A stretch of 64,000 bases of DNA from Gluconobacter wancherniae NBRC 103581 (GTDB lineage Bacteria; Pseudomonadota; Alphaproteobacteria; Acetobacterales; Acetobacteraceae), in the NCBI RefSeq assembly GCF_007988885.1, contig NZ_BJUZ01000002.1:682001-746000 (forward strand), given 5' to 3'. This document shows, one piece after another, positions 1 to 64,000 of this stretch. Numbering within the stretch: position 1 is the stretch's first letter; each line of letters begins with the position of its first letter. The notes below the pieces were generated by a model. It saw only the letters and a program-made list of their open reading frames with translations. It was not told the DNA's origin and ran no database searches. A program made the position numbers and the translations under genes.

Positions 1-252
1 GTTTCTACTAAGGCTTACGGATTGATAATCTACTTCTATGATTTGAATTACGTCAACGCCGTTTAATTTTTTTTGTTTTATAATATTTCGAGTCTTCCCT
101 TCGGAACTATCAAACACGAAGACGCATTCTACGGATAATCCCGCGTGGCAGGCATCAGTAGCTGCTTCGGAGATAGAAAGAAGGGTTCGCGGCAAGTACT
201 GCCATTCATTATGAATGGTGACGATGACGCTGATATCGGGAGTGGAGGTCAT
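1..252 (-). CDS. Glycosyltransferase family 2, N-terminal part (cut by window edge)
   Basis: Reading leftward from an ATG at 252, 84 codons stay open to the window edge. The N-terminus contains the pattern ISVIVTIHNEWQYLPRTL, typical of the nucleotide-binding start of GT-A (family 2) glycosyltransferases, followed by a strand ending in FVFDSSEG. The ATG overlaps the TGA of the upstream glycosyltransferase gene as ATGA at 249-252, so the two are translationally coupled. The segment is AT-rich compared with the housekeeping genes further right. It is probably part of a cell-surface polysaccharide locus extending to the left; substrate and linkage cannot be told from this fragment. Confidence 0.8.
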   Translation of the reverse strand, partial: MTSTPDISVIVTIHNEWQYLPRTLLSISEAATDACHAGLSVECVFVFDSSEGKTRNIIKQKKLNGVDVIQIIEVDYQSVSLSRN

Positions 253-2294
253 TGGTGAATTGGCATTTTATCTGCGAATAGGAAATTTATCTGTTGCTGG
301 TAATAACTGGGGGCGTGCTGTTTTTCCAGAAGTATCTGTGCCTCTTTGCAGAGATTAAGGCGTAGTTTTTTGTCTTTGAGAAGGATATTTATGGCTTGTA
401 TGTATAGTTCTGCGTCTTCGTCGTCCTGTCCTGAGCAGTCGAGAAGCATTCCAGTGTGGCTGTCTTTTACAAATTCACTCACGCCACCGACGTTTGGGGC
501 AATCAGTGGTATTCCTGATGCGGCTGCTTCTAGCAATACATTTGGTAGCCCATCGAAACTGCTCGTGTAGAGAAAACAAAAGCTGTGCGTAGCATCTAAT
601 TTCTGGAAATTTTGGAATCCACCATGAAATTTAATATTTGGTTCCGAGACGATTTCCTCACGTAGGCCATCATTATCCATAATGAAATTTCCGTACACAT
701 CGATATACATGTCAGGGAGATATTTTTGTAGAAGTCGTGCAATTTTCAATAATAGCGATGGACGCTTCTGTTGATCTATTCTCGAGGCCCATATAATGCG
801 TCGAGATTTCCCAGATGCTTTTATTTCTTTGTGCGTGACTTGTTTGGTAGTAGGCATGCGGGCGTAAAGTACCTGCCATTGTTCAGGAGATGCCCCAATG
901 CGCTGCTGATCGAAGGCAGCAATATGAGCATTATCGCAGATCAGGGTCTGGATGTTCGGAATTGCAGTGGAAATAAAAGCAAACTGCCCAGCATCAATGA
1001 AGGTTCGGCCACCATGCTCAATCCTTCCATCGCAGAACCGGTATACAATCGGAGACATGTGTTTCAGAAGGTCGCCGAAGCGCAGAAAAAAGCGTTCGGA
1101 AAAGATGCTGCCTTTGATATGAAGGCGCCCATGAGGCGCCATATTTTGTATTATGCGGAGTGTCAGGATCTGCCGTTGATCTTCGGTGAAGTCAGGGAAG
1201 CGGTTGCATAAATCGACATGATTGGCACCAGTAGGTAAGCGCTCCATCCAAGCATATTTGGTGAAGAATTCCCCGAAAAGCACGAGAGTTTTGCAGCGTG
1301 GGTTCAGGGTGTGAAGGCTATTTATAACATCAAGAATGTATTTATCGGCTCCTCCTGTTGTCAGGAATGGGAGGAGGAAGACTTCGTCGTATGAGCTGTT
1401 GTTCAGCTCAGAACAAAGTTCAGCATAAGCACGACCGATCACAGGGGCAGGCTCATTTTCCGTTTTGACTGGAAGGTCAATTATCAGTTCTGGCACGACG
1501 AGTTGGGTAATGGCCTGAGCTGGGGGCAAAATTTTATAAAGGGTATTTTGAGGTAGACTATGTAGCGGCTGTGGGCCTGAGGTGTGTGAATGCGCGGTAG
1601 GATCTTGGGTAACGAGCAGTCGACGATAAAACTCTGGACGCAAAAGCAGAGAGTCCGGGAGAGGGGGAAAGCCAGACAGGTTCGACGAGGCGGCATGTTC
1701 AAAAATAGCCGTTTCGTTGCATCTCTCGACTATGCTTCCAACGGCGATCGCATCCGCCAGCATTCGTGCACTGTCGAAAGACGGCAGGCCACCAGCTGCC
1801 ATAATTTTGGTCATTAAGCACGATTGACAGCTGAATACGGGCGGAAACGGTATATTTTCTACCAATACGTACGGTGAAATATTTTGCAGCTCGGGTATGC
1901 GTAATATCTCTGCTTCCAAGCCGTACTTTATTAGAAATTCTGGAACGAGCAGCGTATCTTGAGGCTTTTGTTGTAGAGTAACGAAAATTTCTCGTAAGTA
2001 GTTTTTCGATATAAATATGGAACTATCTAAAATGCATAGAAATGATTTTGTGGTAAAATCTATTTTATTTTTGGTATTTATATCGAATATTTCAATATAA
2101 TTGAAAATTTCTTTGAGTTCATGGATCGAAATTTCAGGGGAAAGTGTCTTTTCTTCGCAAAAAATTACTAAACTAAGGCTCTTCGGGAGGTATTGCACCT
2201 CGCGTGCGGCCTCAAGGAGCGCTGAGACCGCATGGCCACGGTATCGGTCGTTATTCCGCACTGTCAGGATGATTGAAAGGTCGTGGCCGGACAA
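249..2294 (-). CDS. Two-domain glycosyltransferase (GT2-like N-terminus, GT4 C-terminus)
   Basis: A protein of about 681 residues. The first 200 residues look like a degenerate GT-A (family 2) fold, with LSIILTVRNND near the start. From about residue 497 there is a family 4 (GT-B) donor-binding domain: IIWASRIDQQKRP, then DGLPNVLLEAAASGIPLIAP, the usual EX7E-type region. It is therefore a probable dual-domain transferase for surface polysaccharide. The open frame reaches a TTG at 2348, but that codon lies directly behind a terminator hairpin and has no ribosome site. A second TTG at 2294 has a GGAGG five bases upstream (2300-2304), so I prefer 2294. The gene is AT-rich. It overlaps the next glycosyltransferase by four bases. 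Confidence 0.8.
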   Translation of the reverse strand: MSGHDLSIILTVRNNDRYRGHAVSALLEAAREVQYLPKSLSLVIFCEEKTLSPEISIHELKEIFNYIEIFDINTKNKIDFTTKSFLCILDSSIFISKNYLREIFVTLQQKPQDTLLVPEFLIKYGLEAEILRIPELQNISPYVLVENIPFPPVFSCQSCLMTKIMAAGGLPSFDSARMLADAIAVGSIVERCNETAIFEHAASSNLSGFPPLPDSLLLRPEFYRRLLVTQDPTAHSHTSGPQPLHSLPQNTLYKILPPAQAITQLVVPELIIDLPVKTENEPAPVIGRAYAELCSELNNSSYDEVFLLPFLTTGGADKYILDVINSLHTLNPRCKTLVLFGEFFTKYAWMERLPTGANHVDLCNRFPDFTEDQRQILTLRIIQNMAPHGRLHIKGSIFSERFFLRFGDLLKHMSPIVYRFCDGRIEHGGRTFIDAGQFAFISTAIPNIQTLICDNAHIAAFDQQRIGASPEQWQVLYARMPTTKQVTHKEIKASGKSRRIIWASRIDQQKRPSLLLKIARLLQKYLPDMYIDVYGNFIMDNDGLREEIVSEPNIKFHGGFQNFQKLDATHSFCFLYTSSFDGLPNVLLEAAASGIPLIAPNVGGVSEFVKDSHTGMLLDCSGQDDEDAELYIQAINILLKDKKLRLNLCKEAQILLEKQHAPSYYQQQINFLFADKMPIHQ

Positions 2295-2354
2295 AATTTC
2301 CTCCGGGGCAGAAATTGCTTTTTTAAATAGCGGGTGCTCCAGGATCAAGCCATA

Positions 2355-2386
2355 GAAAAAGGCACTATCTTTGGGAAGACAGTGCC
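2355..2386 (-). terminator. Rho-independent terminator of the CsbD gene
   Basis: On the minus strand, GGCACT and AGTGCC arms with an inner TCTT/AAGA pairing form a hairpin at 2361-2386, followed by five T. It sits 28 bases after the CsbD stop and immediately before the glycosyltransferase gene, separating the two transcription units. Confidence 0.75.
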
Positions 2387-2413
2387 TCTTTGTTACTAAT
2401 GCAGAGAAAGGCG

Positions 2414-2605
2414 TTAGATCTTGTCTATGCTGCTTTTCACTGCGTCTTTGACGTCCCCTTTGGTTTCCTGCGCTTTACCCTTGAGGTTTTGCGCTACACC
2501 TTCACCTTCAAGGGTTGGGTTGTCTGTTGCGCGACCGATATTTTCCTTGATCTTTCCTGCCACCTGATTGGCAGCGCCTTTGATCTTGTCTTCAATGGAG
2601 CTCAT
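2414..2605 (-). CDS. CsbD family stress-response protein
   Basis: A 63-residue hydrophilic, Lys/Glu/Gly-rich protein starting MSSIEDKIKGAANQVAGKIK, with the helical-repeat pattern (KGKAQETKGDVKDAV) of the CsbD family. These small proteins are abundant in stressed or stationary cells of many bacteria, but their molecular role is unsettled. AGGACC upstream of the ATG serves as ribosome site, and a clear terminator follows. It appears to be a monocistronic gene. I searched the 146 bp upstream for a GGAAC-type general-stress promoter and did not find one. Confidence 0.88.
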   Translation of the reverse strand: MSSIEDKIKGAANQVAGKIKENIGRATDNPTLEGEGVAQNLKGKAQETKGDVKDAVKSSIDKI

Positions 2606-2751
2606 GATTCAGGTCCTTTCAAGGTAACGTCTGGTTTAAACGGCCGTCATGCGCTTGGGTTTTACGTCTAGTTGTCTGAAGCGGGTGACAAATGTGTGTC
2701 TTGCTTCCATATACTGCCTGAAGATTTTTCTTAGGTTTTCGGAGCACCTTC

Positions 2752-3174
2752 ATGACACAGAGCTGCGATACCCTTTCGGGGGCAAATGGAGGCGGGTGCG
2801 GAGTTGGTCTCACGCCCGAACAGCGTCGTGTTCTGCGCGGACACGGTACTGAGCGACCGGGTTCGAGCCCGTTGAACGATGAGAAGCGTCAGGGCATTTA
2901 TGCCTGTGCAGGGTGTGGGCGTGAACTATTCACCTCTGACAGCAAGTATGACAGTGGTAGCGGCTGGCCCTCTTTCTTCCGTGCCATTGATGCTGGCGTG
3001 GAGACGACGCAGGACTCCAGCCATGGAATGATCCGAACTGAAGTTCACTGTGCGGGATGCAAAGGTCATTTGGGGCATGTTTTTCCAGATGGTCCGCAAC
3101 CAACAGGACTTCGTTACTGCATGAACGGTATCGTTCTTGAATTTCGACCAGCCACCCAGGGAGCGGGTTTATGA
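2752..3174 (+). CDS. msrB: Peptide-methionine (R)-S-oxide reductase
   Basis: A 140-residue MsrB that reduces the R epimer of methionine sulfoxide in proteins. Two CxxC pairs ([11 protein letters not shown] and [13 protein letters not shown]) form the structural zinc site. SGSGWPSF and GLRYCMNG are the substrate pocket and the catalytic Cys. There is no signal peptide, so it acts in the cytoplasm. The first 20 residues are a Gly-rich extension before the fold. The start has GGAG upstream (2741). The stop overlaps the upp start as ATGA (3171-3174), coupling oxidative repair to uracil salvage in one transcript. Confidence 0.93.
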
Positions 3175-3809
3175 GTGAGGCGCTGAAGCCTGTTGTTCTC
3201 GATCATCCTCTGGTGCGCCACAAGCTGACGCGCCTTCGGGATCGTGATACGTCTACTGCCGGTTTTCGGCGCCTGACGCGGGAGCTCAGCCTTCTACTGG
3301 CTTATGAGGCAACCCGAAATCTGACGACTTGCCCGAAGACGGTGCATGTTCAGTCCGGGTTGATGGAAGGCGAAGAACTGGACGGGAAAAAGCTTTGCTT
3401 TGTTTCCATTCTGCGCGCTGGAAATGGGCTTCTGGATGGGATGCTCGATCTCGTTCCGTCTGCACGCGTTGGGCATATTGGTCTTCGCCGCGACCATGAG
3501 ACGCTGGAAGTTAGCGAATATTATTTCAACATGCCTGGTGACGTTCCAGGGCGTACTTGTATCGTTCTCGATCCGATGCTTGCTACTGGACATTCTGCGG
3601 CTGCAGCAATTACGCGCGTCAAGGCTGCGGGCGCACAAAATCCAGTATTTGCGTGCCTTTTGGCTGCCCCAGAGGGGATCAGGTATATGGCCGAACTGCA
3701 TCCTGACGTTCAGGTTGTTACGTGTGCGGTTGATGATAGGCTTGATGAAAACGGCTATATCGTGCCGGGCCTGGGAGATGCAGGCGACCGTCTTTTCGGT
3801 ACGCGCTGA
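3171..3809 (+). CDS. upp: Uracil phosphoribosyltransferase
   Basis: A 212-residue enzyme converting uracil and PRPP to UMP and pyrophosphate. The PRPP-binding loop is [14 protein letters not shown], and the conserved [13 protein letters not shown] and GHIGLRRD segments are present. Length equals the usual bacterial Upp (about 208-215). It is translated with a four-base overlap from msrB and followed by a strong bidirectional terminator. This is the salvage partner of the de novo gene pair carAB found about 2 kb away. Confidence 0.95.
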
Positions 3810-3829
3810 TATCTTTCCAGCTTAGATTT

Positions 3830-3868
3830 AAAAAACGCGCAAAGGGCTGTGCCTGATGCGCGTTTTTT
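3830..3868. terminator. Bidirectional terminator between upp and ilvA
   Basis: AAAAAACGCGCA (3830-3841), a 15-base loop and TGCGCGTTTTTT (3857-3868) form a symmetrical A-tract/stem/T-tract hairpin that can stop transcripts from both convergent genes. Confidence 0.88.
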
Positions 3869-3890
3869 GTGTCTTGCAGGTTTTCTGAGT

Positions 3891-5114
3891 TCAGTCCCGG
3901 CGTACGATGTAGTGTCTGGCCAGATCAGTTTCGATCTGCTGGGCATGCTGGGTGTCGCGCGCTTCGACCATCACCACGAGTTCTGCCGTTTGCACGGAGG
4001 GGGATGCGAAGAGGCGATGATGTGAGACTTCGATAATGTTGCCGCCATAACCGCCGATACGGGTAGAGATATCCGCCAGCATTCCGGGGCGATCGGGGAT
4101 CTGAAAAATCAGTCGAAGAATGCGGCCATCCCGCAGGAGAGAGCGCAGAACCGTGTTTGCGAGGATACGCGCATTGATGTTTCCTCCTGTGAGTGGGAGG
4201 GCGACGCGCTTGCCTGCAAAAAGCTCAGGGTTTGCAAGAATAGCAGCAAGGCCTGATGCACCTGCGCCCTCGCAAACCTGCTTGGCCTTTTCAGCCAGCG
4301 TTGTAATGGCGCTCTCGACCTGAAGTTCACTGACCACCAGGATCTTCGAGATCCGGTTGCGCATGTTATGCAGGCAGTGGTCACCCAGCTTTGTGACCGC
4401 GATACCTTCTGCGATAGTCGAGCCCCCAAGGACGGGAGTGTCTTCCTTTGGGTAGGCCGATAGCGAAGCATAAGCTTCAACCTGCACGCCAATGATCTCG
4501 ATATCAGGGCGTAGCGCCGCAACGACAGCGGAAAAGCCTGCAATCAGGCCGCCGCCGCCAATAGGCACGACAATCACGTCCTGATCTGGTGCGTCCTGAA
4601 GAAGTTCGAGTGCGGCTGTGCCTTGTCCGGCAATAACGTCAGGGTCATTGAACGGATGGACCAGAACGCGACCTTCGTTTGCGCGTAGTTCTTCTGCGGT
4701 GATGCAGGCTTGCGTGAAATCATCACCCGCGAGAACGACCCGCGCACCCCAAGCCTGGGTTGCAGCGATCTTCGTTGCTGGTGTGAATCGTGGCATGACA
4801 ATTGTTGCGTCAATGCCCAGAAGGCTGGCCTGTCGTGCGACGCCCTGCGCATGGTTGCCTGCAGATACTGTTACAACACCCTTAGCGCGTTCTTCCGGGG
4901 TGAGGAGTGCCATTTTATTGGCCGCACCTCGCTCCTTGAACGATCCAATCGCCTGAAGATTTTCAAGCTTGAGGGTAATCTCCGCTCCGGTCAGACGTGA
5001 GAGCGCCGGGCACGCAATCGACGGCGTCCGGACGACAGTCGAGGAAATACGCTCTTGCGCATTCTCGATGTCAAAGATGGTAACCTCAGGCAAGATCGTC
5101 AGGCTGTCAGACAT
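3891..5114 (-). CDS. ilvA: Threonine ammonia-lyase (threonine dehydratase)
   Basis: A 407-residue PLP enzyme deaminating L-threonine to 2-oxobutanoate, the entry to isoleucine synthesis. The PLP lysine lies in GSFKERGAANK near residue 60, and the phosphate-binding glycine loop is VVPIGGGGLIAG. The last 80 residues form a single ACT-type domain (LIFQIPDRPGMLADIS). That is the short form common in Alphaproteobacteria and is sometimes annotated as catabolic TdcB-like; whether isoleucine inhibits it cannot be decided here. The ATG shares one base with the greA stop (TAATG), so it is co-transcribed with greA. Confidence 0.9.
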   Translation of the reverse strand: MSDSLTILPEVTIFDIENAQERISSTVVRTPSIACPALSRLTGAEITLKLENLQAIGSFKERGAANKMALLTPEERAKGVVTVSAGNHAQGVARQASLLGIDATIVMPRFTPATKIAATQAWGARVVLAGDDFTQACITAEELRANEGRVLVHPFNDPDVIAGQGTAALELLQDAPDQDVIVVPIGGGGLIAGFSAVVAALRPDIEIIGVQVEAYASLSAYPKEDTPVLGGSTIAEGIAVTKLGDHCLHNMRNRISKILVVSELQVESAITTLAEKAKQVCEGAGASGLAAILANPELFAGKRVALPLTGGNINARILANTVLRSLLRDGRILRLIFQIPDRPGMLADISTRIGGYGGNIIEVSHHRLFASPSVQTAELVVMVEARDTQHAQQIETDLARHYIVRRD

Positions 5115-5587
5115 TAGCGAAACGATACCTTAAGGATTTCGTAGGTTCTGTCACCGCCAGGTGCGGGGACAGAGACGGTATCGCCCTCTTCCTTGCCTAT
5201 CAGGGACTTGGCAAGCGGGGAGGAGACGGAAAGAAGGCCTTGCTTGATGTCGGCTTCGTGTACGCCAACGATCTGGTATGAGCTCTCTTTCTCGCTTTCC
5301 TCGTCGAGGAGTTCGATATGAGCGCCGAATTTCACCTGACTGCCCGAGAGTGTCGAAGGGTCGATAACTTCGGCTGTTGAAACCAGCTCTTCCAGTTCGA
5401 GAACGCGCCCTTCGATAAATGACTGGCGGTCACGTGCGGCATGATATTCGGCGTTTTCAGATAGATCGCCATGAGCACGGGCTTCGGCAATGGCGCGGAT
5501 GACGGCGGGGCGATCTTCGCTTTTGAGGCGACGCAGCTCGTCTTCGAGACGCTGCAGTCCCTGCGCGGTCATTGGACTCTTCTGCAC
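5114..5587 (-). CDS. greA: Transcription elongation factor GreA
   Basis: A 157-residue GreA that stimulates transcript cleavage in backtracked RNA polymerase. The N-terminal coiled coil has the family hallmark AEARAHGDLSENAEYHAARD (acidic tip DLSEN), followed by the FKBP-like domain with SPLAKSLIGKEEGD. A GTG start is chosen because the family normally begins MxxxPMTxxG and the GTG gives MQKSPMT; TGAGGA lies eight bases upstream. The ATG at residue 6 is the alternative. It is first gene of a greA-ilvA unit with a good promoter at 5635-5663. Confidence 0.95.
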   Translation of the reverse strand: MQKSPMTAQGLQRLEDELRRLKSEDRPAVIRAIAEARAHGDLSENAEYHAARDRQSFIEGRVLELEELVSTAEVIDPSTLSGSQVKFGAHIELLDEESEKESSYQIVGVHEADIKQGLLSVSSPLAKSLIGKEEGDTVSVPAPGGDRTYEILKVSFR

Positions 5588-5634
5588 TATAAAATCCTCA
5601 GGAAAGCGTATCGAGAAATTGGGAATAGCCAGAC

Positions 5635-5663
5635 AATATAGGGTTTCCGTAGGATTTTTACAA
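5635..5663 (-). promoter_or_regulatory. Putative sigma-70 promoter for greA-ilvA
   Basis: On the minus strand, TTGTAA (5663-5658), a 17-base spacer and TATATT (5640-5635) match the housekeeping consensus well. The -10 element lies about 47 bases upstream of the greA GTG. Confidence 0.6.
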
Positions 5664-5811
5664 GATCAGGCAAAGTTTGTTATCGAATTTCAATAATATA
5701 ATCGCACTCATCCGGGCTTTCTGAAGGTGAGGACGTGCCTGATCTCGAGCGGATAAGTGTCTCGGTGCTAAAGAGGCTTTAAGTGAAAAACGCTATGCTC
5801 TCGATGGGCGG

Positions 5812-5839
5812 GCTGTCCGGGAAGATCTCCCCGGACAGC
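5812..5839 (-). terminator. Hairpin after carB, possible terminator
   Basis: A perfect 9-bp stem (GCTGTCCGG / CCGGACAGC) with a 10-base loop starts nine bases after the carB stop. It lacks a T-run on the minus strand, so it may be a weak terminator or an RNA 3' stabiliser. Confidence 0.5.
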
Positions 5840-5848
5840 TAAACATTT

Positions 5849-8800
5849 TTAGAACGTTCCGCGGAAATAAGACTGAAGTGGAGCGACGCCCAACTCGCCT
5901 TCTTTCATCGCTGCTATCGCGTAGGTTGCTGCCCGAGCGCCTGCGATCGTCGTGTAGTGAGGAACGCCCATTGTTAATGCGCCCCGACGGATGTCGAAAC
6001 TGTCGCGCGCTGCCTGGCCGCCTTTCGCGGTGTTGATGACCATCTGAACTTCGCCAGAGCGGATTGCGTCTACGCAGTTGGGGCGGCCTTCCAGGACCTT
6101 GTTGACGCGTGTCACCGCAATGCCGGCTTCTTCAAGTCGAGACGCAGTCCCGCCCGTGGCGAGAATGGTAAAGCCCATTCCCACCAGCTTGCGGGCGAGA
6201 GTCTGAATGTGGGGCTTATCGCTCTCGCGAACCGACAGGAATACTGTTCCGGAAAGCGGAAGCTTGACGCCTGCCGCAAGTTGGGATTTGGCGAAGGCAC
6301 GCTCGAAGCTGGAATCCAGCCCCATGACTTCACCTGTAGAGCGCATCTCCGGACCAAGAATGGTGTCCACGTTTGCAAAGCGGTTGAACGGGAACACAGC
6401 TTCCTTGACCGCGACATGTGGAGACACGGCATCGCCGTCCAGCCGGAACTCGGACAGGCGTGCACCAGCCATGACACGGGCACCGATTTTGGCTACCGGA
6501 ACGCCCGTCGCTTTGGCGACAAAAGGTACGGTACGGGATGCGCGGGGATTAACTTCAAGGACGAAGATTTCGTCATTTTTGATAGCGTACTGGACGTTCA
6601 TCAGGCCACGGATGCCCAGTTCACGTGCCATGGCTTCGGTCTGCGAGCGCAGTTCCGTCACAATAGCTGGCGAGAGGGTATAGGGCGGCAGGGAGCAGGC
6701 TGAGTCACCGGAATGAATGCCTGCCTCCTCAATGTGCTCCATCACGCCGGCCACATACACCGTCTCACCATCGGAGATGCAGTCCACATCGGCTTCGATG
6801 GCATCGTTGAGATAGTGATCGAGCAGGACAGGGGCGTTTGCCACTTCGGGGCCGGCGGCGCGAAGAACGTCGTTCAGATAACGCTTCAGGCCTGCACGGT
6901 CATAGACAATCTCCATAGCGCGGCCACCCAGAACGTAGGATGGGCGAGCAACGATTGGGTAGCCGACTTCCTCTGCTACGGCTTCTGCTTCCGAGGCGTG
7001 GCGTGCAATGCCGTTGCGGGGCTGGCGGAGGCCAAGCTTGCGAAGCATGGCCTGAAAACGCTCGCGGTCTTCTGCGCGATCGATCGCGTCTGCCGGTGTG
7101 CCGAGGAGCGGAATGCCGGCTTCTTCAAGTGCACGAGACAGTTTGAGCGGTGTTTGTCCGCCATACTGGACGATGCAGCCAAGAATCTTGCCACCTTTTG
7201 CTTCTGTACGGATCAGGGCGATCACGTCTTCGGCGGTCAGGGGTTCGAAGTACAGGCGGTCCGAGGTGTCGTAATCCGTGGAGACGGTTTCTGGATTGCA
7301 GTTGACCATGACCGTTTCGAAGCCAGCTTCGCGCAAGGCGTAGGCAGCATGAACGCAGCAATAATCAAACTCGATGCCTTGGCCGATCCGGTTGGGGCCG
7401 CCACCAAGGATGATAATTTTGTCGCGGCCAGTGGGGCGGCTTTCACATTCCGGCGTGCCATATCCACCTTCGTAGGTGGAGTAGAGATAAGGCGTATCCG
7501 ATGCGAATTCGGCCGCGCAGGTGTCAATGCGGCGATAGACTGGCGTTACTTCCAGCTTCTCGCGAAGGGTGAGGATGTCCTTGGCGGTCTGACCAGACAG
7601 GCGGCTCAGCTGTGCATCGGAGAAGCCCTGCGCCTTGAGGCGGCGCATACCATAGGCATCCTGCGGCAGGCCGTTCTTCTCGATTTCGCGTTCAGAAGTG
7701 ACAATGTCCTGAAGCTGGCGGATGAACCAGGGCTCGAACTTACAGGCGGCGTGGATGTCTTCCAGCGACAGGCCTGCACGGATGGCCTGTGCAACCATAA
7801 GGATGCGCTCTGGGCGAGGCTCGGAAAGGGCAGCGCGGTAGGCGTCCAGTGATCCATCGCCCGGTGCCTCCACCGGATCGAGGCCCATGAGCCCCGTTTC
7901 CATGGAGCGCAGGCCTTTCTGAATGGCTTCTGCAAAGCTGCGCCCGACGGACATCGCTTCACCGACCGACTTCATGGACGTTGAGAGCAGCGCTGGAGTG
8001 CCGGGGAATTTCTCGAAGGTGAAGCGGGGAATTTTGGCGACGACATAATCGATGGTCGGCTCGAAGCTTGCGGGCGTCGTGCCGGTAATGTCGTTGCGCA
8101 ATTCATCGAGCGTGTAACCAACGGCAAGCTTCGCGGCGATCTTGGCGATGGGGAAGCCGGTCGCTTTGGAAGCAAGTGCCGAGGAGCGCGAGACGCGCGG
8201 GTTCATTTCGATGACGACCATGCGGCCGTCTTTCGGGTTGATACCGAACTGTACGTTGGACCCGCCAGTCTCAACGCCGATGGCACGCAGGCACGCCAGC
8301 GAGGCATCGCGCAGGCGCTGGTATTCCTTGTCGGTCAGCGTCAGGGCCGGGGCGACCGTGATGGAGTCACCTGTATGAACACCCATCGGGTCGATGTTTT
8401 CGATGGAGCAGATGATGATGCAGTTGTCCGCAACGTCACGGACGACTTCCATTTCGTATTCTTTCCAGCCCAGAACCGACTCTTCAATGAGAACTTCGGT
8501 TGTGGGGGAGGCGTCGAGGCCACCTGTTACGATCTGATCGAATTCTTCGCGGTTATACGCGATGCCACCGCCCGAGCCGCCCATGGTGAAGGACGGGCGG
8601 ATAATTGCTGGAAGACCAACGCTCGGAAGTGCTGCACGTGCCTCTTCAAGTGTATGGGCAATGGTGCTGCGTGGACTCTCGATGCCGATTGCGTCCATCG
8701 CTTCACGGAACTTGAGGCGATCTTCCGCGCGATCAATAACGTCCGCGCGGGCACCAATCAGTTCGACCCCGTGCTGTTCGAGGAAGCCGGACTTGTCGAG

Positions 8801-9103
8801 CGCCATTGCAGCGTTCAGGGCTGTCTGGCCGCCCATGGTTGGCAGGACGGCGTCCGGCTTTTCCTTGAGGATGATACGCTCGACGAATTCAGGCGTGATC
8901 GGCTCGATATAGGTTGCATCCGCCAAACCCGGATCGGTCATGATGGTGGCAGGGTTCGAGTTGATCAGGATGACGCGATAGCCTTCCTCGCGCAGGGCCT
9001 TGCAGGCCTGAGCGCCGGAATAGTCGAATTCGCAGGCCTGTCCGATAACGATCGGGCCAGCGCCGATGATCAGGATCGACTTGATGTCAGTGCGTTTGGG
9101 CAT
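5849..9103 (-). CDS. carB: Carbamoyl-phosphate synthase large subunit
   Basis: A 1084-residue CarB, full length, that makes carbamoyl phosphate from bicarbonate, ammonia (delivered by CarA) and two ATP for pyrimidine and arginine synthesis. Two ATP-grasp halves are visible. The first begins [20 protein letters not shown] and contains [16 protein letters not shown]; the second begins [20 protein letters not shown] and contains [18 protein letters not shown]-terminal MGS-like allosteric domain (about 940-1084) contains [16 protein letters not shown] and VINTAKGG. It lies three bases downstream of the carA stop in the same operon. Confidence 0.98.
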
Positions 9104-9106
9104 GGA

Positions 9107-10483
9107 TCAGGCTCCTGCGTTGGCGGCGCGACGGTCCATGACCGCGACAAAACGTTCGAAAAGGTGGAAACTGTCGGAGGGGCCAGGGCTGGCTTCCGGA
9201 TGGTACTGGACGGAAAACGCATCCAGTGTTGTGGAGGCAATCCCTTCGTTGGAGCCGTCAAAAAGGCTCACATGCGTGACCTTGACGTCCTGCGGTAGGG
9301 ATTTGTCGTCCACCGCGAAGCCATGGTTCTGGCTGGTGATCTCGACACGGCCTGTTTCGAGGTCCTTGACGGGCTGGTTGGCGCCGCGGTGGCCGCGATC
9401 CAACTTGTATGTTTTGGCGCCCAGAGACAGGGCCAGAAGCTGATGGCCGAGGCAGATACCGAAGACGGGGATGTTCGCTTTCAGGACGCTGCGGATGGCG
9501 GGGACAGCGTATTCTCCAGTGGCTGCCGGGTCACCCGGGCCATTTGAAAGAAACACGCCTTCAGGCTGCAGCGCGAGGATTTCCTCGGCGGTGGCAGTTG
9601 CCGGCAGGACGGTCACATCGCATCCGGCTGTTACGAGGCAGCGCAGGATGTTGTTCTTGGCGCCGTAATCCATAGCGACAACGCGGCGGCGGTTCTCCGT
9701 GCGGGCGGGGCGAGTGGTTTCCCATACGCCTTCTGTCCAGCTGCGTTTGGGCTGGGTCACTTCTTTCGCGAGATCCATGCCTTCAAGGCCGGACCATTCG
9801 CGTGCCTGATTAAGCAATGCTGCAGTATCAATCAGGCCGTTTTCCGGAAACGCCAGAACGGCAGTCTGGGGGCCGTTGTCGCGTAGGGAGCGGGTAATGG
9901 CGCGGGTGTCCACGCCGCTGATGCCTGCGCGGCCATGCTGTTGGAGCCAGCCATCGAGCGATTGGAGGGAGCGCCAGCTTGCCGGAGCCGTGACGTCTTC
10001 TTTAACGACGGCGCCAAGAGCCGCGATCTTTGGCGCTTCGTTATCATCGGTGTTGGTGCCGGTGTTTCCGATGTGCGGGAAAGTAAATGTGACGATCTGA
10101 CCTGCAAAGGATGGGTCCGTCAGCGTTTCCTGATACCCGGTCATGCCTGTTGAGAAGCAGAGTTCGCCAACCGCGCCGCCAGTATGTGCGCCAAAGCCGC
10201 GACCCCACAGGATTGTGCCATCTGCAAGGACTAGGGCGGCATTTGCGCCGGCAGGGCAGGTGTTGGGCACGTCCGTCTCTCTTTCCTGCCTTATCGGGGC
10301 AGAGTTATCTGTGGGGTTGAGGTCCTGGAGTTCGATTCCGGGCACACGGAGCATGGCTGGCCAGTGCTTTGTGGGTACCATCCGTGATTGTCGCCACTTA
10401 CGGACTGCCTCTAGCCCGACGCCAGCAAGCGCTGCGATCTGCTCCGCGCCTCCGGCTTTTTCGATAATTTTGTCGATGTCCAT
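9107..10483 (-). CDS. carA: Carbamoyl-phosphate synthase small subunit with N-terminal HTH extension
   Basis: The glutaminase subunit that supplies ammonia to CarB. The class I amidotransferase domain shows the nucleophile Cys in VFGICLGHQLLALSLG and the His-Glu pair in YHPEASPGPSD; the CarA N-domain begins near ALVLADGTILWGRGFG. Upstream and in the same open frame is a small helix-turn-helix-like domain: DKIIEKAGGAEQIAALAG, then GLEAVRKWRQSRMVPTKHW. A start at ATG 10483 gives a 458-residue fusion. A GTG at 10270, preceded by purine-rich GGAAAGAGAGA, would give a normal 387-residue CarA. No stop separates the two, so the fused form must be made if the ATG is used. The open frame also extends further upstream to 10633, but that part looks non-coding. 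Confidence 0.9.
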   Translation of the reverse strand: MDIDKIIEKAGGAEQIAALAGVGLEAVRKWRQSRMVPTKHWPAMLRVPGIELQDLNPTDNSAPIRQERETDVPNTCPAGANAALVLADGTILWGRGFGAHTGGAVGELCFSTGMTGYQETLTDPSFAGQIVTFTFPHIGNTGTNTDDNEAPKIAALGAVVKEDVTAPASWRSLQSLDGWLQQHGRAGISGVDTRAITRSLRDNGPQTAVLAFPENGLIDTAALLNQAREWSGLEGMDLAKEVTQPKRSWTEGVWETTRPARTENRRRVVAMDYGAKNNILRCLVTAGCDVTVLPATATAEEILALQPEGVFLSNGPGDPAATGEYAVPAIRSVLKANIPVFGICLGHQLLALSLGAKTYKLDRGHRGANQPVKDLETGRVEITSQNHGFAVDDKSLPQDVKVTHVSLFDGSNEGIASTTLDAFSVQYHPEASPGPSDSFHLFERFVAVMDRRAANAGA

Positions 10484-10675
10484 GGTCGGTGTCCGTCCCC
10501 GGCTCCGTGTTCGCTCGGGGGTGGGATAATGGATTATGCAGCGCATGGGAAGTTTTTTCCCACGTGAGAGGTGTGATGGTTGGGGCGGAATGTTTTTACT
10601 GGGAATTCGTTGATAAGTGGGCCTTAGGTCCAATATTTCGTAGAGCGTACATGCAAAATGATGGTTCGTGAGATT

Positions 10676-11632
10676 TTAGTTCAGATGAAGAGATGAACCA
10701 AGTCTAGAGATGACGGATTGCGTAATTTCCAACTGTTCATCATGGGATTGAACGGCTGTTTCGCTCTCATAAAGAGCCTGTATTATCGCTGAATCAAAGG
10801 GCGTCATGGCAGGTGGCGCTGTTTTTTTTTGAAAAGTTCTGTTATTGTACAGGCTCATAATGGAAATTGCGTTGAAGTTTTTTCCAAGTTTTGGGCCAGC
10901 CAGCACTACGAAGCTTATGTAATCGGCGAGTTGTTTCCATGTTGCGCCGGATGCTTCCGTTATATCGATGATTACAATAACGGATGTGGTGCGTGCCTGT
11001 GTGTGTTGCAGGATCCGTGCCCCACCATCTATCGATGAAGTCGTCAATTTTCCTGAAAGAGAATCTTTTCCTACAATTGTGCCGTTAGCGGGTTCGGTAC
11101 TGGTACTCCGATACCATCGAACTGGCCTGTCTGCCTGAAGTGCTTCGATTTCTCTTCTGCTTAGTTCCTCATAATCATCACGATTTAATCCGATGGAATT
11201 GTACCCCTTTATAAGGGAAGGGTATTTATTCAAAATTTTATTAAAGGACTACTACGTATTTTCAGAAAAGAAAATAATTACGTTTTTTATTCCGCAGTCT
11301 TTTGATAGTCCGTGGAGAACGATTTGAGCGTTGGAATGAAGGTGGCTTAGGACCACACCTTTGAATAGTTCCGGTGCACCTGCCACAAGTGGGCACAGCT
11401 TGCTGTCCCATCTTGCGAGTTGATGGTCCCATGATGGCGATGAAACCATTGCCTCGACAAGGTGCCTTACGGCCTTGGTTGATATTCGATGAACAACAAT
11501 ATTTTCGTTTTTCGGCCTTGGTGTCGAAGCTGCATATGTAGGTGACGTGTAGCCACCAAGTATCATGAATGTCAGGGTCGTAAGGGCGAGATTTCTTCGG
11601 AATGCTGTTTTCAATGGGAGGGGGCGCCTCAC
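10676..11632 (-). pseudogene. Secreted hypothetical protein interrupted by two tandem in-frame TAG codons
   Basis: Two open segments lie in the same reading frame: 11632-11252 (126 residues with a signal peptide, cut site near TYAAS) and 11248-10676 (about 190 residues). Only TAG TAG at 11254-11249 separates them, and there is no internal start with a ribosome site. Read through, they look like one secreted protein of about 315 residues. Features are an N-terminal Cys pair (CPLVAG and KDCGIKNV), an RPVRWYRS segment, VIVIIDITE, WKQLADYISFVVLAG and a C-terminal DSAIIQALYES. I associate this pattern with a family of uncharacterised alphaproteobacterial secreted proteins. The start is a GTG without a clear ribosome site. 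The region is AT-rich. It is most likely a nonsense-inactivated gene; a truncated secreted 126-mer could still be made. Confidence 0.65.
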
Positions 11633-11733
11633 GTTGTGATGTCATGGGAATTATGCGATTTTATACCTGATTTAGAAACGGAATATTCTTGCGAAATAGC
11701 AATAATATACCTCGCGCAGGAGATTTAGAGCCG

Positions 11734-12186
11734 ATGTCGCTTCGTACGCAGATTATGGATGATCTTAAGGCCGCTATGAAGGCCGGTCAGTCTGACAAGG
11801 TTTCACAGATCCGTGGGATCACTGCCAAGATCAAGGATCTGGACGTGGCATCACGCGTCAAAAACGCAGAGGTTACAGACACTGATATCATTTCTGCTCT
11901 GCGTTCCATGATCAAGTCACGCAAGGAATCTGCTACCATGTATCGTGATGGTGGACGTCCGGAGCTGGCTGATAAGGAAGAGGCCGAGATTGCCACAATT
12001 AGTGGCTATTTGCCGCCCGAACTTGATGAAACCACACTGAAATCGGCCATTGAGGAAGCTGTTGCTGCAACTGGTGCAACGGGCATGAAGGAAATGGGCG
12101 GCGTCATGGCGGCGCTTAAGGAGCGTTTTGGCGCAGATCTGGATCCGGCAAAGGCCAGCGGACTGGTTCGGGCGCGCTTGGCCTGA
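11734..12186 (+). CDS. GatB/YqeY domain protein
   Basis: A 150-residue YqeY-type protein, starting MSLRTQIMDDLKAAMKAGQ, with conserved RKESATMYRDGGRPELADKE and a C-terminal GGVMAALKERFGADLDPAKA. It resembles the tail domain of the amidotransferase subunit GatB and the free-standing YqeY family. A tRNA-linked role is suspected for the family but not demonstrated. AGGAGA stands upstream of the ATG; the frame is open 15 codons further, but those codons do not resemble the family. It precedes dnaG and rpoD, an arrangement found in many Alphaproteobacteria. Confidence 0.9.
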   Translation: MSLRTQIMDDLKAAMKAGQSDKVSQIRGITAKIKDLDVASRVKNAEVTDTDIISALRSMIKSRKESATMYRDGGRPELADKEEAEIATISGYLPPELDETTLKSAIEEAVAATGATGMKEMGGVMAALKERFGADLDPAKASGLVRARLA

Positions 12187-12504
12187 GAAACAGCGCCCTG
12201 AAGTCGGGGCATTAGAACGGCGCGCAATCAAATTGGCCGTGATGGAGGTCCTCCAATGCTTGGTTGGCCTCCCGCAAGGGGTATGGTGCGTTTGTCATCC
12301 TGCTTCTGATTTGCATTGAGAGCGACACGCCTTTTGCTCCCTTCGTAACGCTCTTTCAGAACTGTTATTTTGACAGCCATATCCCAGAATTCTCGCTCCC
12401 GTTGGCAAGAAAGCGGGCAGCCGGGTGTATTCCGGGTAATGTGCCCCCAACTGGAGCGCTAAGAAGCTCTATTCTTCTAGCCCTGCGAGACTATCTTCAG
12501 AATT
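12187..12504 (+). other. Intergenic region between yqeY and dnaG
   Basis: These 318 bases hold no gene I can support. Visible structure is a 13-base palindrome TGGAGGTCCTCCA (12243-12255) inside a wider ATTGG/CCAAT pairing (12232-12257). A TTGACA hexamer at 12370-12375 has no good -10 partner. A short open frame crossing into dnaG lacks coding character. Confidence 0.5.
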
Positions 12505-14361
12505 ATGGCTTTCGACCCCGCTTTCCTTGATGAGGTGCGTAACCGCACGCCGCTGTCGTCCTTGATCGGGCGCAGAAACAAGCTGGTCCGATCAGGGCGT
12601 AACTGGAAGACGTGCTGCCCGTTCCATGGGGAGAAATCTCCTTCCTTCTACGTGTATGATGATCATTTTCACTGTTTCGGCTGTGGCGCGCATGGCGATG
12701 CGATTTCTTACGTCATGCAGAGTGAAGGGCGCAGCTTTCCGGAAGCGGTGGAGCAGCTTGCCAACGAGGCAGGCCTGGATATTCCGAAATCAGACCCAAG
12801 AACTGAAGCCCGTGCCCGGGAGGTAAAGTCTCTTGGCGATGTTCTTAATCTGGTTCAGGCCAGCTATCGCCGTCGCCTTTTTTTGCCCGAGGGGAGGGAA
12901 GGGCTTGCATATCTGCGGGGGCGCGGACTGAGCGACGCCACGATCGAGCGCTTCGGGCTTGGCTGGTCCGGTGATGGGCGCAGGCTCGTCGAGGAATTGC
13001 GGGCACATGACGTCACTCCTGATATGCTGGTTCAGGCTGGCCTGATGCGCGTGGATGATCGTGGTGACGCAAAAGGGGAGCTGTTTTTCAATCGTGTCAC
13101 ATTTCCTATCCGGGACCGGCGTGGCCGCATCATTTCCTTTGGTGCGCGAACACTTGGTGACGGGCAGCCAAAATATCTGAACGGCCCGGAGACGGCCCTT
13201 TTTTCGAAACGGCGTACGCTGTTCAATCTCGATCTGGCGCGGGAAGGCGTTCACAGAGGCGCAGATCTCGTCGTGGTCGAAGGCTACATGGATGTGATCG
13301 CGCTTGATCAGGCCGGCTTTGGTGGAGCGGTGGCCCCACTTGGTACTGCGTTGGGGGAGGAGCAGCTGGAACTGCTCTGGCGGATGTCGCCGACTCCGAT
13401 TCTGTGTTTGGATGGAGACGCAGCTGGAGCGCGGGCGGCTTTGCGGGTGTGTGAGGTTTCGCTGCCGCTTCTCTCTCCAGAACGCACACTGCGATTCTGT
13501 CGTCTGGATCCGAAGGATGACCCGGACAGCCTGATTCGGGCGCGTGGAGCCGCGGCGATGGGGGAGGTTCTGAAGGGGGCCTCGTCCCTCTCTCAGGAAT
13601 TATTTGGCCTGTTGACTGGCGGAGAGAGTAACCCAACGCCTGAACGTCGGGCTGCGTTACGTGAGCGTCTGGTTGCGTTGGCAAAACTCATTCCAGACCG
13701 TTCCCTGTCTTCGGAGTTCCGCAGTACGTTTCTTGATATGTTCTTCGAGCGTTTTCGGAAGGGCAATGGCAAGAAACAGCAGTTCAAAGGCGATAGAAAA
13801 TCGCTTTCCCTCTCACTCTCTCAAGAAAACGCCGGGGAAAATCGGCGGGTAGAGGCAGGTGCGGATGAGCGTTTGAATATTCTGACAGCACTGCTCCTGA
13901 AGCATCCAGACATCCTGCCGCATGTCGAGCAGGCCTATAGCCATCTGGTTTTGCCCGAGAGGCTGGACCTGCTTCGTGGGGCTCTGCTCGACTGGGCGGC
14001 GCAGGGTGGTGAACTCACGGATGAGAGCTGCCAGGCATGGCTCGAGGAGCATGGTCTGCAAGATGTGACCGAGGCTCTTCTCGCAGGCCCATTACCGCGG
14101 GAGGTGGGGAGCAAGCGGGAGAAAGATGACGTTCTGAAGGTTGAGATCATTGAAAGCTGGTGGCATTTTTACGGTCTTGTGAATTTTGCCTCTTTCGAAC
14201 GTGAGGTGAAGCACGATATTCAGGAAGCAATTATGAAGGCTTATGCTTCAGACGCTCCTGCGTCTGACGATAGTGGCGGCGGAGCGGCATTTCCTGAGGG
14301 TCTGCTTGCCCGGATGCGCGTTCTGGATGCTCTTCGCAGAGGCGAGGAACCTGAGGAATAA
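12505..14361 (+). CDS. dnaG: DNA primase
   Basis: A 618-residue primase synthesising RNA primers at the replication fork. The N-terminal CHC2 zinc ribbon spans CCPFHGEKSPSF to HCFGCGAHGDA (residues about 37-65). The catalytic TOPRIM core has VVVEGYMDVIALDQAG and the metal-binding LCLDGDAAGARAALR. The C-terminal helicase-binding region is followed by a Gly/Ser-rich stretch. Length is normal for alphaproteobacterial DnaG (about 600-660). No strong ribosome site precedes the ATG. rpoD follows, as in the classic macromolecular-synthesis arrangement. Confidence 0.97.
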   Translation: MAFDPAFLDEVRNRTPLSSLIGRRNKLVRSGRNWKTCCPFHGEKSPSFYVYDDHFHCFGCGAHGDAISYVMQSEGRSFPEAVEQLANEAGLDIPKSDPRTEARAREVKSLGDVLNLVQASYRRRLFLPEGREGLAYLRGRGLSDATIERFGLGWSGDGRRLVEELRAHDVTPDMLVQAGLMRVDDRGDAKGELFFNRVTFPIRDRRGRIISFGARTLGDGQPKYLNGPETALFSKRRTLFNLDLAREGVHRGADLVVVEGYMDVIALDQAGFGGAVAPLGTALGEEQLELLWRMSPTPILCLDGDAAGARAALRVCEVSLPLLSPERTLRFCRLDPKDDPDSLIRARGAAAMGEVLKGASSLSQELFGLLTGGESNPTPERRAALRERLVALAKLIPDRSLSSEFRSTFLDMFFERFRKGNGKKQQFKGDRKSLSLSLSQENAGENRRVEAGADERLNILTALLLKHPDILPHVEQAYSHLVLPERLDLLRGALLDWAAQGGELTDESCQAWLEEHGLQDVTEALLAGPLPREVGSKREKDDVLKVEIIESWWHFYGLVNFASFEREVKHDIQEAIMKAYASDAPASDDSGGGAAFPEGLLARMRVLDALRRGEEPEE

Positions 14362-14501
14362 GCCTTTCCACGGGGCAGTTTTAACCGCTTCCATGAAAAG
14401 GAAGTTGTATTCCTTGTCGTGAAAACCTTGACTTAGTGCGCAGGATCGCCCACCTGCACGCTGCCGAACTGCTGACTTCGGCGGAGTTGACGGAGAGACG
14501 C

Positions 14502-16448
14502 ATGGCGACGAAAACAGCCTCTGGTACGGATCGGAACGCGCAGGATCAGGATGGTGATACGACTGTCCTTGATACGCAGTCCGGGGCCGTCAAGCGGCTG
14601 ATCGCCAAGGGGCGTGAACGCGGGCATATTACTTTTGACGAGCTGAACGCCGTTCTGCCGCAGGACCAGATGTCCTCTGAGCAGATCGAAGACGTTATGG
14701 CTGCGTTGTCCGAAATGGGCATCCAGGTCGTCGAGAATGAAGAGCAGGAAGAGGCGGAGCCTGCTCAGGAAGAAAAAGAGACAGAGAGCGAATCTGACGA
14801 GCCTGCCAGCGGCAACGTCGATGCTGAGACTGCAAGCAGAACCGATGACCCTGTGCGGATGTATCTCCGCGAGATGGGGTCGGTGGAGTTGCTGTCGCGT
14901 GAAGGCGAAATCGCCATCGCAAAGCGTATCGAGGCTGGCCGCGACGAAATGATCGGTGGTCTCTGTGAGAGCCCGCTGACATTCCGTGCGATCATCTCCT
15001 GGCATGACAGCCTCAAAGAAGGCGAGATGCTACTGCGCGACATCGTGGACCTTGAAGCAAGTCAGGGTGGCGGTGAGCCAGGTGCTGAAGGTGAGGAAGG
15101 TGATGAACCTACCGATACCGATTCGGATGATGATACAGACGAAGTCGAAGGTGATGGCGAGCAGCAGGAAGGCAGTGGTCTGTCGCTTTCTGCGCTTGAA
15201 GAGAAGCTGAAGCCGGAAATTCTGGCCCGCTTTGAAGCTATCGAGCCGCTTTATCACAAGCTGCGTAAGCTGCAGGTTCGCCGCATTGAAGCTTTGACCT
15301 CCGGTGAAGAAGCAACGGATCGTTCAGAGAAGAGCTACGAGAAGCTTCGCGATGAACTGGTTGCTCTTGTGGAGCAGGTCCAGCTGCACAATAACCGGAT
15401 TGAAGAGCTGGTTCTGGCCATCAAGCTGCACGTTCAGAGACTGAATGGCATTGAAGGCCGGATGCTGCGTCTTGCGGAGAGCTGCAAGATTTCACGTGAT
15501 GACTTCCTGTTGAAATATCGCAGTCACGAGCTGGATCCGGGCTGGGTAGACTTTGTCTGCACGCTTCCGGGTAAGGGTTGGAAAACCCTGACGACGAAGC
15601 ATATCGACCAGCTTCGCAGCCTGCGCGCCGAGATTGCTGAGCTCGCACACGAGACCGGCCTTCCAGTTGGTGAATTCCGTCGTGTGTATGCGACTGTCTC
15701 TCGTGGTGAGCGTGATTCGACGCGCGCCAAGAAAGAGATGATCGAGGCAAACCTGCGCCTCGTAATTTCCATTGCCAAGAAATACACCAATCGTGGTCTT
15801 CAGTTCCTGGATCTCATTCAGGAAGGCAACATTGGCCTCATGAAGGCGGTGGACAAGTTTGAATACCGCCGTGGTTACAAGTTCTCGACTTACGCTACGT
15901 GGTGGATCCGTCAGGCGATTACGCGTTCAATCGCTGATCAGGCAAAGACCATCCGTATTCCAGTGCATATGATCGAGACGATCAATAAGCTGGTCCGGAC
16001 ATCGCGTCAGATGCTTCATGAGATTGGTCGTGAGCCTGCTCCCGAGGAACTGGCTGAGAAGCTGGGAATGCCTCTGGAAAAGGTCCGCAAGGTTCTCAAG
16101 ATTGCCAAAGAGCCTATCTCTCTCGAGACGCCGATTGGTGATGAAGAAGACAGTCATCTCGGTGATTTCATCGAAGATAAGACTGCTGTTATTCCTCTGG
16201 ATGCAGCAATTCAGACTAATCTTCGGGAAGCGACCACCCGCGTTCTGGCGTCCCTCACGCCGCGTGAAGAGCGTGTGCTGCGTATGCGTTTTGGTATTGG
16301 GATGAACACGGACCATACACTCGAAGAAGTTGGGCAGCAGTTCAACGTGACCCGCGAGCGTATCCGTCAGATCGAAGCCAAGGCTCTGCGCAAGCTCAAG
16401 CACCCAAGCCGCAGCCGCAAGCTGCGGTCGTTCCTGGACGATAACTGA
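14502..16448 (+). CDS. rpoD: RNA polymerase primary sigma factor (sigma-70)
   Basis: A 648-residue RpoD. Region 1.1 is near the N-terminus; a long acidic non-conserved region (about 70-230) is rich in Glu and Asp. Region 2 has [19 protein letters not shown], region 3 [15 protein letters not shown], and region 4.2 the helix-turn-helix [20 protein letters not shown]. The chosen ATG has GGAGA six bases upstream; the frame extends 22 codons further to 14436 without a ribosome site. The 140 bp from dnaG contain CTTGAC, 16 bases and CCCACC (about 14427-14454), a weak resemblance to heat-shock promoters. Confidence 0.97.
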
Positions 16449-16461
16449 GAGTCGTCCGGAT

Positions 16462-17040
16462 TTGCTACCGGATTGGCTCAAGCCAAAGGGGGCGTTCACC
16501 AGAGTTGAGGTGGACGTCACCTTTCTTGTAGCGGCGCATAGCCGTCCCTGGCCTTTCTTGCCCGATGGCATCTCGATCAGGCGGGTTCACAACCCTGATA
16601 TCACGTTCTACCGCCATCTGTATGAAGGCGTAGGGGCAGAATATTGCTGGTGGATGCGCAGGGTCATGCCAGATGACCGCCTTGCGGCAATCCTCTCCAA
16701 AGATACTCTTCACGTTATGCTTTTGCAGAACGAAGCGGGCGAATCTCTGGGTTTTTACGAACTCGATCTTGAAGATTCGAGGGATGCACATCTGGCGTAT
16801 TTTGGACTTCTACCATCAGCGCTGGGTAAGGGCCTGGGTGGTAAGTTACTGGATTGTGCGATAGCGCATGCATTCTCGAGCGGGGCTGCGTGTGTGCGGG
16901 TCAATACGTGTACGCAGGATCATCCGCGCGCGTTACCAAACTATCTGCGGGCTGGTTTTGAGATCACTCATGTCGAGCATGAGTGCTGGAACGTGCCTGT
17001 TGAGTTACTTCCTGAAAGACTGCGGGATTCGGCAAGTTAA
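16462..17040 (+). CDS. GNAT family N-acetyltransferase
   Basis: A protein of about 192 residues with a C-terminal GNAT fold. FYELDLEDSRDAHLAYFGLL is strand 4, LGKGLGGKLLDCAIAHA stands for the acetyl-CoA pyrophosphate loop (R/QxxGxG/A type), and NTCTQDHPRALPNYLRAGFE is the typical C-terminal segment. The acceptor is unknown. The start is uncertain: TTG at 16462 lies 14 bases after the rpoD stop, and no convincing ribosome site is visible. It is probably co-transcribed with rpoD by read-through. Confidence 0.8.
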   Translation: MLPDWLKPKGAFTRVEVDVTFLVAAHSRPWPFLPDGISIRRVHNPDITFYRHLYEGVGAEYCWWMRRVMPDDRLAAILSKDTLHVMLLQNEAGESLGFYELDLEDSRDAHLAYFGLLPSALGKGLGGKLLDCAIAHAFSSGAACVRVNTCTQDHPRALPNYLRAGFEITHVEHECWNVPVELLPERLRDSAS

Positions 17041-17053
17041 TCCTTGCCTTTAG

Positions 17054-17119
17054 GCGGGTGCCGTGGTTTATCGCGCCTTTCCCTGCCGGGCGATGTGGCG
17101 TCGCACCGGCTATACCCGC
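17054..17119 (+). promoter_or_regulatory. Candidate structured leader upstream of rpsF
   Basis: GCGGGT-GCCG (17054-17063) can pair with CGGC-TAT-ACCCGC (17107-17119), enclosing about 43 bases. A second small stem (GTGGAC/GTCAC) follows before the rpsF ribosome site. Autoregulatory leaders bound by the S6:S18 pair are known for rpsF operons; assignment here is inference from position and pairing only. Confidence 0.3.
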
Positions 17120-17194
17120 GTTCCACGAGAGTGGACGCCGTCACCCGGCATGGGCCGGAGCGGGGAGGGTTGACCGTATCCGAAGGGAGCTTTC

Positions 17195-17671
17195 ATGCCA
17201 CTGTACGAAAGCGTGCTCATCGCACGTAATGACGTGTCTCAGGCCCAGGTCGAAGGCATCGTCGAAAACATCAACACACTGCTGACCGAACATGGCGGCT
17301 CCATCCAGAAGCGTGAGTTCTGGGGCCTGCGTTCGCTCGCATACCGCATCAAGAAGAACCGTAAGGGCCATTACGTCCTGCTCGGTCTTGATGTGACCCC
17401 TGAGACCCTGCGCGAAATGGAGCGTCAGCTGAGCCTCAATGAGGATGTGCTGCGTGTTCTGACCCTGCGCGTTGACGAGATCGACGAGAACCCGTCTCCG
17501 GTTCTGGCTCGCAAGAGCGACGACCGTGGCGACCGTGGTAACTTCCGTGGTGGTTCCAAGCCTGCTGGTCGCTTTGAGAGCGGTCGTGGTGGTCCCCGCC
17601 GCAGCGAAGATCGTGAAGAGTATCGCGCTCGCGGTGAGCAGGGCGAAGCACTCACGGCTGAAGCGGAGTAA
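17195..17671 (+). CDS. rpsF: 30S ribosomal protein S6
   Basis: A 158-residue S6 with the usual ferredoxin-like fold ([35 protein letters not shown]). After about residue 105 comes an extended Arg/Gly/Glu-rich tail ([17 protein letters not shown]). Tails of variable length are common in alphaproteobacterial S6. The ribosome site AGGGAG precedes the ATG. First gene of rpsF-rpsR-rplI. Confidence 0.97.
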
Positions 17672-17676
17672 TAGAC

Positions 17677-17958
17677 ATGTCCGACACCACAACAACCGAA
17701 GTAAATCCGGCCGCACGCCGTACCGCAGTTGGTGCACGTCGTCCGTTTTACCGTCGTCGCAAGTCCTGCCCTTTCTCCGGCCCGAACGCGCCGAAGATCG
17801 ATTACAAGGACGTGCGCCTGCTGAGCCGCTTCCTGTCCGAGCGTGGCAAGATCGTGCCGAGCCGCATCACGGCAGTATCTGCCAAGAAGCAGCGTGAGCT
17901 GGCGCAGGCTATCAAGCGTGCCCGCTTCCTCGCCCTGCTCCCCTACGTCGTGAACTGA
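17677..17958 (+). CDS. rpsR: 30S ribosomal protein S18
   Basis: A 93-residue S18, partner of S6 on the platform of the small subunit. It shows the conserved core [20 protein letters not shown] and [12 protein letters not shown]. The start lies five bases after the rpsF stop, with GCGGAG in the end of rpsF as ribosome site. Confidence 0.98.
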
Positions 17959-17969
17959 GGAGAGCGATC

Positions 17970-18563
17970 ATGTCCCAGACTGCACTGATCCTGCTGCAGC
18001 GCGTCGAGCACCTTGGCCAGATGGGCGAAGTCGTCCACGTCAAGCCAGGTTACGCTCGTAACTTCCTTCTGCCACAGGGCAAGGCCATCCGCGCCAATGC
18101 CACCAACCGTGCACGCTTCGAGAACGAGCGGGTACAGCTGGAAGCGCAGAACATCAAGAAGCGCGAAGAGGCCGAGCGTCTTTCCGAGCGTATGCATGGC
18201 CTGTCCGTGACCATCATCCGTCAGGCTGGTGATAGCGGAAGCCTGTATGGTTCTGTGACTACGCGCGACGTCGCGAATGCTGCGACTGAAGCTGGTCTGA
18301 CAGTTGGCCGTCAGCAGATCATTCTGCCGCACCCGATCAAGATGCTTGGTCTCACGGAAGCCCGTGTTGCTCTGCATCCTGAAGTTTCCATTCCGCTGAC
18401 GGTCAATGTTGCCCGTTCCGCTGAGGAAGCTGAGCGCCAGGCACGCGGCGAAGCCGTGAGCCAGGAAGAAGAGGATGACAACATCCTTGGCGATCTGCAC
18501 GCTGAAAATGCTGCAGAAGAAGCTGCTGATGCAGCTGGGGAAGAAGCGGCCGAAGCCGTCTGA
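17970..18563 (+). CDS. rplI: 50S ribosomal protein L9
   Basis: A 197-residue L9 binding 23S rRNA. The N-domain signature is [20 protein letters not shown]; a long connecting helix follows, then the C-domain ending near residue 150. The last 45 residues are an acidic, Ala/Glu-rich extension ([19 protein letters not shown]) absent from the 149-residue E. coli protein but frequent in Alphaproteobacteria. GAGGAG precedes the ATG. Last gene of the operon, followed by a strong terminator. Confidence 0.97.
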
Positions 18564-18584
18564 TTTCCGCCTATTCTGCGGAAA

Positions 18585-18621
18585 AGCCCGATCAGAAGAG
18601 ATTCTGGTCGGGTTTTTTTTA
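18585..18621 (+). terminator. Rho-independent terminator of rpsF-rpsR-rplI
   Basis: AAGCCCGATCAGAA, a GAGA loop and TTCTGGTCGGG form a near-perfect stem (one G-U pair), followed directly by eight T. Confidence 0.93.
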
Positions 18622-18695
18622 TGTCTGGATCGGGCATTTGCCATAATCTGTAGACATGTCATGCTCAGGGTTCTTCGAAGTCGAAGGAGTCCGTC

Positions 18696-19913
18696 GTGAA
18701 GCATCTTCTGAATATCGTTCTGAAGCATTTCATACAGACAGGCAGTCTGTTGGTCACATTCAGTGATGGTACGCGCCGTATTTACAAGGGGTCGGCAGAT
18801 GGCCCGCAAGCCGGTATTCATCTGACAACCAGAAGAGCCGAACGTGCACTGGTTATCAATTCCGGGATGGCGTTTGGTGAAGAGTATATGGCAGGGGAAA
18901 TCCTGCCGGACGGGTGTACGCTCGAAACGTTGATGTTGCTGCTCATGACCAATATCAATGGCCATGGGCACATTATCGAAGAAATTGAAGACCGCCTCCG
19001 CTATGTGACGCGCCTTCTCAGAACTTTGAATTCTCTCAAGCGATCCCGCAGAAACGTTGCCCATCACTACGATCTGAACGGAAAGCTGTATGATCTGTTT
19101 TTGGACAGGGACAGGCAGTACTCCTGTGCGTATTTCTCAAGGGAGGGAATGACTCTTGAAGAAGCTCAGGAGGCGAAGAAGCACCACATTGCTTCCAAGC
19201 TGAATTTCGATCGCGAAGGGCTTGAAGTTCTCGATATTGGATGTGGCTGGGGTGGGATGGCCATAACCTTGGCCAAAGATTATGGCGCGCGTGTCCTGGG
19301 AATTACGCTTTCGGTTGAGCAGCTACAGGTTGCTCGTCAACGTGCGAAAGACGCTGGCCTTGAAAAGCAGATACGTTTCGAACTGCTGGACTATAGAAAA
19401 GTCCGTAAGCAGTTTGATCGTATTGTATCTGTTGGAATGTTCGAGCATGTCGGGATTGCGCAATTCGATCAGTTTTTCAAAACTGTCCATGACTGCCTTA
19501 AACCTCAGGGTACTGCGTTAATCCATTCCATTGGTCGAATGGATGGACCAGGGACAACAAATCCTTGGCTGGACAAGTACATTTTTCCTGGGGGCTATTC
19601 GCCCGCATTGAGTGAGACCATTGCGGCTGTCGAGCGCTCTCACTTATGGCTGACGGACTGCGAAGTTCTTCGCCTGCATTACGCCAAAACGATTGCGGAA
19701 TGGCGGAAGCGGTTCGATGCCAATCGTACGAAGATCACGGCGCTGTATGATGAGCGATTTGTACGGATGTTTGAGCTCTATCTGGTTGGAAGTGAGCTCG
19801 CGTTTCGAACGCAAGGGCACATGAATTTTCAGATGCAGCTTTCCCGGTCTGTAGATGCTGTACCGCTGACACGGGACTACATGCTGGACCGGGAAAGGGA
19901 AAAATTAGCCTGA
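18696..19913 (+). CDS. cfa: Cyclopropane-fatty-acyl-phospholipid synthase
   Basis: A 405-residue SAM-dependent enzyme that methylenates unsaturated acyl chains of membrane phospholipids. In Gluconobacter these chains are mainly cis-vaccenoyl, and the change stiffens the membrane under acid or solvent stress. The SAM loop is EVLDIGCGWGGMAITLA, followed by VSVGMFEHVG and the IFPGGYSP segment typical of Cfa. A GTG start is supported by AAGGAG eight bases upstream. The stop codon lies inside the terminator hairpin shared with rsmA. Confidence 0.92.
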   Translation: MKHLLNIVLKHFIQTGSLLVTFSDGTRRIYKGSADGPQAGIHLTTRRAERALVINSGMAFGEEYMAGEILPDGCTLETLMLLLMTNINGHGHIIEEIEDRLRYVTRLLRTLNSLKRSRRNVAHHYDLNGKLYDLFLDRDRQYSCAYFSREGMTLEEAQEAKKHHIASKLNFDREGLEVLDIGCGWGGMAITLAKDYGARVLGITLSVEQLQVARQRAKDAGLEKQIRFELLDYRKVRKQFDRIVSVGMFEHVGIAQFDQFFKTVHDCLKPQGTALIHSIGRMDGPGTTNPWLDKYIFPGGYSPALSETIAAVERSHLWLTDCEVLRLHYAKTIAEWRKRFDANRTKITALYDERFVRMFELYLVGSELAFRTQGHMNFQMQLSRSVDAVPLTRDYMLDREREKLA

Positions 19914-19928
19914 GAGTGCTCTCAGGCT
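19907..19928. terminator. Bidirectional terminator shared by cfa and rsmA
   Basis: A 10-bp perfect stem AGCCTGAGAG / CTCTCAGGCT with a TG loop is flanked by AAAAATT on the left and TTCTTTTT on the right. The cfa stop (19911-19913) and the rsmA stop (19924-19922) are both encoded within the stem. Confidence 0.85.
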
Positions 19929-20749
19929 TTCTTTTTGTTGGCCAGGTGGAGTTCCGCAAGTCGATTGAATTCTTCGATCGTGAGTGTTTCGGCGCGTCTG
20001 GTGGCAAGGATCCCGGCTTTTTCGAGAAGAGCTTCTCCACCAATAGGTTTGAGCGAGGAGCGCAGCATTTTACGTCTTTGCCCGAAAGCTGCTGCCGTGA
20101 CCTGTTCCATGGCCCTAAACAGGTCGGGTGATGGTTGTTGTTTGTGGGGAATCAGAAGGGCGATTGCCGAATTTACTTTGGGCGGCGGAGAAAAGGCGCC
20201 CGGTGGGATGCGCAGGACAACAGAGCAGGAAGCACACCACTGGGCAAGCACTGCAAGGCGCCCGTAAGCTGAACTGTCAGGTTCAGCGCAGATGCGCTCG
20301 GCCACTTCAAGCTGGAACATGAGAGCCATGCGCTCCCACTGGTCGGCCTGCCGTAACCATCCGACCAAAAGCGGGGTCGCGACGTTGTAGGGTAGGTTTG
20401 CGATGATCTGGCGTGGTGCAGGCCCGAGAGATGCAGCATCCAGTTTCAAGGCATCCTGCTGCACAATATGCAGGCGCTCAGGATAAAAGGAAGCGAGCTC
20501 CTCCAGCAGGGGCCAGGCACGGGAATCGATTTCCACGACGTCGACGCGTGAAGCTGGGCTGTCCAGCAGCGCGCGGGTCAAGCCGCCTGGGCCCGGGCCT
20601 ATTTCAACGACACTGCGTCCCGTCAGGTCTCCACCGAGAGACGCAATACGGGCGCAGATGCTGGGATCCAGAAGGAAATGCTGACCGAGAGATTTCTTCG
20701 CATCAAGGCCGTGAGCATGAATGGTGTCGCGTAGGGAAGGAAGGTTCAC
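19922..20749 (-). CDS. rsmA: 16S rRNA (adenine1518/1519-N6) dimethyltransferase
   Basis: A 275-residue KsgA/RsmA that dimethylates two adjacent adenosines in helix 45 of 16S rRNA. KKSLGQHFLLDPSICARI is the family N-terminus, VVEIGPGPGGLTRALL the SAM loop and IIANLPYNVATPL the catalytic NLPY motif. The frame is open 31 codons further upstream inside the surA gene. I chose GTG at 20749, one base after the surA TGA, because it gives the usual length (E. coli 273). It is the last gene of the leftward envelope operon. pdxA, often placed between surA and rsmA, is absent here. Confidence 0.94.
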   Translation of the reverse strand: MNLPSLRDTIHAHGLDAKKSLGQHFLLDPSICARIASLGGDLTGRSVVEIGPGPGGLTRALLDSPASRVDVVEIDSRAWPLLEELASFYPERLHIVQQDALKLDAASLGPAPRQIIANLPYNVATPLLVGWLRQADQWERMALMFQLEVAERICAEPDSSAYGRLAVLAQWCASCSVVLRIPPGAFSPPPKVNSAIALLIPHKQQPSPDLFRAMEQVTAAAFGQRRKMLRSSLKPIGGEALLEKAGILATRRAETLTIEEFNRLAELHLANKKKA

Positions 20750-20750
20750 G

Positions 20751-22112
20751 TCAGTTGAACACGGCTTTGGCTGCAGGACGCATTTCGATAACTGCACGGC
20801 GTTGAAGGTCACGTTGAAGCTGGCGGGATGCCTGTTCAACACGTTCGTTCATGAGCTGATCGGCGATTTCGCTTGGTGTCTGCTGGGCCAGATTTTTCTG
20901 CTGTCTGCTGCACACCATCAGGAGTGCGATACCGTCTGTCGATACAAGCGGGCGGCTCACGTGATTTGCAGGCAGGGGTTCAAGAATGGAGCGCATCTGT
21001 GGAGCGAGGCGTTCAAGGACCTGAGTGCCGGGATCGCTAGGGCGCTTTTCACCAAGAGACTTGTTCAGGGCTTCCAGCGCCTCGCAGCTGTGAATGCTCT
21101 GTTCGGCAGCGGAGGCGCGCTGCAGGGCGGCTTTCTGCTGATCTGTGGGGTTCTGTGGGTTCAGCGGGGTGTCAAACGGGAAGAATGCCTGACGCAGCGC
21201 CACCATCGTGCCCATTTGCTTTCCGACGACACGCTTGGCCTGAACTGTTGCGATAATGAAACCACCTGCGACCTGAATCGGGTTGGAGATCGCTCCGATT
21301 GGCATCTGCCTTACGACGTTGACGACTTGAGGGTCGAGGTTGTCTTCCTGAACCCAGCCCATAGAGCCACCGTCGAGTGCGGATTGTGCCTGAGAGAACT
21401 GCGCTGCGACGATCGGGAAAGGAGCGCCCTCACGAAGCTGATTGATGATTGTTTTAGTGAATGCCAGTTCCGTCTCATCGTGACGGGGATCTGGGACTGG
21501 CACAAAGATTTCACTCATCATGTACTGGGCGCGGCCTTGCTCACTTTGGAGCGCCTGTTCACGCTGTGTGATCTGAGTGGCGGTGATGCGGCCCGCGCCG
21601 CCCATTTCCTCACGCAGGACCTGCATCCATCCGATTTGAACCCTGATCTGGTCAATTAGGGTCGTCAAAGACACGCCGTCCGACGCAAGTCGGTTTCGCA
21701 GGGCATTTTTGGGCATGCCGTTGCGGGATTCAATGTTGCTGATTGCAGCTGCGATCTGCTCGGGCTCGATATTGATGTGTCGCTTGAGAATTTCCTGTGT
21801 TTTCAGGCGTTCTTCGACCAGCTGATGAATAATCTGAACCCGCATACGTGCCATGACGTCCGGGCTGACGGGAAGGCCCGTTGAAAGCACAAAAAGCTTT
21901 GCGCGGTTATTGACGTCCCGCTGTGTCAGGATCTGGCCGTTGATAACGGCGATAATCTGATCCTCAGGGGGTGCTTTGGGGGCCTCGGACTGCGTTTTCC
22001 CCGGCTTGTTGGCGGGAGTGGCGGGCTGTGCATGCCGTGCCATAGCGGGCATGGAAGCCAGGGCCAGAACTGCAACGAGTGCTGTAGATGCGGTGCGGTA
22101 GGTCATGGACAT
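20751..22112 (-). CDS. surA: Periplasmic peptidyl-prolyl isomerase/chaperone SurA
   Basis: A 453-residue secreted protein. A signal peptide (about residues 1-25, ending SMPAMA) and a low-complexity linker come first. The SurA N-terminal chaperone domain follows (DQIIAVINGQILTQRDVNNR; QIIHQLVEERLKTQEILKR), then a parvulin-type PPIase domain (SEIFVPVPDP; FSQAQSALDGGSMGWV). SurA escorts outer-membrane proteins, LptD being a classic client, and lptD is the immediately upstream gene (three-base gap). Only one parvulin domain is obvious. Start choice between ATG 22112 and the ATG two codons later is open. Confidence 0.9.
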   Translation of the reverse strand: MSMTYRTASTALVAVLALASMPAMARHAQPATPANKPGKTQSEAPKAPPEDQIIAVINGQILTQRDVNNRAKLFVLSTGLPVSPDVMARMRVQIIHQLVEERLKTQEILKRHINIEPEQIAAAISNIESRNGMPKNALRNRLASDGVSLTTLIDQIRVQIGWMQVLREEMGGAGRITATQITQREQALQSEQGRAQYMMSEIFVPVPDPRHDETELAFTKTIINQLREGAPFPIVAAQFSQAQSALDGGSMGWVQEDNLDPQVVNVVRQMPIGAISNPIQVAGGFIIATVQAKRVVGKQMGTMVALRQAFFPFDTPLNPQNPTDQQKAALQRASAAEQSIHSCEALEALNKSLGEKRPSDPGTQVLERLAPQMRSILEPLPANHVSRPLVSTDGIALLMVCSRQQKNLAQQTPSEIADQLMNERVEQASRQLQRDLQRRAVIEMRPAAKAVFN

Positions 22113-22115
22113 GCG

Positions 22116-24437
22116 TCAGCCGTTAATTCCAAAAGTGCCGATCGTTTTGAACGTAAAGTTGAACATCACGGTGGTGTTGCGCTGCTGCCCGCCGATGCGG
22201 GTGTATTGCTTGATATACATGATATCGAGACCAAAGCAGTCGTTGGCATAACCAATCGTTCCGCCGTTGGCGACAAATTCCTTTCTGGAGAGGCTACGCC
22301 GGGAGTAAGCGGAAGCATGGTAATTCCGCCAGTGCGCCGAGAACCCGGCGGTCACTTCATTGGTTTTTACCAGATAAGGGGCGTTTGGTCCGCTTTGGAT
22401 GTAATTTGTCGCATAATAATAATATGGCGTGACGGGCGCATAAACGTACCCGGCCGTTAAGCGTAGCATCGGTATGCCGGTGCTCAGAAGGCCTTCGCCA
22501 TAATCGACCTGATGCGTCCAGGGATTATAGCGGCCGCGCGCCGTGACATCGACATACTGGTTGGGGCTCACACGCAGGCTGCCTACCGGGTCTGAGAGAT
22601 GATGATCGAGCCCGGAATAGGGAATGCGATTGTGGGTAATGTGCTCCTGGATGCTTTCGCCGACAAGCATCTCGACACTGTGTCCGTTCCAGATCCAGTT
22701 CTGGTGGATACCCACATTCGCGCGCAGGCCACCATCAAGACGGTCAGTGCCGAGGTAACGATTGAGCGAAAACAATGTGCTGTCTGTGAACTCATAAGAC
22801 AGACTGTCTTCGTTCGGCATGTTCCGGTTGGTGGAGTTTCCGGTATTTGGGGCGGCAATAATTTGGGCGATCGGTTCGAAGATCTGGCTGCCATGTCCGT
22901 GCGCGAATGTGCGCAGAAATGGCCAGTTCATCTTCAACGCAATCGTTGGCAGAACCTGCCCGGTTACGTGACTGCCTCCGGTCTGTGCATACAGGGGCTG
23001 CTGATACAGGTGGGATGCGTTGTAAAGCGTTGAATCAACGCGTGCCGTAAGTAGCCACTGCTGGCCAAGGCTGTTCCGGAATGGACGGTCCCACTGTGCT
23101 GCGAATTGCCCACGCTGATCCGACACGCCTTTTGAGCGATAAACGTCAAAATCAGTAGTCTGAATACTCAGGCGACCGCCGAGAGCATCAGGTTGACCTT
23201 GGAAGGAGTAGCTGAATCGCGGGAGGACGAAGGGGAGGTCAGCGTTGCTGATGACGCCCTGGTTCAGGCCCTGATAGGCCTGCATATCCACGCGTGCATA
23301 GGAACCGACACCGAAGCCCTCAAGATAAACGTTCGAGTTCAGCGTTTCCATTCCGTAACCCTGCACACGGTAATCACGCATGTAGTTGGCGGAGGAGGCT
23401 AGGTTGATGTTCGCCCCTGCGCGCCAGTTGCGGTTGATCGAAAAATCACCCTTCGCGAACACATAGCCCTGAATGCCATATTCATCGGTTGCGCCGACGC
23501 TGTTACCGAAGGCGTTAACGTAACGGGTGCCATCATTGGTATCGTAGGCAACTCCGCCCAGTATGCTGATATTCCCGAAATTCAGGCGATTTCGGTACTG
23601 CGCAGTTATTTCAGGGCCAGTGTGGGATGAGACCAGGCCCCTGACAGTGAGGTCCTGCTGGTTATCGATCGCCCAGAAATAAGGAAGGGTGAAATAGGTG
23701 CCGAGGAAACGGTCATGAGGACTGAGGCCCGCCATCAGGAAGCCGCTCTGACGCTTTACTGAAGGGTCAGACATCGAAAAAAACGGAAAATAGAAGACAG
23801 GATAGCCGAGCATTTTCAGCCATGCGTGATCGAATTCTATGCGTTTATGCTGGACATCCTGCGTCGCGTTATAAGCTTGGAACTGCCAGAATGGCGGCGC
23901 ATCCGGATTTTTTTCACAGATCTCGCAAGCCGTATAGACAGCGTGCGAGAGGTCATTCAACGCACCGTTGGTGCGGCGCAGACCGTTTCCAGCAAGCTTC
24001 GCATTATCCTGCATCCGTATGTAGATGGCCGTTCCGATGCCATCATGCATTCCATGCGTGAATTCCAGATAGTCCGCATAGGTTGTGGTGCCATCGGGCT
24101 CAACCAGAGCAACGTGGCCACGAGCAGCAAGCACGCCGCTGTTACGGTCGTACGTGATGGTATCGGCACGGAGGGCATGATCGCCCTGCCAGACGCGCAC
24201 GTTTCCCTGCCAGGTTACGAGCCCATTTTTCGCGTAGCTCTCCTGATCTGCCAGGTAGGTCAATGGATCCTGCTGGGAGGTCGGTTTGCCAATCACGACG
24301 ATATGGGACGTGTTAGCTCCGTGCATTCCTGCAGCAAAGAGTGTCTGCGGCGCCACGAGCGCAGTTCCAGCCAGAGCAGCGCCCGCGAGGGACGCACCTC
24401 TGCGGGAGCGTATTGGGAGCCACCACGGCACCGACAT
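22116..24437 (-). CDS. lptD: LPS-assembly outer-membrane protein LptD
   Basis: A 773-residue protein inserting LPS into the outer leaflet. It has an N-terminal signal segment, an OstA-type beta-jellyroll region (GLVTWQGNVRVWQGDHALRA; YDRNSGVLAARGHV) and a long beta-barrel with alternating aromatic strands to a C-terminal Phe-rich end. A CEICEKNPDAPPFWQ segment and a late Cys (ANDCFGLDI) are candidates for the structural disulfides. The ATG at 24437 shares one base with the lptG stop (TGATG); the frame extends 22 codons further, inside lptG. It is co-expressed with its transporter genes lptF/lptG and its chaperone gene surA. Confidence 0.93.
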   Translation of the reverse strand: MSVPWWLPIRSRRGASLAGAALAGTALVAPQTLFAAGMHGANTSHIVVIGKPTSQQDPLTYLADQESYAKNGLVTWQGNVRVWQGDHALRADTITYDRNSGVLAARGHVALVEPDGTTTYADYLEFTHGMHDGIGTAIYIRMQDNAKLAGNGLRRTNGALNDLSHAVYTACEICEKNPDAPPFWQFQAYNATQDVQHKRIEFDHAWLKMLGYPVFYFPFFSMSDPSVKRQSGFLMAGLSPHDRFLGTYFTLPYFWAIDNQQDLTVRGLVSSHTGPEITAQYRNRLNFGNISILGGVAYDTNDGTRYVNAFGNSVGATDEYGIQGYVFAKGDFSINRNWRAGANINLASSANYMRDYRVQGYGMETLNSNVYLEGFGVGSYARVDMQAYQGLNQGVISNADLPFVLPRFSYSFQGQPDALGGRLSIQTTDFDVYRSKGVSDQRGQFAAQWDRPFRNSLGQQWLLTARVDSTLYNASHLYQQPLYAQTGGSHVTGQVLPTIALKMNWPFLRTFAHGHGSQIFEPIAQIIAAPNTGNSTNRNMPNEDSLSYEFTDSTLFSLNRYLGTDRLDGGLRANVGIHQNWIWNGHSVEMLVGESIQEHITHNRIPYSGLDHHLSDPVGSLRVSPNQYVDVTARGRYNPWTHQVDYGEGLLSTGIPMLRLTAGYVYAPVTPYYYYATNYIQSGPNAPYLVKTNEVTAGFSAHWRNYHASAYSRRSLSRKEFVANGGTIGYANDCFGLDIMYIKQYTRIGGQQRNTTVMFNFTFKTIGTFGING

Positions 24438-25624
24438 CAACCATCCTCCATGTGCAGTAAAAGCGCCACCGCGAGACAGAGCCCCGCACCGGTCGGCGCC
24501 CATGCCGCAAGAACCGGTGGCAGTGCACCGGATCGTCCAAACTGTTCAGCCACCTTCGATACCGTGAAAAGCGCGAAGCCTGCAGCTATTCCTGAACCCA
24601 GCATACGGGCTACGCCGCCTCTTCGGGCCGGCCGCATCGAAAACCCTGCAGATACCAATGCCATTGTACCCGCCAGGATGGGAAGGGCCAGAAGTGATTG
24701 GAAATGCAACCGATGTCGGATCGAAGGGAAACCGGATCTCTGTAGAAGGGCAATAAAGCCAGGTAATGTCCATACGGACAATGTGTCGGGAGACGCAAAA
24801 CTTTCCTGGATGCGCTCAACCGTTAGGTCGGACGGGAGGATAAGCTGGCCTATTTTTACGGGAAAATGGTCAGGTTTCAGGTTCATGGCGTCCTGAAAAT
24901 GCCATTCCTTTTTTGCGAGAAAGCCCTGTGGCGTCTCAACGCGCATCAGCAGGTGGTCATGATCATCAAGACGGAAAATTGTTACATCCGATACATTGAT
25001 GGTGTTGTTCGCCATATGCATGTCGCGTGCGTGAATGATTGCGACACCGTGGGGAGCAAGCGATTCGTCTGATTGCCGAAGCCAGAGAGCGCCACCCGAC
25101 ATGGTCATGGGGCCTCCACCAGTGCGAAGATATGTCTGATCAAGAATTTCTGCCTGCCGATACATTGCCGATGACAATGCGGAAATACCGGTCGTTGTCA
25201 GAAGCCCGGTAAAGAGGGCGCAGGCAAGCGGGCTGGCAAGAAACTGCCAGGCTGAAATCCCGGCAGCTCGGGCCACGATCAGTTCCGACGAGCGTGTCAG
25301 GCGTGAAAAACAGACGATCCCACCCAGAAGCATCCCGAATGGCAGTACATACATGACGTAGTATGGGATGTGCAGAGCTGCGATTTCGAGAACGAGTGTC
25401 GTGGGAACGTTAGGGCGCGTCGCTGTGCGCCTGAGAAGGTCGATAAAGTCGAAAAGCGAGACAAGCCCGGTCAGCGCGCAGATCATGGCCATTGTCGAGA
25501 GCATGAAATGCCGGGCGATATAGATTGCAAGGGTGGTCGAGAAGCCGACATGTGGCTCGTTGGAACGCACCAGACGAAGGGTGCCAAGGATTCCGGAAAT
25601 TCTGGATAACGGAGAAGAATTCAT
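24437..25624 (-). CDS. lptG: LPS export ABC transporter permease LptG
   Basis: A 395-residue inner-membrane permease of the LptB2FG extractor (YjgP/YjgQ family). Three transmembrane helices precede a periplasmic beta-jellyroll (about 150-290, with the segment MSGGALWLRQSDES), and three helices follow. The coupling-helix segment CFSRLTRSSELIVARAAGIS contacts the ATPase LptB, which is not in this window. The start ATG overlaps the lptF stop as ATGA (25621-25624). Confidence 0.93.
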   Translation of the reverse strand: MNSSPLSRISGILGTLRLVRSNEPHVGFSTTLAIYIARHFMLSTMAMICALTGLVSLFDFIDLLRRTATRPNVPTTLVLEIAALHIPYYVMYVLPFGMLLGGIVCFSRLTRSSELIVARAAGISAWQFLASPLACALFTGLLTTTGISALSSAMYRQAEILDQTYLRTGGGPMTMSGGALWLRQSDESLAPHGVAIIHARDMHMANNTINVSDVTIFRLDDHDHLLMRVETPQGFLAKKEWHFQDAMNLKPDHFPVKIGQLILPSDLTVERIQESFASPDTLSVWTLPGFIALLQRSGFPSIRHRLHFQSLLALPILAGTMALVSAGFSMRPARRGGVARMLGSGIAAGFALFTVSKVAEQFGRSGALPPVLAAWAPTGAGLCLAVALLLHMEDG

Positions 25625-26778
25625 GGCGAGTTCTTCCGTGTCGATGAGCCGCCGGTCCACTGTTCCGCGAACAGAAGCACCAGACAGACAATTCCGGGCA
25701 GGAGGGCTTCGATCCAGATCAGGGGCACCAGTGCGAGATTACGCCCTGCAAGATTTTGCAGCATCAGGGAGAGCGCAAGAAGCCCTACAACCGTCAGAAT
25801 CGCCAGCATGGGTCGTGTGATATTGCCATGCCGCGAAAACGCTCCTCTGAGCACGCAGACCAGCCCGATCAGGGCAAAAGAAAGAACCGTCAACGGCGAT
25901 GTCATGCGATGCCATCCCTCGACTGCGAATTTTCCCCTATCGCGTTCGGAGACTTCGTGCGGGTCAGGATGGAAGAGATCATGGAGCGGCATTTCTGTTG
26001 CGTCACGTTCCTCATGGTCTTCTTTGCGAGATGACGAGAGATCAATTGTATTTCGCCCGAAGGAGAGGACGTTAAGGCGTCCGGTGTGTCTGTCGATTTC
26101 TTCGCGGGAACCATTATACAGGACGACCCGGGGCTGGTTCGCGACGATAATCATGGTGCCGTGTTCGGCAAGGATCGTCGTATGCGCATCCGGGTCCCGA
26201 TCGTCTTCGACAAGGATACCGTGCAGAATGCCATTGGTGTCTCTGGAGCGGATATAGACGGTCAGGTTGCCGGATACGGTGGTGAAAACGCCGTCCTGCA
26301 GCAGGAAAGCTGCCATTCGATTACGGATCTGGAACTCATAGCGATGAAACGCATGATACGAAACTGGCGCGATCCACAGCGTCAGCAGGTAGCAGAAACC
26401 CACTGAAAGCAAGGTGCAGATGAGGCCGGGACGGGCAAGCTCCAGGGGAGAGAGGCCTGCGGCACGCATCACTGTGAGCTCTCTGTCTCCTGCCATGCGC
26501 TGGTAGGTGAACAGGATCACGAGGAAGGTGGTGATAGGCAGGATGACAGCCACAAAAGAGGGCAACATGAGGGAAGTCAGCTGCAGGAACACTCTGAGTG
26601 AAAGGCCATGCTGGACGATCATCGATACGAACTGAAGCGACTGGGTGAGCCAGATCAGTGCAACCGCTCCTCCGGTTAGCGCAAGCAGCCCCACAAGCAA
26701 CTGCTTGAGTACATAGCGGTCGGTCAGGGAAAGCAGGTGCTTGCCTGAAAGGAGTGAAGGAGATCGCATTGCCTTCAT
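25621..26778 (-). CDS. lptF: LPS export ABC transporter permease LptF
   Basis: A 385-residue partner of LptG with the same 3 TM / jellyroll / 3 TM layout. The coupling segment TYQRMAGDRELTVMRAAGLS is conserved, and the periplasmic part contains FTTVSGNLTVYIRSRDTNGI. Together with LptG it pulls LPS from the inner membrane to the Lpt bridge. It overlaps lptG by four bases. A methionine three codons in (MRSPSLLS) is the alternative start. It is preceded by a small coiled-coil membrane protein gene 47 bases upstream. Confidence 0.93.
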   Translation of the reverse strand: MKAMRSPSLLSGKHLLSLTDRYVLKQLLVGLLALTGGAVALIWLTQSLQFVSMIVQHGLSLRVFLQLTSLMLPSFVAVILPITTFLVILFTYQRMAGDRELTVMRAAGLSPLELARPGLICTLLSVGFCYLLTLWIAPVSYHAFHRYEFQIRNRMAAFLLQDGVFTTVSGNLTVYIRSRDTNGILHGILVEDDRDPDAHTTILAEHGTMIIVANQPRVVLYNGSREEIDRHTGRLNVLSFGRNTIDLSSSRKEDHEERDATEMPLHDLFHPDPHEVSERDRGKFAVEGWHRMTSPLTVLSFALIGLVCVLRGAFSRHGNITRPMLAILTVVGLLALSLMLQNLAGRNLALVPLIWIEALLPGIVCLVLLFAEQWTGGSSTRKNSP

Positions 26779-26825
26779 CTATCCCTAGCGTGTGTCCGGA
26801 GGAAGGCGAAAAAGAATATGCGCGG

Positions 26826-27305
26826 TCAACGGAGATACGAAGCGCGGTCAATACGTACGGGGGCTGTCATTGTATGCACCACAGAAGTTGCTGCAGTTCC
26901 GATGAGAAGGCCTGCAAATAGTGCGACCCCGATTGCTGCATAACGCCAGGATTGTTGAGAACGGCCGAGAGCCGCTTCGGACAGGAGGTATTGGCTGTCC
27001 TGCTGGCTTTGGCTTAGCTGGCTCTGCAGTATACGCACACGTATTTCAGATTTCTGGACAAGCTTTTCAAGTTGGTCGCGTTCGCGCTGAAGGCGTTCAA
27101 GCAGCGCTGCTTGTCCCATATGATTTTCATCGACTGCGAGAGACATGAAAAGATTCTTCAGCGCGCCTCCTGTCATGTTGTGACGCTTGGCGCGGCTTCT
27201 GATCGTTTCAAGGGCCGCAATGGCCTGTCCGGGCTGCTCGTCTAGTACGAGTGCCAAGATATCCGACAATATCCTGACATCTTTCGGGTCGAGCTGTTCA
27301 GTCAT
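26826..27305 (-). CDS. Hypothetical coiled-coil protein with C-terminal membrane anchor
   Basis: A 159-residue protein that I cannot assign to a named family. Residues 1-60 are helical (DVRILSDILALVLDEQPGQA). Residues 60-110 form a heptad-like coiled coil (ERLQRERDQLEKLVQKSEIR). One transmembrane helix sits near the C-terminus (YAAIGVALFAGLLIGTAATS) with about 20 residues after it. It is thus probably inner-membrane anchored with the coil in the cytoplasm. It starts three bases after the tsaC-like gene stop and precedes lptF, so it is in the same transcript. Confidence 0.8.
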   Translation of the reverse strand: MTEQLDPKDVRILSDILALVLDEQPGQAIAALETIRSRAKRHNMTGGALKNLFMSLAVDENHMGQAALLERLQRERDQLEKLVQKSEIRVRILQSQLSQSQQDSQYLLSEAALGRSQQSWRYAAIGVALFAGLLIGTAATSVVHTMTAPVRIDRASYLR

Positions 27306-27308
27306 GTA

Positions 27309-28304
27309 TCAGGACGGGTCTGACGGCGGTCTGGGTTCGGCTGCGCGGCGGAGGCGATCGCGGATAGCCAGTCCCAGTCCTTGACGTGGCACTGTCTGGG
27401 CAGCGATGCGTGTCAGGCCTCTTCGGGCACCCTCGGCATCGAGAAAGCGTAGACCTGCAAAAAGGCGCGCTGCGGCTTCTTCCAGATTGCTGCTTTCGCT
27501 GAGGTTCCACGTCAGCGCTGCACCGGGGAGAGGCTTTCCGAAAGCGAGTTGCGCCTCGTTGCCCTCAATAGACGTCGCATCCAGTCGCACGGGCAGGGAC
27601 GGGGCATAATGCGAGGCAAGGCGACCAGGCGAGGAAGGCAGGATCTCCGCAAAATCATCGGGATGATGAATTGTTCCGCAGAGTGCTGTCAGCTCTTCAA
27701 GTGTCACACCGCCTGGGCGTAAAAGCACTGGCGTCTCGCGGGTGAGATCCAGAACCGTGCTCTCAACACCTACCGAGCACGGGCCAGAATCGAGAATGGC
27801 GTCAATACGGCCCTCAAGAGAGCGTAAAACGTGGAAAGCGTCGGACGGACTGACAGTCCCTGAGCGGTTTGCTGAAGGTGCTGCAACCGGCGCTCCGACT
27901 TCCCGCAGAAGTGCCAGGGCGGTTTTTCCACGCGGTACACGGAGCGCCAGTGTCGGAAGCCCGGCAGCAGCAAGGTCTGATACCGTTGCGTTTTCACCGC
28001 GAGGCATGACGAGCGTAAGGGGGCCCGGCCAGAACTTCTCAGCCAGTGCACGGGCCATTTCTCCTGTCCGGCCACTGAGGTCGGCCTGCGCAAACGCGCT
28101 CTCGGCATCCGGGAGGTGATTGATCAGTGGATTGAAGCGTGGCCGGCCTTTTGCCGCGAAAATACGTGCGACTGCGGTATCTGATGAGGCAAGCGCGCCA
28201 AGTCCGTAAACCGTTTCCGTTCCGAATGCGACGAGTTTGCCTTGCCGCAGGAGGTCTGCTGCGCGCGAAATTCCTGCTGTGTCAGCTTTAAGAAGTTCGG
28301 TCAT
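27309..28304 (-). CDS. L-threonylcarbamoyladenylate synthase (Sua5/TsaC type)
   Basis: A 331-residue enzyme making threonylcarbamoyl-AMP for the t6A37 modification of ANN-decoding tRNAs. The YrdC domain (about 10-200) includes LVAFGTETVYGLGA, IFAAKGRPRFNPLI, APSANRSGTVSPSDAFHV and SVGVESTVLDLT. A C-terminal Sua5 domain with the linker GRLASHYAP makes this the long Sua5 form rather than short TsaC. It overlaps the cysQ-like gene by four bases (ATGA, 28301-28304). Confidence 0.93.
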   Translation of the reverse strand: MTELLKADTAGISRAADLLRQGKLVAFGTETVYGLGALASSDTAVARIFAAKGRPRFNPLINHLPDAESAFAQADLSGRTGEMARALAEKFWPGPLTLVMPRGENATVSDLAAAGLPTLALRVPRGKTALALLREVGAPVAAPSANRSGTVSPSDAFHVLRSLEGRIDAILDSGPCSVGVESTVLDLTRETPVLLRPGGVTLEELTALCGTIHHPDDFAEILPSSPGRLASHYAPSLPVRLDATSIEGNEAQLAFGKPLPGAALTWNLSESSNLEEAAARLFAGLRFLDAEGARRGLTRIAAQTVPRQGLGLAIRDRLRRAAEPRPPSDPS

Positions 28305-29098
28305 GCTTCGCTCCCCGTGCAGTAGAATGACGCGTTCAGGCGTCCGGGTTTACCATAACGCATCGGCGCACTGTGTTCGTCGAGCAGGTGACCACCTGCG
28401 GCTTCAAGAATGGCCTGCGGGGCACAGGTATCCCATTCCATCGTCGGACCGAGACGAGGATAGAAATCGGCCGTTCCTTCAGCAACGCGCATGAATTTTA
28501 CGGATGATCCCATTTTCTCCAGCGAAAGAACTTTGCGTCCTGCGAGCCATGCATCGAGCAATTCGCTGTTTCCGTAGTGGCGTGAGGCCAGAACCCGCAA
28601 CCCTTCCTCAGATGGTTTGGCTGTATGAATTGGCTGTACGCCAGACGCATCGTAGCGGTTTGCGCCAAGGCCCTGGCCGCCTGCATAGATCTGGCCGTGT
28701 GCGGGCAATGCCACAACACCCAGCACGGCATGCTCTCCGCGGACGAGGCCGATATTTACGGTGAAGTCCGCGCCACCGGACGAAAAATCGCGGGTGCCAT
28801 CAAGCGGGTCAACGAGCCAGTAGGCATGTCCGGCTTCAACCTCGACGCCTGCGGACATTTCTTCCTCGCCTATTGCGGGGAGAGACGGGCAGGCGTCTCG
28901 CAGACCGCGCAGGATGTGGCGTTCTGATGCACGATCCGCTTCGGTGACGGGGGAAGCATCTGCCTTGATCTCTGTCTGAAAGCCGCGCGCGCGAATTTCG
29001 TTAATGATCTCAGCCGCTTCCGAGGCAAGTCGGAGGGCTAGTGCGAGGAGGGCGCGGTCGTCGTCTGGGGAGACCTGGGGCACGGACGAAAGGATCAT
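28301..29098 (-). CDS. cysQ: 3'(2'),5'-bisphosphate nucleotidase / inositol monophosphatase family (CysQ-like)
   Basis: A 265-residue magnesium-dependent phosphatase. The metal-binding signatures are present: IGEEEMSAG (first Glu pair), WLVDPLDGTRDF and, near the C-terminus, MEWDTCAPQAILEAAGG. The DPLDGTRDF form fits CysQ, which removes the 3'-phosphate of PAP from sulfate assimilation, though other inositol-phosphatase-like substrates are possible. It is the first gene of the leftward operon and divergent from pepA. Confidence 0.88.
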   Translation of the reverse strand: MILSSVPQVSPDDDRALLALALRLASEAAEIINEIRARGFQTEIKADASPVTEADRASERHILRGLRDACPSLPAIGEEEMSAGVEVEAGHAYWLVDPLDGTRDFSSGGADFTVNIGLVRGEHAVLGVVALPAHGQIYAGGQGLGANRYDASGVQPIHTAKPSEEGLRVLASRHYGNSELLDAWLAGRKVLSLEKMGSSVKFMRVAEGTADFYPRLGPTMEWDTCAPQAILEAAGGHLLDEHSAPMRYGKPGRLNASFYCTGSEA

Positions 29099-29169
29099 CT
29101 TACAAAGCTACTGCAATATAAGTCATTCGTCACTCACAGCATGTGAGGTGCTGGCCTCTTGTGCAGACC

Positions 29170-29200
29170 GGGTGCGTTCCCGATAAAGAGCAACGCACCC
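29170..29200 (+). promoter_or_regulatory. Inverted repeat upstream of pepA
   Basis: GGGTGCGTT (29170-29178) and AACGCACCC (29192-29200) form a perfect 9-bp inverted repeat with a 13-base centre. It ends 23 bases before the pepA ATG, between the divergent cysQ and pepA genes. It could be a 5'-UTR hairpin or an operator. Confidence 0.5.
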
Positions 29201-29223
29201 AAATTCCCGAACGCAGGATATTC

Positions 29224-30708
29224 ATGCTCGACATCACATTTGGCCCGTTTCCCGCTCTGAACGCCGAGTCTCCTATTGCTGTTGCCCTGCTCTGTAATGG
29301 CACTGAGGGGTTTCAGGCAGAGCAGTTCGCGGCATTGGACGCTGCATCTGCTGGCGCGTTGAAGCGTGCGGTTGCTCTGAAGGGATTCAAGGGCGAAGCT
29401 GGACAGACACTCAGCCTGCTCGCACCATCAGAAAGTGTTTCAGTAATCGTTCTGGTGGGATGTGGTGCCAAGGATGGCTCTGCCCTGAACGCTGTAGCTG
29501 CCGAAAATGCAGGTGGTGATGCGGCAAAGGCTCTCGGTGAGTTCGAGAAAGCTGTGATTGTTGCAGCAGGTTCTGTTGAGGCTTTCGCTGCCAGTGCGGC
29601 CCTTGGTGCCCGTTTGAACCGTTATGATTTCGACCTGTATCGCACTCAGGACGCCACGCCTCGGACGAAGCTTGCGTCGGTGTTGGTTGCCGTCAGCGAT
29701 ACATCAGTTGCCGAGGCTTCCTGGGCAGCGTGTGACGCGGTGTCGCGTGGTGTGATTCTGACCCGTAACCTTGTGAGCGAGCCGCCTAACATCCTTTATC
29801 CGGAGACCTTCACGGCGCGGATTGAAGAGCTTCGCGATCTTGGGCTCGAAGTCGAAGTGCTTGATGAAGCTGCGATGAAGGAGCTTGGTTTCGGTGCTCT
29901 TCTGGGAGTTGCTCAAGGTAGCTCCCAGCGTCCGCGCACAGTCATCGTGCGCCATAATGGTGGCGTAGAGGGCGCAGCTCCTCTGGCTTTCATTGGCAAG
30001 GGTGTGACGTTTGATTCCGGTGGCATTTCGATCAAGCCTGCTGCTGGCATGGACGAAATGAAGACGGACATGGGCGGTGCTGCCACCGTTATCGGCCTGA
30101 TGAGCGCGCTGGCGCGCCGTAATGCGCCTGTGAACGCTGTTGGAGTGGTCGGACTTGTCGAGAACATGCTTTCCGGTGATGCACAGCGGCCGGGCGATAT
30201 CGTTAAGAGCTACAGCGGCAAGACGATCGAAGTTCTGAATACGGATGCGGAAGGACGTCTGGTTCTGGCGGATGTTCTTGCCTATGCGCGTGAGCGGTTT
30301 GCGCCGAAACTGATGATTGATCTGGCCACGCTTACTGGGGCGATCGTGGTGAGCCTTGGCGCGGAGCACGCTGGCCTGTTCAGTAATAGCGATGAACTTG
30401 CAGCCGGGCTGACCACTGCTGGCAACAAGGTGGATGAGAAAGTGTGGCGCATGCCGATGGGTGAGGCATATGATCGGCAGATCCGTTCCGATATCGCAGA
30501 CATGAAGAATATCGGTGGCCGACCGGGAAGCGCCATTCTGGCTGCCCAGTTCCTGCAGCGTTTTGTGGGAGATACGCCTTGGGCGCATCTGGACATCGCA
30601 GGCACGGCCTGGAAAACGACGGCGTCCTCGATCGCGCCAAAGGGCGCTACGGGTTTTGGCGTCCGTCTTCTGGATAATTTTGTCCAGACGCATGAAAACA
30701 ACGCCTGA
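29224..30708 (+). CDS. pepA: Leucyl (cytosol) aminopeptidase, M17
   Basis: A 494-residue dinuclear-zinc aminopeptidase, cytoplasmic and normally hexameric. FIGKGVTFDSGGISIKP carries metal and catalytic Lys ligands; VLNTDAEGRLVLADVLAY is the M17 signature with the catalytic Arg. The N-terminal macro-like domain is also present. ATG 29224 with AGGA upstream gives the family length; the frame is open 27 codons further without a ribosome site. holC follows after two bases, a frequent pair in proteobacteria. Confidence 0.95.
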   Translation: MLDITFGPFPALNAESPIAVALLCNGTEGFQAEQFAALDAASAGALKRAVALKGFKGEAGQTLSLLAPSESVSVIVLVGCGAKDGSALNAVAAENAGGDAAKALGEFEKAVIVAAGSVEAFAASAALGARLNRYDFDLYRTQDATPRTKLASVLVAVSDTSVAEASWAACDAVSRGVILTRNLVSEPPNILYPETFTARIEELRDLGLEVEVLDEAAMKELGFGALLGVAQGSSQRPRTVIVRHNGGVEGAAPLAFIGKGVTFDSGGISIKPAAGMDEMKTDMGGAATVIGLMSALARRNAPVNAVGVVGLVENMLSGDAQRPGDIVKSYSGKTIEVLNTDAEGRLVLADVLAYARERFAPKLMIDLATLTGAIVVSLGAEHAGLFSNSDELAAGLTTAGNKVDEKVWRMPMGEAYDRQIRSDIADMKNIGGRPGSAILAAQFLQRFVGDTPWAHLDIAGTAWKTTASSIAPKGATGFGVRLLDNFVQTHENNA

Positions 30709-30710
30709 GG

Positions 30711-31154
30711 GTGGAAATCGGTTTTTACCACCTGACGCGCACGCCGGTTGAGGAGGCGCTTCCAGCGCTTCTGGGCCGAACGCTGGATGCAGGGGAGCGT
30801 GCCTTGGTGCGCTGCCCAGATACGGCAATCGTCACTGCGCTCGACAAGGCACTCTGGGCATGCCGGGAGCCGGTCTGGCTTCCGCATGGCACGGCGAAAA
30901 CAGGTCACGAAGCCCGGCAGCCTATCTGGCTGACATCGGGCGAGGATTGCCCTAACGGCGCGCGGTTCCTGTTTCGGGTGAATGGCGCCGGGAGCGATGA
31001 GTTTTCGGAGTTCGTTCGTGTGTTCGATCTGTTTGACGGAAGCGACGATCAGGCCGTGCAGATGGCACGCCAGAGATGGGTCGCTTTGAAGGCCTCAGGG
31101 CACACTCTGGTGTACTGGAAACAGGAAGCCCGAGGGTGGAAAAAGTCCGGTTAG
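30711..31154 (+). CDS. holC: DNA polymerase III chi subunit
   Basis: A 147-residue chi subunit (IGFYHLTRTPVEEALPALL; GERALVRCPD; DCPNGARFLFRVNG) that links the clamp loader to single-strand-binding protein. The start is a GTG two bases after the pepA TGA, with the end of pepA (TGAGG) as ribosome site. Position after pepA is the conserved one for this gene. Confidence 0.9.
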   Translation: MEIGFYHLTRTPVEEALPALLGRTLDAGERALVRCPDTAIVTALDKALWACREPVWLPHGTAKTGHEARQPIWLTSGEDCPNGARFLFRVNGAGSDEFSEFVRVFDLFDGSDDQAVQMARQRWVALKASGHTLVYWKQEARGWKKSG

Positions 31155-31221
31155 GGTATTTATATCGCATCTTTTTGGCGACGACGGTCGTTGTCTCAGG
31201 GCACAGCAAGGAGAAATCCGC

Positions 31222-32067
31222 ATGAAAACCGTCACTCTGCGTAACGGTGTCACTGTCCCGGCACTGGGCATGGGGACCTGGAACATTGGAGATTCCGGCT
31301 CTCGTCGGGCTGGTGAAATTGAAAGCCTGCGCAAAGGTATCGAAAATGGCCTTCGGGTCATCGATACTGCCGAGATGTATGGAAATGGCCGTTCCGAAAG
31401 GCTTGTGGGTGAGGCGATTTCCGATCTTCGGGACGAGGTTTATCTCGTCAGCAAGGTTGTGCCCTCGAATGCTTCATACATGGGGGTACAGAAGGCGTGT
31501 CATCGTTCTCTAGAAAATCTGGGGACGGACCGACTGGATCTTTATCTCCTGCACTGGCGCGGCGGTGTGCCTCTTGAAGAGACCATCCGTGGGTTGGACG
31601 CATTGCAGGATGATGGCCTGATCGGTGGATGGGGTGTTTCCAACTTTGATGTCGACGATATGGAGGAAGCTGAAAGTCTTTCTGATCGCTGTCTCGTCAA
31701 TCAGATTCTCTACAGCCTCGAATATCGTGGAACCGAGTTCGACCTTCTGGACCATGACGCCGATAGTGGAACGGTAACGATGGCTTATTCCCCGCTAGGA
31801 CAGGGTGGCGACCTTTTGCAGCACCCCGTCCTTCATGAAATCGCGTCCCGTCATGAGACGTCGCTCGGGGCTGCCGATGCAGCACAGATTGCTTTGGCCT
31901 GGGTGATGAGACGCAGCAATGTGTTGGCCATTCCCAAAGCCGGATCTCCGGAGCATATGCCGCGCAACATTGCCAGCATGGAAATCAGCCTGACGGATGC
32001 AGATCTCAAGGCTCTTGATCGGGCTTTTCCAGCACCGAAGCGCAAGACATCACTCGCCATGATCTGA
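31222..32067 (+). CDS. Aldo/keto reductase
   Basis: A 281-residue NADPH-type AKR (beta/alpha barrel). The catalytic tetrad is visible: Asp and Tyr in DTAEMYGNG, Lys in LVSKVVP and His in LLHWRG. The C-terminal cofactor-binding segment is AIPKAGSPEHMPRNIAS. It resembles the MakR/YeaE and 2,5-diketogluconate-reductase-like branch; Gluconobacter has many such cytosolic carbonyl reductases, and the substrate cannot be named here. AAGGAG precedes the ATG. It may share a promoter region (AT-rich, about 31155-31180) and is probably monocistronic. Confidence 0.9.
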   Translation: MKTVTLRNGVTVPALGMGTWNIGDSGSRRAGEIESLRKGIENGLRVIDTAEMYGNGRSERLVGEAISDLRDEVYLVSKVVPSNASYMGVQKACHRSLENLGTDRLDLYLLHWRGGVPLEETIRGLDALQDDGLIGGWGVSNFDVDDMEEAESLSDRCLVNQILYSLEYRGTEFDLLDHDADSGTVTMAYSPLGQGGDLLQHPVLHEIASRHETSLGAADAAQIALAWVMRRSNVLAIPKAGSPEHMPRNIASMEISLTDADLKALDRAFPAPKRKTSLAMI

Positions 32068-32230
32068 CGGGCGTGGTTTGATGGGGCTCCATCAGTCATG
32101 AAGCCCGGATCAGACCCTGCATACCGTACTCGCCTTTTTCCATCTTGATCCGGTCTCTGTCTCACTTGCTGCGCTGACCTTTCCTGCGTCCCTGCGTGTC
32201 AGGGACGACGGGTGCAAAGGAAGCGGGCGG

Positions 32231-33412
32231 GTGGCGCTGGCCGCAGCACTGGTTGCTGCCCTTTGCGTTTCTCCCGCGCTGGTCGCAGTCGCCATCGGTG
32301 TGTTGCAAACACAGGAACGCGCGCGCTGCCCACAATACTGGGCAGTTCCGGCGCTTTTGCTATGGGTGCTGTTTCCCTCTTGCACGTCTGCGTTTCTCGG
32401 GCTGCTACCTGTCCTGCTCTGGCCAATAATCAATGGCAGGGTTATCGCGTCTTTCCCCGCATTAGGGGCTGTTCTGGCAGTGTCATGTCTTTGGCATCAG
32501 GGCGATCCATCTGCGTTTCTCGTCACAGCAGTAGTTGGGATATTGATACCGATACTGGCCTTTGGTGCCGTGATGCGTGCTTCAGCGCCGGGGGATCTGT
32601 CGTTTCTGCGACCCGTCCTGCTCCTTTCCATTGTCATTGCGGCCCGTGCGGAGGGGCTGGAGGCAAGCGCGCAGGCGGCGGCTCTGGGGCTGTTTCTGGA
32701 TCTTGTGCTTCTTGTGCTGACGCCTCCTGCCATGAAACTGGTTCCTGAGGCGTCCTATCTGCGCCTGCCTTTACCGCCACTGCCCGGTTTCATTGTGTTG
32801 TGGCTAGGTATTCATGCCGCGCTGGGTATGGCCGCGGGGGTGCAGGGGTGGAGTGTGGCTGGAGTGGGCGTGGCGATGCTGCTCGGCCTGCTGGCATTGC
32901 TTGATGTTTCTTCAGTTCAGAAGCGATCGGGACGAGGTGTTCTTGATCTTCCTGCGGGAACGTTGCTGCTGACATTTTCTGCTGCCGTTCTCCTTCTTCC
33001 TGTGGCCGTCGTGCTGTTGTTCAGTGCGGCGATCCATCAGATTGGCGGAACACTTCTTTTGTCGGTTTTCTCACTGGGGGGAGGGGATGGCGCTCATCTG
33101 AGGCTGCCGCTTCTTGCTGCTCTGATGATGATGGTCTGGCTCCTTCTGACGCGGCCCTGGACGCCTCATGGACTGGCACGGCTGCAGGGGATCCAGTGGG
33201 GACAGTTTCCAAGGTCTGAGCTACTTTCATTTTTTGGCGGAAAGCCGATATTTCCTTGGGAGCTGCGACGCGTGCTTGCAGGTGCACGCCGTTTTTTCCG
33301 CAATGTCAGAAAGCTGCGTGGGTGGAAAATGCCTGATGGCCGCCGGGCAGGTATTGGTCTGTGGCTTTTCCTGCTGGCAGTCGTCCTTGCTGTTCTGGGG
33401 CTTACGTCATGA
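32231..33412 (+). CDS. Hydrogenase-4-like membrane subunit B (HyfB/antiporter-like, short)
   Basis: A very hydrophobic protein of 393 residues from the first canonical start (GTG 32231), with about nine transmembrane helices. The same frame continues upstream to a TGA at 32099. It encodes the segment LAFFHLDPVSVSLAALTF, which looks like the N-terminal loop of HyfB/NuoL-type antiporter subunits, but contains no ATG, GTG or TTG. The true start may be CTG (32117), or the ATG at 32098 if there is a frameshift. Even so it is far shorter than HyfB (about 670). I see no lysine inside a predicted helix, although antiporter-like subunits use such lysines for proton transfer. First gene of a six-gene coupled cluster. 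Confidence 0.65.
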   Translation: MALAAALVAALCVSPALVAVAIGVLQTQERARCPQYWAVPALLLWVLFPSCTSAFLGLLPVLLWPIINGRVIASFPALGAVLAVSCLWHQGDPSAFLVTAVVGILIPILAFGAVMRASAPGDLSFLRPVLLLSIVIAARAEGLEASAQAAALGLFLDLVLLVLTPPAMKLVPEASYLRLPLPPLPGFIVLWLGIHAALGMAAGVQGWSVAGVGVAMLLGLLALLDVSSVQKRSGRGVLDLPAGTLLLTFSAAVLLLPVAVVLLFSAAIHQIGGTLLLSVFSLGGGDGAHLRLPLLAALMMMVWLLLTRPWTPHGLARLQGIQWGQFPRSELLSFFGGKPIFPWELRRVLAGARRFFRNVRKLRGWKMPDGRRAGIGLWLFLLAVVLAVLGLTS

Positions 33413-34314
33413 TGGTGCACATTATTTCGTGGCTGGAAGCTCTGGCGCAGGACGTTTTTCAGATCGTGCTGCTTGCGATACTGGCCCCTTTCATCGCGTG
33501 GTGTCTGAGATGCGGTCCCGCATGGTTCGGGGGTATCGCGACCGTATCGCCATACCCGATAATCACGCAGCATCTCGCTTTCTGGCATCGTGGATGGAAG
33601 GTCGGTTTTTCAGGACGGGACGGTGTGTGTCTTGCTGCGCTCCTGACTGTAATGGCTGTTTTGCCCGCCATCACAACTGATCTCTTCTGGATTTCTTTGG
33701 CGGACCCTCTGTTAGTGGGCGTTCTGCTTTTGGCAATCCGGAGCATCGCTGTGCCCCCATTCACTGCGTTGGTGCGCGATGGGCGTATCGCTGGCAATAC
33801 GAGGACTGGAATTCGGCCTCTTGTCCCAGCGTTTCTGCTGCTTTGTCTGGTCGAGGCACTTTCGGCACTTTCGGCGTCTGGTGCCGATGGCCTTGGGGGG
33901 CTATGTGCGATCCTTCATATTGAGCCCGGGCCGGGGCTTGAGGGTGCCCTTGCCGCGTGTGCGCTAGCATTGGGGATTATTTGTCCTCCTTTGCGACATG
34001 AAGATGTGATCATGGCGCTATCGGATGTGCGTGATCGCGAGGACAGAAACCAGCGGAGGGTGCTGGTCGAGCTTGTGAACTGTGGCTGGGTGCTTTTTTT
34101 GTCAGATCTGGCTTTCCCATCCGGAATTGCCCTTCCGGGAAGCGGCGTAACGGGGTGGTTCTCGGGCCTTGGTTTGCTGGGGGCGAGACTGATACTTGTG
34201 GTGCTGGTTCTTGGAGGGCTGCGTACAACAGGGCAGGAGCGCAGTTCGCGCCTTACGGCACTTTTCGCGGGTCTTGCGCTGCTTATCGCTCTGGCAGGAA
34301 GGTTTGCAACATGA
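33409..34314 (+). CDS. Hydrogenase-4-like membrane subunit C (HyfC/HycD/NuoH-like)
   Basis: A 301-residue membrane protein with about eight helices. The first loop (APFIAWCLRCGPAWFGGI, then SPYPIITQHL) corresponds to the quinone-cavity loop of HycD/NuoH (GPxxLQPYxDLxKLL type). The later loop MALSDVRDREDRNQRRVLVE occupies the place of the HLELT loop but lacks that sequence. It starts with ATGATG overlapping the preceding stop (33409-33412). It anchors the peripheral arm in complexes of this family. Confidence 0.75.
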   Translation: MMVHIISWLEALAQDVFQIVLLAILAPFIAWCLRCGPAWFGGIATVSPYPIITQHLAFWHRGWKVGFSGRDGVCLAALLTVMAVLPAITTDLFWISLADPLLVGVLLLAIRSIAVPPFTALVRDGRIAGNTRTGIRPLVPAFLLLCLVEALSALSASGADGLGGLCAILHIEPGPGLEGALAACALALGIICPPLRHEDVIMALSDVRDREDRNQRRVLVELVNCGWVLFLSDLAFPSGIALPGSGVTGWFSGLGLLGARLILVVLVLGGLRTTGQERSSRLTALFAGLALLIALAGRFAT

Positions 34315-34832
34315 TTGCCGGATTTGCATTGCTTCTGCTGCTTGCTCTTGCGGCGCTGGGGCGTGATGGACGTGGCCTGCCGCTTTATGGCGTTGTCTGT
34401 GCGTTTACAGGTGCGACAGTGTGTGGCGGTTTGCTGGCGTTACTGACTTCCGTAGCCCTGATCTCGTTGAATATTGTGGCTTGGATCGGCTTGCGTCGCT
34501 TTGCACCCCACACGCCTGAGCGCAGTTCGGTTCTGCCTGTAATGGGCACAATCGTATTGTTGCTGACGCTTGCTCTCTCCGGAGCAAGTCTGGGCCTTAC
34601 TACGGCTCTTGGTGCGGGAATCGTGCTCGCCGGCCTTTGCGGGGCTGCATTCGGGCCCCCTTTGGTACAGTTTGTGGGCCTGCTGATGGCATCTGACGGT
34701 TTGATCGTGATGGCTTGCGTCATGCAGTCCTGGGCGCTTTTTGCAACGGCTCTTGCGTTCTGGGGTGTTCTTGCCGCTCTGGGCTGCGTGCTTTTGCCAA
34801 GGCTTGCATGGCGAAGGGTGCTGGAGGAATGA
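34311..34832 (+). CDS. Hydrogenase-4-like membrane subunit E (HyfE/NuoK-like)
   Basis: A 173-residue, almost entirely hydrophobic protein with about six helices, shorter than E. coli HyfE (about 216). The segment LLMASDGLIVMACV matches the place where HyfE/NuoK have L-E-N-G, so the intramembrane Glu appears replaced by Asp. There is no lysine in the whole protein. GGAAGG precedes the ATG, which overlaps the previous stop (ATGA, 34311-34314). Confidence 0.7.
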   Translation: MIAGFALLLLLALAALGRDGRGLPLYGVVCAFTGATVCGGLLALLTSVALISLNIVAWIGLRRFAPHTPERSSVLPVMGTIVLLLTLALSGASLGLTTALGAGIVLAGLCGAAFGPPLVQFVGLLMASDGLIVMACVMQSWALFATALAFWGVLAALGCVLLPRLAWRRVLEE

Positions 34833-35920
34833 GCCACCAAATAGCGCCAATCAACGTGCTGTCTGCGGTGACAACGTGGCCGTTATTGGCGGCATTCCTG
34901 CTTTTTGTGACGCCCGATTCCCGCCAGAAGGCCAGCGGGCTCACGTTTGCTGTCGCAGGTGCGCTTCTTACGCCGCTTGCGGTTGTGCTCATGCCAGGGA
35001 CGGATGCATTCGCGGCAGCCTGTTCATGTGCTGTAGCGCTTATGCCGCTTCTGTTACCTCCCGGAGCAGATCGGGCCTCGCGCATTCTGCCTTTTTTGAT
35101 CACCGGCTGCGCTCTTATTGCGCTGAACGTGCATTCGGCGCTGGCTGTGACCGTGCTTTGTGGCGCAGGTATTGTGCTCCTGGCCTGGCGAGAGGGGCGC
35201 GGCACGCAGAAGGCAAGCAGCGTATGGGATATGGCGCGCAGCCGCCTGTGTGGCGTTGTTTTGGGAGCGCTGGGGGCTGCATTGCTGCCGATGCAGCATC
35301 AGTCTCCTCTGGGGCCGGTTCTGCTGGCCATTGGTTTGTGTATGATGGCAGGGCTCGGGCCTTCTCCGGCTCCCCGCTCGGCTGCAGCACTTATGGATAC
35401 GTGCCTGCGTTTTGCAGCGATTGTGCTGATGATGCGGCTGAATACGCAGCCTCTTGTTCATGTGCTTGTGCTGGTTGCTGGTTTTGCGAGCCTGCTGATG
35501 GCGGTTACCGCGTCGGGCGCGCGTGTGGCTCTGCCAATGCTTTCCGCTCTGGCTGCAATCAGTGCCGCAACGGGAGAAGCTGCTGCTGTGCTTCTGCTAC
35601 TGATCGCGGCTCTTGGCACAACAACGCTGGAGACACGCGGAAAATCAACTGAAACTGACGCAATTTTCTGGGGGAGTGCGCCATGGCCTGTGTTCTGTGC
35701 GCTCATTCTGATCGGGCGCTCTCTTGAGGTTGCGCTTCTATGGCTGCTTGTGGGCTGTGTTGCCTTGGGGCTGCGAGGAGCCTCTCTGCCGCTGATCCTG
35801 CCTGCCTGGCAACGGGGTGAGCGAAACATGGCGGCGTTTGTGGAAGTGGCTCTTTTGTTATGCGGTCTGACTGCTCCGCTTCTGCTGGTGTGGCATCCGG
35901 TCGCAGGGTGGCGCCCGTGA
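34829..35920 (+). CDS. Hydrogenase-4-like membrane subunit F (HyfF/NuoN-like, short)
   Basis: A 363-residue protein with about ten helices in the position of HyfF (526 residues in E. coli), therefore missing several helices. All lysines I can find (SRQKAS, TQKASS, RGKSTE) fall in loops, so the transmembrane Lys/Glu proton pathway is not recognisable. Similarity to the family rests mostly on position, hydrophobicity and size order. The ATG overlaps the previous gene as ATGA (34829-34832). The start could also be read further upstream in frame, but that part overlaps subunit E coding sequence. Confidence 0.65.
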   Translation: MSHQIAPINVLSAVTTWPLLAAFLLFVTPDSRQKASGLTFAVAGALLTPLAVVLMPGTDAFAAACSCAVALMPLLLPPGADRASRILPFLITGCALIALNVHSALAVTVLCGAGIVLLAWREGRGTQKASSVWDMARSRLCGVVLGALGAALLPMQHQSPLGPVLLAIGLCMMAGLGPSPAPRSAAALMDTCLRFAAIVLMMRLNTQPLVHVLVLVAGFASLLMAVTASGARVALPMLSALAAISAATGEAAAVLLLLIAALGTTTLETRGKSTETDAIFWGSAPWPVFCALILIGRSLEVALLWLLVGCVALGLRGASLPLILPAWQRGERNMAAFVEVALLLCGLTAPLLLVWHPVAGWRP

Positions 35921-37353
35921 GGGAAATGTCGTCTCTCATTCATTCCGGCGAGCGTGTCTCGCTGTTTCACTATCATCTGGATGCCGACCTTTGGCGCACC
36001 ATGCTGGCTGCCCCTGGAGCAACTCTGCCGCTGGTTTCGGCGTGGGCGGACTCTTCGAGAATTTACATCCTGCTTCTTGAGGGCAATCGTCCGTTGATGG
36101 CGAGCTGTGCTGTGGAGGACGGTCGTTATCTGGCACCATCCTCACGCTTCCCCGCTGCGGAATGGGGGGAGAGGGTCGCGTATGATCTCTATGGCGTTGA
36201 AGGGATGGGCGCGCGCGATGATAGTCCTGCAGTGGATGAAGGGGGCTGGGATGCGACCTGGCCGCTCTCTGAGCGCCCGGGGCCGGGCCTGCCGGGTCTG
36301 AAACCACTTGCCGATCGGCCATTTCTTCGCCCTGAGCGAACAGGACTATGCGGGCCGTTGGGTCTGTCTTTTGATATTTGCGATGGGCGTGCAGAAGGTA
36401 TTTCCGTTTCTGCAGGGTTTGCGCATCGGGGGGTATTGTCCCAACTCATTGGGAAGTCGCCGGAAGAGGGGCTGCGACTTGTTTCCCGTGTAACGGCAGG
36501 GGGATTTGTTGCTCACCCGCTGGCATTTGTGCGCGCTGTAGAGCAGGCGCGGGGTGAGCTTCCCGGCCCTGGTATTAGGGATACACGCTTCCTGTTGCTG
36601 GAGATCGAGCGGATTTCGGTTCATCTGCATGACATTGCTGTAACAATGCGCTCTGTTGAGGCAGAGATGTTTGCATCTCATTGCGATCATGCGCGTGAAG
36701 CGGTGGCGCAGGCCTGCGCTCGGGCAGGTGTTTCCCGTCGTCTGACGGATTTGGTGACATTCACTGGATTGAAGGACGGACTTGAGCCCGTTCCTCTGGC
36801 GCAGGCCGTCTGTGATGTGATGGAGCCAAGAATGCTGGCTCTGGCAGAGATGCAACGCACATTCGGCGTTCGCCTGCGAAAAATTGGCGCTCTGAGCGTG
36901 GAAGCCGTGCGTGAATATGCCGTGGGCGGTGTAACCGGGCGTGCTAGCGGACGGAGTCTGGACCTGCGTCGACGGGAGGCCGGGATGCGTCTGGACGCTT
37001 TGCGGGCTACCGGTGACAGCGCTGGAGACGCACAGGCGCGCAATGCTCTGCGTTTGGCTGAAATCCGCGATTCTCTGGCTTTGATGCGCCGTATACTGGC
37101 GAGTATCGGTATGGATGATGATGAACCTGCTCCACAGTCTTTGGAGGAGGGAATTGGTGCAGCTGAAGGTCCGCGTGGGGATGTGTGGTACTGGGTGCAG
37201 CTCAAGGATGGTCTGATCAAGGCCATTCAGGTCAGAGACCCATCCGCCTCTCTGTTGCCGGTGTTGGGGAAGGCTTTGGATGGTCTGACACCGGATCAAC
37301 TGGTCACGGCCCTGCGTTCTTTCGGTCTTGCACCATCGGGAATTGCATTATGA
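35917..37353 (+). CDS. Hydrogenase-4-like large subunit (HyfG/NuoCD-like) without NiFe ligands
   Basis: A 478-residue fusion like HyfG/HycE. The NuoC-like part has ERVAYDLYGVEGMGARDD; the NuoD-like part has SAGFAHRGVLSQL. Where catalytic large subunits read RVCGICGFAH, this one has RVTAGGFVAH; the C-terminal DPCxxC motif is DPSASL. All four NiFe cysteines are therefore absent, so no hydrogen chemistry is expected at this site. It starts with GTG in a GTGA overlap (35917-35920); ATG 35926 is an alternative. The family role is the peripheral arm facing the cytoplasm. Confidence 0.85.
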   Translation: MREMSSLIHSGERVSLFHYHLDADLWRTMLAAPGATLPLVSAWADSSRIYILLLEGNRPLMASCAVEDGRYLAPSSRFPAAEWGERVAYDLYGVEGMGARDDSPAVDEGGWDATWPLSERPGPGLPGLKPLADRPFLRPERTGLCGPLGLSFDICDGRAEGISVSAGFAHRGVLSQLIGKSPEEGLRLVSRVTAGGFVAHPLAFVRAVEQARGELPGPGIRDTRFLLLEIERISVHLHDIAVTMRSVEAEMFASHCDHAREAVAQACARAGVSRRLTDLVTFTGLKDGLEPVPLAQAVCDVMEPRMLALAEMQRTFGVRLRKIGALSVEAVREYAVGGVTGRASGRSLDLRRREAGMRLDALRATGDSAGDAQARNALRLAEIRDSLALMRRILASIGMDDDEPAPQSLEEGIGAAEGPRGDVWYWVQLKDGLIKAIQVRDPSASLLPVLGKALDGLTPDQLVTALRSFGLAPSGIAL

Positions 37354-37844
37354 AGATCCTGCCCGGAATGGGGCCTTCCAGTCTGCTTCAGGCTTTTCTG
37401 GATGTGACACGCTGGCGGGCCTCCGGGCAAGATCGTCTTGGCCGGCGCCAGCCTATTGCGCTTTTTCCTCTTGAAACGGGGGGGTGTGAAGGCTGCGCAA
37501 TGGAAGTTTCCGCTCTGGCAGGCAGTGCTTTTGCGCTTGAGCAGCATGGCTTTTGTCTGGTGAGTGAGCCGGAAGACGCGGACTGGCTTCTGGTCACGGG
37601 GCCGGTGACGCGGGCGAGTGCGGATGCGCTTGATCGAAACTGGCGCGCAATGCCGCGTGGCAGGAGCCTTGTCGCGGTTGGTGATTGTGCGATCAGCGGC
37701 GGACCGTTCACTACTAATTATGCTGTTTTGGGGGGGCTGGATAAACTTGCCTCTGTGAGGATGCAAGTGCCGGGCTGTCCTCCATCCCCGCAGGATCTGC
37801 TTCTGGGGTTGGAGGCGCTGGCGACCGGTCAGGTCAGGACGTAA
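37350..37844 (+). CDS. Hydrogenase-4-like small subunit (HyfI/NuoB-like) with [4Fe-4S] ligands
   Basis: A 164-residue protein holding the four cysteines of the proximal/N2-type cluster: C46 and C49 (ETGGCEGCAMEVSAL), C113 (GDCAISGG) and C143 (PGCPPSP). The cluster site is thus intact although the partner large subunit has lost its metal ligands. It is shorter than HyfI (about 250), lacking C-terminal additions. It overlaps the large-subunit gene by four bases (ATGA). Its 3' end overlaps the convergent pssA gene by 11 bp. Confidence 0.85.
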   Translation: MKILPGMGPSSLLQAFLDVTRWRASGQDRLGRRQPIALFPLETGGCEGCAMEVSALAGSAFALEQHGFCLVSEPEDADWLLVTGPVTRASADALDRNWRAMPRGRSLVAVGDCAISGGPFTTNYAVLGGLDKLASVRMQVPGCPPSPQDLLLGLEALATGQVRT

Positions 37845-38724
37845 CTGGTTCGTCTTCGACCGCTTCGGACATGTCTTCTGCGGCCTTCTTTAGTCGGTGA
37901 TAAGAGCGCCGCGAGAAAGGCAGGATGGCGACGTACAGAACGCCTGCCACAGCGAGAGCACCCCACGGATCAGCCACCAGAACTGCTGCAAACAGACAGG
38001 TTCCCAGCATGAGCGGTAGCACGTAACGCGATGGGACCTTGAAGTTCTTGAACGACCAGACTGGTAGCGTTGATACCAGCAGTGCCGCAGTGAAAATCAG
38101 ACAGATTGCAGAGACAATTGGCGCGCGTGCGAAGTCCGCGATTGCCGGAGTGCCCATTCTGTCTGCTTCGAGGCCTAGGAAAACTGGAAACAGCACAATT
38201 CCAGCACCTGCTGGCGCAGGGACGCCTGTGAAGAAACTGTGCGAATATTCGGGTTTATCTTCGTCATCTAGGCTTGCATTGAAGCGGGCCAGACGAAGCG
38301 CCATGCAGACCGTGAACATGACGCAAGGGACAAATGCATAACGCCCTGCGTTCTCAAGGGACCACATCAGCAGGACGAATGACGGCGCAACGCCAAAGCA
38401 GACAAAGTCTGAAAGACTGTCGAATTCGGCGCCGAAGCGGGTTGTGCCTCGGAGGAGGCGCGCAATCCGCCCGTCCAGCCCATCAATGCACGCAGCAATC
38501 AGAAGGGCCACGGCTGCCTGCCCGAAGCGAAGCTCTAGCGCAAAACGCATGCCGCTTAGCCCGGCGCACAATCCGAGCATCGTCATGATATTCGGAATCA
38601 GTCGGTTGAAGGACGGGCCACGGACGCGGTTACGCGGGCGGCGTCCGATCCTGCGAAGCCTGCGGCGGATACGACGGCGTCGGGCAGGAGGTGTGTCCTG
38701 CCGGATCGGCTCGGGGGCGCTCAT
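37834..38724 (-). CDS. pssA: CDP-diacylglycerol-serine O-phosphatidyltransferase
   Basis: A 296-residue integral membrane phosphatidylserine synthase of the CDP-alcohol phosphotransferase family. The motif DGx2ARx8Gx3Dx3D is complete around residue 85-107 (begins DGRIARLLRG, ends FDSLSD). An Arg-rich cytoplasmic N-terminus of about 40 residues precedes the first helix; about eight helices follow. Phosphatidylserine is then decarboxylated by Psd, encoded 13 bases upstream in the same operon. Confidence 0.93.
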   Translation of the reverse strand: MSAPEPIRQDTPPARRRRIRRRLRRIGRRPRNRVRGPSFNRLIPNIMTMLGLCAGLSGMRFALELRFGQAAVALLIAACIDGLDGRIARLLRGTTRFGAEFDSLSDFVCFGVAPSFVLLMWSLENAGRYAFVPCVMFTVCMALRLARFNASLDDEDKPEYSHSFFTGVPAPAGAGIVLFPVFLGLEADRMGTPAIADFARAPIVSAICLIFTAALLVSTLPVWSFKNFKVPSRYVLPLMLGTCLFAAVLVADPWGALAVAGVLYVAILPFSRRSYHRLKKAAEDMSEAVEDEPVTS

Positions 38725-38737
38725 CGTGCGGTCTGGT

Positions 38738-39415
38738 TCAGAGTTTTGCCAGGACGGTTTCGCCGCCGATCATTGTCTGTCCTTCGGTCACCAGCGGCTC
38801 CACGCCGGGCGGAAGATAGACGTCTGTGCGGGAGCCGAAGCGGATCAGGCCAAAACGCTCACCGGCTTCAAGGTGATCGCCTTCCTCTACGAAGCACAGG
38901 ATACGCCGTGCAATCAGACCGGCGATCTGAACAACGCCAATATTGCGACCATCGGCGAGCGTCAGGCGCAGTTCGTTGCGCTCATTATGCTCGGATGCTT
39001 TGTCGAGGCTGGCGTTGAGGAACTTGCCTGCGTGATAGGCGACCTTCGTCACCTGACCAGCAACGGGCATGCGGTTGATATGAACATCCAGCACGGACAG
39101 GAAGGTAGAGACGCGCCAGACAGGAGCTGCTCCCATTTCTAGTGCGACCGGGGGAGCGACCAGCGACACGGAGGTGATGCGGCCATCAGCAGAAGCCAGA
39201 ACCAGATCCGAGCCTGGTGGTGGCGTGCGCTTTGGGTCGCGGAAGAAATAGAGGCAGAACGCCGTGAAGGCGATGCCTGCGTTACCCAGAAACCGGGTGG
39301 CGCGCCAGGGTGTTGCCCGTCCCAGGAGGCCGACGAGCGTACCTGCTGCGAGGAAGGGAGTCGCAGCGCGATGCGGCGGCGACAGGACGAGCTTCAAGGA
39401 TTGAATGAGGGACAT
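38738..39415 (-). CDS. psd: Phosphatidylserine decarboxylase proenzyme (short form)
   Basis: A 225-residue PSD that makes phosphatidylethanolamine. The self-cleavage site is RFGSRTDVYLPPG near residue 192, where the Ser becomes the pyruvoyl group; this is the GS form common in Alphaproteobacteria rather than the LGST of E. coli. One N-terminal membrane segment and the VLDVHINRMPVAG motif are present. It forms the psd-pssA pair. Confidence 0.94.
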   Translation of the reverse strand: MSLIQSLKLVLSPPHRAATPFLAAGTLVGLLGRATPWRATRFLGNAGIAFTAFCLYFFRDPKRTPPPGSDLVLASADGRITSVSLVAPPVALEMGAAPVWRVSTFLSVLDVHINRMPVAGQVTKVAYHAGKFLNASLDKASEHNERNELRLTLADGRNIGVVQIAGLIARRILCFVEEGDHLEAGERFGLIRFGSRTDVYLPPGVEPLVTEGQTMIGGETVLAKL

Positions 39416-39489
39416 ATGCGCAGTCTTACGACACCGGTAGCCGGGGTCAAGAATCCTGATTGTAAGAGCACACTTTTCCGAAGTGTTTT

Positions 39490-40215
39490 TCAGGCCGGTT
39501 CCGCAATCTGACGGGAGATCGGTGCCCTGATGCCTTCTTCGAGCAGGGGAAGCCCCGCATAGGCATTTTTTCTGGCCAGAACCACATGCACACCCGCGAG
39601 GGGATATCCGGTAGCTCTTCCAAGACGCTCCGGGATGGTTCCGTTACTGGTATTGAGAAAAATCGGGGGCGCCATGAGTGCGCCGGTATGTCGTTCAATC
39701 CGGAACATGCCCTGACCCAGGACGCGTGCTAACTGATTTGTGCTGAAAGGACTGCCATGCCCGAAAGGTGTTGCATCCGTATGCGCCCAGGCTCCCGATC
39801 GGTTGGGCGTTACGAGGATGAGGCATCCATCGTCTGTCATGACACGCCACACGGCGCGTAAGAAGTCTGGAATAGAGCGCGCAAATTCCAGCCCGTGCAC
39901 TACCATGACGGCGTCCATTGAAAGATCGTCGAAGGGCAATCGATTGCTTTCGATGATACAATCCGGAAGGATTCGTTCGATGGGAGACAGACGCTGGGTC
40001 TGGGGTGTTTGCAGTCGACCAGAGACGGCGAAAGACGCACTCCCGGGAAGGTATGGGTGTGTATAGCCTACGCCAAGGATGCGTCTGGCTGTCAGGGAGG
40101 GCATTACGGCCCGGAGCCGCCTATTCAGCAGAAATGCAGCGCGCTGACCTGCGCGGCTCTCGTAGAAAGCGGCGGCATCATCGGAACGGGATCGGGCCAG
40201 ACGCGTCAGCATCAT
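39490..40215 (-). CDS. Class I SAM-dependent methyltransferase-like protein
   Basis: A protein of about 241 residues beginning MMLTRLARSRSDDAAAFYES, related to methyltransferase family 11. Post-motif features are present: LPFDDLSMDAVMVVHGLEF and the LRAVWRVMTDDGCLILVTPN strand. Motif I, however, reads ILGVGYTHPYLP instead of the usual glycine-rich loop, so SAM binding is not certain. It is divergent from gloB with a 37-bp gap; this pairing is recurrent in Alphaproteobacteria, though the substrate is unknown. The frame runs further upstream into gloB and was trimmed. Confidence 0.8.
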   Translation of the reverse strand: MMLTRLARSRSDDAAAFYESRAGQRAAFLLNRRLRAVMPSLTARRILGVGYTHPYLPGSASFAVSGRLQTPQTQRLSPIERILPDCIIESNRLPFDDLSMDAVMVVHGLEFARSIPDFLRAVWRVMTDDGCLILVTPNRSGAWAHTDATPFGHGSPFSTNQLARVLGQGMFRIERHTGALMAPPIFLNTSNGTIPERLGRATGYPLAGVHVVLARKNAYAGLPLLEEGIRAPISRQIAEPA

Positions 40216-40252
40216 GATATCTAACCAGCAACATCCATGAAGGGAAACCGCC

Positions 40253-40969
40253 ATGTCGGTCGATATTCTGCCAATCCCGGTTCTGTCTGACAATTATGCG
40301 TGGCTTGTCACTGTCCCTGATGGCACGCGGGCTTTGATTGACCCCGGCGAATCTGCGCCGGTTGAAGCTGTTCTCGGGGCCGGTAGGCTGGATCTGATTC
40401 TGCTGACGCATCATCACGGTGATCATACAGGGGGCGTAGAGAAACTGCGTCAGCGTTATGGAGCCAAGGTGTTTGGGCCTGCACAAAAGCGGGACTGGCT
40501 TCCTGCTCTGGATCGTGGGCTTGAAGACAACGATGTTTTCCAGATCGGATCGACAGATGTGCAGGCGCTTCTTACGCCAGGGCATGCTGTCGGCCATATT
40601 TCCTATGTTATCCCGGAGGTTCCCGCTCTCTTTAGTGGCGATGCGCTGTTCAGCGCTGGTTGTGGGCGATTGCTTGAAGGAACGGCTGCTGAACTCTTCA
40701 ACAGTCTGCGGCGCTACGCTGATTTGCCAGACGAGACTCTGGTTTGCGCGGGGCACGAATATACGCGCTCAAATATTGCTTTTGCAGTGTCCGTCGATCC
40801 GGAAAACGAGGCGCTTAGAGCGCGTGCAGCGGAAGTGGAGCGGCTTCTTGAAGCGGGCCGACCTACATTGCCCGTCACTCTTGGGGTGGAACGCGCCACT
40901 AATCCGTTTTTGCGGGCTAAAGACGTTGAGACTTTTGCCCGACTGCGCAAGGCGAAGGACGTTTTCTGA
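40253..40969 (+). CDS. gloB: Hydroxyacylglutathione hydrolase (glyoxalase II)
   Basis: A 238-residue metallo-beta-lactamase-fold hydrolase that releases D-lactate and glutathione from S-lactoylglutathione. The metal-binding motif is THHHGDHTGG; further ligands lie in LTPGHAVGHISY, SGDALFSAGCGR and VCAGHEYTRSN. Full length for the family (about 240-255). AAGGGA precedes the ATG, and a strong terminator follows. Confidence 0.94.
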   Translation: MSVDILPIPVLSDNYAWLVTVPDGTRALIDPGESAPVEAVLGAGRLDLILLTHHHGDHTGGVEKLRQRYGAKVFGPAQKRDWLPALDRGLEDNDVFQIGSTDVQALLTPGHAVGHISYVIPEVPALFSGDALFSAGCGRLLEGTAAELFNSLRRYADLPDETLVCAGHEYTRSNIAFAVSVDPENEALRARAAEVERLLEAGRPTLPVTLGVERATNPFLRAKDVETFARLRKAKDVF

Positions 40970-41000
40970 ACTGCTTCCAAGGATAGGACGAAGCCAAAAG

Positions 41001-41035
41001 AAAACCCCGCTCCATTTGGAGACGGGGTTTTCTTT
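41001..41035. terminator. Terminator between gloB and the cio operon
   Basis: AAAACCCCGCTCC (41001-41013), loop ATTT and GGAGACGGGGTTTT (41018-41031), then CTTT. The A and T tracts on both sides allow it to serve gloB and the leftward cio operon. Confidence 0.88.
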
Positions 41036-41055
41036 GTCCTGATGGGGAGGGCTTT

Positions 41056-41223
41056 TCAGCCATGCCCCCCGAAGATGATTTTCTTGAGAAGTTCCGCGCC
41101 AACGCCGACGACGACGACCCCGGCAACCCAGAAGGCGATGAACCATCCCACCTTCTCAAGCCACATGCGCAGGCCCGCGAGAGGGCCGGTGCGGATAACA
41201 GGTTTGCCGTATTCGATCTTCAT
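41056..41223 (-). CDS. Small membrane protein of the cio operon (DUF2474/CydX-like)
   Basis: A 55-residue frame, ATG 41223 to TGA 41056, with AGGAGA seven bases upstream. It encodes one transmembrane helix after an amphipathic start (MWLEKVGWFIAFWVAGVVVV, then LLKKIIFGG). This matches the short DUF2474-type proteins that accompany CioAB-type oxidases, the counterpart of CydX, which stabilises cytochrome bd. It lies 33 bases downstream of cydB. The sequence and placement are clear; the functional role is by analogy. Confidence 0.82.
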   Translation of the reverse strand: MKIEYGKPVIRTGPLAGLRMWLEKVGWFIAFWVAGVVVVGVGAELLKKIIFGGHG

Positions 41224-41256
41224 GGCGCGGTCTCCTGTAAAATCATTCCTCTGATA

Positions 41257-42279
41257 TTAATGATAGTGCTGATCTGCCGTCACTTTTCCGCGGAACACGT
41301 AATAGGAATAGATCGTGTAGGCGAGAATTGTGGGCAGCAGGAACATCGTGCCGACAAGCAGGAACGCCTGACTGTCAGGCGGCGAGGATGCCTGCCAGAT
41401 GGTGATGCTCGGGGGAACGATATAGGGCCATACGTTGATGCCCAACCCGCTGAAGCACAGGAAGAACAGGACCAGCGTGCAGATGAACGGCAGGATGTGA
41501 GACTTCGGATTGCGAAGGCCCAGAAAGAGAAATGCCGTTGCTGCAATCACTGCAACCGGGACTGGGGCTACGAGTGCGACCTGCGGCCAGTCCAGCCAGC
41601 GCTGCATGTAGGTGGCATGGAGCATCGGCGTCCAGATTGAGACGGCACCGATCATGACCAGCAGTAGACCTGCGAGGCCAAATGAGACCTTACGCATGGT
41701 ATCGTGTAGATCCGTTTCGCAACGCCACATTAGCCAGGTCGAGCCGAGAAGGGCATAGCCTACCGAGACGGCCAGACCGCAGAACAGCGCGAACGGCGTG
41801 CACCAGTCGAGGCTGGAGCCAACGAAAACGTTGTTCTCGACTTTGATGCCCTGAACGAGTGTTCCGAGAATGATGCCCTGCATGAAGCTCGCAACGATCG
41901 AGCCGCCACAAAATGCAGAGTCCCAGAAGAACTGCGAGGATTCCTTTTTCATCTTGAAGCGGAATTCGAAAGAGACGCCGCGCAGGATGAGGGCAAGAAG
42001 CATGAACAGGATCGGAAGATACAGCGCCGGAAGAATGGTACCGTATGCCACAGGGAAGACCCCGTAGAGCGAGGCGCCACCAAAGATCATCCAGGTCTCG
42101 TTGCCGTCCCAGACGGGGGCCACGGTGTTGACCATGACGTTCCGGTGGTCGTGGTCACGCTCTTTGAGGAACAGGATGCCGATACCAAGATCGAAGCCAT
42201 CCAGAACAACGTAGATGAAGATCGCGGTTGCTGCGAGGAAGGCCCATACGACGGGAAGCCAGAAGGCGGTGTCGGTCAT
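41257..42279 (-). CDS. cydB: Cytochrome bd-type quinol oxidase subunit II (CioB/CydB)
   Basis: A 340-residue membrane protein with about eight helices. Typical CydB segments are AIFIYVVLDGFDLGIGILFL and PVWDGNETWMIFGGASLYG. Together with subunit I it reduces oxygen with ubiquinol electrons without pumping protons. In Gluconobacter this oxidase is the cyanide-insensitive CIO, low in oxygen affinity. The ATG lies six bases after the cydA stop. Confidence 0.95.
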   Translation of the reverse strand: MTDTAFWLPVVWAFLAATAIFIYVVLDGFDLGIGILFLKERDHDHRNVMVNTVAPVWDGNETWMIFGGASLYGVFPVAYGTILPALYLPILFMLLALILRGVSFEFRFKMKKESSQFFWDSAFCGGSIVASFMQGIILGTLVQGIKVENNVFVGSSLDWCTPFALFCGLAVSVGYALLGSTWLMWRCETDLHDTMRKVSFGLAGLLLVMIGAVSIWTPMLHATYMQRWLDWPQVALVAPVPVAVIAATAFLFLGLRNPKSHILPFICTLVLFFLCFSGLGINVWPYIVPPSITIWQASSPPDSQAFLLVGTMFLLPTILAYTIYSYYVFRGKVTADQHYH

Positions 42280-42285
42280 GTTGGT

Positions 42286-43707
42286 TTACTCCGCCATGCC
42301 AGCGTGTGGATGATGGGAAACCTGCGTGGTTCCGGCGGACATGTGCGGTTCGTGCTCTGATGGCCCTTCCTCACCGGGATGAGGTTCCTGTGCGAAGGAA
42401 TGCAGCAGGATGCCGATGCCACCGGCAAACACGATGAAATACACAATGACGAACGCAACCATGGAGGTGGCGATGCTCGGCAGAGCAATGGCGGACACGC
42501 TGTCGGAGGTCTTGAGCAGGCCGTAAACCGTAAATGGCTGACGTCCTACTTCCGTCGTGACCCAGCCGCAGAGCAGTGCGATGAAGCCGGCAGGCGACAT
42601 CCACAGCGCTACGCGATGCAGGAGTGTGCTGTCATACAGACGGCCCTTCCAGCGCAGGTAGAGCGAGAACACGCCGATCAGCGCCATGAGCATGCCCAGG
42701 GCCACCATGATGCGGAACGAGAAGAACAGCAGCGGCGAGTATGGACGCAGGTCTTTGGGGTAGTCCTTCAGGCCCGGTACTTTGCCATCGAGGCTGTGCG
42801 TCAGGATCAAAGAGCCGACCAGCGGAATCGCGACCTTGAAGTGTGTGGTCTCGTTTTCCATATCCGGGATGCCGAACAGCAGTTCAGGTGCGCGTCCCTC
42901 GGATTCCCAGTCACCTTCCATCGCTGCAATCTTGGCAGGCTGATATTCAAGGGTATTAAGCCCCTGTGTATCGCCAGCCAGAACCTGCATCGGCGAAACG
43001 ATGGCGGCCATCCACATCGCCATGGAGAACATCAGGCGGACCTGTTCGGAAGCCTGACGTCCCTCGCGACGTGCCTTGAGCAGGTGCCATCCACCCACGC
43101 CTGCCACGATGAATGCCACGCAGAGGAATGCTGCCAGGCCCATGTGTACGAGGCGGAACGGGAAGGAGGGGTTGAAGATGATCTTCCACCAGTTTCCCGG
43201 CAGGAAACGGCCGGTTGCGGTGTCGATGATGTAGCCCTGAGGTGTCTGCATCCAGGAGTTGGACGCCAGAATCCAGCTCATCGAGATGAGAGTGCCTATG
43301 GCAACCATGCAGGTTGCACCAAAATGCAAACCTTTGCCGACCCTGTTCAGGCCGAACATCATGACGCCAAGGAAGCCTGCTTCGAGGAAGAAGGCAGTCA
43401 TCACTTCGTAGGCGAGCATCGGACCGAGTATCGGACCGGCCTTCTGAGAAAACTGCGACCAGTTGGTGCCGAATTCGTAGGACATCACCAGACCGGAAAC
43501 CACACCCATCGCGAAGACGACGGAAAAGATCTTCAGCCAGTATTTGAAGAGATCGAGATATGCACTGCGTCCCGTGCGGAGCCACATGCCTTCAAGGACT
43601 GCAAGATAGGATGCAAGTCCGATGGAGAATGCCGGGAATACGATATGGAACCCGACCGTGAACGCGAATTGAAATCGCGCGAGAAATAAAGCCGATAGGC
43701 CAAACAT
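42286..43707 (-). CDS. cydA: Cytochrome bd-type quinol oxidase subunit I (CioA/CydA)
   Basis: A 473-residue haem-bearing subunit. The first haem His lies in FTVGFHIVFPAFSIG; the second His in FRLVHMGLAAFL. The quinol loop region is short (no long Q-loop insertion), which places it with CIO-type enzymes. C-terminal Pro/His-rich tail. The start ATG has GGAAGG about ten bases upstream. The 211-bp upstream region contains an FNR-like box at 43892-43905. First gene of cydA-cydB-DUF2474. Confidence 0.95.
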   Translation of the reverse strand: MFGLSALFLARFQFAFTVGFHIVFPAFSIGLASYLAVLEGMWLRTGRSAYLDLFKYWLKIFSVVFAMGVVSGLVMSYEFGTNWSQFSQKAGPILGPMLAYEVMTAFFLEAGFLGVMMFGLNRVGKGLHFGATCMVAIGTLISMSWILASNSWMQTPQGYIIDTATGRFLPGNWWKIIFNPSFPFRLVHMGLAAFLCVAFIVAGVGGWHLLKARREGRQASEQVRLMFSMAMWMAAIVSPMQVLAGDTQGLNTLEYQPAKIAAMEGDWESEGRAPELLFGIPDMENETTHFKVAIPLVGSLILTHSLDGKVPGLKDYPKDLRPYSPLLFFSFRIMVALGMLMALIGVFSLYLRWKGRLYDSTLLHRVALWMSPAGFIALLCGWVTTEVGRQPFTVYGLLKTSDSVSAIALPSIATSMVAFVIVYFIVFAGGIGILLHSFAQEPHPGEEGPSEHEPHMSAGTTQVSHHPHAGMAE

Positions 43708-43891
43708 GCCGAGCTTGCCTTCCGTCCGGACGACGGAGCACAGATTGCCGGCATGGCTGCGTCAGAGGCCGGGATACTGCGCTCGCGCCATGAAAAGAGC
43801 GTTAGCCACCGCAGCGATGCTGCGCGGGGCCTGGCCCATCCAAGTCAGAACAAGTGAAGGCAGCGGAAGTTTTCTTTTGCCGGACACAATT

Positions 43892-43905
43892 TTGACATGG
43901 ATCAA
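43892..43905 (-). promoter_or_regulatory. FNR/ANR-type binding site upstream of cydA
   Basis: On the minus strand TTGAT-CCAT-GTCAA, one mismatch from the FNR consensus TTGAT-N4-ATCAA. It lies about 185 bp upstream of the cydA ATG, in the gap after the DUF2125 gene. Oxygen-responsive control of the oxidase is inferred. Confidence 0.6.
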
Positions 43906-43918
43906 ACCTGATGCGGGT

Positions 43919-45037
43919 CTACCCCTGCCTGTGTGAGGCGTCAAACATTCTCGTGATAATTGATAAAATTTTCGTGTTACCGAAGGTTGGCGTACCTTGG
44001 TGCACATCTATCGGGAGCATTATGGGGCGGCCACGCGGATAGCTGGCCGAAGAATCGCCGTCTTGGACAAAGGCTGCGAGTTCTTCCTGAAATTTGGGAG
44101 GAAGCTGGCTCTGGAGTATCGGCGACTCAAGCAGCAGATGTGCTGCGTCATGCCATTGAAAGATCCGCAGAGTTGCGGTGCCGTCGAGGTTCGGCATGGA
44201 AAGGCGTGCGGACAGATCTATTGTTGGGTTACGATCCTGCCTGTGAATTGACGCCCGGCAGTGCTGCAGCAGCAAGGCACTGTAACCGGACATGGAGACA
44301 AGTGAACTGTGCCTGTTCTGAGTGCCCGCAAGAGACACTGCTATATCAAGATCGTCCACTGTTCCGCTCCAGCCTGCCAGCAGCCCCGAGCCAGATAAAT
44401 GTTTTGCGGACAAGCGCAGGCCTGTGCGTGTTTCTGTAGGCCCGGCTGAGGGTTTCACCCAGCTCTGTGCGGTAAAGCCCGTCAGATCCATCTCAGTGAA
44501 AATATGCAGATTTTTTTGTGCGGTGAGGTGTGCACTCGCTCCACTGAAATGAATCTTTCCCGAGTTGAGAAAGAATCCATGGAGGGTATCTGTTGTCAGT
44601 GTGAGGGTAAGGTCCGGGGTGACGCTGCGGAACGCCTGACGTCCCTTGAGGGTGAATGCCAGACCCTGATGTGTCCAATCTAGCCAGGAACCTCCAAGAA
44701 CAAGTGCGCTCCCAGCCCATGCGGCAGTAATGTCTCTGGATGGCGGCCTGACGTGGGGAGCATCAAAAGTCAGCTGAGCCCCGAAGGGCCACCCAGATTT
44801 ACGGCGCCCGCTATCCGAGATTGTCCATCCATGCTGGCGGGCGTCTGCAATTACGAGATCTGCGGAAGCGCCGAGACGATTCTGTGCAATGCGCCACGCC
44901 AGTGCGTCTGTGAGGAGCATGCAGGTAACGGCAAGAAGCGTATAAAGAGCATAATGCAGGTAACGGACAGTAATCAATCTGTCTCGACTGCCCTTGTCCT
45001 TGAGGCGGAGCCAAAGCTCAAAGACGAGGGTGCGCAT
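43919..45037 (-). CDS. DUF2125 family protein
   Basis: A 372-residue protein with one N-terminal membrane segment (ALYTLLAVTCMLLTDALAW) and a beta-rich rest that would face the periplasm. The family signature is GWTISDSGRRKSGWPFGAQL, followed by strands such as LDWTHQGLAFTLKGRQ. The family is typical of Alphaproteobacteria, and its function is unknown. It is placed last in the block ftsE-ftsX-YdcF-plsC-DUF2125 but after a 168-bp gap in which I see no clear terminator or gene. The ribosome site is weak. Confidence 0.82.
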   Translation of the reverse strand: MRTLVFELWLRLKDKGSRDRLITVRYLHYALYTLLAVTCMLLTDALAWRIAQNRLGASADLVIADARQHGWTISDSGRRKSGWPFGAQLTFDAPHVRPPSRDITAAWAGSALVLGGSWLDWTHQGLAFTLKGRQAFRSVTPDLTLTLTTDTLHGFFLNSGKIHFSGASAHLTAQKNLHIFTEMDLTGFTAQSWVKPSAGPTETRTGLRLSAKHLSGSGLLAGWSGTVDDLDIAVSLAGTQNRHSSLVSMSGYSALLLQHCRASIHRQDRNPTIDLSARLSMPNLDGTATLRIFQWHDAAHLLLESPILQSQLPPKFQEELAAFVQDGDSSASYPRGRPIMLPIDVHQGTPTFGNTKILSIITRMFDASHRQG

Positions 45038-45205
45038 TTTTTATCCCCAAGAGAGGTTTAGTAGCCATTATTGAGCGCTTAAAAGGAGTCTGGAGGCAAT
45101 ATTTCGGAGAGTTTCCAGTTTTTCATCTGATCGTGAAGGCCCGTTAATGGCTGTATTCCGGGATTTTTATCATGGTAAAGTGCTTTGAAAAAAGAACGCG
45201 AAAAA

Positions 45206-46003
45206 TTATGCCGGATTTTTCTCCGAAACTTTGTCAAGAGGTTGTGAAAGAAATAAATCAGCTGCCTCCACAGAGTTATCCACAGGATCGCGCGGAAGAT
45301 CATAGGTTGCGCACAACTCGTCCCAACTCTTTTCCAGTGCGGGAATGAATTCTTTCCTGTCTTTCGTCGCTGGGAGAGGCTTACCGATGACAACATTCAG
45401 GGTGCCTGGGTTCTTTCGCCATTGGCTGCGCTCCCAGAATAGACCTGAGTCCGTTACGACGGGAATTACAGGCACGGAAGCCTGTCGGGCGATGCCAACG
45501 ATTCCCGGTTGGATGGGATGACGTTCACCGGGCAGCGTGCGCGTTCCTTCAGGAAAAATGATGATGCCCCGCCCGTCTTCGTAAGCATCGGCAGTCGCTT
45601 TCATCATGCCGCGAAGCGCTTTGGCGCCATCACTGCGTTCGACAGAAATCATGCCGCTGAGAATCAGCATAGGCCCGACGAAAGGAATTTTGGTGAGCTC
45701 GCGCTTGATCACATAGGCCGGTCTGGGCAGCAAATTCATCCAGATGAAGCCGTCACAGAATGACTGGTGCTGGGACGCGATCAATACTGGCCCGATAGGG
45801 AGGTTTTCCCTGCCAACGACATTAATCCTGATACCGCAGATTTTCCCGAGCCCTGCCAGAACGGCTTTGGACCATAATTTTGCATAGCGGAGCGCCAGAT
45901 TCCGTCTCCCCGAGAGGCGGATAGGCAGAGCCCCGATTCCCATGACGATCGTCAGCAGCAGTAGGTAGGCGTTAAACAGCAGGCCACGGAAAATGCTCAT
46001 CAT
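45206..46003 (-). CDS. 1-acyl-sn-glycerol-3-phosphate acyltransferase-like (PlsC family)
   Basis: A protein of about 265 residues with an N-terminal membrane helix. The HX4D acyltransferase motif is HQSFCD, the second block IIIFPEGTRTLPGERHP, and the pocket motif SVPVIPVVTDSG. It acylates lysophosphatidic acid or a related lysophospholipid in membrane lipid synthesis. The frame extends to a TTG at 46039; ATG 46003 or 46000 is more likely, although no clear ribosome site is seen for either. Confidence 0.87.
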   Translation of the reverse strand: MMSIFRGLLFNAYLLLLTIVMGIGALPIRLSGRRNLALRYAKLWSKAVLAGLGKICGIRINVVGRENLPIGPVLIASQHQSFCDGFIWMNLLPRPAYVIKRELTKIPFVGPMLILSGMISVERSDGAKALRGMMKATADAYEDGRGIIIFPEGTRTLPGERHPIQPGIVGIARQASVPVIPVVTDSGLFWERSQWRKNPGTLNVVIGKPLPATKDRKEFIPALEKSWDELCATYDLPRDPVDNSVEAADLFLSQPLDKVSEKNPA

Positions 46004-46067
46004 GGCTTTGTGCAGACCAGAAAACGCGCTTGCAGACAAGAGAGCGTTAACTGGAAGTGCTGCTTGT

Positions 46068-46661
46068 TCAGTGTTGGCTCAGCCCGTCAGTTCCGTCTGG
46101 AAGGCCGGTCAGGAAGCTGAGTTCAGCGCCAAGGAATTTACTGTATTCCCGGAGCAGTAGCCATATTGTTGGTCGGGACAGAGGGGAATCCAATGCCGGA
46201 GGAACAACCGGGTAAGGAATAAGAGTGAGGTCCGGGTCTGTGCGACTGATTTCAAGCAGTGCACGGCGCATATGATATCCGGCCGTGACAATCAGCAGCT
46301 TATGAAGCTCGTGAGTGTGCGCCCAGTCCGCTGTTTCATGGGCGTTTCCAATTGTGCTGACTGCGCGCCTTCCGAGTGTGATTCGTGCAGAAAGCGATTC
46401 TGGCAGGGGCTCCTGGCCCACTTTTGAAAGGTGATGCAGCGTGACATGGGGCCCCACCCCTGAAATCAGCAGCAACTGACCGTAGCCGCCTTTCAGAAGG
46501 GACACTGATGCATCGATCCGGGATTGTCCGCCTGTCAGGACGACGATGCCATCGCAGACAGGGGCAACAGGAGGTGGGGTGCGGGCATCCATGACGAACC
46601 AGACAAACCCTGCTGCCCAGAGTGCGACGCTGATCAGTATCAGGGCAAGCAGGCGCTTCAC
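46068..46661 (-). CDS. YdcF/DUF218 family membrane protein
   Basis: A 197-residue protein with an N-terminal membrane helix (LLALILISVALWAAGFVWFV). A DUF218 domain follows: CDGIVVLTGGQSRIDASVSLL, then LIVTAGYHMRRALLE. Members have been linked to cell-envelope processes (the ElyC/SanA group), without a settled reaction. It overlaps ftsX by four bases (ATGA, 46658-46661), so it is made together with the division ABC transporter. Confidence 0.87.
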   Translation of the reverse strand: MKRLLALILISVALWAAGFVWFVMDARTPPPVAPVCDGIVVLTGGQSRIDASVSLLKGGYGQLLLISGVGPHVTLHHLSKVGQEPLPESLSARITLGRRAVSTIGNAHETADWAHTHELHKLLIVTAGYHMRRALLEISRTDPDLTLIPYPVVPPALDSPLSRPTIWLLLREYSKFLGAELSFLTGLPDGTDGLSQH

Positions 46662-47557
46662 GGCAGGCGTCGTAGCCAGACAAGCACGACGCTCTGTGCC
46701 GTCAGCCAGCCAAGAAGTGCAGCCAGGAAGGGGAGTGAGGCCAGCATCTCAAGGAGAGAGTGTGGGAGCACGGACAGCGTAGCACTCCACGCTGCGAGCG
46801 TGTCAGCGGGAGGTGGCGGCTGAGCATTCTGGTCTTGAAACGGCGCGAGCAGGCGCGCGAGAAACATGAGGATGGGAGCGAGCGCGCCAAGCCCCATGAT
46901 GCCACCCAAAAGGCTGAGGCCAGCGGCTCTACGCGCGATTTTTCCAGAGATCTGTCTGTCCGTCGCGCCAATGGCGTGAATGATTTCGACGGCTCTGCGC
47001 TGTGCGGAGACAGAGCGTCTTACGGTAATGCCGACCGAAAGTACGGCAACCGCTGCAATCAGGCTGACTGCTAGCCAGGCACACCCTACAAGGCTACGCC
47101 CCAGACGCTGCAACCGGATGCTCCAGCGCATATCTTCTTCGATGATGGCTTCGGGAAACAGGGCATGGACGACAGCTTCAAGGTCAATGCCATGTTCATG
47201 CCGCACGATAAGAACGGTGGGTAAACTGAGGGCGGGTGGTTTTCCAGCCTTGTCGTCGGTTTCGCCAAGCCATGGAGCCAGCAAGCTACGCACTTTTTCC
47301 GGTGTTAAGAGCTTGGTATCCGTAACGCCAGGGGTCTCGTGCAGGGTTTTGAGCAGGTGGTCCGTTCTGCTTTGTGCGTGATCGGCATCGGTGGGGATTT
47401 CGATTGTCGCCGAGCTTTGGGCAGCAGTATTCCAGCTTTCGGCCAGCGCCTGAATTCCTGTGAGGCCTGCTAGTGCAAGGCCCGCAAGCATGGTCATCAA
47501 TGCGACGAGAACCGGAAGACTCCCGGATCGAAGGCCGGGTGAGATGGGACCACTCAT
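46658..47557 (-). CDS. ftsX: Cell division ABC transporter permease FtsX
   Basis: A 299-residue permease with one helix (about 15-40), a periplasmic loop (about 45-160), then three helices. The family segment RRAVEIIHAIGATDRQISGK is present. With FtsE it controls peptidoglycan hydrolase activation at the septum. It overlaps both neighbours by four bases. Confidence 0.92.
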   Translation of the reverse strand: MSGPISPGLRSGSLPVLVALMTMLAGLALAGLTGIQALAESWNTAAQSSATIEIPTDADHAQSRTDHLLKTLHETPGVTDTKLLTPEKVRSLLAPWLGETDDKAGKPPALSLPTVLIVRHEHGIDLEAVVHALFPEAIIEEDMRWSIRLQRLGRSLVGCAWLAVSLIAAVAVLSVGITVRRSVSAQRRAVEIIHAIGATDRQISGKIARRAAGLSLLGGIMGLGALAPILMFLARLLAPFQDQNAQPPPPADTLAAWSATLSVLPHSLLEMLASLPFLAALLGWLTAQSVVLVWLRRLP

Positions 47558-48222
47558 GCGAAGTCCGATCTGTCGAGAGTGCCATTGCGCAGATTTATGG
47601 ATGGCGCCGGTGCTTCCCGCACGAGCATTTCGTTATGGGTCGCAACAATAACTGTCGTTCCCATTTCCACCAGTTGCTGAAAGGTAAAGAGCAGCCTTCG
47701 TGCCTGCGACTCTTCCAGGGCATTTGTAGGTTCGTCTGCGAGGAGCAGGGAAGGGCGACCGATTAGTGCGCGGGCAATTGCGACGCGTTGTTGTTCCCCG
47801 CCAGAAAGTTCGCGGGGGGAATGCCGTGCAAGCCTTGCGACATCGAGCCATTCGAGAACTGAAAATGTTTCCTGCTCGATTTCGTCTTTTTTTGCGCCAC
47901 GGAGGCGAAGTGGCAATGCAACATTGTCAAAGACGCTCCATTCACCAATCAGCCGGTAATCCTGAGGGACAAAGCCAATCCGACGCCTTAATTGCGTGAG
48001 CGAGTTACGCCGTGCATTGGTGACGGAGGTTCCAAGAATACTGAGTTTTCCGCCAGAAGGCTGTTCCCCGAGCGTGAGGAGTTTCAGAAAGCTTGATTTG
48101 CCCGCACCGGATGGCCCGAGGAGCCATCGGAAGCCGCCCTGTGGGACGTCTAGTGTCAGTCCGTACAGGATGGGTTTTCCCGTCCCGCGAGGTTGCATGG
48201 ACACGTTGTCGAGGCGGATCAT
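47554..48222 (-). CDS. ftsE: Cell division ATP-binding protein FtsE
   Basis: A 222-residue ABC ATPase. Walker A is LLGPSGAGKSSFLKL, the signature LSGGEQQRVAIARAL and Walker B PSLLLADEPTNALEE. First gene of the leftward division/envelope unit; divergent from the zinc-ribbon gene at 48356. Confidence 0.95.
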   Translation of the reverse strand: MIRLDNVSMQPRGTGKPILYGLTLDVPQGGFRWLLGPSGAGKSSFLKLLTLGEQPSGGKLSILGTSVTNARRNSLTQLRRRIGFVPQDYRLIGEWSVFDNVALPLRLRGAKKDEIEQETFSVLEWLDVARLARHSPRELSGGEQQRVAIARALIGRPSLLLADEPTNALEESQARRLLFTFQQLVEMGTTVIVATHNEMLVREAPAPSINLRNGTLDRSDFA

Positions 48223-48355
48223 GGCCCGAACTTCACTTCAGGATGTATGGCGTTCACCGTTCATTAACTATTTTTCAGCATATTGCGTGAAAAAGGAAGA
48301 GCCTGGAAAGAATGTCCCTGCTTTCAGGTGTTTCGCAAGTCCAAGGAGCGATTAC

Positions 48356-48829
48356 GTGCGCCTCGAATGCCCCCATTGTCATGCTGTCTTCGAGGTTCCT
48401 GAAGTTCTGCTTGGTAAAGCAAAGAAGTTTCGTTGTGCCAATTGCGGCGAGACATGGGAACCCGGTGACGTGGAAGCGGCTGAAGAGCAGTCTGTTTTGG
48501 AGCCAGAGGAACCTGCATCATCGGAGCCAGCAATGTCTTCTGGTGCAAGGCAGCTCTGTTCTGGCTTTGAAATGTCTTCGAAAGCGGCACATGATATGTC
48601 TGACCGCAGCGTCGTCGCAGAGCGTGAAGGGTTTGGCCAGCTTCGTTCCCAGAGAACGAGGAATGGAAATGTTTCTGTGGGCGACGAACAACCAGTGAAG
48701 CCCGTGGCGATGATTGGCAGCAAAGGCTCCTGGGCCGTAGCATGGTGCTGCAGCGTGGTGATTGTGGCGGGAAGTGGCGCTGCCCTGTGCCGCTGGTATG
48801 GCGTTTTTGGGCATATGTGGCCGAAATGA
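48356..48829 (+). CDS. MJ0042-type zinc-ribbon protein with a membrane helix
   Basis: A 157-residue protein starting at a GTG with AAGGAG seven bases upstream. Residues 4-37 form the zinc ribbon: ECPHCHAVFEVPEVLLGKAK, then FRCANCGETW. An acidic, low-complexity linker follows, then one helix near the C-terminus (AWCCSVVIVAGSGAALCRWY). Genes of this type next to ftsEX are recurrent in Alphaproteobacteria. The role is unknown; the ribbon would be cytoplasmic. Confidence 0.83.
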   Translation: MRLECPHCHAVFEVPEVLLGKAKKFRCANCGETWEPGDVEAAEEQSVLEPEEPASSEPAMSSGARQLCSGFEMSSKAAHDMSDRSVVAEREGFGQLRSQRTRNGNVSVGDEQPVKPVAMIGSKGSWAVAWCCSVVIVAGSGAALCRWYGVFGHMWPK

Positions 48830-48834
48830 GCCAT

Positions 48835-48854
48835 TAGCCGCCTCTCAGCGGCTA
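48835..48854. terminator. Hairpin between convergent genes
   Basis: TAGCCGC, loop CTCTCA and GCGGCTA form a perfect 7-bp stem, six bases after the zinc-ribbon stop and seven before the stop of the leftward gene. There is no T-run, so efficiency is uncertain. Confidence 0.5.
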
Positions 48855-48861
48855 CCGCCTG

Positions 48862-49272
48862 TTACATGTTGCGGGCAGCGAGTGCTGAAATCGTGGCACC
48901 AATAGCGGCGATGGCCATCAGCAGGAAGCCGTCAAAAATCAGCGATGCGGGAGTGAGCAGGTGGCTGCCGATCTGGAGCTGATAGGGAATCGTGCTGGCA
49001 ACGTGGTTCATGATGTCGCGGGCCTGCGGATCTGCGTTGGCAGCACTCGTGGTAATCGCACCGACGATGTGGGGCAGGATATACCAGCCAATCCCCAGAA
49101 TCAGGAGAAGCGGTGCAAGCAGTTCTGCGATTTGCTGAACGAAATAGAACGCAAAATAACTGATCGACCACATGCCGGTTCGGATCAGAGCGCCCACCGC
49201 GATGGGGCCTTTTGCGTCGTCGCGCGTGCCTATGAGACGATCCGCAACATGACGGGGGGGCTGCATATCCAT
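48862..49272 (-). CDS. Hypothetical membrane protein
   Basis: A 136-residue protein without a family I recognise. It has two or three hydrophobic helices (APLLLILGIGWYILPHIVG; ASLIFDGFLLMAIAAIGATI) separated by a polar loop of about 30 residues. The N-terminal 30 residues are polar and probably cytoplasmic. It is divergent from the histidine-kinase gene with a 119-bp gap, and convergent with the zinc-ribbon gene. Confidence 0.72.
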   Translation of the reverse strand: MDMQPPRHVADRLIGTRDDAKGPIAVGALIRTGMWSISYFAFYFVQQIAELLAPLLLILGIGWYILPHIVGAITTSAANADPQARDIMNHVASTIPYQLQIGSHLLTPASLIFDGFLLMAIAAIGATISALAARNM

Positions 49273-49391
49273 GATACGACTTCCAGTAATCCGGTGTCGG
49301 GGGTTAGTCTTCGCCCCTTAGATAAGTCGGACGAACGCTCTGGTCCCGACTAGCTGCAAGAGACCGTCAATGCAAACTTTCCAGTGTTCCC

Positions 49392-51212
49392 ATGCCGTTT
49401 TTTGAGGCCGATTATCACGCTGTGATGCCAGAAACACCCAAAGTGTTGCTGGTTGAGCCCGATGAGGTTCATTCCCGCCGAATCTCCCGTGTCCTCTCGC
49501 GGCAGGGGTTTTCCGTCGTGCGGTCCGTGAGTGGTGAAGCGGCGCTTGTCGCGATTGAGCGCTCGATCCCTGATCTGGTTGTTGCCTGCTCCGACTTGCC
49601 GGGCATGACGGGGGGACAGCTCGCGCGCAGATTGCGTCTGGACGCCCTAACGCGGACAATTCCCATTTTGATGCTGACGCAGGATGCGTCTGCGGGCCTT
49701 GAACGTGAGGGGCTGGAGAGTGGCGCAGACGCTTATATCTCCAAGTCCGCGCATCCAGACCTTCTGGTATTGCGTATGCGCGCGTTGCTGCGTGAAGGAC
49801 CGGAGCTCGTGCCGGTGGATGAGGCTGCCCGTCTTCGTCGAGCAAGAATTGTCATTGTGAATTCCCCGCGTAATGACGACGGCGATGATGAACTGTCTGA
49901 TGATGCGCCGGAGACGACCCTTGGAGAGTTGCTCTGGCGGGACGGTCACACTGTTACGTCCATAGAGCGCTCCAATGATCTGATTGAAGGCGGATGGCTG
50001 CGTGGTGCGGATGCGCCTGACTGTCTGGTGATCGAACTGGGAAGTGGGCGGGAGGATCTGGAGTTTTGCCGGTTGCTGGATGCACGCCGACAGGTTGTGC
50101 TTGAAGCCGGCGGTATTCCTTTCCGGACACTGGGAATAGTTGAGGCTGCGCGATTCAGGCGGCAGTCATCCGGAGAATTTTTTGAAGCCGGCATCGATGA
50201 TTTGGTGCCGAGTGACATCGCTCTGGAAGCTTTGGCGCTACGGATCAGAACGCTGGCGCAGAGGCGCATGGCGCAGGACGAGTTCCGCCAGCAGGAAATA
50301 GAGCGTCAGCAGAATGCGCTTGCTCTTGAGGCTGCAAGAGCCAAGGCGGAGATGGCCGAGGCGCTTTCTCAGGCGAATACGGAGCTGGCCCGAACCAATG
50401 CCCAGCTGATACAGGCGCAGGCCAAGCTGGTTCACACGGCAAAAATGGCGTCACTGGGAGAGCTGGTCGCGGGCATTGCGCACGAAATCAACAACCCGCT
50501 CGCGTTTACGATTGCGCATGCAGATACCGTTTCCCGTACGCTCCGGAGTCTTCGCGCACTGGAGGGATCAGACGAAGCAAACGCCCTGACCGAGAAGGGG
50601 GCTGCGCGTCTCGATTCGATGAAGCTGGGTCTTCAGCGTATTCAGAATCTTGTGCTGAGCCTCAGGCGTTTTTCGCGTCTGGACGAAAGTGCGTTTCAGA
50701 AAGTGGATGTCCCCGCGGCACTGGAGACGGCACTTGCACTGCTTGCTCATAAGCTTGGCAAGGGCATTGAGGTGCTCAGGGATCTGCAGGCGCCTGTGCA
50801 TCTGGTCTGCCAGCCTGCTTTGTTGAATCAGGTGGTGATGAACATCGTCTCCAATGCTGCGGATGCATTGGCGGATACGTCTGCTGAACGTGAGCGGCCG
50901 CAGGGCCGAATAGTCATTTCGTCTGTGATGGAAGACGGACGGTATGAAATCACGATTGCCGATGATGGACCGGGTCTGCCTGTTGATCTGCGTGCGCGGG
51001 TTTTTGAACCTTTTTTCACTACCAAACCCGTTGGAACCGGCACGGGGCTTGGGTTGGCTATTGCCTATGGGGTGATGGAAGCTCATGACGGGACCATCGA
51101 AATTACGGATGCCAATTTGCCGGATGGGCGTGGTGTGGGGGCATGTTTCCGCCTGAGCATTCCCGTTCGTATGACTGAAGAGGGGCCGGTTGCGATCGGT
51201 CGTCCATCATGA
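49392..51212 (+). CDS. Histidine kinase with two N-terminal degenerate receiver domains
   Basis: A 606-residue cytoplasmic protein without membrane helices. REC1 (about 17-135) keeps the acidic start VEPDEV and Lys in AYISKSA, but the phosphoacceptor position is Cys66 (VVACSDLPG). REC2 (about 150-290) has Glu215 at the equivalent place (CLVIELGSG) and no Lys. A coiled coil (about 290-350) leads to HisKA with His364 in VAGIAHEINNPLA. HATPase follows, with NIVSNAADAL, DDGPGLP and TGTGLGLAIAYGVM boxes. The kinase part appears active. It overlaps the next kinase gene by four bases. Confidence 0.9.
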   Translation: MPFFEADYHAVMPETPKVLLVEPDEVHSRRISRVLSRQGFSVVRSVSGEAALVAIERSIPDLVVACSDLPGMTGGQLARRLRLDALTRTIPILMLTQDASAGLEREGLESGADAYISKSAHPDLLVLRMRALLREGPELVPVDEAARLRRARIVIVNSPRNDDGDDELSDDAPETTLGELLWRDGHTVTSIERSNDLIEGGWLRGADAPDCLVIELGSGREDLEFCRLLDARRQVVLEAGGIPFRTLGIVEAARFRRQSSGEFFEAGIDDLVPSDIALEALALRIRTLAQRRMAQDEFRQQEIERQQNALALEAARAKAEMAEALSQANTELARTNAQLIQAQAKLVHTAKMASLGELVAGIAHEINNPLAFTIAHADTVSRTLRSLRALEGSDEANALTEKGAARLDSMKLGLQRIQNLVLSLRRFSRLDESAFQKVDVPAALETALALLAHKLGKGIEVLRDLQAPVHLVCQPALLNQVVMNIVSNAADALADTSAERERPQGRIVISSVMEDGRYEITIADDGPGLPVDLRARVFEPFFTTKPVGTGTGLGLAIAYGVMEAHDGTIEITDANLPDGRGVGACFRLSIPVRMTEEGPVAIGRPS

Positions 51213-53140
51213 TCTGGAACTCTGCCGAAGAACGGCCTTCAATTCTGCTGGTCGATGATGAGGAGGAAATTCTCGTTGCCCTGACGGATCTGCTGGAAGA
51301 CCAGTATGACATCCTCTCGACAACGGACCCTCTGCATGCCCTGGAGATTCTAAGGGCTCATCCAGATATCGCGACCATCATTTCTGATCAGCGCATGCCT
51401 GGTCTGACAGGCGACCAGCTTCTTGCGAAGGCCCGGACGTTTTCGGATGCACGAAGCATCCTGCTGACGGGCTACGCGGATCTGGATGCTGTGGTTTCGG
51501 CGCTCAATCAGGGGCAGGTGCAGGCTTATGTGCACAAGCCATGGGACTCTGATGCCTTGCGCCCGCTTGTTGGGGAGGTCACGCAGCATTGTCTTGCACA
51601 GAGGGCATTGCGGACGGAGCAGGCTTTGCTTCGGGGATTGATGGAGGCGCTTCCAATAGGTCTCGTTTTTTCCGACGCGCAGGGACGCTGTATCCGCAGT
51701 AATGTTCGGAACCGGGCGGAAGTCGCGGGTGAAGATGAACTGACGCATTATCCCCGGCAATTGCGCTCCAGAATTAGAGAGATGCGCGAAGAGGTTGCCC
51801 GGCAAGGTCATGACGAGCAGATTGTTGCCGAGGAAATTCCCGATGTGGATGGGAAGGGCGGGGTCCAGACCCGTTGGCATGAGGTAACGCGGCTTGCTCT
51901 GGCCTGGCCGCAAGGAGCTCCATCGTCGGAGGCATGGCAGGTCTGCATGGACCGCGATGTTACAGGGCGCGTTCTGATGGAGAGCCGTCTACGGCAGGCT
52001 GACAAGTTGCAGTCTCTTGGCACGCTGGCAGGCGGTATAGCTCATGATTTCAATAATCTGCTGGCAGCGATTTCAGGCTCTTTGGAGCTGCTGGAAGACG
52101 TCACCGACTTCGATGAAACGGGCCGAAATCTGCTGAAAAATGCTGTGGATTCTGCGCAGCGCGGGGCTGTCCTGACGCGCCGTCTTTTGCAGTTTGGCCG
52201 CCCGCGTGAGGCACGTCTGGCGCCTGTGAAGATCGACGGGCTGCTGCATGATCTTCGTGATCTTCTGGCCCAGAGCCTGAAAAGACGCGACGGGGGCGCT
52301 GGCAAGGAAAAGCTGGCATGTGCGCTTTGTGTCAAGGATATGCCTGAGAACGTTCCGGATATCTGGTCTGACCCGGATCAGCTGGAAATGGCGCTTCTCA
52401 ATCTGTGTGTGAATGCACGTGATGCCATGCCGCATGGTGGGCATGTTACGATCGAGGCTCGGGTGGTGCCGCAGCGGATGAAGGACCTGCCTGTGCAGTG
52501 TTCATCGTCTGTTGCTGTTGCGTTGGATGTTATTGATCAAGGTGAGGGCATGTCTCCTGAGGTCATGAAGCGCATCTTTGATCCGTTTTTCACAACGAAA
52601 GAGGTTGGGCGGGGCACCGGGCTGGGACTTTCGGGTGTCTATGGGTTCGTAAACCGGAGTTATGGTGAGGTGCTGGTGGAGAGCACGCCGGGGAAAGGAA
52701 CGCGCATGACGCTTGTTCTGCCTGCCGCTCTGCAAAGCGCACCCCCTGCAGTCAATCCGCGCAAAATTGAAGAGCGTTCTGCAGCGAACTCCACTCAGGC
52801 GCAGAAAATTCTGGTTGTTGACGATGAGGATCCCGTCAGGCTCGTTACCGAAGGCTTTTTAAAGCTTGAAGGGCATGACGTTGCTGGGGCTTCGTCCTTG
52901 GAGGAGGCTTTGGCCAGTGTCGATGAACGGGGTGCGTTCGACGTCGCTGTGATCGATGTCAGAATGCCGGGGCATGACGGGGTGGCCTGTGCGGAAGCGT
53001 TGCGCCAGATCTTGCCTACGCTGAAAATATTGTTTGTTAGCGGTCATACTGGCGACGTCCTGGCGCGTGGGCTTGCAGATGCTCTGCCCAAACCGTTCAC
53101 ACAGGAAAGTCTGCGGCTGGCTCTGGCGCGTCTGGACTAG
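51209..53140 (+). CDS. Hybrid regulator: receiver-PAS-histidine kinase-receiver
   Basis: A 643-residue soluble hybrid. REC1 (about 11-125) has ILLVDDEEE, Asp60 in IISDQRMPG and Lys in YVHKPWD. A PAS-like segment follows ([15 protein letters not shown]). HisKA carries its His in [14 protein letters not shown]; the HATPase boxes include [10 protein letters not shown] and [15 protein letters not shown]-terminal REC has [11 protein letters not shown] and Asp in [13 protein letters not shown]. All phosphotransfer residues are intact. It starts in an ATGA overlap with the preceding kinase; the two probably work as one relay. There is no DNA-binding output domain in either protein. Confidence 0.92.
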
Positions 53141-53204
53141 CTGTAAGGGGTTCCAGCGCAGGGGCCTCTTGCGTCTGCGGCTGGCACTCCCATCTTCTGG
53201 TGTG

Positions 53205-53783
53205 ATGTCTTACCAAAACAACTCCCATGATCCGGTCGGCTGGCATGGCACGACCATTCTCTGTGTACGGCGGGGCGCGCAGGTCGCCATGGCTGGCGAT
53301 GGACAGGTTTCCCTTGGGCCGACGGTCATCAAGGGGAATGCCCGGAAGGTCCGTCGGATCGGTCCTGGTGGCAACATCTTGGCTGGCTTTGCTGGTGCGA
53401 CGGCAGATGCCTTCACGCTTCTGGAGCGTCTGGAAGCAAAGCTCGAACGTCATCCGGGACAGCTCGAACGCGCTTGCGTGGAGCTTGCAAAAGACTGGCG
53501 AACCGATCGTTATCTGCGTCGGCTGGAAGCTATGATGGCGGTGGCGGATGAACATCGCTCTTTTACCCTGACGGGAAATGGAGATGTTCTGGAGCCTGAG
53601 GACGGCATTGTGGCTATTGGTTCCGGCGGAAATTATGCGCTGTCTGCTGCCAGGGCGTTAATCGATATTGATGGCATGAGCGCTGCGGATATTGCGCGCA
53701 AAGCAATGCGGATCGCTGGTGATATCTGTGTCTACACTAATTATTCCGTGACGATGGAAACGCTAGGCGAGGAGAACGTCTGA
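53205..53783 (+). CDS. hslV: ATP-dependent protease peptidase subunit HslV
   Basis: A 192-residue threonine peptidase forming the proteolytic core of HslUV. Mature HslV begins with Thr; here the catalytic TT of [10 protein letters not shown] follows about 15 residues ([15 protein letters not shown]), a longer propeptide than in E. coli, which has only Met. [20 protein letters not shown] is typical. ATG 53205 is chosen for family length; the frame extends to 53034 inside the previous gene. The stop overlaps the hslU start (TGATG). Confidence 0.95.
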
Positions 53784-55105
53784 TGGATGTCCCTAACTTT
53801 CGTCCGGGCGAAATCGTCGCGGAACTTGATCGCTTCATTATCGGGCAGAATGATGCCAAGCGCGCAGTCGCCATTGCAATGCGCAACCGGTGGCGCCGGG
53901 CGCAACTCGCTGAAGTAATTCGTGACGAAGTCGTTCCAAAAAATATTCTGATGATCGGCCCGACGGGCTGCGGAAAGACCGAGATCGCAAGGCGGCTGGC
54001 GCGTCTGGCTCAGGCGCCGTTCCTCAAGATTGAGGCGACCAAGTTCACGGAAGTTGGCTATGTCGGGCGCGACGTGGACAGCATTGTGCGGGATCTGGTG
54101 GAGGTTTCGATCAATATCCTGCGCGACGTACTGCGGAAAGACGTTCAGGGAAAAGCGGAAGAGGCCGCTGAAAACAGACTGATCGAGGCTCTTGTCGGCG
54201 AAAAGGCATCTGCTGACACCAAGGTGAAGTTTCGCCAGATGCTGCGTGATGGTGCGCTGGAAGATAAGGAAATCGAGCTTCAAATCACCCCTGATCCGCA
54301 AGGGGGTGGAGAAAAGGGCGCAGGCGACTTGCCGGGTTTGCAGCCAGGGCAGGTTATCAATTTCAATGACATGGTGAAGGGCTTCATGAACCGGATGCCC
54401 AGCCGGAAGAAGCTGAAAGTATCCGTCGCGCGGGAGCAGCTTATTCGGGAGGAGGCAGACAAGCTTCTGGATGATGAGGCGCTCAAGCGCGAGGCTGTTG
54501 CCCACACGCAGGAGCATGGAATTGTTTTTCTTGATGAGATCGACAAGGTCTGCGCGAATTCCGAACACGGAACGCGGACGGGGGATGTCTCGCGTGAAGG
54601 TGTGCAACGCGATCTTCTCCCTCTGATCGAGGGCACGACGGTCAGCACAAAATACGGCCCCGTGAAAACGGACCATATCCTGTTCATTGCCTCGGGTGCT
54701 TTCCACATTGCGAAGCCTTCGGATCTGCTGCCGGAGCTTCAGGGGCGGTTGCCGATCCGCGTTGAACTGTCAGGCCTTACCCGCGATGACCTGAAGCGTA
54801 TCCTGCTGGAGCCCGAGCACTCTCTCCTCAAGCAATATATTGCTCTGATGCAGACAGAAGGGGTGGCGCTGGAATTCAGTGAGGACGCCGTGGATGCACT
54901 TGCGGAATTGGCCGCAGATATCAACGAGCGTGTCGAGAATATTGGCGCACGCCGTCTGGCGACTGTTCTGGAGCGTCTTTTGGAAGACATTTCGTTCTCT
55001 GCGTCCGAGCGTAATGGCGAGGTGGTGCGGGTGACGGCTGCGGATGTTCGTGACAAGGTGGCGCCGCTTGCCCGCAAGGGCGATCTGAGCCGGTTTATCC
55101 TGTGA
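53783..55105 (+). CDS. hslU: ATP-dependent protease ATPase subunit HslU
   Basis: A 440-residue AAA+ unfoldase. Walker A is [17 protein letters not shown], Walker [12 protein letters not shown], and the pore segment [12 protein letters not shown]. An I-domain (about 110-240) and the C-terminal SRFIL tail, which docks into HslV to open the gate, are both present. Co-translated with hslV through a one-base overlap. Confidence 0.97.
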
Positions 55106-55118
55106 CGGAGATCTGAGT

Positions 55119-55556
55119 TTGAGTGACCCTTTTTTGTTGCCGCAGGAAGATAGTGCGGCAGCTGCGATCAGTGAGATTGAGTCTGAGCTGGCGCTCTTTG
55201 ATGACTGGATGGAGCGCTATCAGTACATCATAGAAATGGGGCGCAAGCTGCCTGCTTTCCCGGAGCAGTGGCAGGATTCGTCACATCGTGTGCCGGGATG
55301 TCAGAGCCAGGTATGGCTGGAAGCAGAAGAGCGCGAAGGCAGGCTTCTGTTTGCGGGTGCATCGGATGCAGCGATTGTGCAGGGGCTCGTTGCACTGCTG
55401 CTCAGAGTATATTCAGGGCGTTCCGCTGAGGAAATTCGCCAGACGAGCCCTGTTTTTTTACACGACATGGGGCTTGTCAAAGCACTTTCTACAAATCGTG
55501 GAAATGGTGTGGAGGCTATGGCGAACGCGATCCAGAAGCGTGCTGCCGTCATCTGA
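55119..55556 (+). CDS. sufE: SufE-family cysteine desulfurase partner
   Basis: A 145-residue SufE that accepts persulfide sulfur from SufS for iron-sulfur cluster assembly. The acceptor Cys lies in HRVPGCQSQVWL; the fold signature is DDWMERYQYIIEMGRKLPAF. A TTG start with GGAG about eight bases upstream, 13 bases after hslU, suggests co-transcription with hslVU. A strong terminator follows. Confidence 0.92.
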   Translation: MSDPFLLPQEDSAAAAISEIESELALFDDWMERYQYIIEMGRKLPAFPEQWQDSSHRVPGCQSQVWLEAEEREGRLLFAGASDAAIVQGLVALLLRVYSGRSAEEIRQTSPVFLHDMGLVKALSTNRGNGVEAMANAIQKRAAVI

Positions 55557-55581
55557 TATGTATCAACTCATCTGAAGATGA

Positions 55582-55610
55582 AGCCTGCTGACAAATGTCA
55601 GCAGGCTTTT
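55582..55610 (+). terminator. Rho-independent terminator after sufE
   Basis: GCCTGCTGACA, loop AA and TGTCAGCAGGC form an 11-bp perfect stem followed by TTTT. It also lies just behind the stop of the leftward small secreted-protein gene. Confidence 0.9.
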
Positions 55611-55615
55611 CTTGT

Positions 55616-55864
55616 TTAATGACCTTGAGTTGCCGGTGCTGCTGGCATTGAAGGCATGGAACCCATGGATGGCATTTTACCTGCAGAGGCAGGTGTTGCG
55701 CATTTCGTGAATTTGCCTTTTTCGTCACGGCAGGGAGCAGGTTTCTTAGGCGCTTCACACTTGGTGAATTTTCCCTTTGCATCCCGACACGGCTTGGCAT
55801 GGGCAATCTGCCCACCGAATGCGGCGACGGCCATTGCAGCGAATGCGATCTTGCGGAGCATCAT
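55616..55864 (-). CDS. Small secreted protein with duplicated PCRDxKGKFTKC motif
   Basis: An 82-residue protein with a signal peptide (cleavage likely after AHA at residue 23). The mature part carries two near-identical 12-residue units: PCRDAKGKFTKC (25-36) and PCRDEKGKFTKC (44-55). A Met/Pro/Ser-rich tail follows (KMPSMGSMPSMP). The four cysteines could form disulfides in the periplasm; the Met-rich tail could bind metal, but both are guesses. I recognise similar short CRDxxGKF proteins in acetic acid bacteria without a function. Confidence 0.82.
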   Translation of the reverse strand: MMLRKIAFAAMAVAAFGGQIAHAKPCRDAKGKFTKCEAPKKPAPCRDEKGKFTKCATPASAGKMPSMGSMPSMPAAPATQGH

Positions 55865-55970
55865 TGTTCCATATTTCCGTTATGGCTGCCCTCCATAAGG
55901 GCGGCGTTGTTACGGATTATGAAAGAAAAAGATCGACACTCGCAAGTTTGACGTAGCGAGTGGCGAAAAA

Positions 55971-56615
55971 CTATTCGAAGCCGTTGTTTTCTTCTTTTCC
56001 TGTACTCCAGTTCAGGGTTCCGTGAAATTGAGCTTCCACGGGCTCACCGTTCTGGAGCGCGGGCAGATACCGGGCCAACGTGAAATATGCGAGCGTGGCC
56101 TGACGCAAAGTATCGGGACCGTCTGACGCCACGCAGTCGCGGGCTGCTCCGGCAATGCTTACAGTGCACGTTACGTGGAATGATCCCTGAGTACCGTTCC
56201 GCAGAGCTTCGAGCGGGTATCGAGGTTTGATTGTGTGTGAATGATCCAGAAGCGGCATGGTCGACGGCGCATGGAAGAGGTGGAAATTGATTGTTTCCTC
56301 CCATGTGGAAGCAACGGGCTTTCCATTGTCATAAGCTGGCAGAAAATGAGACGTCATGACCATCTGAAGTGCCGCCAGACCAAAATCGGGGGCACTGCTT
56401 TTCGTGACATTGCATTTCGTTGCGGTGCCGGCTTCCGAGATGTTGCAGGCAAGATGCGCTGATCCGTCCTGTCGTGCCACGGCTTCGGCTGGTGGGAAAA
56501 AAAGCCTTGTTCGGTGGTGTTCATCCAGCGTTGCCACTATCGGCGCGCAATAAGCCGACCCCGCAGAAAGGAACATGGACATGACAAGAAAAGCAAAGGT
56601 GCGGCGCAGGAGCAT
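55971..56615 (-). CDS. Secreted protein with two TonB C-terminal-like domains
   Basis: A 214-residue protein with a signal peptide (cleavage near SAYCA). There is no proline-rich spacer or retained N-terminal anchor of the kind TonB itself has. Two repeats resemble the TonB_C fold. The first, about 48-112, has GSAHLACNISEAGTATKCNV and ends in FLPAYDNGKPV; the second, about 130-205, has GSFHVTCTVSIAGAARDCVA and ends in YLPALQNGEPV. Each repeat holds a Cys pair in the same places. It is probably periplasmic and the role is unknown. Faces gcd as the next leftward gene. Confidence 0.78.
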   Translation of the reverse strand: MLLRRTFAFLVMSMFLSAGSAYCAPIVATLDEHHRTRLFFPPAEAVARQDGSAHLACNISEAGTATKCNVTKSSAPDFGLAALQMVMTSHFLPAYDNGKPVASTWEETINFHLFHAPSTMPLLDHSHTIKPRYPLEALRNGTQGSFHVTCTVSIAGAARDCVASDGPDTLRQATLAYFTLARYLPALQNGEPVEAQFHGTLNWSTGKEENNGFE

Positions 56616-56687
56616 GGGGCTTGTCCGGGTCAGTCAATTATATTGCAACATTGAGCAACATTTTTGAGCTGTAAATGCTGTGCCCAT

Positions 56688-56717
56688 AAAAAAGGGGCAC
56701 CCTAAGGCACCCCTTTT
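56688..56717 (-). terminator. Terminator of gcd
   Basis: AAAAGGGG and CCCCTTTT arms with an inner CA/CA mismatch and a CC/GG closing pair form a hairpin. Read leftward it ends in six T. It lies 26 bases after the gcd stop. Confidence 0.8.
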
Positions 56718-56742
56718 CCGTCACGCGTGTCGCTCTAGAGGA

Positions 56743-59169
56743 TCACTTTTGATCTGGCAGGGCGTAAGCGATGAGGTAGTCACCCATACGGCTGGGGAAC
56801 GAATTGTGCCCACCAGCATATGTCACGATGTACTGCTTTCCGTTGATGGCATACGTCATCGGGGTGGACTGGCCACCAGCCGGGAGACGATCCTGCCACA
56901 GGGTCTTGCCGTTCGTGATGTCATAGGCACGGATGTAATAATCCATGCTGGACGTCAGGAAGCCGACATTACCAGCTGTGGAGAGCGGGCCACCAAGGCT
57001 CGGTACACCGATCTTGATCGGCGGGAGCTGGATTGGAAGCGCACTGCCATACATCGAGTCACGCAGGGTACCATTGCGGTGCTGCCATACGACCTTGTTG
57101 GTGCGCAGGTCGATGCCGGCAACATAGCCCCAGGGCGGCGTGCGGCAAGGCATCTTGATGCCAACCTTCAGCAGCACTGGATCCAGGAACGGATGGAGGT
57201 CTACTGCATACGGGATGCCGTAGTTGTGCTGTAGGCCAGTTTCGCCACCAGTGCCCTTTGCGTTTGCATCCGGCCATAGCGGGTTGCCCGGACCACGGGG
57301 TACAAGGCGGGAGACGAACGGTAGGGAGATCGGGTTAGCGAAAGCCACCTGACGCTGCGGGTCCACGGAGAGTCCGCCCCATTCGAACATGCCAAGGTCA
57401 CCCGGGAAGATGAGCGAACCCTGAAGCGAAGGCGGCGTGAACGGGCCTTCGTAACGCAACTGGTGGAAATAGATCTGGCAGAACATCTGATCGAAGATGG
57501 TACCGCCCCAGATGTCGCCATTCGAGATCGGATTCTTCGGACGCAGCGAGAGCTTGGATTCCGGCTGGGTCGGGCTTACGTGGTCACCAGGAGCAGCGCC
57601 CTGGGGAACAGCAGTTTCCGGAGCAGGAACGATCTCTTTGCCTGTACGGCGATCGAGAACGAAGATGTCACCCGTCTTTGCAGGAGCATAGATCGCAGGG
57701 ACGATCGAGCCATCTTTCTGGGTGATGTCCACGAGGCTCATCTGGGAAGGAAGATCCATATCCCACAGGTCATGATGAACCGTCTGATAGAACCAGGCCA
57801 GCTTGCCGGTGTCTGCGTTGAGCGCGATTACGCCCGGTGCAAAACGCTCGGACTCCTTGGTGCGGTAGCCGCCCCACTGGTCGGGTGTGCCAACGCCCAT
57901 CGGAATGTACACAAGATTCAGGTTCTTGTCGTAGGACGACACGATCCAGGAATTTGGTGAATTCGGATGGAAATGCGGGTGATCGTCGCCCGGCATCTGG
58001 TTCGGATCAGGGTTGGAGGCGTCAAATACCCATACCAGCTTGCCAGTATAGACATCGTAGGCCTTCGTCGCGCCGGAAGGCTGACGAACTGAACCGTTAT
58101 CGGTGATCGCGCTGTTGACGATGATCAGCTTGTCCGTGATGACCGGCGGAGACGTCGGTTCATACAGGCCGGCAGTCGTGAAAGGCTGGTGAGGGCCGGC
58201 GGGGTTGATTTCGCCGTCTTCGCCAAAGCCATGGCACTTTTCACCGGTTGCCGCATCGACTTCGACCAGGCGACCGTCGTTTACGGGCAGGATGATGCGC
58301 TTTGCACAATCGGTCGGAGCGGGCTGGCCGTCCGTGTCGGTTGCGCCGGCAGCAGTCTCATGGAAGCTGACGCCACGGCAGGTCAGATGCTGGAAGCCCG
58401 GATCAATCTGAAGCTTCGGGTCATAGACCCACTTCACTTTGCCGGTTGCACCATCAATAGCGAAAAGCTTCTGATGCAGGGAGCAGGTGTAGAGCGTGTT
58501 GTCGAATTCGATCGGGGTGGCTTCGTTAGTCGCTTCGCCCGGGTCATTCGAGTTCATCAGGTCGCCTGTGCGAATCTTCCAGGCAACCTGGAGGTTCTGC
58601 ACGTTGGACGAGTTGATCTGCTTTAGCGGGGACCAGCGGTCACCGGCCTGCGTGCGGCCATAAGCATGCCACTCGCTGTCTGGTACGTTGTCCGGATCAG
58701 CAGGTGCAGCATTGGCGATCTGCGTCGGGAGCTGGCCGCTGATGTCGTACGGGTCTGTGAACAGGGATGCCAGCAGAGCCAGAACGCCGAGTCCAACAGA
58801 ACCTGCCAGAGGAAGCACCGATGCGCGGGTCGCGCCAACCTGACGGTAAACGAAAGGAAGGAGGAGCCAGACGCCAAGAATCAGAACGATATCAAGGCGC
58901 GGAAGAAGGCCCCAGATATCGAGACCGACTTCGCTGAATGCCCAGCCAAGTGTTCCGAGGGTAACGAGAGCGAAGAGCCAGAGGGCTGCCTCGTTCTTGC
59001 GCCATGCCAGAAAAGCGGTCGCGAGAAGTGCGAGGCCGAGGATTACATAATAGAGGGGGCCGCCCAGAGAGGCCAGCCACGCGCCTCCCACGGTAAGAAA
59101 CGCACCGCAAAGTGCGAATACCGCGGCCGTTATCAGAGCCCAAAGCCCTGGCCGGGATGTCGTTTTCAT
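56743..59169 (-). CDS. gcd: Membrane-bound PQQ-dependent glucose dehydrogenase
   Basis: An 808-residue quinoprotein oxidising glucose to glucono-delta-lactone in the periplasm, passing electrons to ubiquinone. Residues 1-150 form five transmembrane helices (WALITAAVFALCGAFLTVGG onward). The rest is an eight-bladed propeller with ESEWHAYGR-like entry (DSEWHAYGRTQAGDRWSPL), NSNDPGEATNEATPIEF, WFYQTVHHDLWDMDLPSQ and GDIFVLDRRTGKEIVP, ending YALPDQK. My recollection of G. oxydans Gcd is a close match in length and sequence. ATG 59169 has AGGAAC upstream; the frame runs 25 codons further without support. It feeds the ubiquinol pool used by CioAB. Confidence 0.98.
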   Translation of the reverse strand: MKTTSRPGLWALITAAVFALCGAFLTVGGAWLASLGGPLYYVILGLALLATAFLAWRKNEAALWLFALVTLGTLGWAFSEVGLDIWGLLPRLDIVLILGVWLLLPFVYRQVGATRASVLPLAGSVGLGVLALLASLFTDPYDISGQLPTQIANAAPADPDNVPDSEWHAYGRTQAGDRWSPLKQINSSNVQNLQVAWKIRTGDLMNSNDPGEATNEATPIEFDNTLYTCSLHQKLFAIDGATGKVKWVYDPKLQIDPGFQHLTCRGVSFHETAAGATDTDGQPAPTDCAKRIILPVNDGRLVEVDAATGEKCHGFGEDGEINPAGPHQPFTTAGLYEPTSPPVITDKLIIVNSAITDNGSVRQPSGATKAYDVYTGKLVWVFDASNPDPNQMPGDDHPHFHPNSPNSWIVSSYDKNLNLVYIPMGVGTPDQWGGYRTKESERFAPGVIALNADTGKLAWFYQTVHHDLWDMDLPSQMSLVDITQKDGSIVPAIYAPAKTGDIFVLDRRTGKEIVPAPETAVPQGAAPGDHVSPTQPESKLSLRPKNPISNGDIWGGTIFDQMFCQIYFHQLRYEGPFTPPSLQGSLIFPGDLGMFEWGGLSVDPQRQVAFANPISLPFVSRLVPRGPGNPLWPDANAKGTGGETGLQHNYGIPYAVDLHPFLDPVLLKVGIKMPCRTPPWGYVAGIDLRTNKVVWQHRNGTLRDSMYGSALPIQLPPIKIGVPSLGGPLSTAGNVGFLTSSMDYYIRAYDITNGKTLWQDRLPAGGQSTPMTYAINGKQYIVTYAGGHNSFPSRMGDYLIAYALPDQK

Positions 59170-59458
59170 ATTGTTCCTAGAGCTGTGTTTCGGATGCAGC
59201 ACTGTGACTATCGGAAAAAGCACATGAAGGCGGGGGCGGGTCAAGATGTAGGAACCTTCATGTTCCTCACGTCTCCGTGATCAATGTCACGTGATCGTGT
59301 TTGTGAGTGCTTTGATATCAAGAGTCTTCTTGTATGTATGAAGGGTATCCGCTAAGGACCCCACTTCGCGCACGCGTCCGGGCCTCTAGGTGGCATGCCC
59401 GGCCGTGCAGTGTTGCATCCTGGTATGTGACCATTCGTTTACGGCGAGGGAGACCGAA
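59170..59458. promoter_or_regulatory. Divergent control region between gcd and rpmI-rplT
   Basis: These 289 bases separate two divergent genes. Visible elements: an AGGAAC-CTTCAT-GTTCCT inverted repeat (59250-59267); two direct copies of CGTGATC, 14 bases apart (59276-59282 and 59290-59296); and a 10-base palindrome TTGATATCAA (59312-59321). TTGATA is followed 15 bases later by TATGTA (59333-59338), a weak promoter candidate toward rpmI. No gene is supported. Confidence 0.45.
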
Positions 59459-59662
59459 ATGCCCAAGATGAAGACCAAGTCGTCTGTCAAGAAGCGGTTC
59501 AAGATTACCGCAACTGGCAAAGTGATGTGCGGACCTGGCAACAAGCGCCATGGCCTTATCAATCGCCCCCAGAAGATGAAGCGCACCAACCGTGGTCCTC
59601 AGACCATGACGGATATGGATGCGAAGACAATCAAGCAGTGGGCGCCCTACGGGCTTTCGTAA
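59459..59662 (+). CDS. rpmI: 50S ribosomal protein L35
   Basis: A 67-residue L35 ([20 protein letters not shown]; then [16 protein letters not shown]), highly basic. GCGAGGGAG precedes the ATG. The frame extends 23 codons further upstream but without homology. Followed after 14 bases by rplT, the usual pair; infC, often first in this operon, is not adjacent here. Confidence 0.96.
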
Positions 59663-59676
59663 GGAGATAAGGTACT

Positions 59677-60033
59677 ATGGCACGTGTTAAGCGGGGCGTA
59701 ACGTCGCACGCCCGTCACAAGAAAGTTCTCGAACTTGCCAAGGGTTACCGCGGCCGTTCTTCTACGAACTACCGTATTGCTCTGGAGCGCGTCGAAAAGG
59801 GTCTGCAGTATGCATACCGCGATCGTCGCAACAAGAAGCGTGATTTCCGCGCTCTCTGGATCCAGCGTATCAATGCAGCCGTTCGCGAGCATGGTCTGAC
59901 CTACAGCAAGTTCATCTTTGCTCTGGACAAGGCTGGCATTGAGATCGACCGTAAGGTTCTCGCTGCTATTGCTTTTGATGATGCCGCCGCTTTCGGTGAA
60001 ATCGTCAAGAAGGCCCAGGCTGCTATCGCCTAA
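59677..60033 (+). CDS. rplT: 50S ribosomal protein L20
   Basis: A 118-residue L20 with the signature [20 protein letters not shown] and [20 protein letters not shown]. Binds 23S rRNA early in assembly. AAGGAGATAAGG precedes the ATG, and a clear terminator follows. Confidence 0.98.
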
Positions 60034-60071
60034 GGTTTTCCACCTGACCTCCTTGTGGGGCTGGTGACTGG

Positions 60072-60105
60072 CGGGTCGTCCTGTTATCAGGGCGGCCCGT
60101 TTTTT
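60072..60105 (+). terminator. Rho-independent terminator of rpmI-rplT
   Basis: CGGGTCGTCCTG, loop TTAT and CAGGGCGGCCCG form a 12-bp stem (two G-U pairs), followed by six T. Confidence 0.9.
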
Positions 60106-60130
60106 ATTTGTGCTGCAAGCGAGGGGCGGT

Positions 60131-61201
60131 ATGGCCGACGATCTCGACACGCTGAAGAATGATACTCTCGCCGCGCTGACTGCCGCGCAGGACCACGCGC
60201 AATGGGATGCTGTGCGCGTTGGAACGCTGGGCAAGTCCGGTGCTTTGACAGGGTTGCTCAAACAGCTCGGAAAGCTGGATCCACAGGAGCGCAAAGAGCG
60301 CGGGCAGGCGTTGAACCGTCTGCGCGATGAACTCAATGCCGCTGTTGAAGTTCGTGGACGCGAAATAGAAGAAAAGGCGCTTCAGGCGCGTCTTCAGTCC
60401 GAACGCGTTGATGTCACCATGCCGGCACCCGCAATTTCCGTTGGCGCGATTCATCCGATCAGCCGTACGATCGAGGAAATGTCTGCCATTTTTGGTGCGA
60501 TGGGTTTCAGCGTTGCTGAAGGCCCGGATATCGAGAGCCAGTGGCATAATTTCTCTGCTCTGAACACGCCCGAGCATCATCCTGCCCGCACTGAGCAGGA
60601 CACGTTCTACCTCCCGCCCAAGCCCGGTCAGGCCGAACCACGTGTGCTGCGCACCCAGACATCGGGCGTTCAGGTGCGCACGATGCTTGGACAGGAACCT
60701 CCCATCCGCATTATCGCCCCTGGTCGCACATACCGCGCTGATCATGATGCGACGCATTCGCCGATGTTTCATCAGTGCGAAGGACTGGTGATTGATCGCG
60801 GAATTACGCTTGGCCATCTCAAGGGCTGCCTGATCGAATTCCTACGGGTTTTCTTTGACAAGCCAGATCTTCCGGTGCGTTTCCGGGCTTCCTATTTTCC
60901 GTTCACGGAGCCTTCCATGGAAGTGGATATCGGTTGGTCGAAGACAACCGGCGAAATCGGCTCCGGCTCGGACTGGCTTGAGGTCCTGGGGTCTGGAATG
61001 GTGCATCCGCGCGTTCTGGCCAATTGTGGCCTCGATCCTGCGGAGTGGCAGGGTTTTGCTTTTGGAATGGGCATAGAGCGCCTGGCCATGCTCAAGAATG
61101 GCATCCCGGATCTGCGTTCATTCTATGACAGCGATCTGCGCTGGCTGCGACATTACGGATTTTCGGCTTTTTCACCGGCTACGCTGACGGAGGGCGTGTA
61201 A
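60131..61201 (+). CDS. pheS: Phenylalanine-tRNA ligase alpha subunit
   Basis: A 356-residue catalytic subunit of the alpha2beta2 enzyme charging tRNA-Phe. An N-terminal coiled coil (about 1-90) is followed by the class II core: motif 2 around PGRTYRADHDATHSPMFHQ, motif 3 GFAFGMGIERLAMLKNGI. GAGGGG lies upstream of the ATG. The start follows the rplT terminator by 25 bases, so its promoter must lie inside or before that terminator, or it depends on read-through. Confidence 0.97.
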   Translation: MADDLDTLKNDTLAALTAAQDHAQWDAVRVGTLGKSGALTGLLKQLGKLDPQERKERGQALNRLRDELNAAVEVRGREIEEKALQARLQSERVDVTMPAPAISVGAIHPISRTIEEMSAIFGAMGFSVAEGPDIESQWHNFSALNTPEHHPARTEQDTFYLPPKPGQAEPRVLRTQTSGVQVRTMLGQEPPIRIIAPGRTYRADHDATHSPMFHQCEGLVIDRGITLGHLKGCLIEFLRVFFDKPDLPVRFRASYFPFTEPSMEVDIGWSKTTGEIGSGSDWLEVLGSGMVHPRVLANCGLDPAEWQGFAFGMGIERLAMLKNGIPDLRSFYDSDLRWLRHYGFSAFSPATLTEGV

Positions 61202-61202
61202 C

Positions 61203-63671
61203 ATGAAGTTCTCTCTTTCATGGTTGCGCGAACATCTTGATTTTACAGCATCTGTTGAGGATATCTGCGCTCGCCTGAACGGCATTGGCCTTGAAGTTGA
61301 GGGTGTGGATGATCCGTCTGAGCGCGTCGTTGGTTTTCGCACTGCGAAAATTCTGGAGGCGCATCGGCACCCTGATGCGGATCGCCTTCAGGTTTGCCGT
61401 GTTGCTGGCGGGGCTGGCTCCGAGAATGTGCAGGTTGTGTGCGGGGCGCCTAATGCCCGTGCGGGTCTTCATGTTATCTTTGCCCCTCCAGGAACCTATG
61501 TTCCGGGCAGCGGTATCACGATCAAGGCAGGGCAGATCCGAGGGCAGGACAGCGGTGGCATGCTGTGTTCCCTGCGTGAGCTTGGGCTTGGAGAAGAAAG
61601 CGACGGTATTGCCGAGCTGCCAGATACGGCGCCGATTGGAATTCCTTACGCACAGTTTGCGAAACTGGATGATCCGGTCGTGGAAATCTCGATCACCCCA
61701 AATCGCGGGGATGCGCTGAGCATTCGAGGAATTGCACGTGATCTCGCTGCTGCTGGAATGGGGCATCTGAAGCCGTGGCTGACAGAAGCGGTCGAAGGAG
61801 ATTTTCCTTCCCCGCTCGCCTGGAAAACCGAGCATCCCGGTTGCCCGTATATCGTCGGCCGTGTCATTCGCGGTGTGAAGAATGGTCCAAGCCCTGACTG
61901 GCTTCGGCGCAGGCTCGAATCCGTGGGGGTGAAGCCGATATCTGCTCTGGTCGATGTGACGAATTATCTCACATACGATCTTGGACGTCCGCTCCATGTC
62001 TTTGATGTTAAAAAGCTTAATGGCTCTACGCTGACAGTCACGCAGGCCGCTCGTGAGACCTTTCGTGCGCTTGATGGCAAGGATTACGTCCTTGGTACGG
62101 ACGATATGGTTATCGTCGATGACGCGGGTGTACAGTCGCTAGCCGGGCTTATTGGTGGTGAGGCCAGTGGCGTCGACGATGACACGACGGACGTGTTCGT
62201 GGAGTCCGCGCTATTTGATGCCGTTCGGATCGCTCTGACGGGCCGCCGCCTGGCAATTCACACCGATGCACGCCAACGCTTCGAGCGCGGCATTGATCCT
62301 GCTCTCGTGCTGAATGGCCTCGAAGCCGCCACGTCTATGATTCTTGATCTTTGCGGTGGGGAAGCCGGGGAAATCACGGAAGCCGGGAACCTGCCAGACT
62401 GGAAGCGCACGGCGACGCTGCGTTTTGAGAGACTTGAGACCCTTGGTGGTGTTTCCATGACACCCGACGATGCGGTGCTGTCGCTGGAACATCTGGGTTT
62501 TGCAGTGATTGAGCGCGACGAGGACCGTGCGGTATTTGCTGTTCCGTCATGGCGCAATGACGTTGCTCGTGGCAACGCGCTTGCTCAGGCCGCTTCGCTT
62601 GATGAGGGTAGGGCCGCGGTTGCATCCAGGCATGTCGATCAGATCGAGGCTGAGTGCGATCTGATTGAAGAAGTCCTACGCCTTTACGGTCTGGACTCAG
62701 TGCCGCCGGTTTCGTTGCCGCTGTCCACGATGATCTCTGCTCCGGCATTGTCGCCTTTGCAGAGCCGGAATGGCTTGCTGCGCCGCATCTGCGCTGCTCG
62801 TGGTCTTATGGAGACGGTTGGTTTCTCCTTCGTGGCGCATGAAGATGCATTGTTGTTTGGTGATGTGCCTGAAAGCCAGCGCCTGCTGAATCCGATTGCC
62901 ACAGATCTCGATCAGCTTCGTCCCACACCACTGATCAATCTCGCGCGTGCGTTGTCTCGCAATTTAGCGCGTGGGCTGGGTGTGAATGGTGATGGAGCAT
63001 TGTTTGAGGTTGGACCGAGCTTCGATGCGACTGGTCAGCATCTACGTCTGGCAGGTCTGCGCGGAGGCCTGACGGCAAGAGAGCCCGGTCAGCCATCGCG
63101 TGAGCCAACATTATGGGACGCGAAGGCGGACCTAATGGCTGCCATTCTGGCTCTTGGTGTTCCCGAAGCTTCCTTGTCCGTCACCGCTGATGCGCCCGGC
63201 TTCTATCATCCGGGGCGTTCCGGCCTTGTTCGGCAGGGACCAAAAGTTGCGTTAGGGAGCTTTGGTGAGCTTCATCCGGGGATCGTGAAGGCTCTTGGCC
63301 TGAACGGAACGGTTGTAGCCTTCGAAGTGTATCTCGATGCAGTGCCGCTTCCTAAAAACAAGCGTCGTACTGCGCCAGCGCTTTCTTCGCTCCAGCCGGT
63401 AAGACGCGATTTTGCGTTTCTTGCTGGACCGGATGTTCAGGTGCAGGCCGTGCTGAAGGCTGCGCGTATGGCGGATCGGAACCTTATTCAGGACGTTCGC
63501 CTCTTTGACGTGTTTGAAGGAGCCAGCCTGCCTGAGGGGCATCGTTCGATCGGTATTGAGGTTGTCTTGCAGCCTCAGGATGAGAGTCTGACCGATGCTA
63601 GACTTGATGCTGTGTCAAAGGCGGTAGAAGCTGCAGTTCTGAAAGCAACTGGAGCTACGCTGCGTCGATGA
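61203..63671 (+). CDS. pheT: Phenylalanine-tRNA ligase beta subunit
   Basis: An 822-residue subunit. The tRNA-binding OB domain is near 40-150 (VGFRTAKILEAHRHPDADRL; CGAPNARAGLHVIFAPPGT). The B3/B4 editing region contains NRGDALSIRGIARDLAAAG, the B5 region ERGIDPALVLNGLEAA, and the C-terminal ferredoxin-fold anticodon-binding domain VRRDFAFLAGPDVQVQAVLK. Separated from pheS by one base. The stop overlaps lpxB (ATGA, 63668-63671). Confidence 0.97.
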   Translation: MKFSLSWLREHLDFTASVEDICARLNGIGLEVEGVDDPSERVVGFRTAKILEAHRHPDADRLQVCRVAGGAGSENVQVVCGAPNARAGLHVIFAPPGTYVPGSGITIKAGQIRGQDSGGMLCSLRELGLGEESDGIAELPDTAPIGIPYAQFAKLDDPVVEISITPNRGDALSIRGIARDLAAAGMGHLKPWLTEAVEGDFPSPLAWKTEHPGCPYIVGRVIRGVKNGPSPDWLRRRLESVGVKPISALVDVTNYLTYDLGRPLHVFDVKKLNGSTLTVTQAARETFRALDGKDYVLGTDDMVIVDDAGVQSLAGLIGGEASGVDDDTTDVFVESALFDAVRIALTGRRLAIHTDARQRFERGIDPALVLNGLEAATSMILDLCGGEAGEITEAGNLPDWKRTATLRFERLETLGGVSMTPDDAVLSLEHLGFAVIERDEDRAVFAVPSWRNDVARGNALAQAASLDEGRAAVASRHVDQIEAECDLIEEVLRLYGLDSVPPVSLPLSTMISAPALSPLQSRNGLLRRICAARGLMETVGFSFVAHEDALLFGDVPESQRLLNPIATDLDQLRPTPLINLARALSRNLARGLGVNGDGALFEVGPSFDATGQHLRLAGLRGGLTAREPGQPSREPTLWDAKADLMAAILALGVPEASLSVTADAPGFYHPGRSGLVRQGPKVALGSFGELHPGIVKALGLNGTVVAFEVYLDAVPLPKNKRRTAPALSSLQPVRRDFAFLAGPDVQVQAVLKAARMADRNLIQDVRLFDVFEGASLPEGHRSIGIEVVLQPQDESLTDARLDAVSKAVEAAVLKATGATLRR

Positions 63672-64000
63672 CACCTCCACTGGAACCCGGATCAGCCGGG
63701 GCGCTTTTGACAGCGTCCCGTGCGGAAGAACTTTCCCGCCACCGGCATGGTCGTGTGATCTGGATTCTGGCCGGGGAGGCGAGCGGGGACGTTATTGGGG
63801 CCCGGCTTATGCAAGCCTTGCACGCCCGAGATCCTTCGCTTGTTTTTGCGGGAGTGGGTGGTGGACGTATGGAGGCACTTGGCCTTCGTAGTCTTTTCCC
63901 CATGAGTGACCTAGCGGTTATGGGGCTGGTAGAGGTTCTTCCTCGCATTCGTTTTCTGTCTCAGCGATTGCTGGAGGCGGTAAAGGATATTGAGCTTCGG
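63668..64000 (+). CDS. lpxB: Lipid-A-disaccharide synthase, N-terminal part (cut by window edge)
   Basis: 111 codons are present up to the edge. After about 28 residues comes VIWILAGEASGDVIGARLMQ, the LpxB N-terminal nucleotide-sugar fold. VFAGVGGGRMEALGLRSLFP and MSDLAVMGLVEVLPRI follow. LpxB joins UDP-diacylglucosamine and lipid X in lipid A synthesis. It is coupled to pheT by ATGA. Confidence 0.93.
   Translation, partial: MTPPLEPGSAGALLTASRAEELSRHRHGRVIWILAGEASGDVIGARLMQALHARDPSLVFAGVGGGRMEALGLRSLFPMSDLAVMGLVEVLPRIRFLSQRLLEAVKDIELR

Follow-up and report, generated by a model that had tools for sequence, protein, structure and literature searches.

A redox site coupled to proton pumping is the hallmark of the hydrogenase/complex I superfamily, whose energy-converting hydrogenase-related (Ehr) members are reportedly the subject of a 2013 paper by Marreiros. 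The antiporter-like subunits of Ehr are suspected, in one published account (PMC6349859), of coupling redox chemistry to charge translocation. The sulfane-sulfur reductase MBS (Mbx) of Pyrococcus furiosus has no NiFe site, and its proximal cluster does the chemistry; its description (PMC7684303) gives it a three-cysteine cluster, two NiFe cysteines, and proton-pump subunits. In literature searches aimed at Gluconobacter or acetic acid bacteria, no title or abstract opening pointed to a paper on such a complex. Here, we analyzed a six-gene locus in a 64,000-nucleotide stretch of the Gluconobacter wancherniae NBRC 103581 genome (the window). The operon is real and falls within the NiFe-less Ehr branch of the superfamily that unites group-4 hydrogenases with complex I.

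The B-C-E-F-G-I layout proposed by the first-pass annotation was verified in the DNA, where all six frames are open and adjacent genes overlap by four bases at each of the five junctions (33409, 34311, 34829, 35917, and 37350; Table 1), the overlap at 35917 giving the G gene a GTG start codon. The absence of HyfH that it had reported also holds, with no gene for this subunit between G and I. The start it had assigned to the HyfB-like gene, 32099, had to be abandoned, as an in-frame TGA (32099-32101) begins at this very position. Past this stop, the first in-frame ATG, GTG, or TTG occurs only at 32231, and coding similarity extends upstream of that codon; the CTG at 32117, which 19 of the 20 genus rows in the alignment share, is the best candidate. 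A frameshift at the start of this gene was set aside because the ATG at 32098 lies in a different frame and the CTG is conserved.

Table 1. Features of the six-gene operon, in window coordinates.
Feature	Position	Strand	Remarks
HyfB-like reduced antiporter-like subunit	32117..33412	+	431 aa if the start is CTG 32117; relatives as intermediates, PPLxGF aligned
HyfC-like membrane subunit, 301 aa	33409..34314	+	profile-profile E 1.4e-8 to HyfC group
HyfE-like membrane subunit, 173 aa, zero lysines	34311..34832	+	homology via intermediates
HyfF-like reduced antiporter-like subunit, 363 aa	34829..35920	+	homology via intermediates, gene order
HyfG-like large subunit, 30-kDa + 49-kDa type fusion, 478 aa, without NiFe ligands	35917..37353	+	
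RVTAGGFVAH, first CxxC position (C241/C244 of HycE)	36487..36516	+	HycE alignment
SFGLAPSG, second metal motif position (SLDPCYSC of HycE)	37318..37341	+	HycE alignment
HyfI-like small subunit, 164 aa, four cluster cysteines	37350..37844	+	

In Pfam, the large subunit matched Complex1_49kDa (6.7e-12) and the small subunit Oxidored_q6 (2.5e-24), and both matched chains of FHL, MBH, and complex I. The four membrane proteins returned nothing useful from Pfam and NCBIfam; iterated profiles tied the C and F proteins of the window to full-size HyfC (~316 aa) and HyfF (~480 aa), with identical gene order. In profile-profile comparisons, C joined the canonical group directly and B, E, and F did so stepwise through intermediates; set directly against the canonical groups, the B, E, and F proteins of the window type gave no significant match. 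The E rows in these comparisons carried extra N-terminal letters. Profile searches of each subunit, a check proposed with the first-pass annotation, succeeded directly for G, I, and C, whereas B, E, and F were reached only via intermediates and gene order. AlphaFold models built on five-row alignments had a mean pLDDT of 42 for F and 44 for B, too low to inform fold or assembly.

Filing the locus near Ehr, as had been proposed, is supported by the group-4 homology of G and I, the absent NiFe cysteines, and the antiporter-like subunits. Like the Ehr complexes of Geobacter (GSU0739-45) and Riflemargulisbacteria, the operon combines hydrogenase-like membrane and soluble subunits with missing NiFe ligands; it differs in that its antiporter-like subunits lack the canonical charge-translocation residues, a property expected, although not strictly required, of Ehr. 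With E. coli Hyf/Hyc it shares the relative gene order and the CxxC plus two further cysteines of the small subunit, but it lacks the NiFe cysteines, the C-terminal tail of the large subunit, and HyfA, HyfD, and HyfH in the operon, and its membrane arm is stripped. Unlike group 4 [NiFe] hydrogenases of the Hyd-4 type, it has neither CxxC motif in G, and HypD had no match in the genome in a search that was positive in 4 of 14 controls. As in MBS, the NiFe site is lost and the site of the proximal cluster is kept. Its soluble subunits belong to the same families as those of complex I (NuoB/NuoCD/NuoH/NuoL-N; PF00346 and PF01058), but the small subunit has a CxxC where NuoB has adjacent cysteines, the antiporter residues are missing, and no NADH-oxidizing module is present in the operon. 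Elsewhere in the genome, a second 49-kDa subunit had no match, and PF00361 had none in the genome.

Alignment confirmed that the large subunit reads RVTAGGFVAH where NiFe hydrogenases carry the first CxxC. The second motif had been placed at DPSASL; alignment to E. coli HycE/HyfG puts it instead at SFGLAPSG (G residues 468-475), which is the very C-terminus of the protein, the HycE tail past the second CxxC being missing. Both CxxC motifs and all NiFe cysteines are thus absent from the window G protein. Among 55 G rows from related genomes, none has the four NiFe cysteines together, and a single one (L095) has one cysteine, at the C244 position. The reported loss of NiFe ligands therefore stands, but neither this loss nor the adjacency of the G and I genes is distinctive, because full-size relatives share both. 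The H284/R395/E437 network and R478 of HycE are retained in the aligned window protein, and the canopy Asp529 is replaced by Gly. All four small-subunit cysteines previously listed (C46, C49, C113, and C143) are present; they have hydrogenase-type CxxC spacing and recur in 59 of 60 rows.

What is unusual is the membrane arm; the full-size relatives hold the Lys, Glu, and His pumping residues. With helices called by simple hydropathy, no helix lysine was found in B, C, E, or F, in agreement with the first-pass annotation, and the E protein has no lysine at all. The antiporter-like subunits are shortened as it had described, to 431 and 363 aa, whereas E. coli HyfB has 672 aa and HyfF 526 aa. In a count over all F rows (n = 53; HyfF numbering), K167, K232, H239, H347, K351, and E406 were present in 11 of 11 full-size relatives versus 0 of 39 reduced rows (18 from outside the genus and 21 genus rows including the window), and E143 was retained in two of these 39. 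For HyfB, K221, K252, K352, and E407 were found in 9 of 10 full-size candidates, whereas none of the 34 reduced rows has them (21 genus rows, 5 intermediate ones, and 8 further reduced ones). The B frame taken for L113, in which these residues are missing, may be the wrong one, and the B rows of L079 and L091 end early at contig or locus ends. In the C protein of the window, the TMH5-6 loop is deleted and the majority of the E-channel acids are gone; neither E138 of HycD nor the ND1-type loop survives in any of the 21 genus rows, being lost or deleted, and R108 and D96 of HycD are retained in the window protein. An intact cluster site together with missing metal and missing proton-channel lysines is an unusual combination, as had been suggested.

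All 25 of the other genus genomes that we searched have the large subunit, free of inner stops, and all 20 genus loci fetched carry the remaining five genes; a scan of genome contigs with a single protein returned four Gluconobacter loci. Comparison of Gluconobacter orthologues, which had been suggested as a check, gave values well below 1 for all six subunits, indicating purifying selection: over 55 genus pairs, median dN/dS was 0.187 for B, 0.123 for C, 0.049 for E, 0.086 for F, 0.082 for G, and 0.093 for I. For the neighboring AKR gene it was 0.076 (46 pairs); LAP and chi had only 2 and 8 usable pairs. B evolves faster than AKR in pN as well (0.37 versus 0.13), and between the window and its genus pN is below pS in every subunit. 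The alignments and rates show one clade of the family in which the membrane arm has been trimmed and has lost the residues that serve proton transport in related complexes, and in which the small subunit and the large-subunit core are under purifying selection. The sequence error entertained by the first-pass annotation was ruled out, since orthologues carry the same losses.

We consider it very probable that the locus encodes an Ehr-type complex that has lost canonical pumping. Because the metal site and pumping residues are lost, the cluster site is kept, and selection preserves the operon, the complex probably has a different, non-pumping job. The best overall explanation, to which we give an even chance, is that a stripped Ehr complex serves as a non-pumping membrane redox relay or sensor; taken by itself, the assignment of the function as relay or sensor falls somewhat short of even. 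The redox-sensing or quinone-linked role first suggested would be plausible. The six proteins would assemble as a B-C-E-F-G-I complex with a single proximal cluster at the membrane surface and the membrane proteins as anchor and docking platform. The complex would exchange electrons either with a soluble partner or with the quinone pool and, no longer ion-pumping, would act as a membrane-anchored redox relay or sensor. As counterpoints, some proton chemistry could remain, since the HycD and HycE residues noted above (R108, D96, and H284/R395/E437) are retained; the neighborhoods of full-size relatives yielded no electron partner; B evolves faster than AKR; the homology of B, E, and F is established via intermediates and gene order; the models of F and B are of low confidence; and in some relatives I is separated from the other five genes.

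Among the alternatives, a cluster-catalyzed reductase, in which the proximal [4Fe-4S] cluster reduces a substrate in the former NiFe pocket in an MBS-like manner without ion coupling, is unlikely but deserves the most weight. MBS offers the precedent of a NiFe-less relative with proximal-cluster chemistry (PMC7684303), and H170, R191, R342, and R375 of the large subunit are invariant or nearly so among aligned relatives; however, MBS pairs a three-cysteine cluster with two NiFe cysteines, whereas the window has four hydrogenase-spaced cysteines, a ligand number taken from their spacing, and no NiFe cysteine, and its operon contains no ferredoxin-type donor subunit. Selection on the membrane proteins and large subunit despite the loss of canonical functional residues would also suit a structural or assembly scaffold, kept for protein contacts (e.g., organizing respiratory dehydrogenases or lipids) with a cluster that merely stabilizes the fold. 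This is somewhat less likely still, as four cluster cysteines in nearly all rows seem beyond the needs of a scaffold and no linked partner gene was found: around 15 full-size or partly eroded loci, no partner gene recurs (largest neighbor cluster, 4 of 15).

That the complex still pumps ions, with new residues replacing the canonical lysines and glutamates, is improbable. Other charged residues do occur in the predicted helices of F (R137, R139, R194, E250, R297, and E300) and B (H327 and R329), some invariant in five genus sequences, but the losses strike the E-channel and the coupling loop along with the two antiporter-like subunits, in proteins of much reduced length. Decay from an ancestral Ehr complex, the other option left by the first-pass annotation, would fit the smaller size and lost residues, the separation of I from the other five genes in some relatives, and the 956-codon open frame between G and I in L091. 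It was rejected, and is very improbable, because of the low dN/dS within the genus and the recurrence of an unbroken large-subunit gene in all other genus genomes searched.

A conserved member in which metal, coupling loop, and pumping residues are gone and the cluster site is kept would offer a natural experiment on a hydrogenase/quinone module without pumping. Tentatively, the complex would be a superfamily member domesticated to zero ion translocation, with pumping removed stepwise in one lineage and the cluster kept as relay or sensor, conserved across the Gluconobacter genomes searched. Because full-size, partly eroded, and stripped forms coexist in one family, the order of loss is readable and testable, and a whole-genome knockout collection described for Gluconobacter oxydans B58 (PMC8602642), in which 550 genes are undisrupted, makes the question directly open to experiment. 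In a quick family tree of 49 rows (eight genus rows left out; support as SH-aLRT only), L086 and L081 lie on long branches.

The operon carries six genes on one strand, each junction overlapping by 4 bases as the first-pass annotation had described; their products are called B, C, E, F, G (large) and I (small) here, after their Hyf counterparts. The G protein matches Pfam Complex1_49kDa (6.7e-12), with a Complex1_30kDa match below the cut-off, and the I protein matches Oxidored_q6 (2.5e-24). The best solved relatives of this soluble pair are chains of complex I, formate hydrogenlyase (FHL) and MBH, and four named relatives were found with a 65% identical G protein (G. morbifer, G. thailandicus, G. 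japonicus and G. frateurii). The membrane proteins B, C, E and F matched no Pfam family at E-values up to 1.

Coordinates of the operon and of associated features
Feature	Location	Remark
Operon	32117-37844	Gene order HyfB-, HyfC-, HyfE-, HyfF-, HyfG-, HyfI-like
Gene for C	33409-34314	Gly at HycD E130 position
Start region of B	32099-32131	First gene of the operon appears CTG-initiated; region compared with its counterpart in 19 genus loci of the L061-L080 set
Open frame between G and I genes of a related locus	L091:5005-8992	956 codons

As annotated, the large subunit lacks the NiFe ligands: HycE C241/C244 are replaced by T and G, and C531/C534 by A and G. The latter lie within a C-terminal SFGLAPSG, the actual counterpart of DPCxxC, and the DPSASL originally proposed for that site aligns elsewhere. 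Orthologues do not restore the ligands, the four cysteines occurring together in 0/55 G rows, with full-size and reduced (window-type) membrane arms alike; a lone Cys stands at the C244 position in one locus (L095). Among the residues named in the consulted parts of the FHL structure paper (PMC9474812), H284, R395, E437 and canopy R478 are common to HycE and all 21 genus rows (Gluconobacter loci plus the window); the canopy position D529 holds Gly or Ala in 21/21. The small subunit does retain all four of its cluster cysteines, at the CxxC spacing of hydrogenases. This holds for 59 of the 60 I rows, a set that includes HyfI and some loci with no G gene close by; the exception (L115) has Ser at the first cysteine. 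An I gene separated from the other genes of the complex, with all four cysteines, was seen at L081 and L104 (both in one relative's genome, G033), L098, L107, L111 and L116. At L092, the G and I genes are separated by a gap of ~4 kb similar to that of L091.

Sixty stretches were fetched from genus, family and class genomes for comparison. Iterated HMM searches recovered distant relatives in which the homologues of C and F have full HyfC and HyfF size and precede G and I in an unchanged order. In profile-profile comparisons (single-comparison E-values), C was tied directly to the HyfC group (1.4e-8). Since window-type B, E and F were not significant against the canonical groups directly, their homology is argued from gene order, from co-linear alignment (PPLNGF of HyfB with PPLPGF of the window B) and from intermediate groups, linked to the window type and to HyfB, HyfE and HyfF, respectively, at 2.2e-6 and 5.5e-25 for B, 2.2e-6 and 4.7e-6 for E, and 9.4e-18 and 2e-6 for F. 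By simple hydropathy, B has ~12 predicted helices, C ~8, E ~6 and F ~11, none containing a lysine, in agreement with the initial reading for B, E and F.

The residues associated with pumping differ between full-size and reduced arms. HyfF E143, K167, K232, H239, H347, K351 and E406 are present in 11/11 full-size relatives; among 39 reduced F rows (18 outside the genus, 21 within), the last six occur in none and E143 in two (L095 and L102). HyfB K221, K252, K352 and E407 are found in HyfB and 9/10 full-size candidates and in 0/34 reduced rows, so that reduced orthologues do not supply the missing lysines of either subunit. L113, for which the wrong frame may have been taken, is the one full-size B candidate without the four residues; K221 is missing from HycC as well, in line with the literature (PMC9474812, in the parts consulted). 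For C, HycD E138 is present in 13/13 canonical rows and 0/21 genus rows, the TMH5-6 loop is deleted in genus rows, and the window protein retains R108 and D96; E130 is Glu in the 20 other genus rows. A Lys-to-Arg composition effect in genus F rows was ruled out, as the lysine positions are now Asp, Met, Val, Leu or Thr, never Arg; a few rows outside the genus have Arg at K167. Three relatives that fall outside the reduced clade have lost antiporter residues in part and are possible intermediates: the F protein retains E143, K232, H239 and H347 in L113, E143 and H239 in L114, and none of the seven in L085.

The operon is constrained, E, F, G and I more strongly than B and C. Median NG86 dN/dS over 55 genus pairs (dS of G 0.05-1.0) was 0.187, 0.123, 0.049, 0.086, 0.082 and 0.093 for B, C, E, F, G and I, against 0.076 (46 pairs), 0.082 (8 pairs) and 0.031 (2 pairs) for the neighbours AKR, chi and LAP. 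The window's own synonymous sites are near saturation; against its closest relatives, pN was below pS in every gene (B 0.37/0.68, E 0.15/0.63, AKR 0.13/0.68). These values speak for constraint instead of neutrality and against the decay raised earlier, which we consider very improbable.

Judging from residues with roles known in FHL and complex I, the pumping mechanism known from relatives should not operate here: the metal site and the canonical antiporter residues are missing, the E-channel is mostly lost and C is devoid of its coupling loop. An unconventional pump seems improbable. Electrons would still matter, because the cluster site and large-subunit core are kept under selection. We tentatively favor a membrane redox relay or sensor that does not pump over the alternatives, namely an MBS-like reductase catalysed by the cluster, which is unlikely, and a scaffold, which is slightly more so. 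Neighbourhood analysis of relatives found no partner gene for the complex. Ehr complexes, likewise devoid of NiFe ligands, are known, with function unsettled in the portions of PMC6349859 and PMC7894505 consulted. No conserved Ehr whose pumping arm has been stripped was found in the literature searched (open-licence papers only).

The window's genome gave no match at 1e-3 to NiFeSe_Hases, HypD or Proton_antipo_M (PF00361), the last present in 13/14 controls. Complex I seems absent, because PF00361 is unmatched and the sole 49-kDa (PF00346) match is the operon's G gene; PF00361 is blind to the operon's own B and F, and an equally diverged antiporter module would escape too.

In a quick large-subunit tree (49 rows), strongly reduced forms make up one clade (32 rows, SH-aLRT 100), adjoined by L114 and L085 (84, open fork), whose F proteins are eroded (469 and 413 aa). 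As one full-to-eroded change suffices on the 36 rows with a scored state (L113 scored eroded), erosion looks stepwise, along one lineage. Of the reduced loci outside the genus, 13/19 share the window's flanks, chi upstream and pssA-psd downstream; 4/19 have pssA-psd alone, 1/19 the upstream genes alone and 1/19 (L086) neither. The genus stretches as fetched do not reach the downstream side. These flanks are absent from all full-size relatives. The G profile matched 195/200 family genomes at 1e-30, of which 27, between 1e-30 and 1e-60, are probably NuoD, leaving 168/200; the large subunit occurs in 25/25 other genus genomes.

The start first assigned to B, 32099, is an in-frame TGA. No in-frame ATG, GTG or TTG follows until 32231, and protein similarity extends 5' of that position. 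A CTG lies ten codons 5' of a conserved DPVS (or equivalent) in 19/20 genus rows (CTA in L072; the cut L079 row was left out), with CGGA at -11 to -8 in 15/20. A TTG lies 12 codons 5' of it in 5/20 rows and a GTG or ATG 1-4 codons 3' in 4/20; 11/20, including the window, have no upstream in-frame standard start, the nearest downstream being 12-45 codons off. For the window, initiation at this candidate CTG is the most straightforward interpretation.
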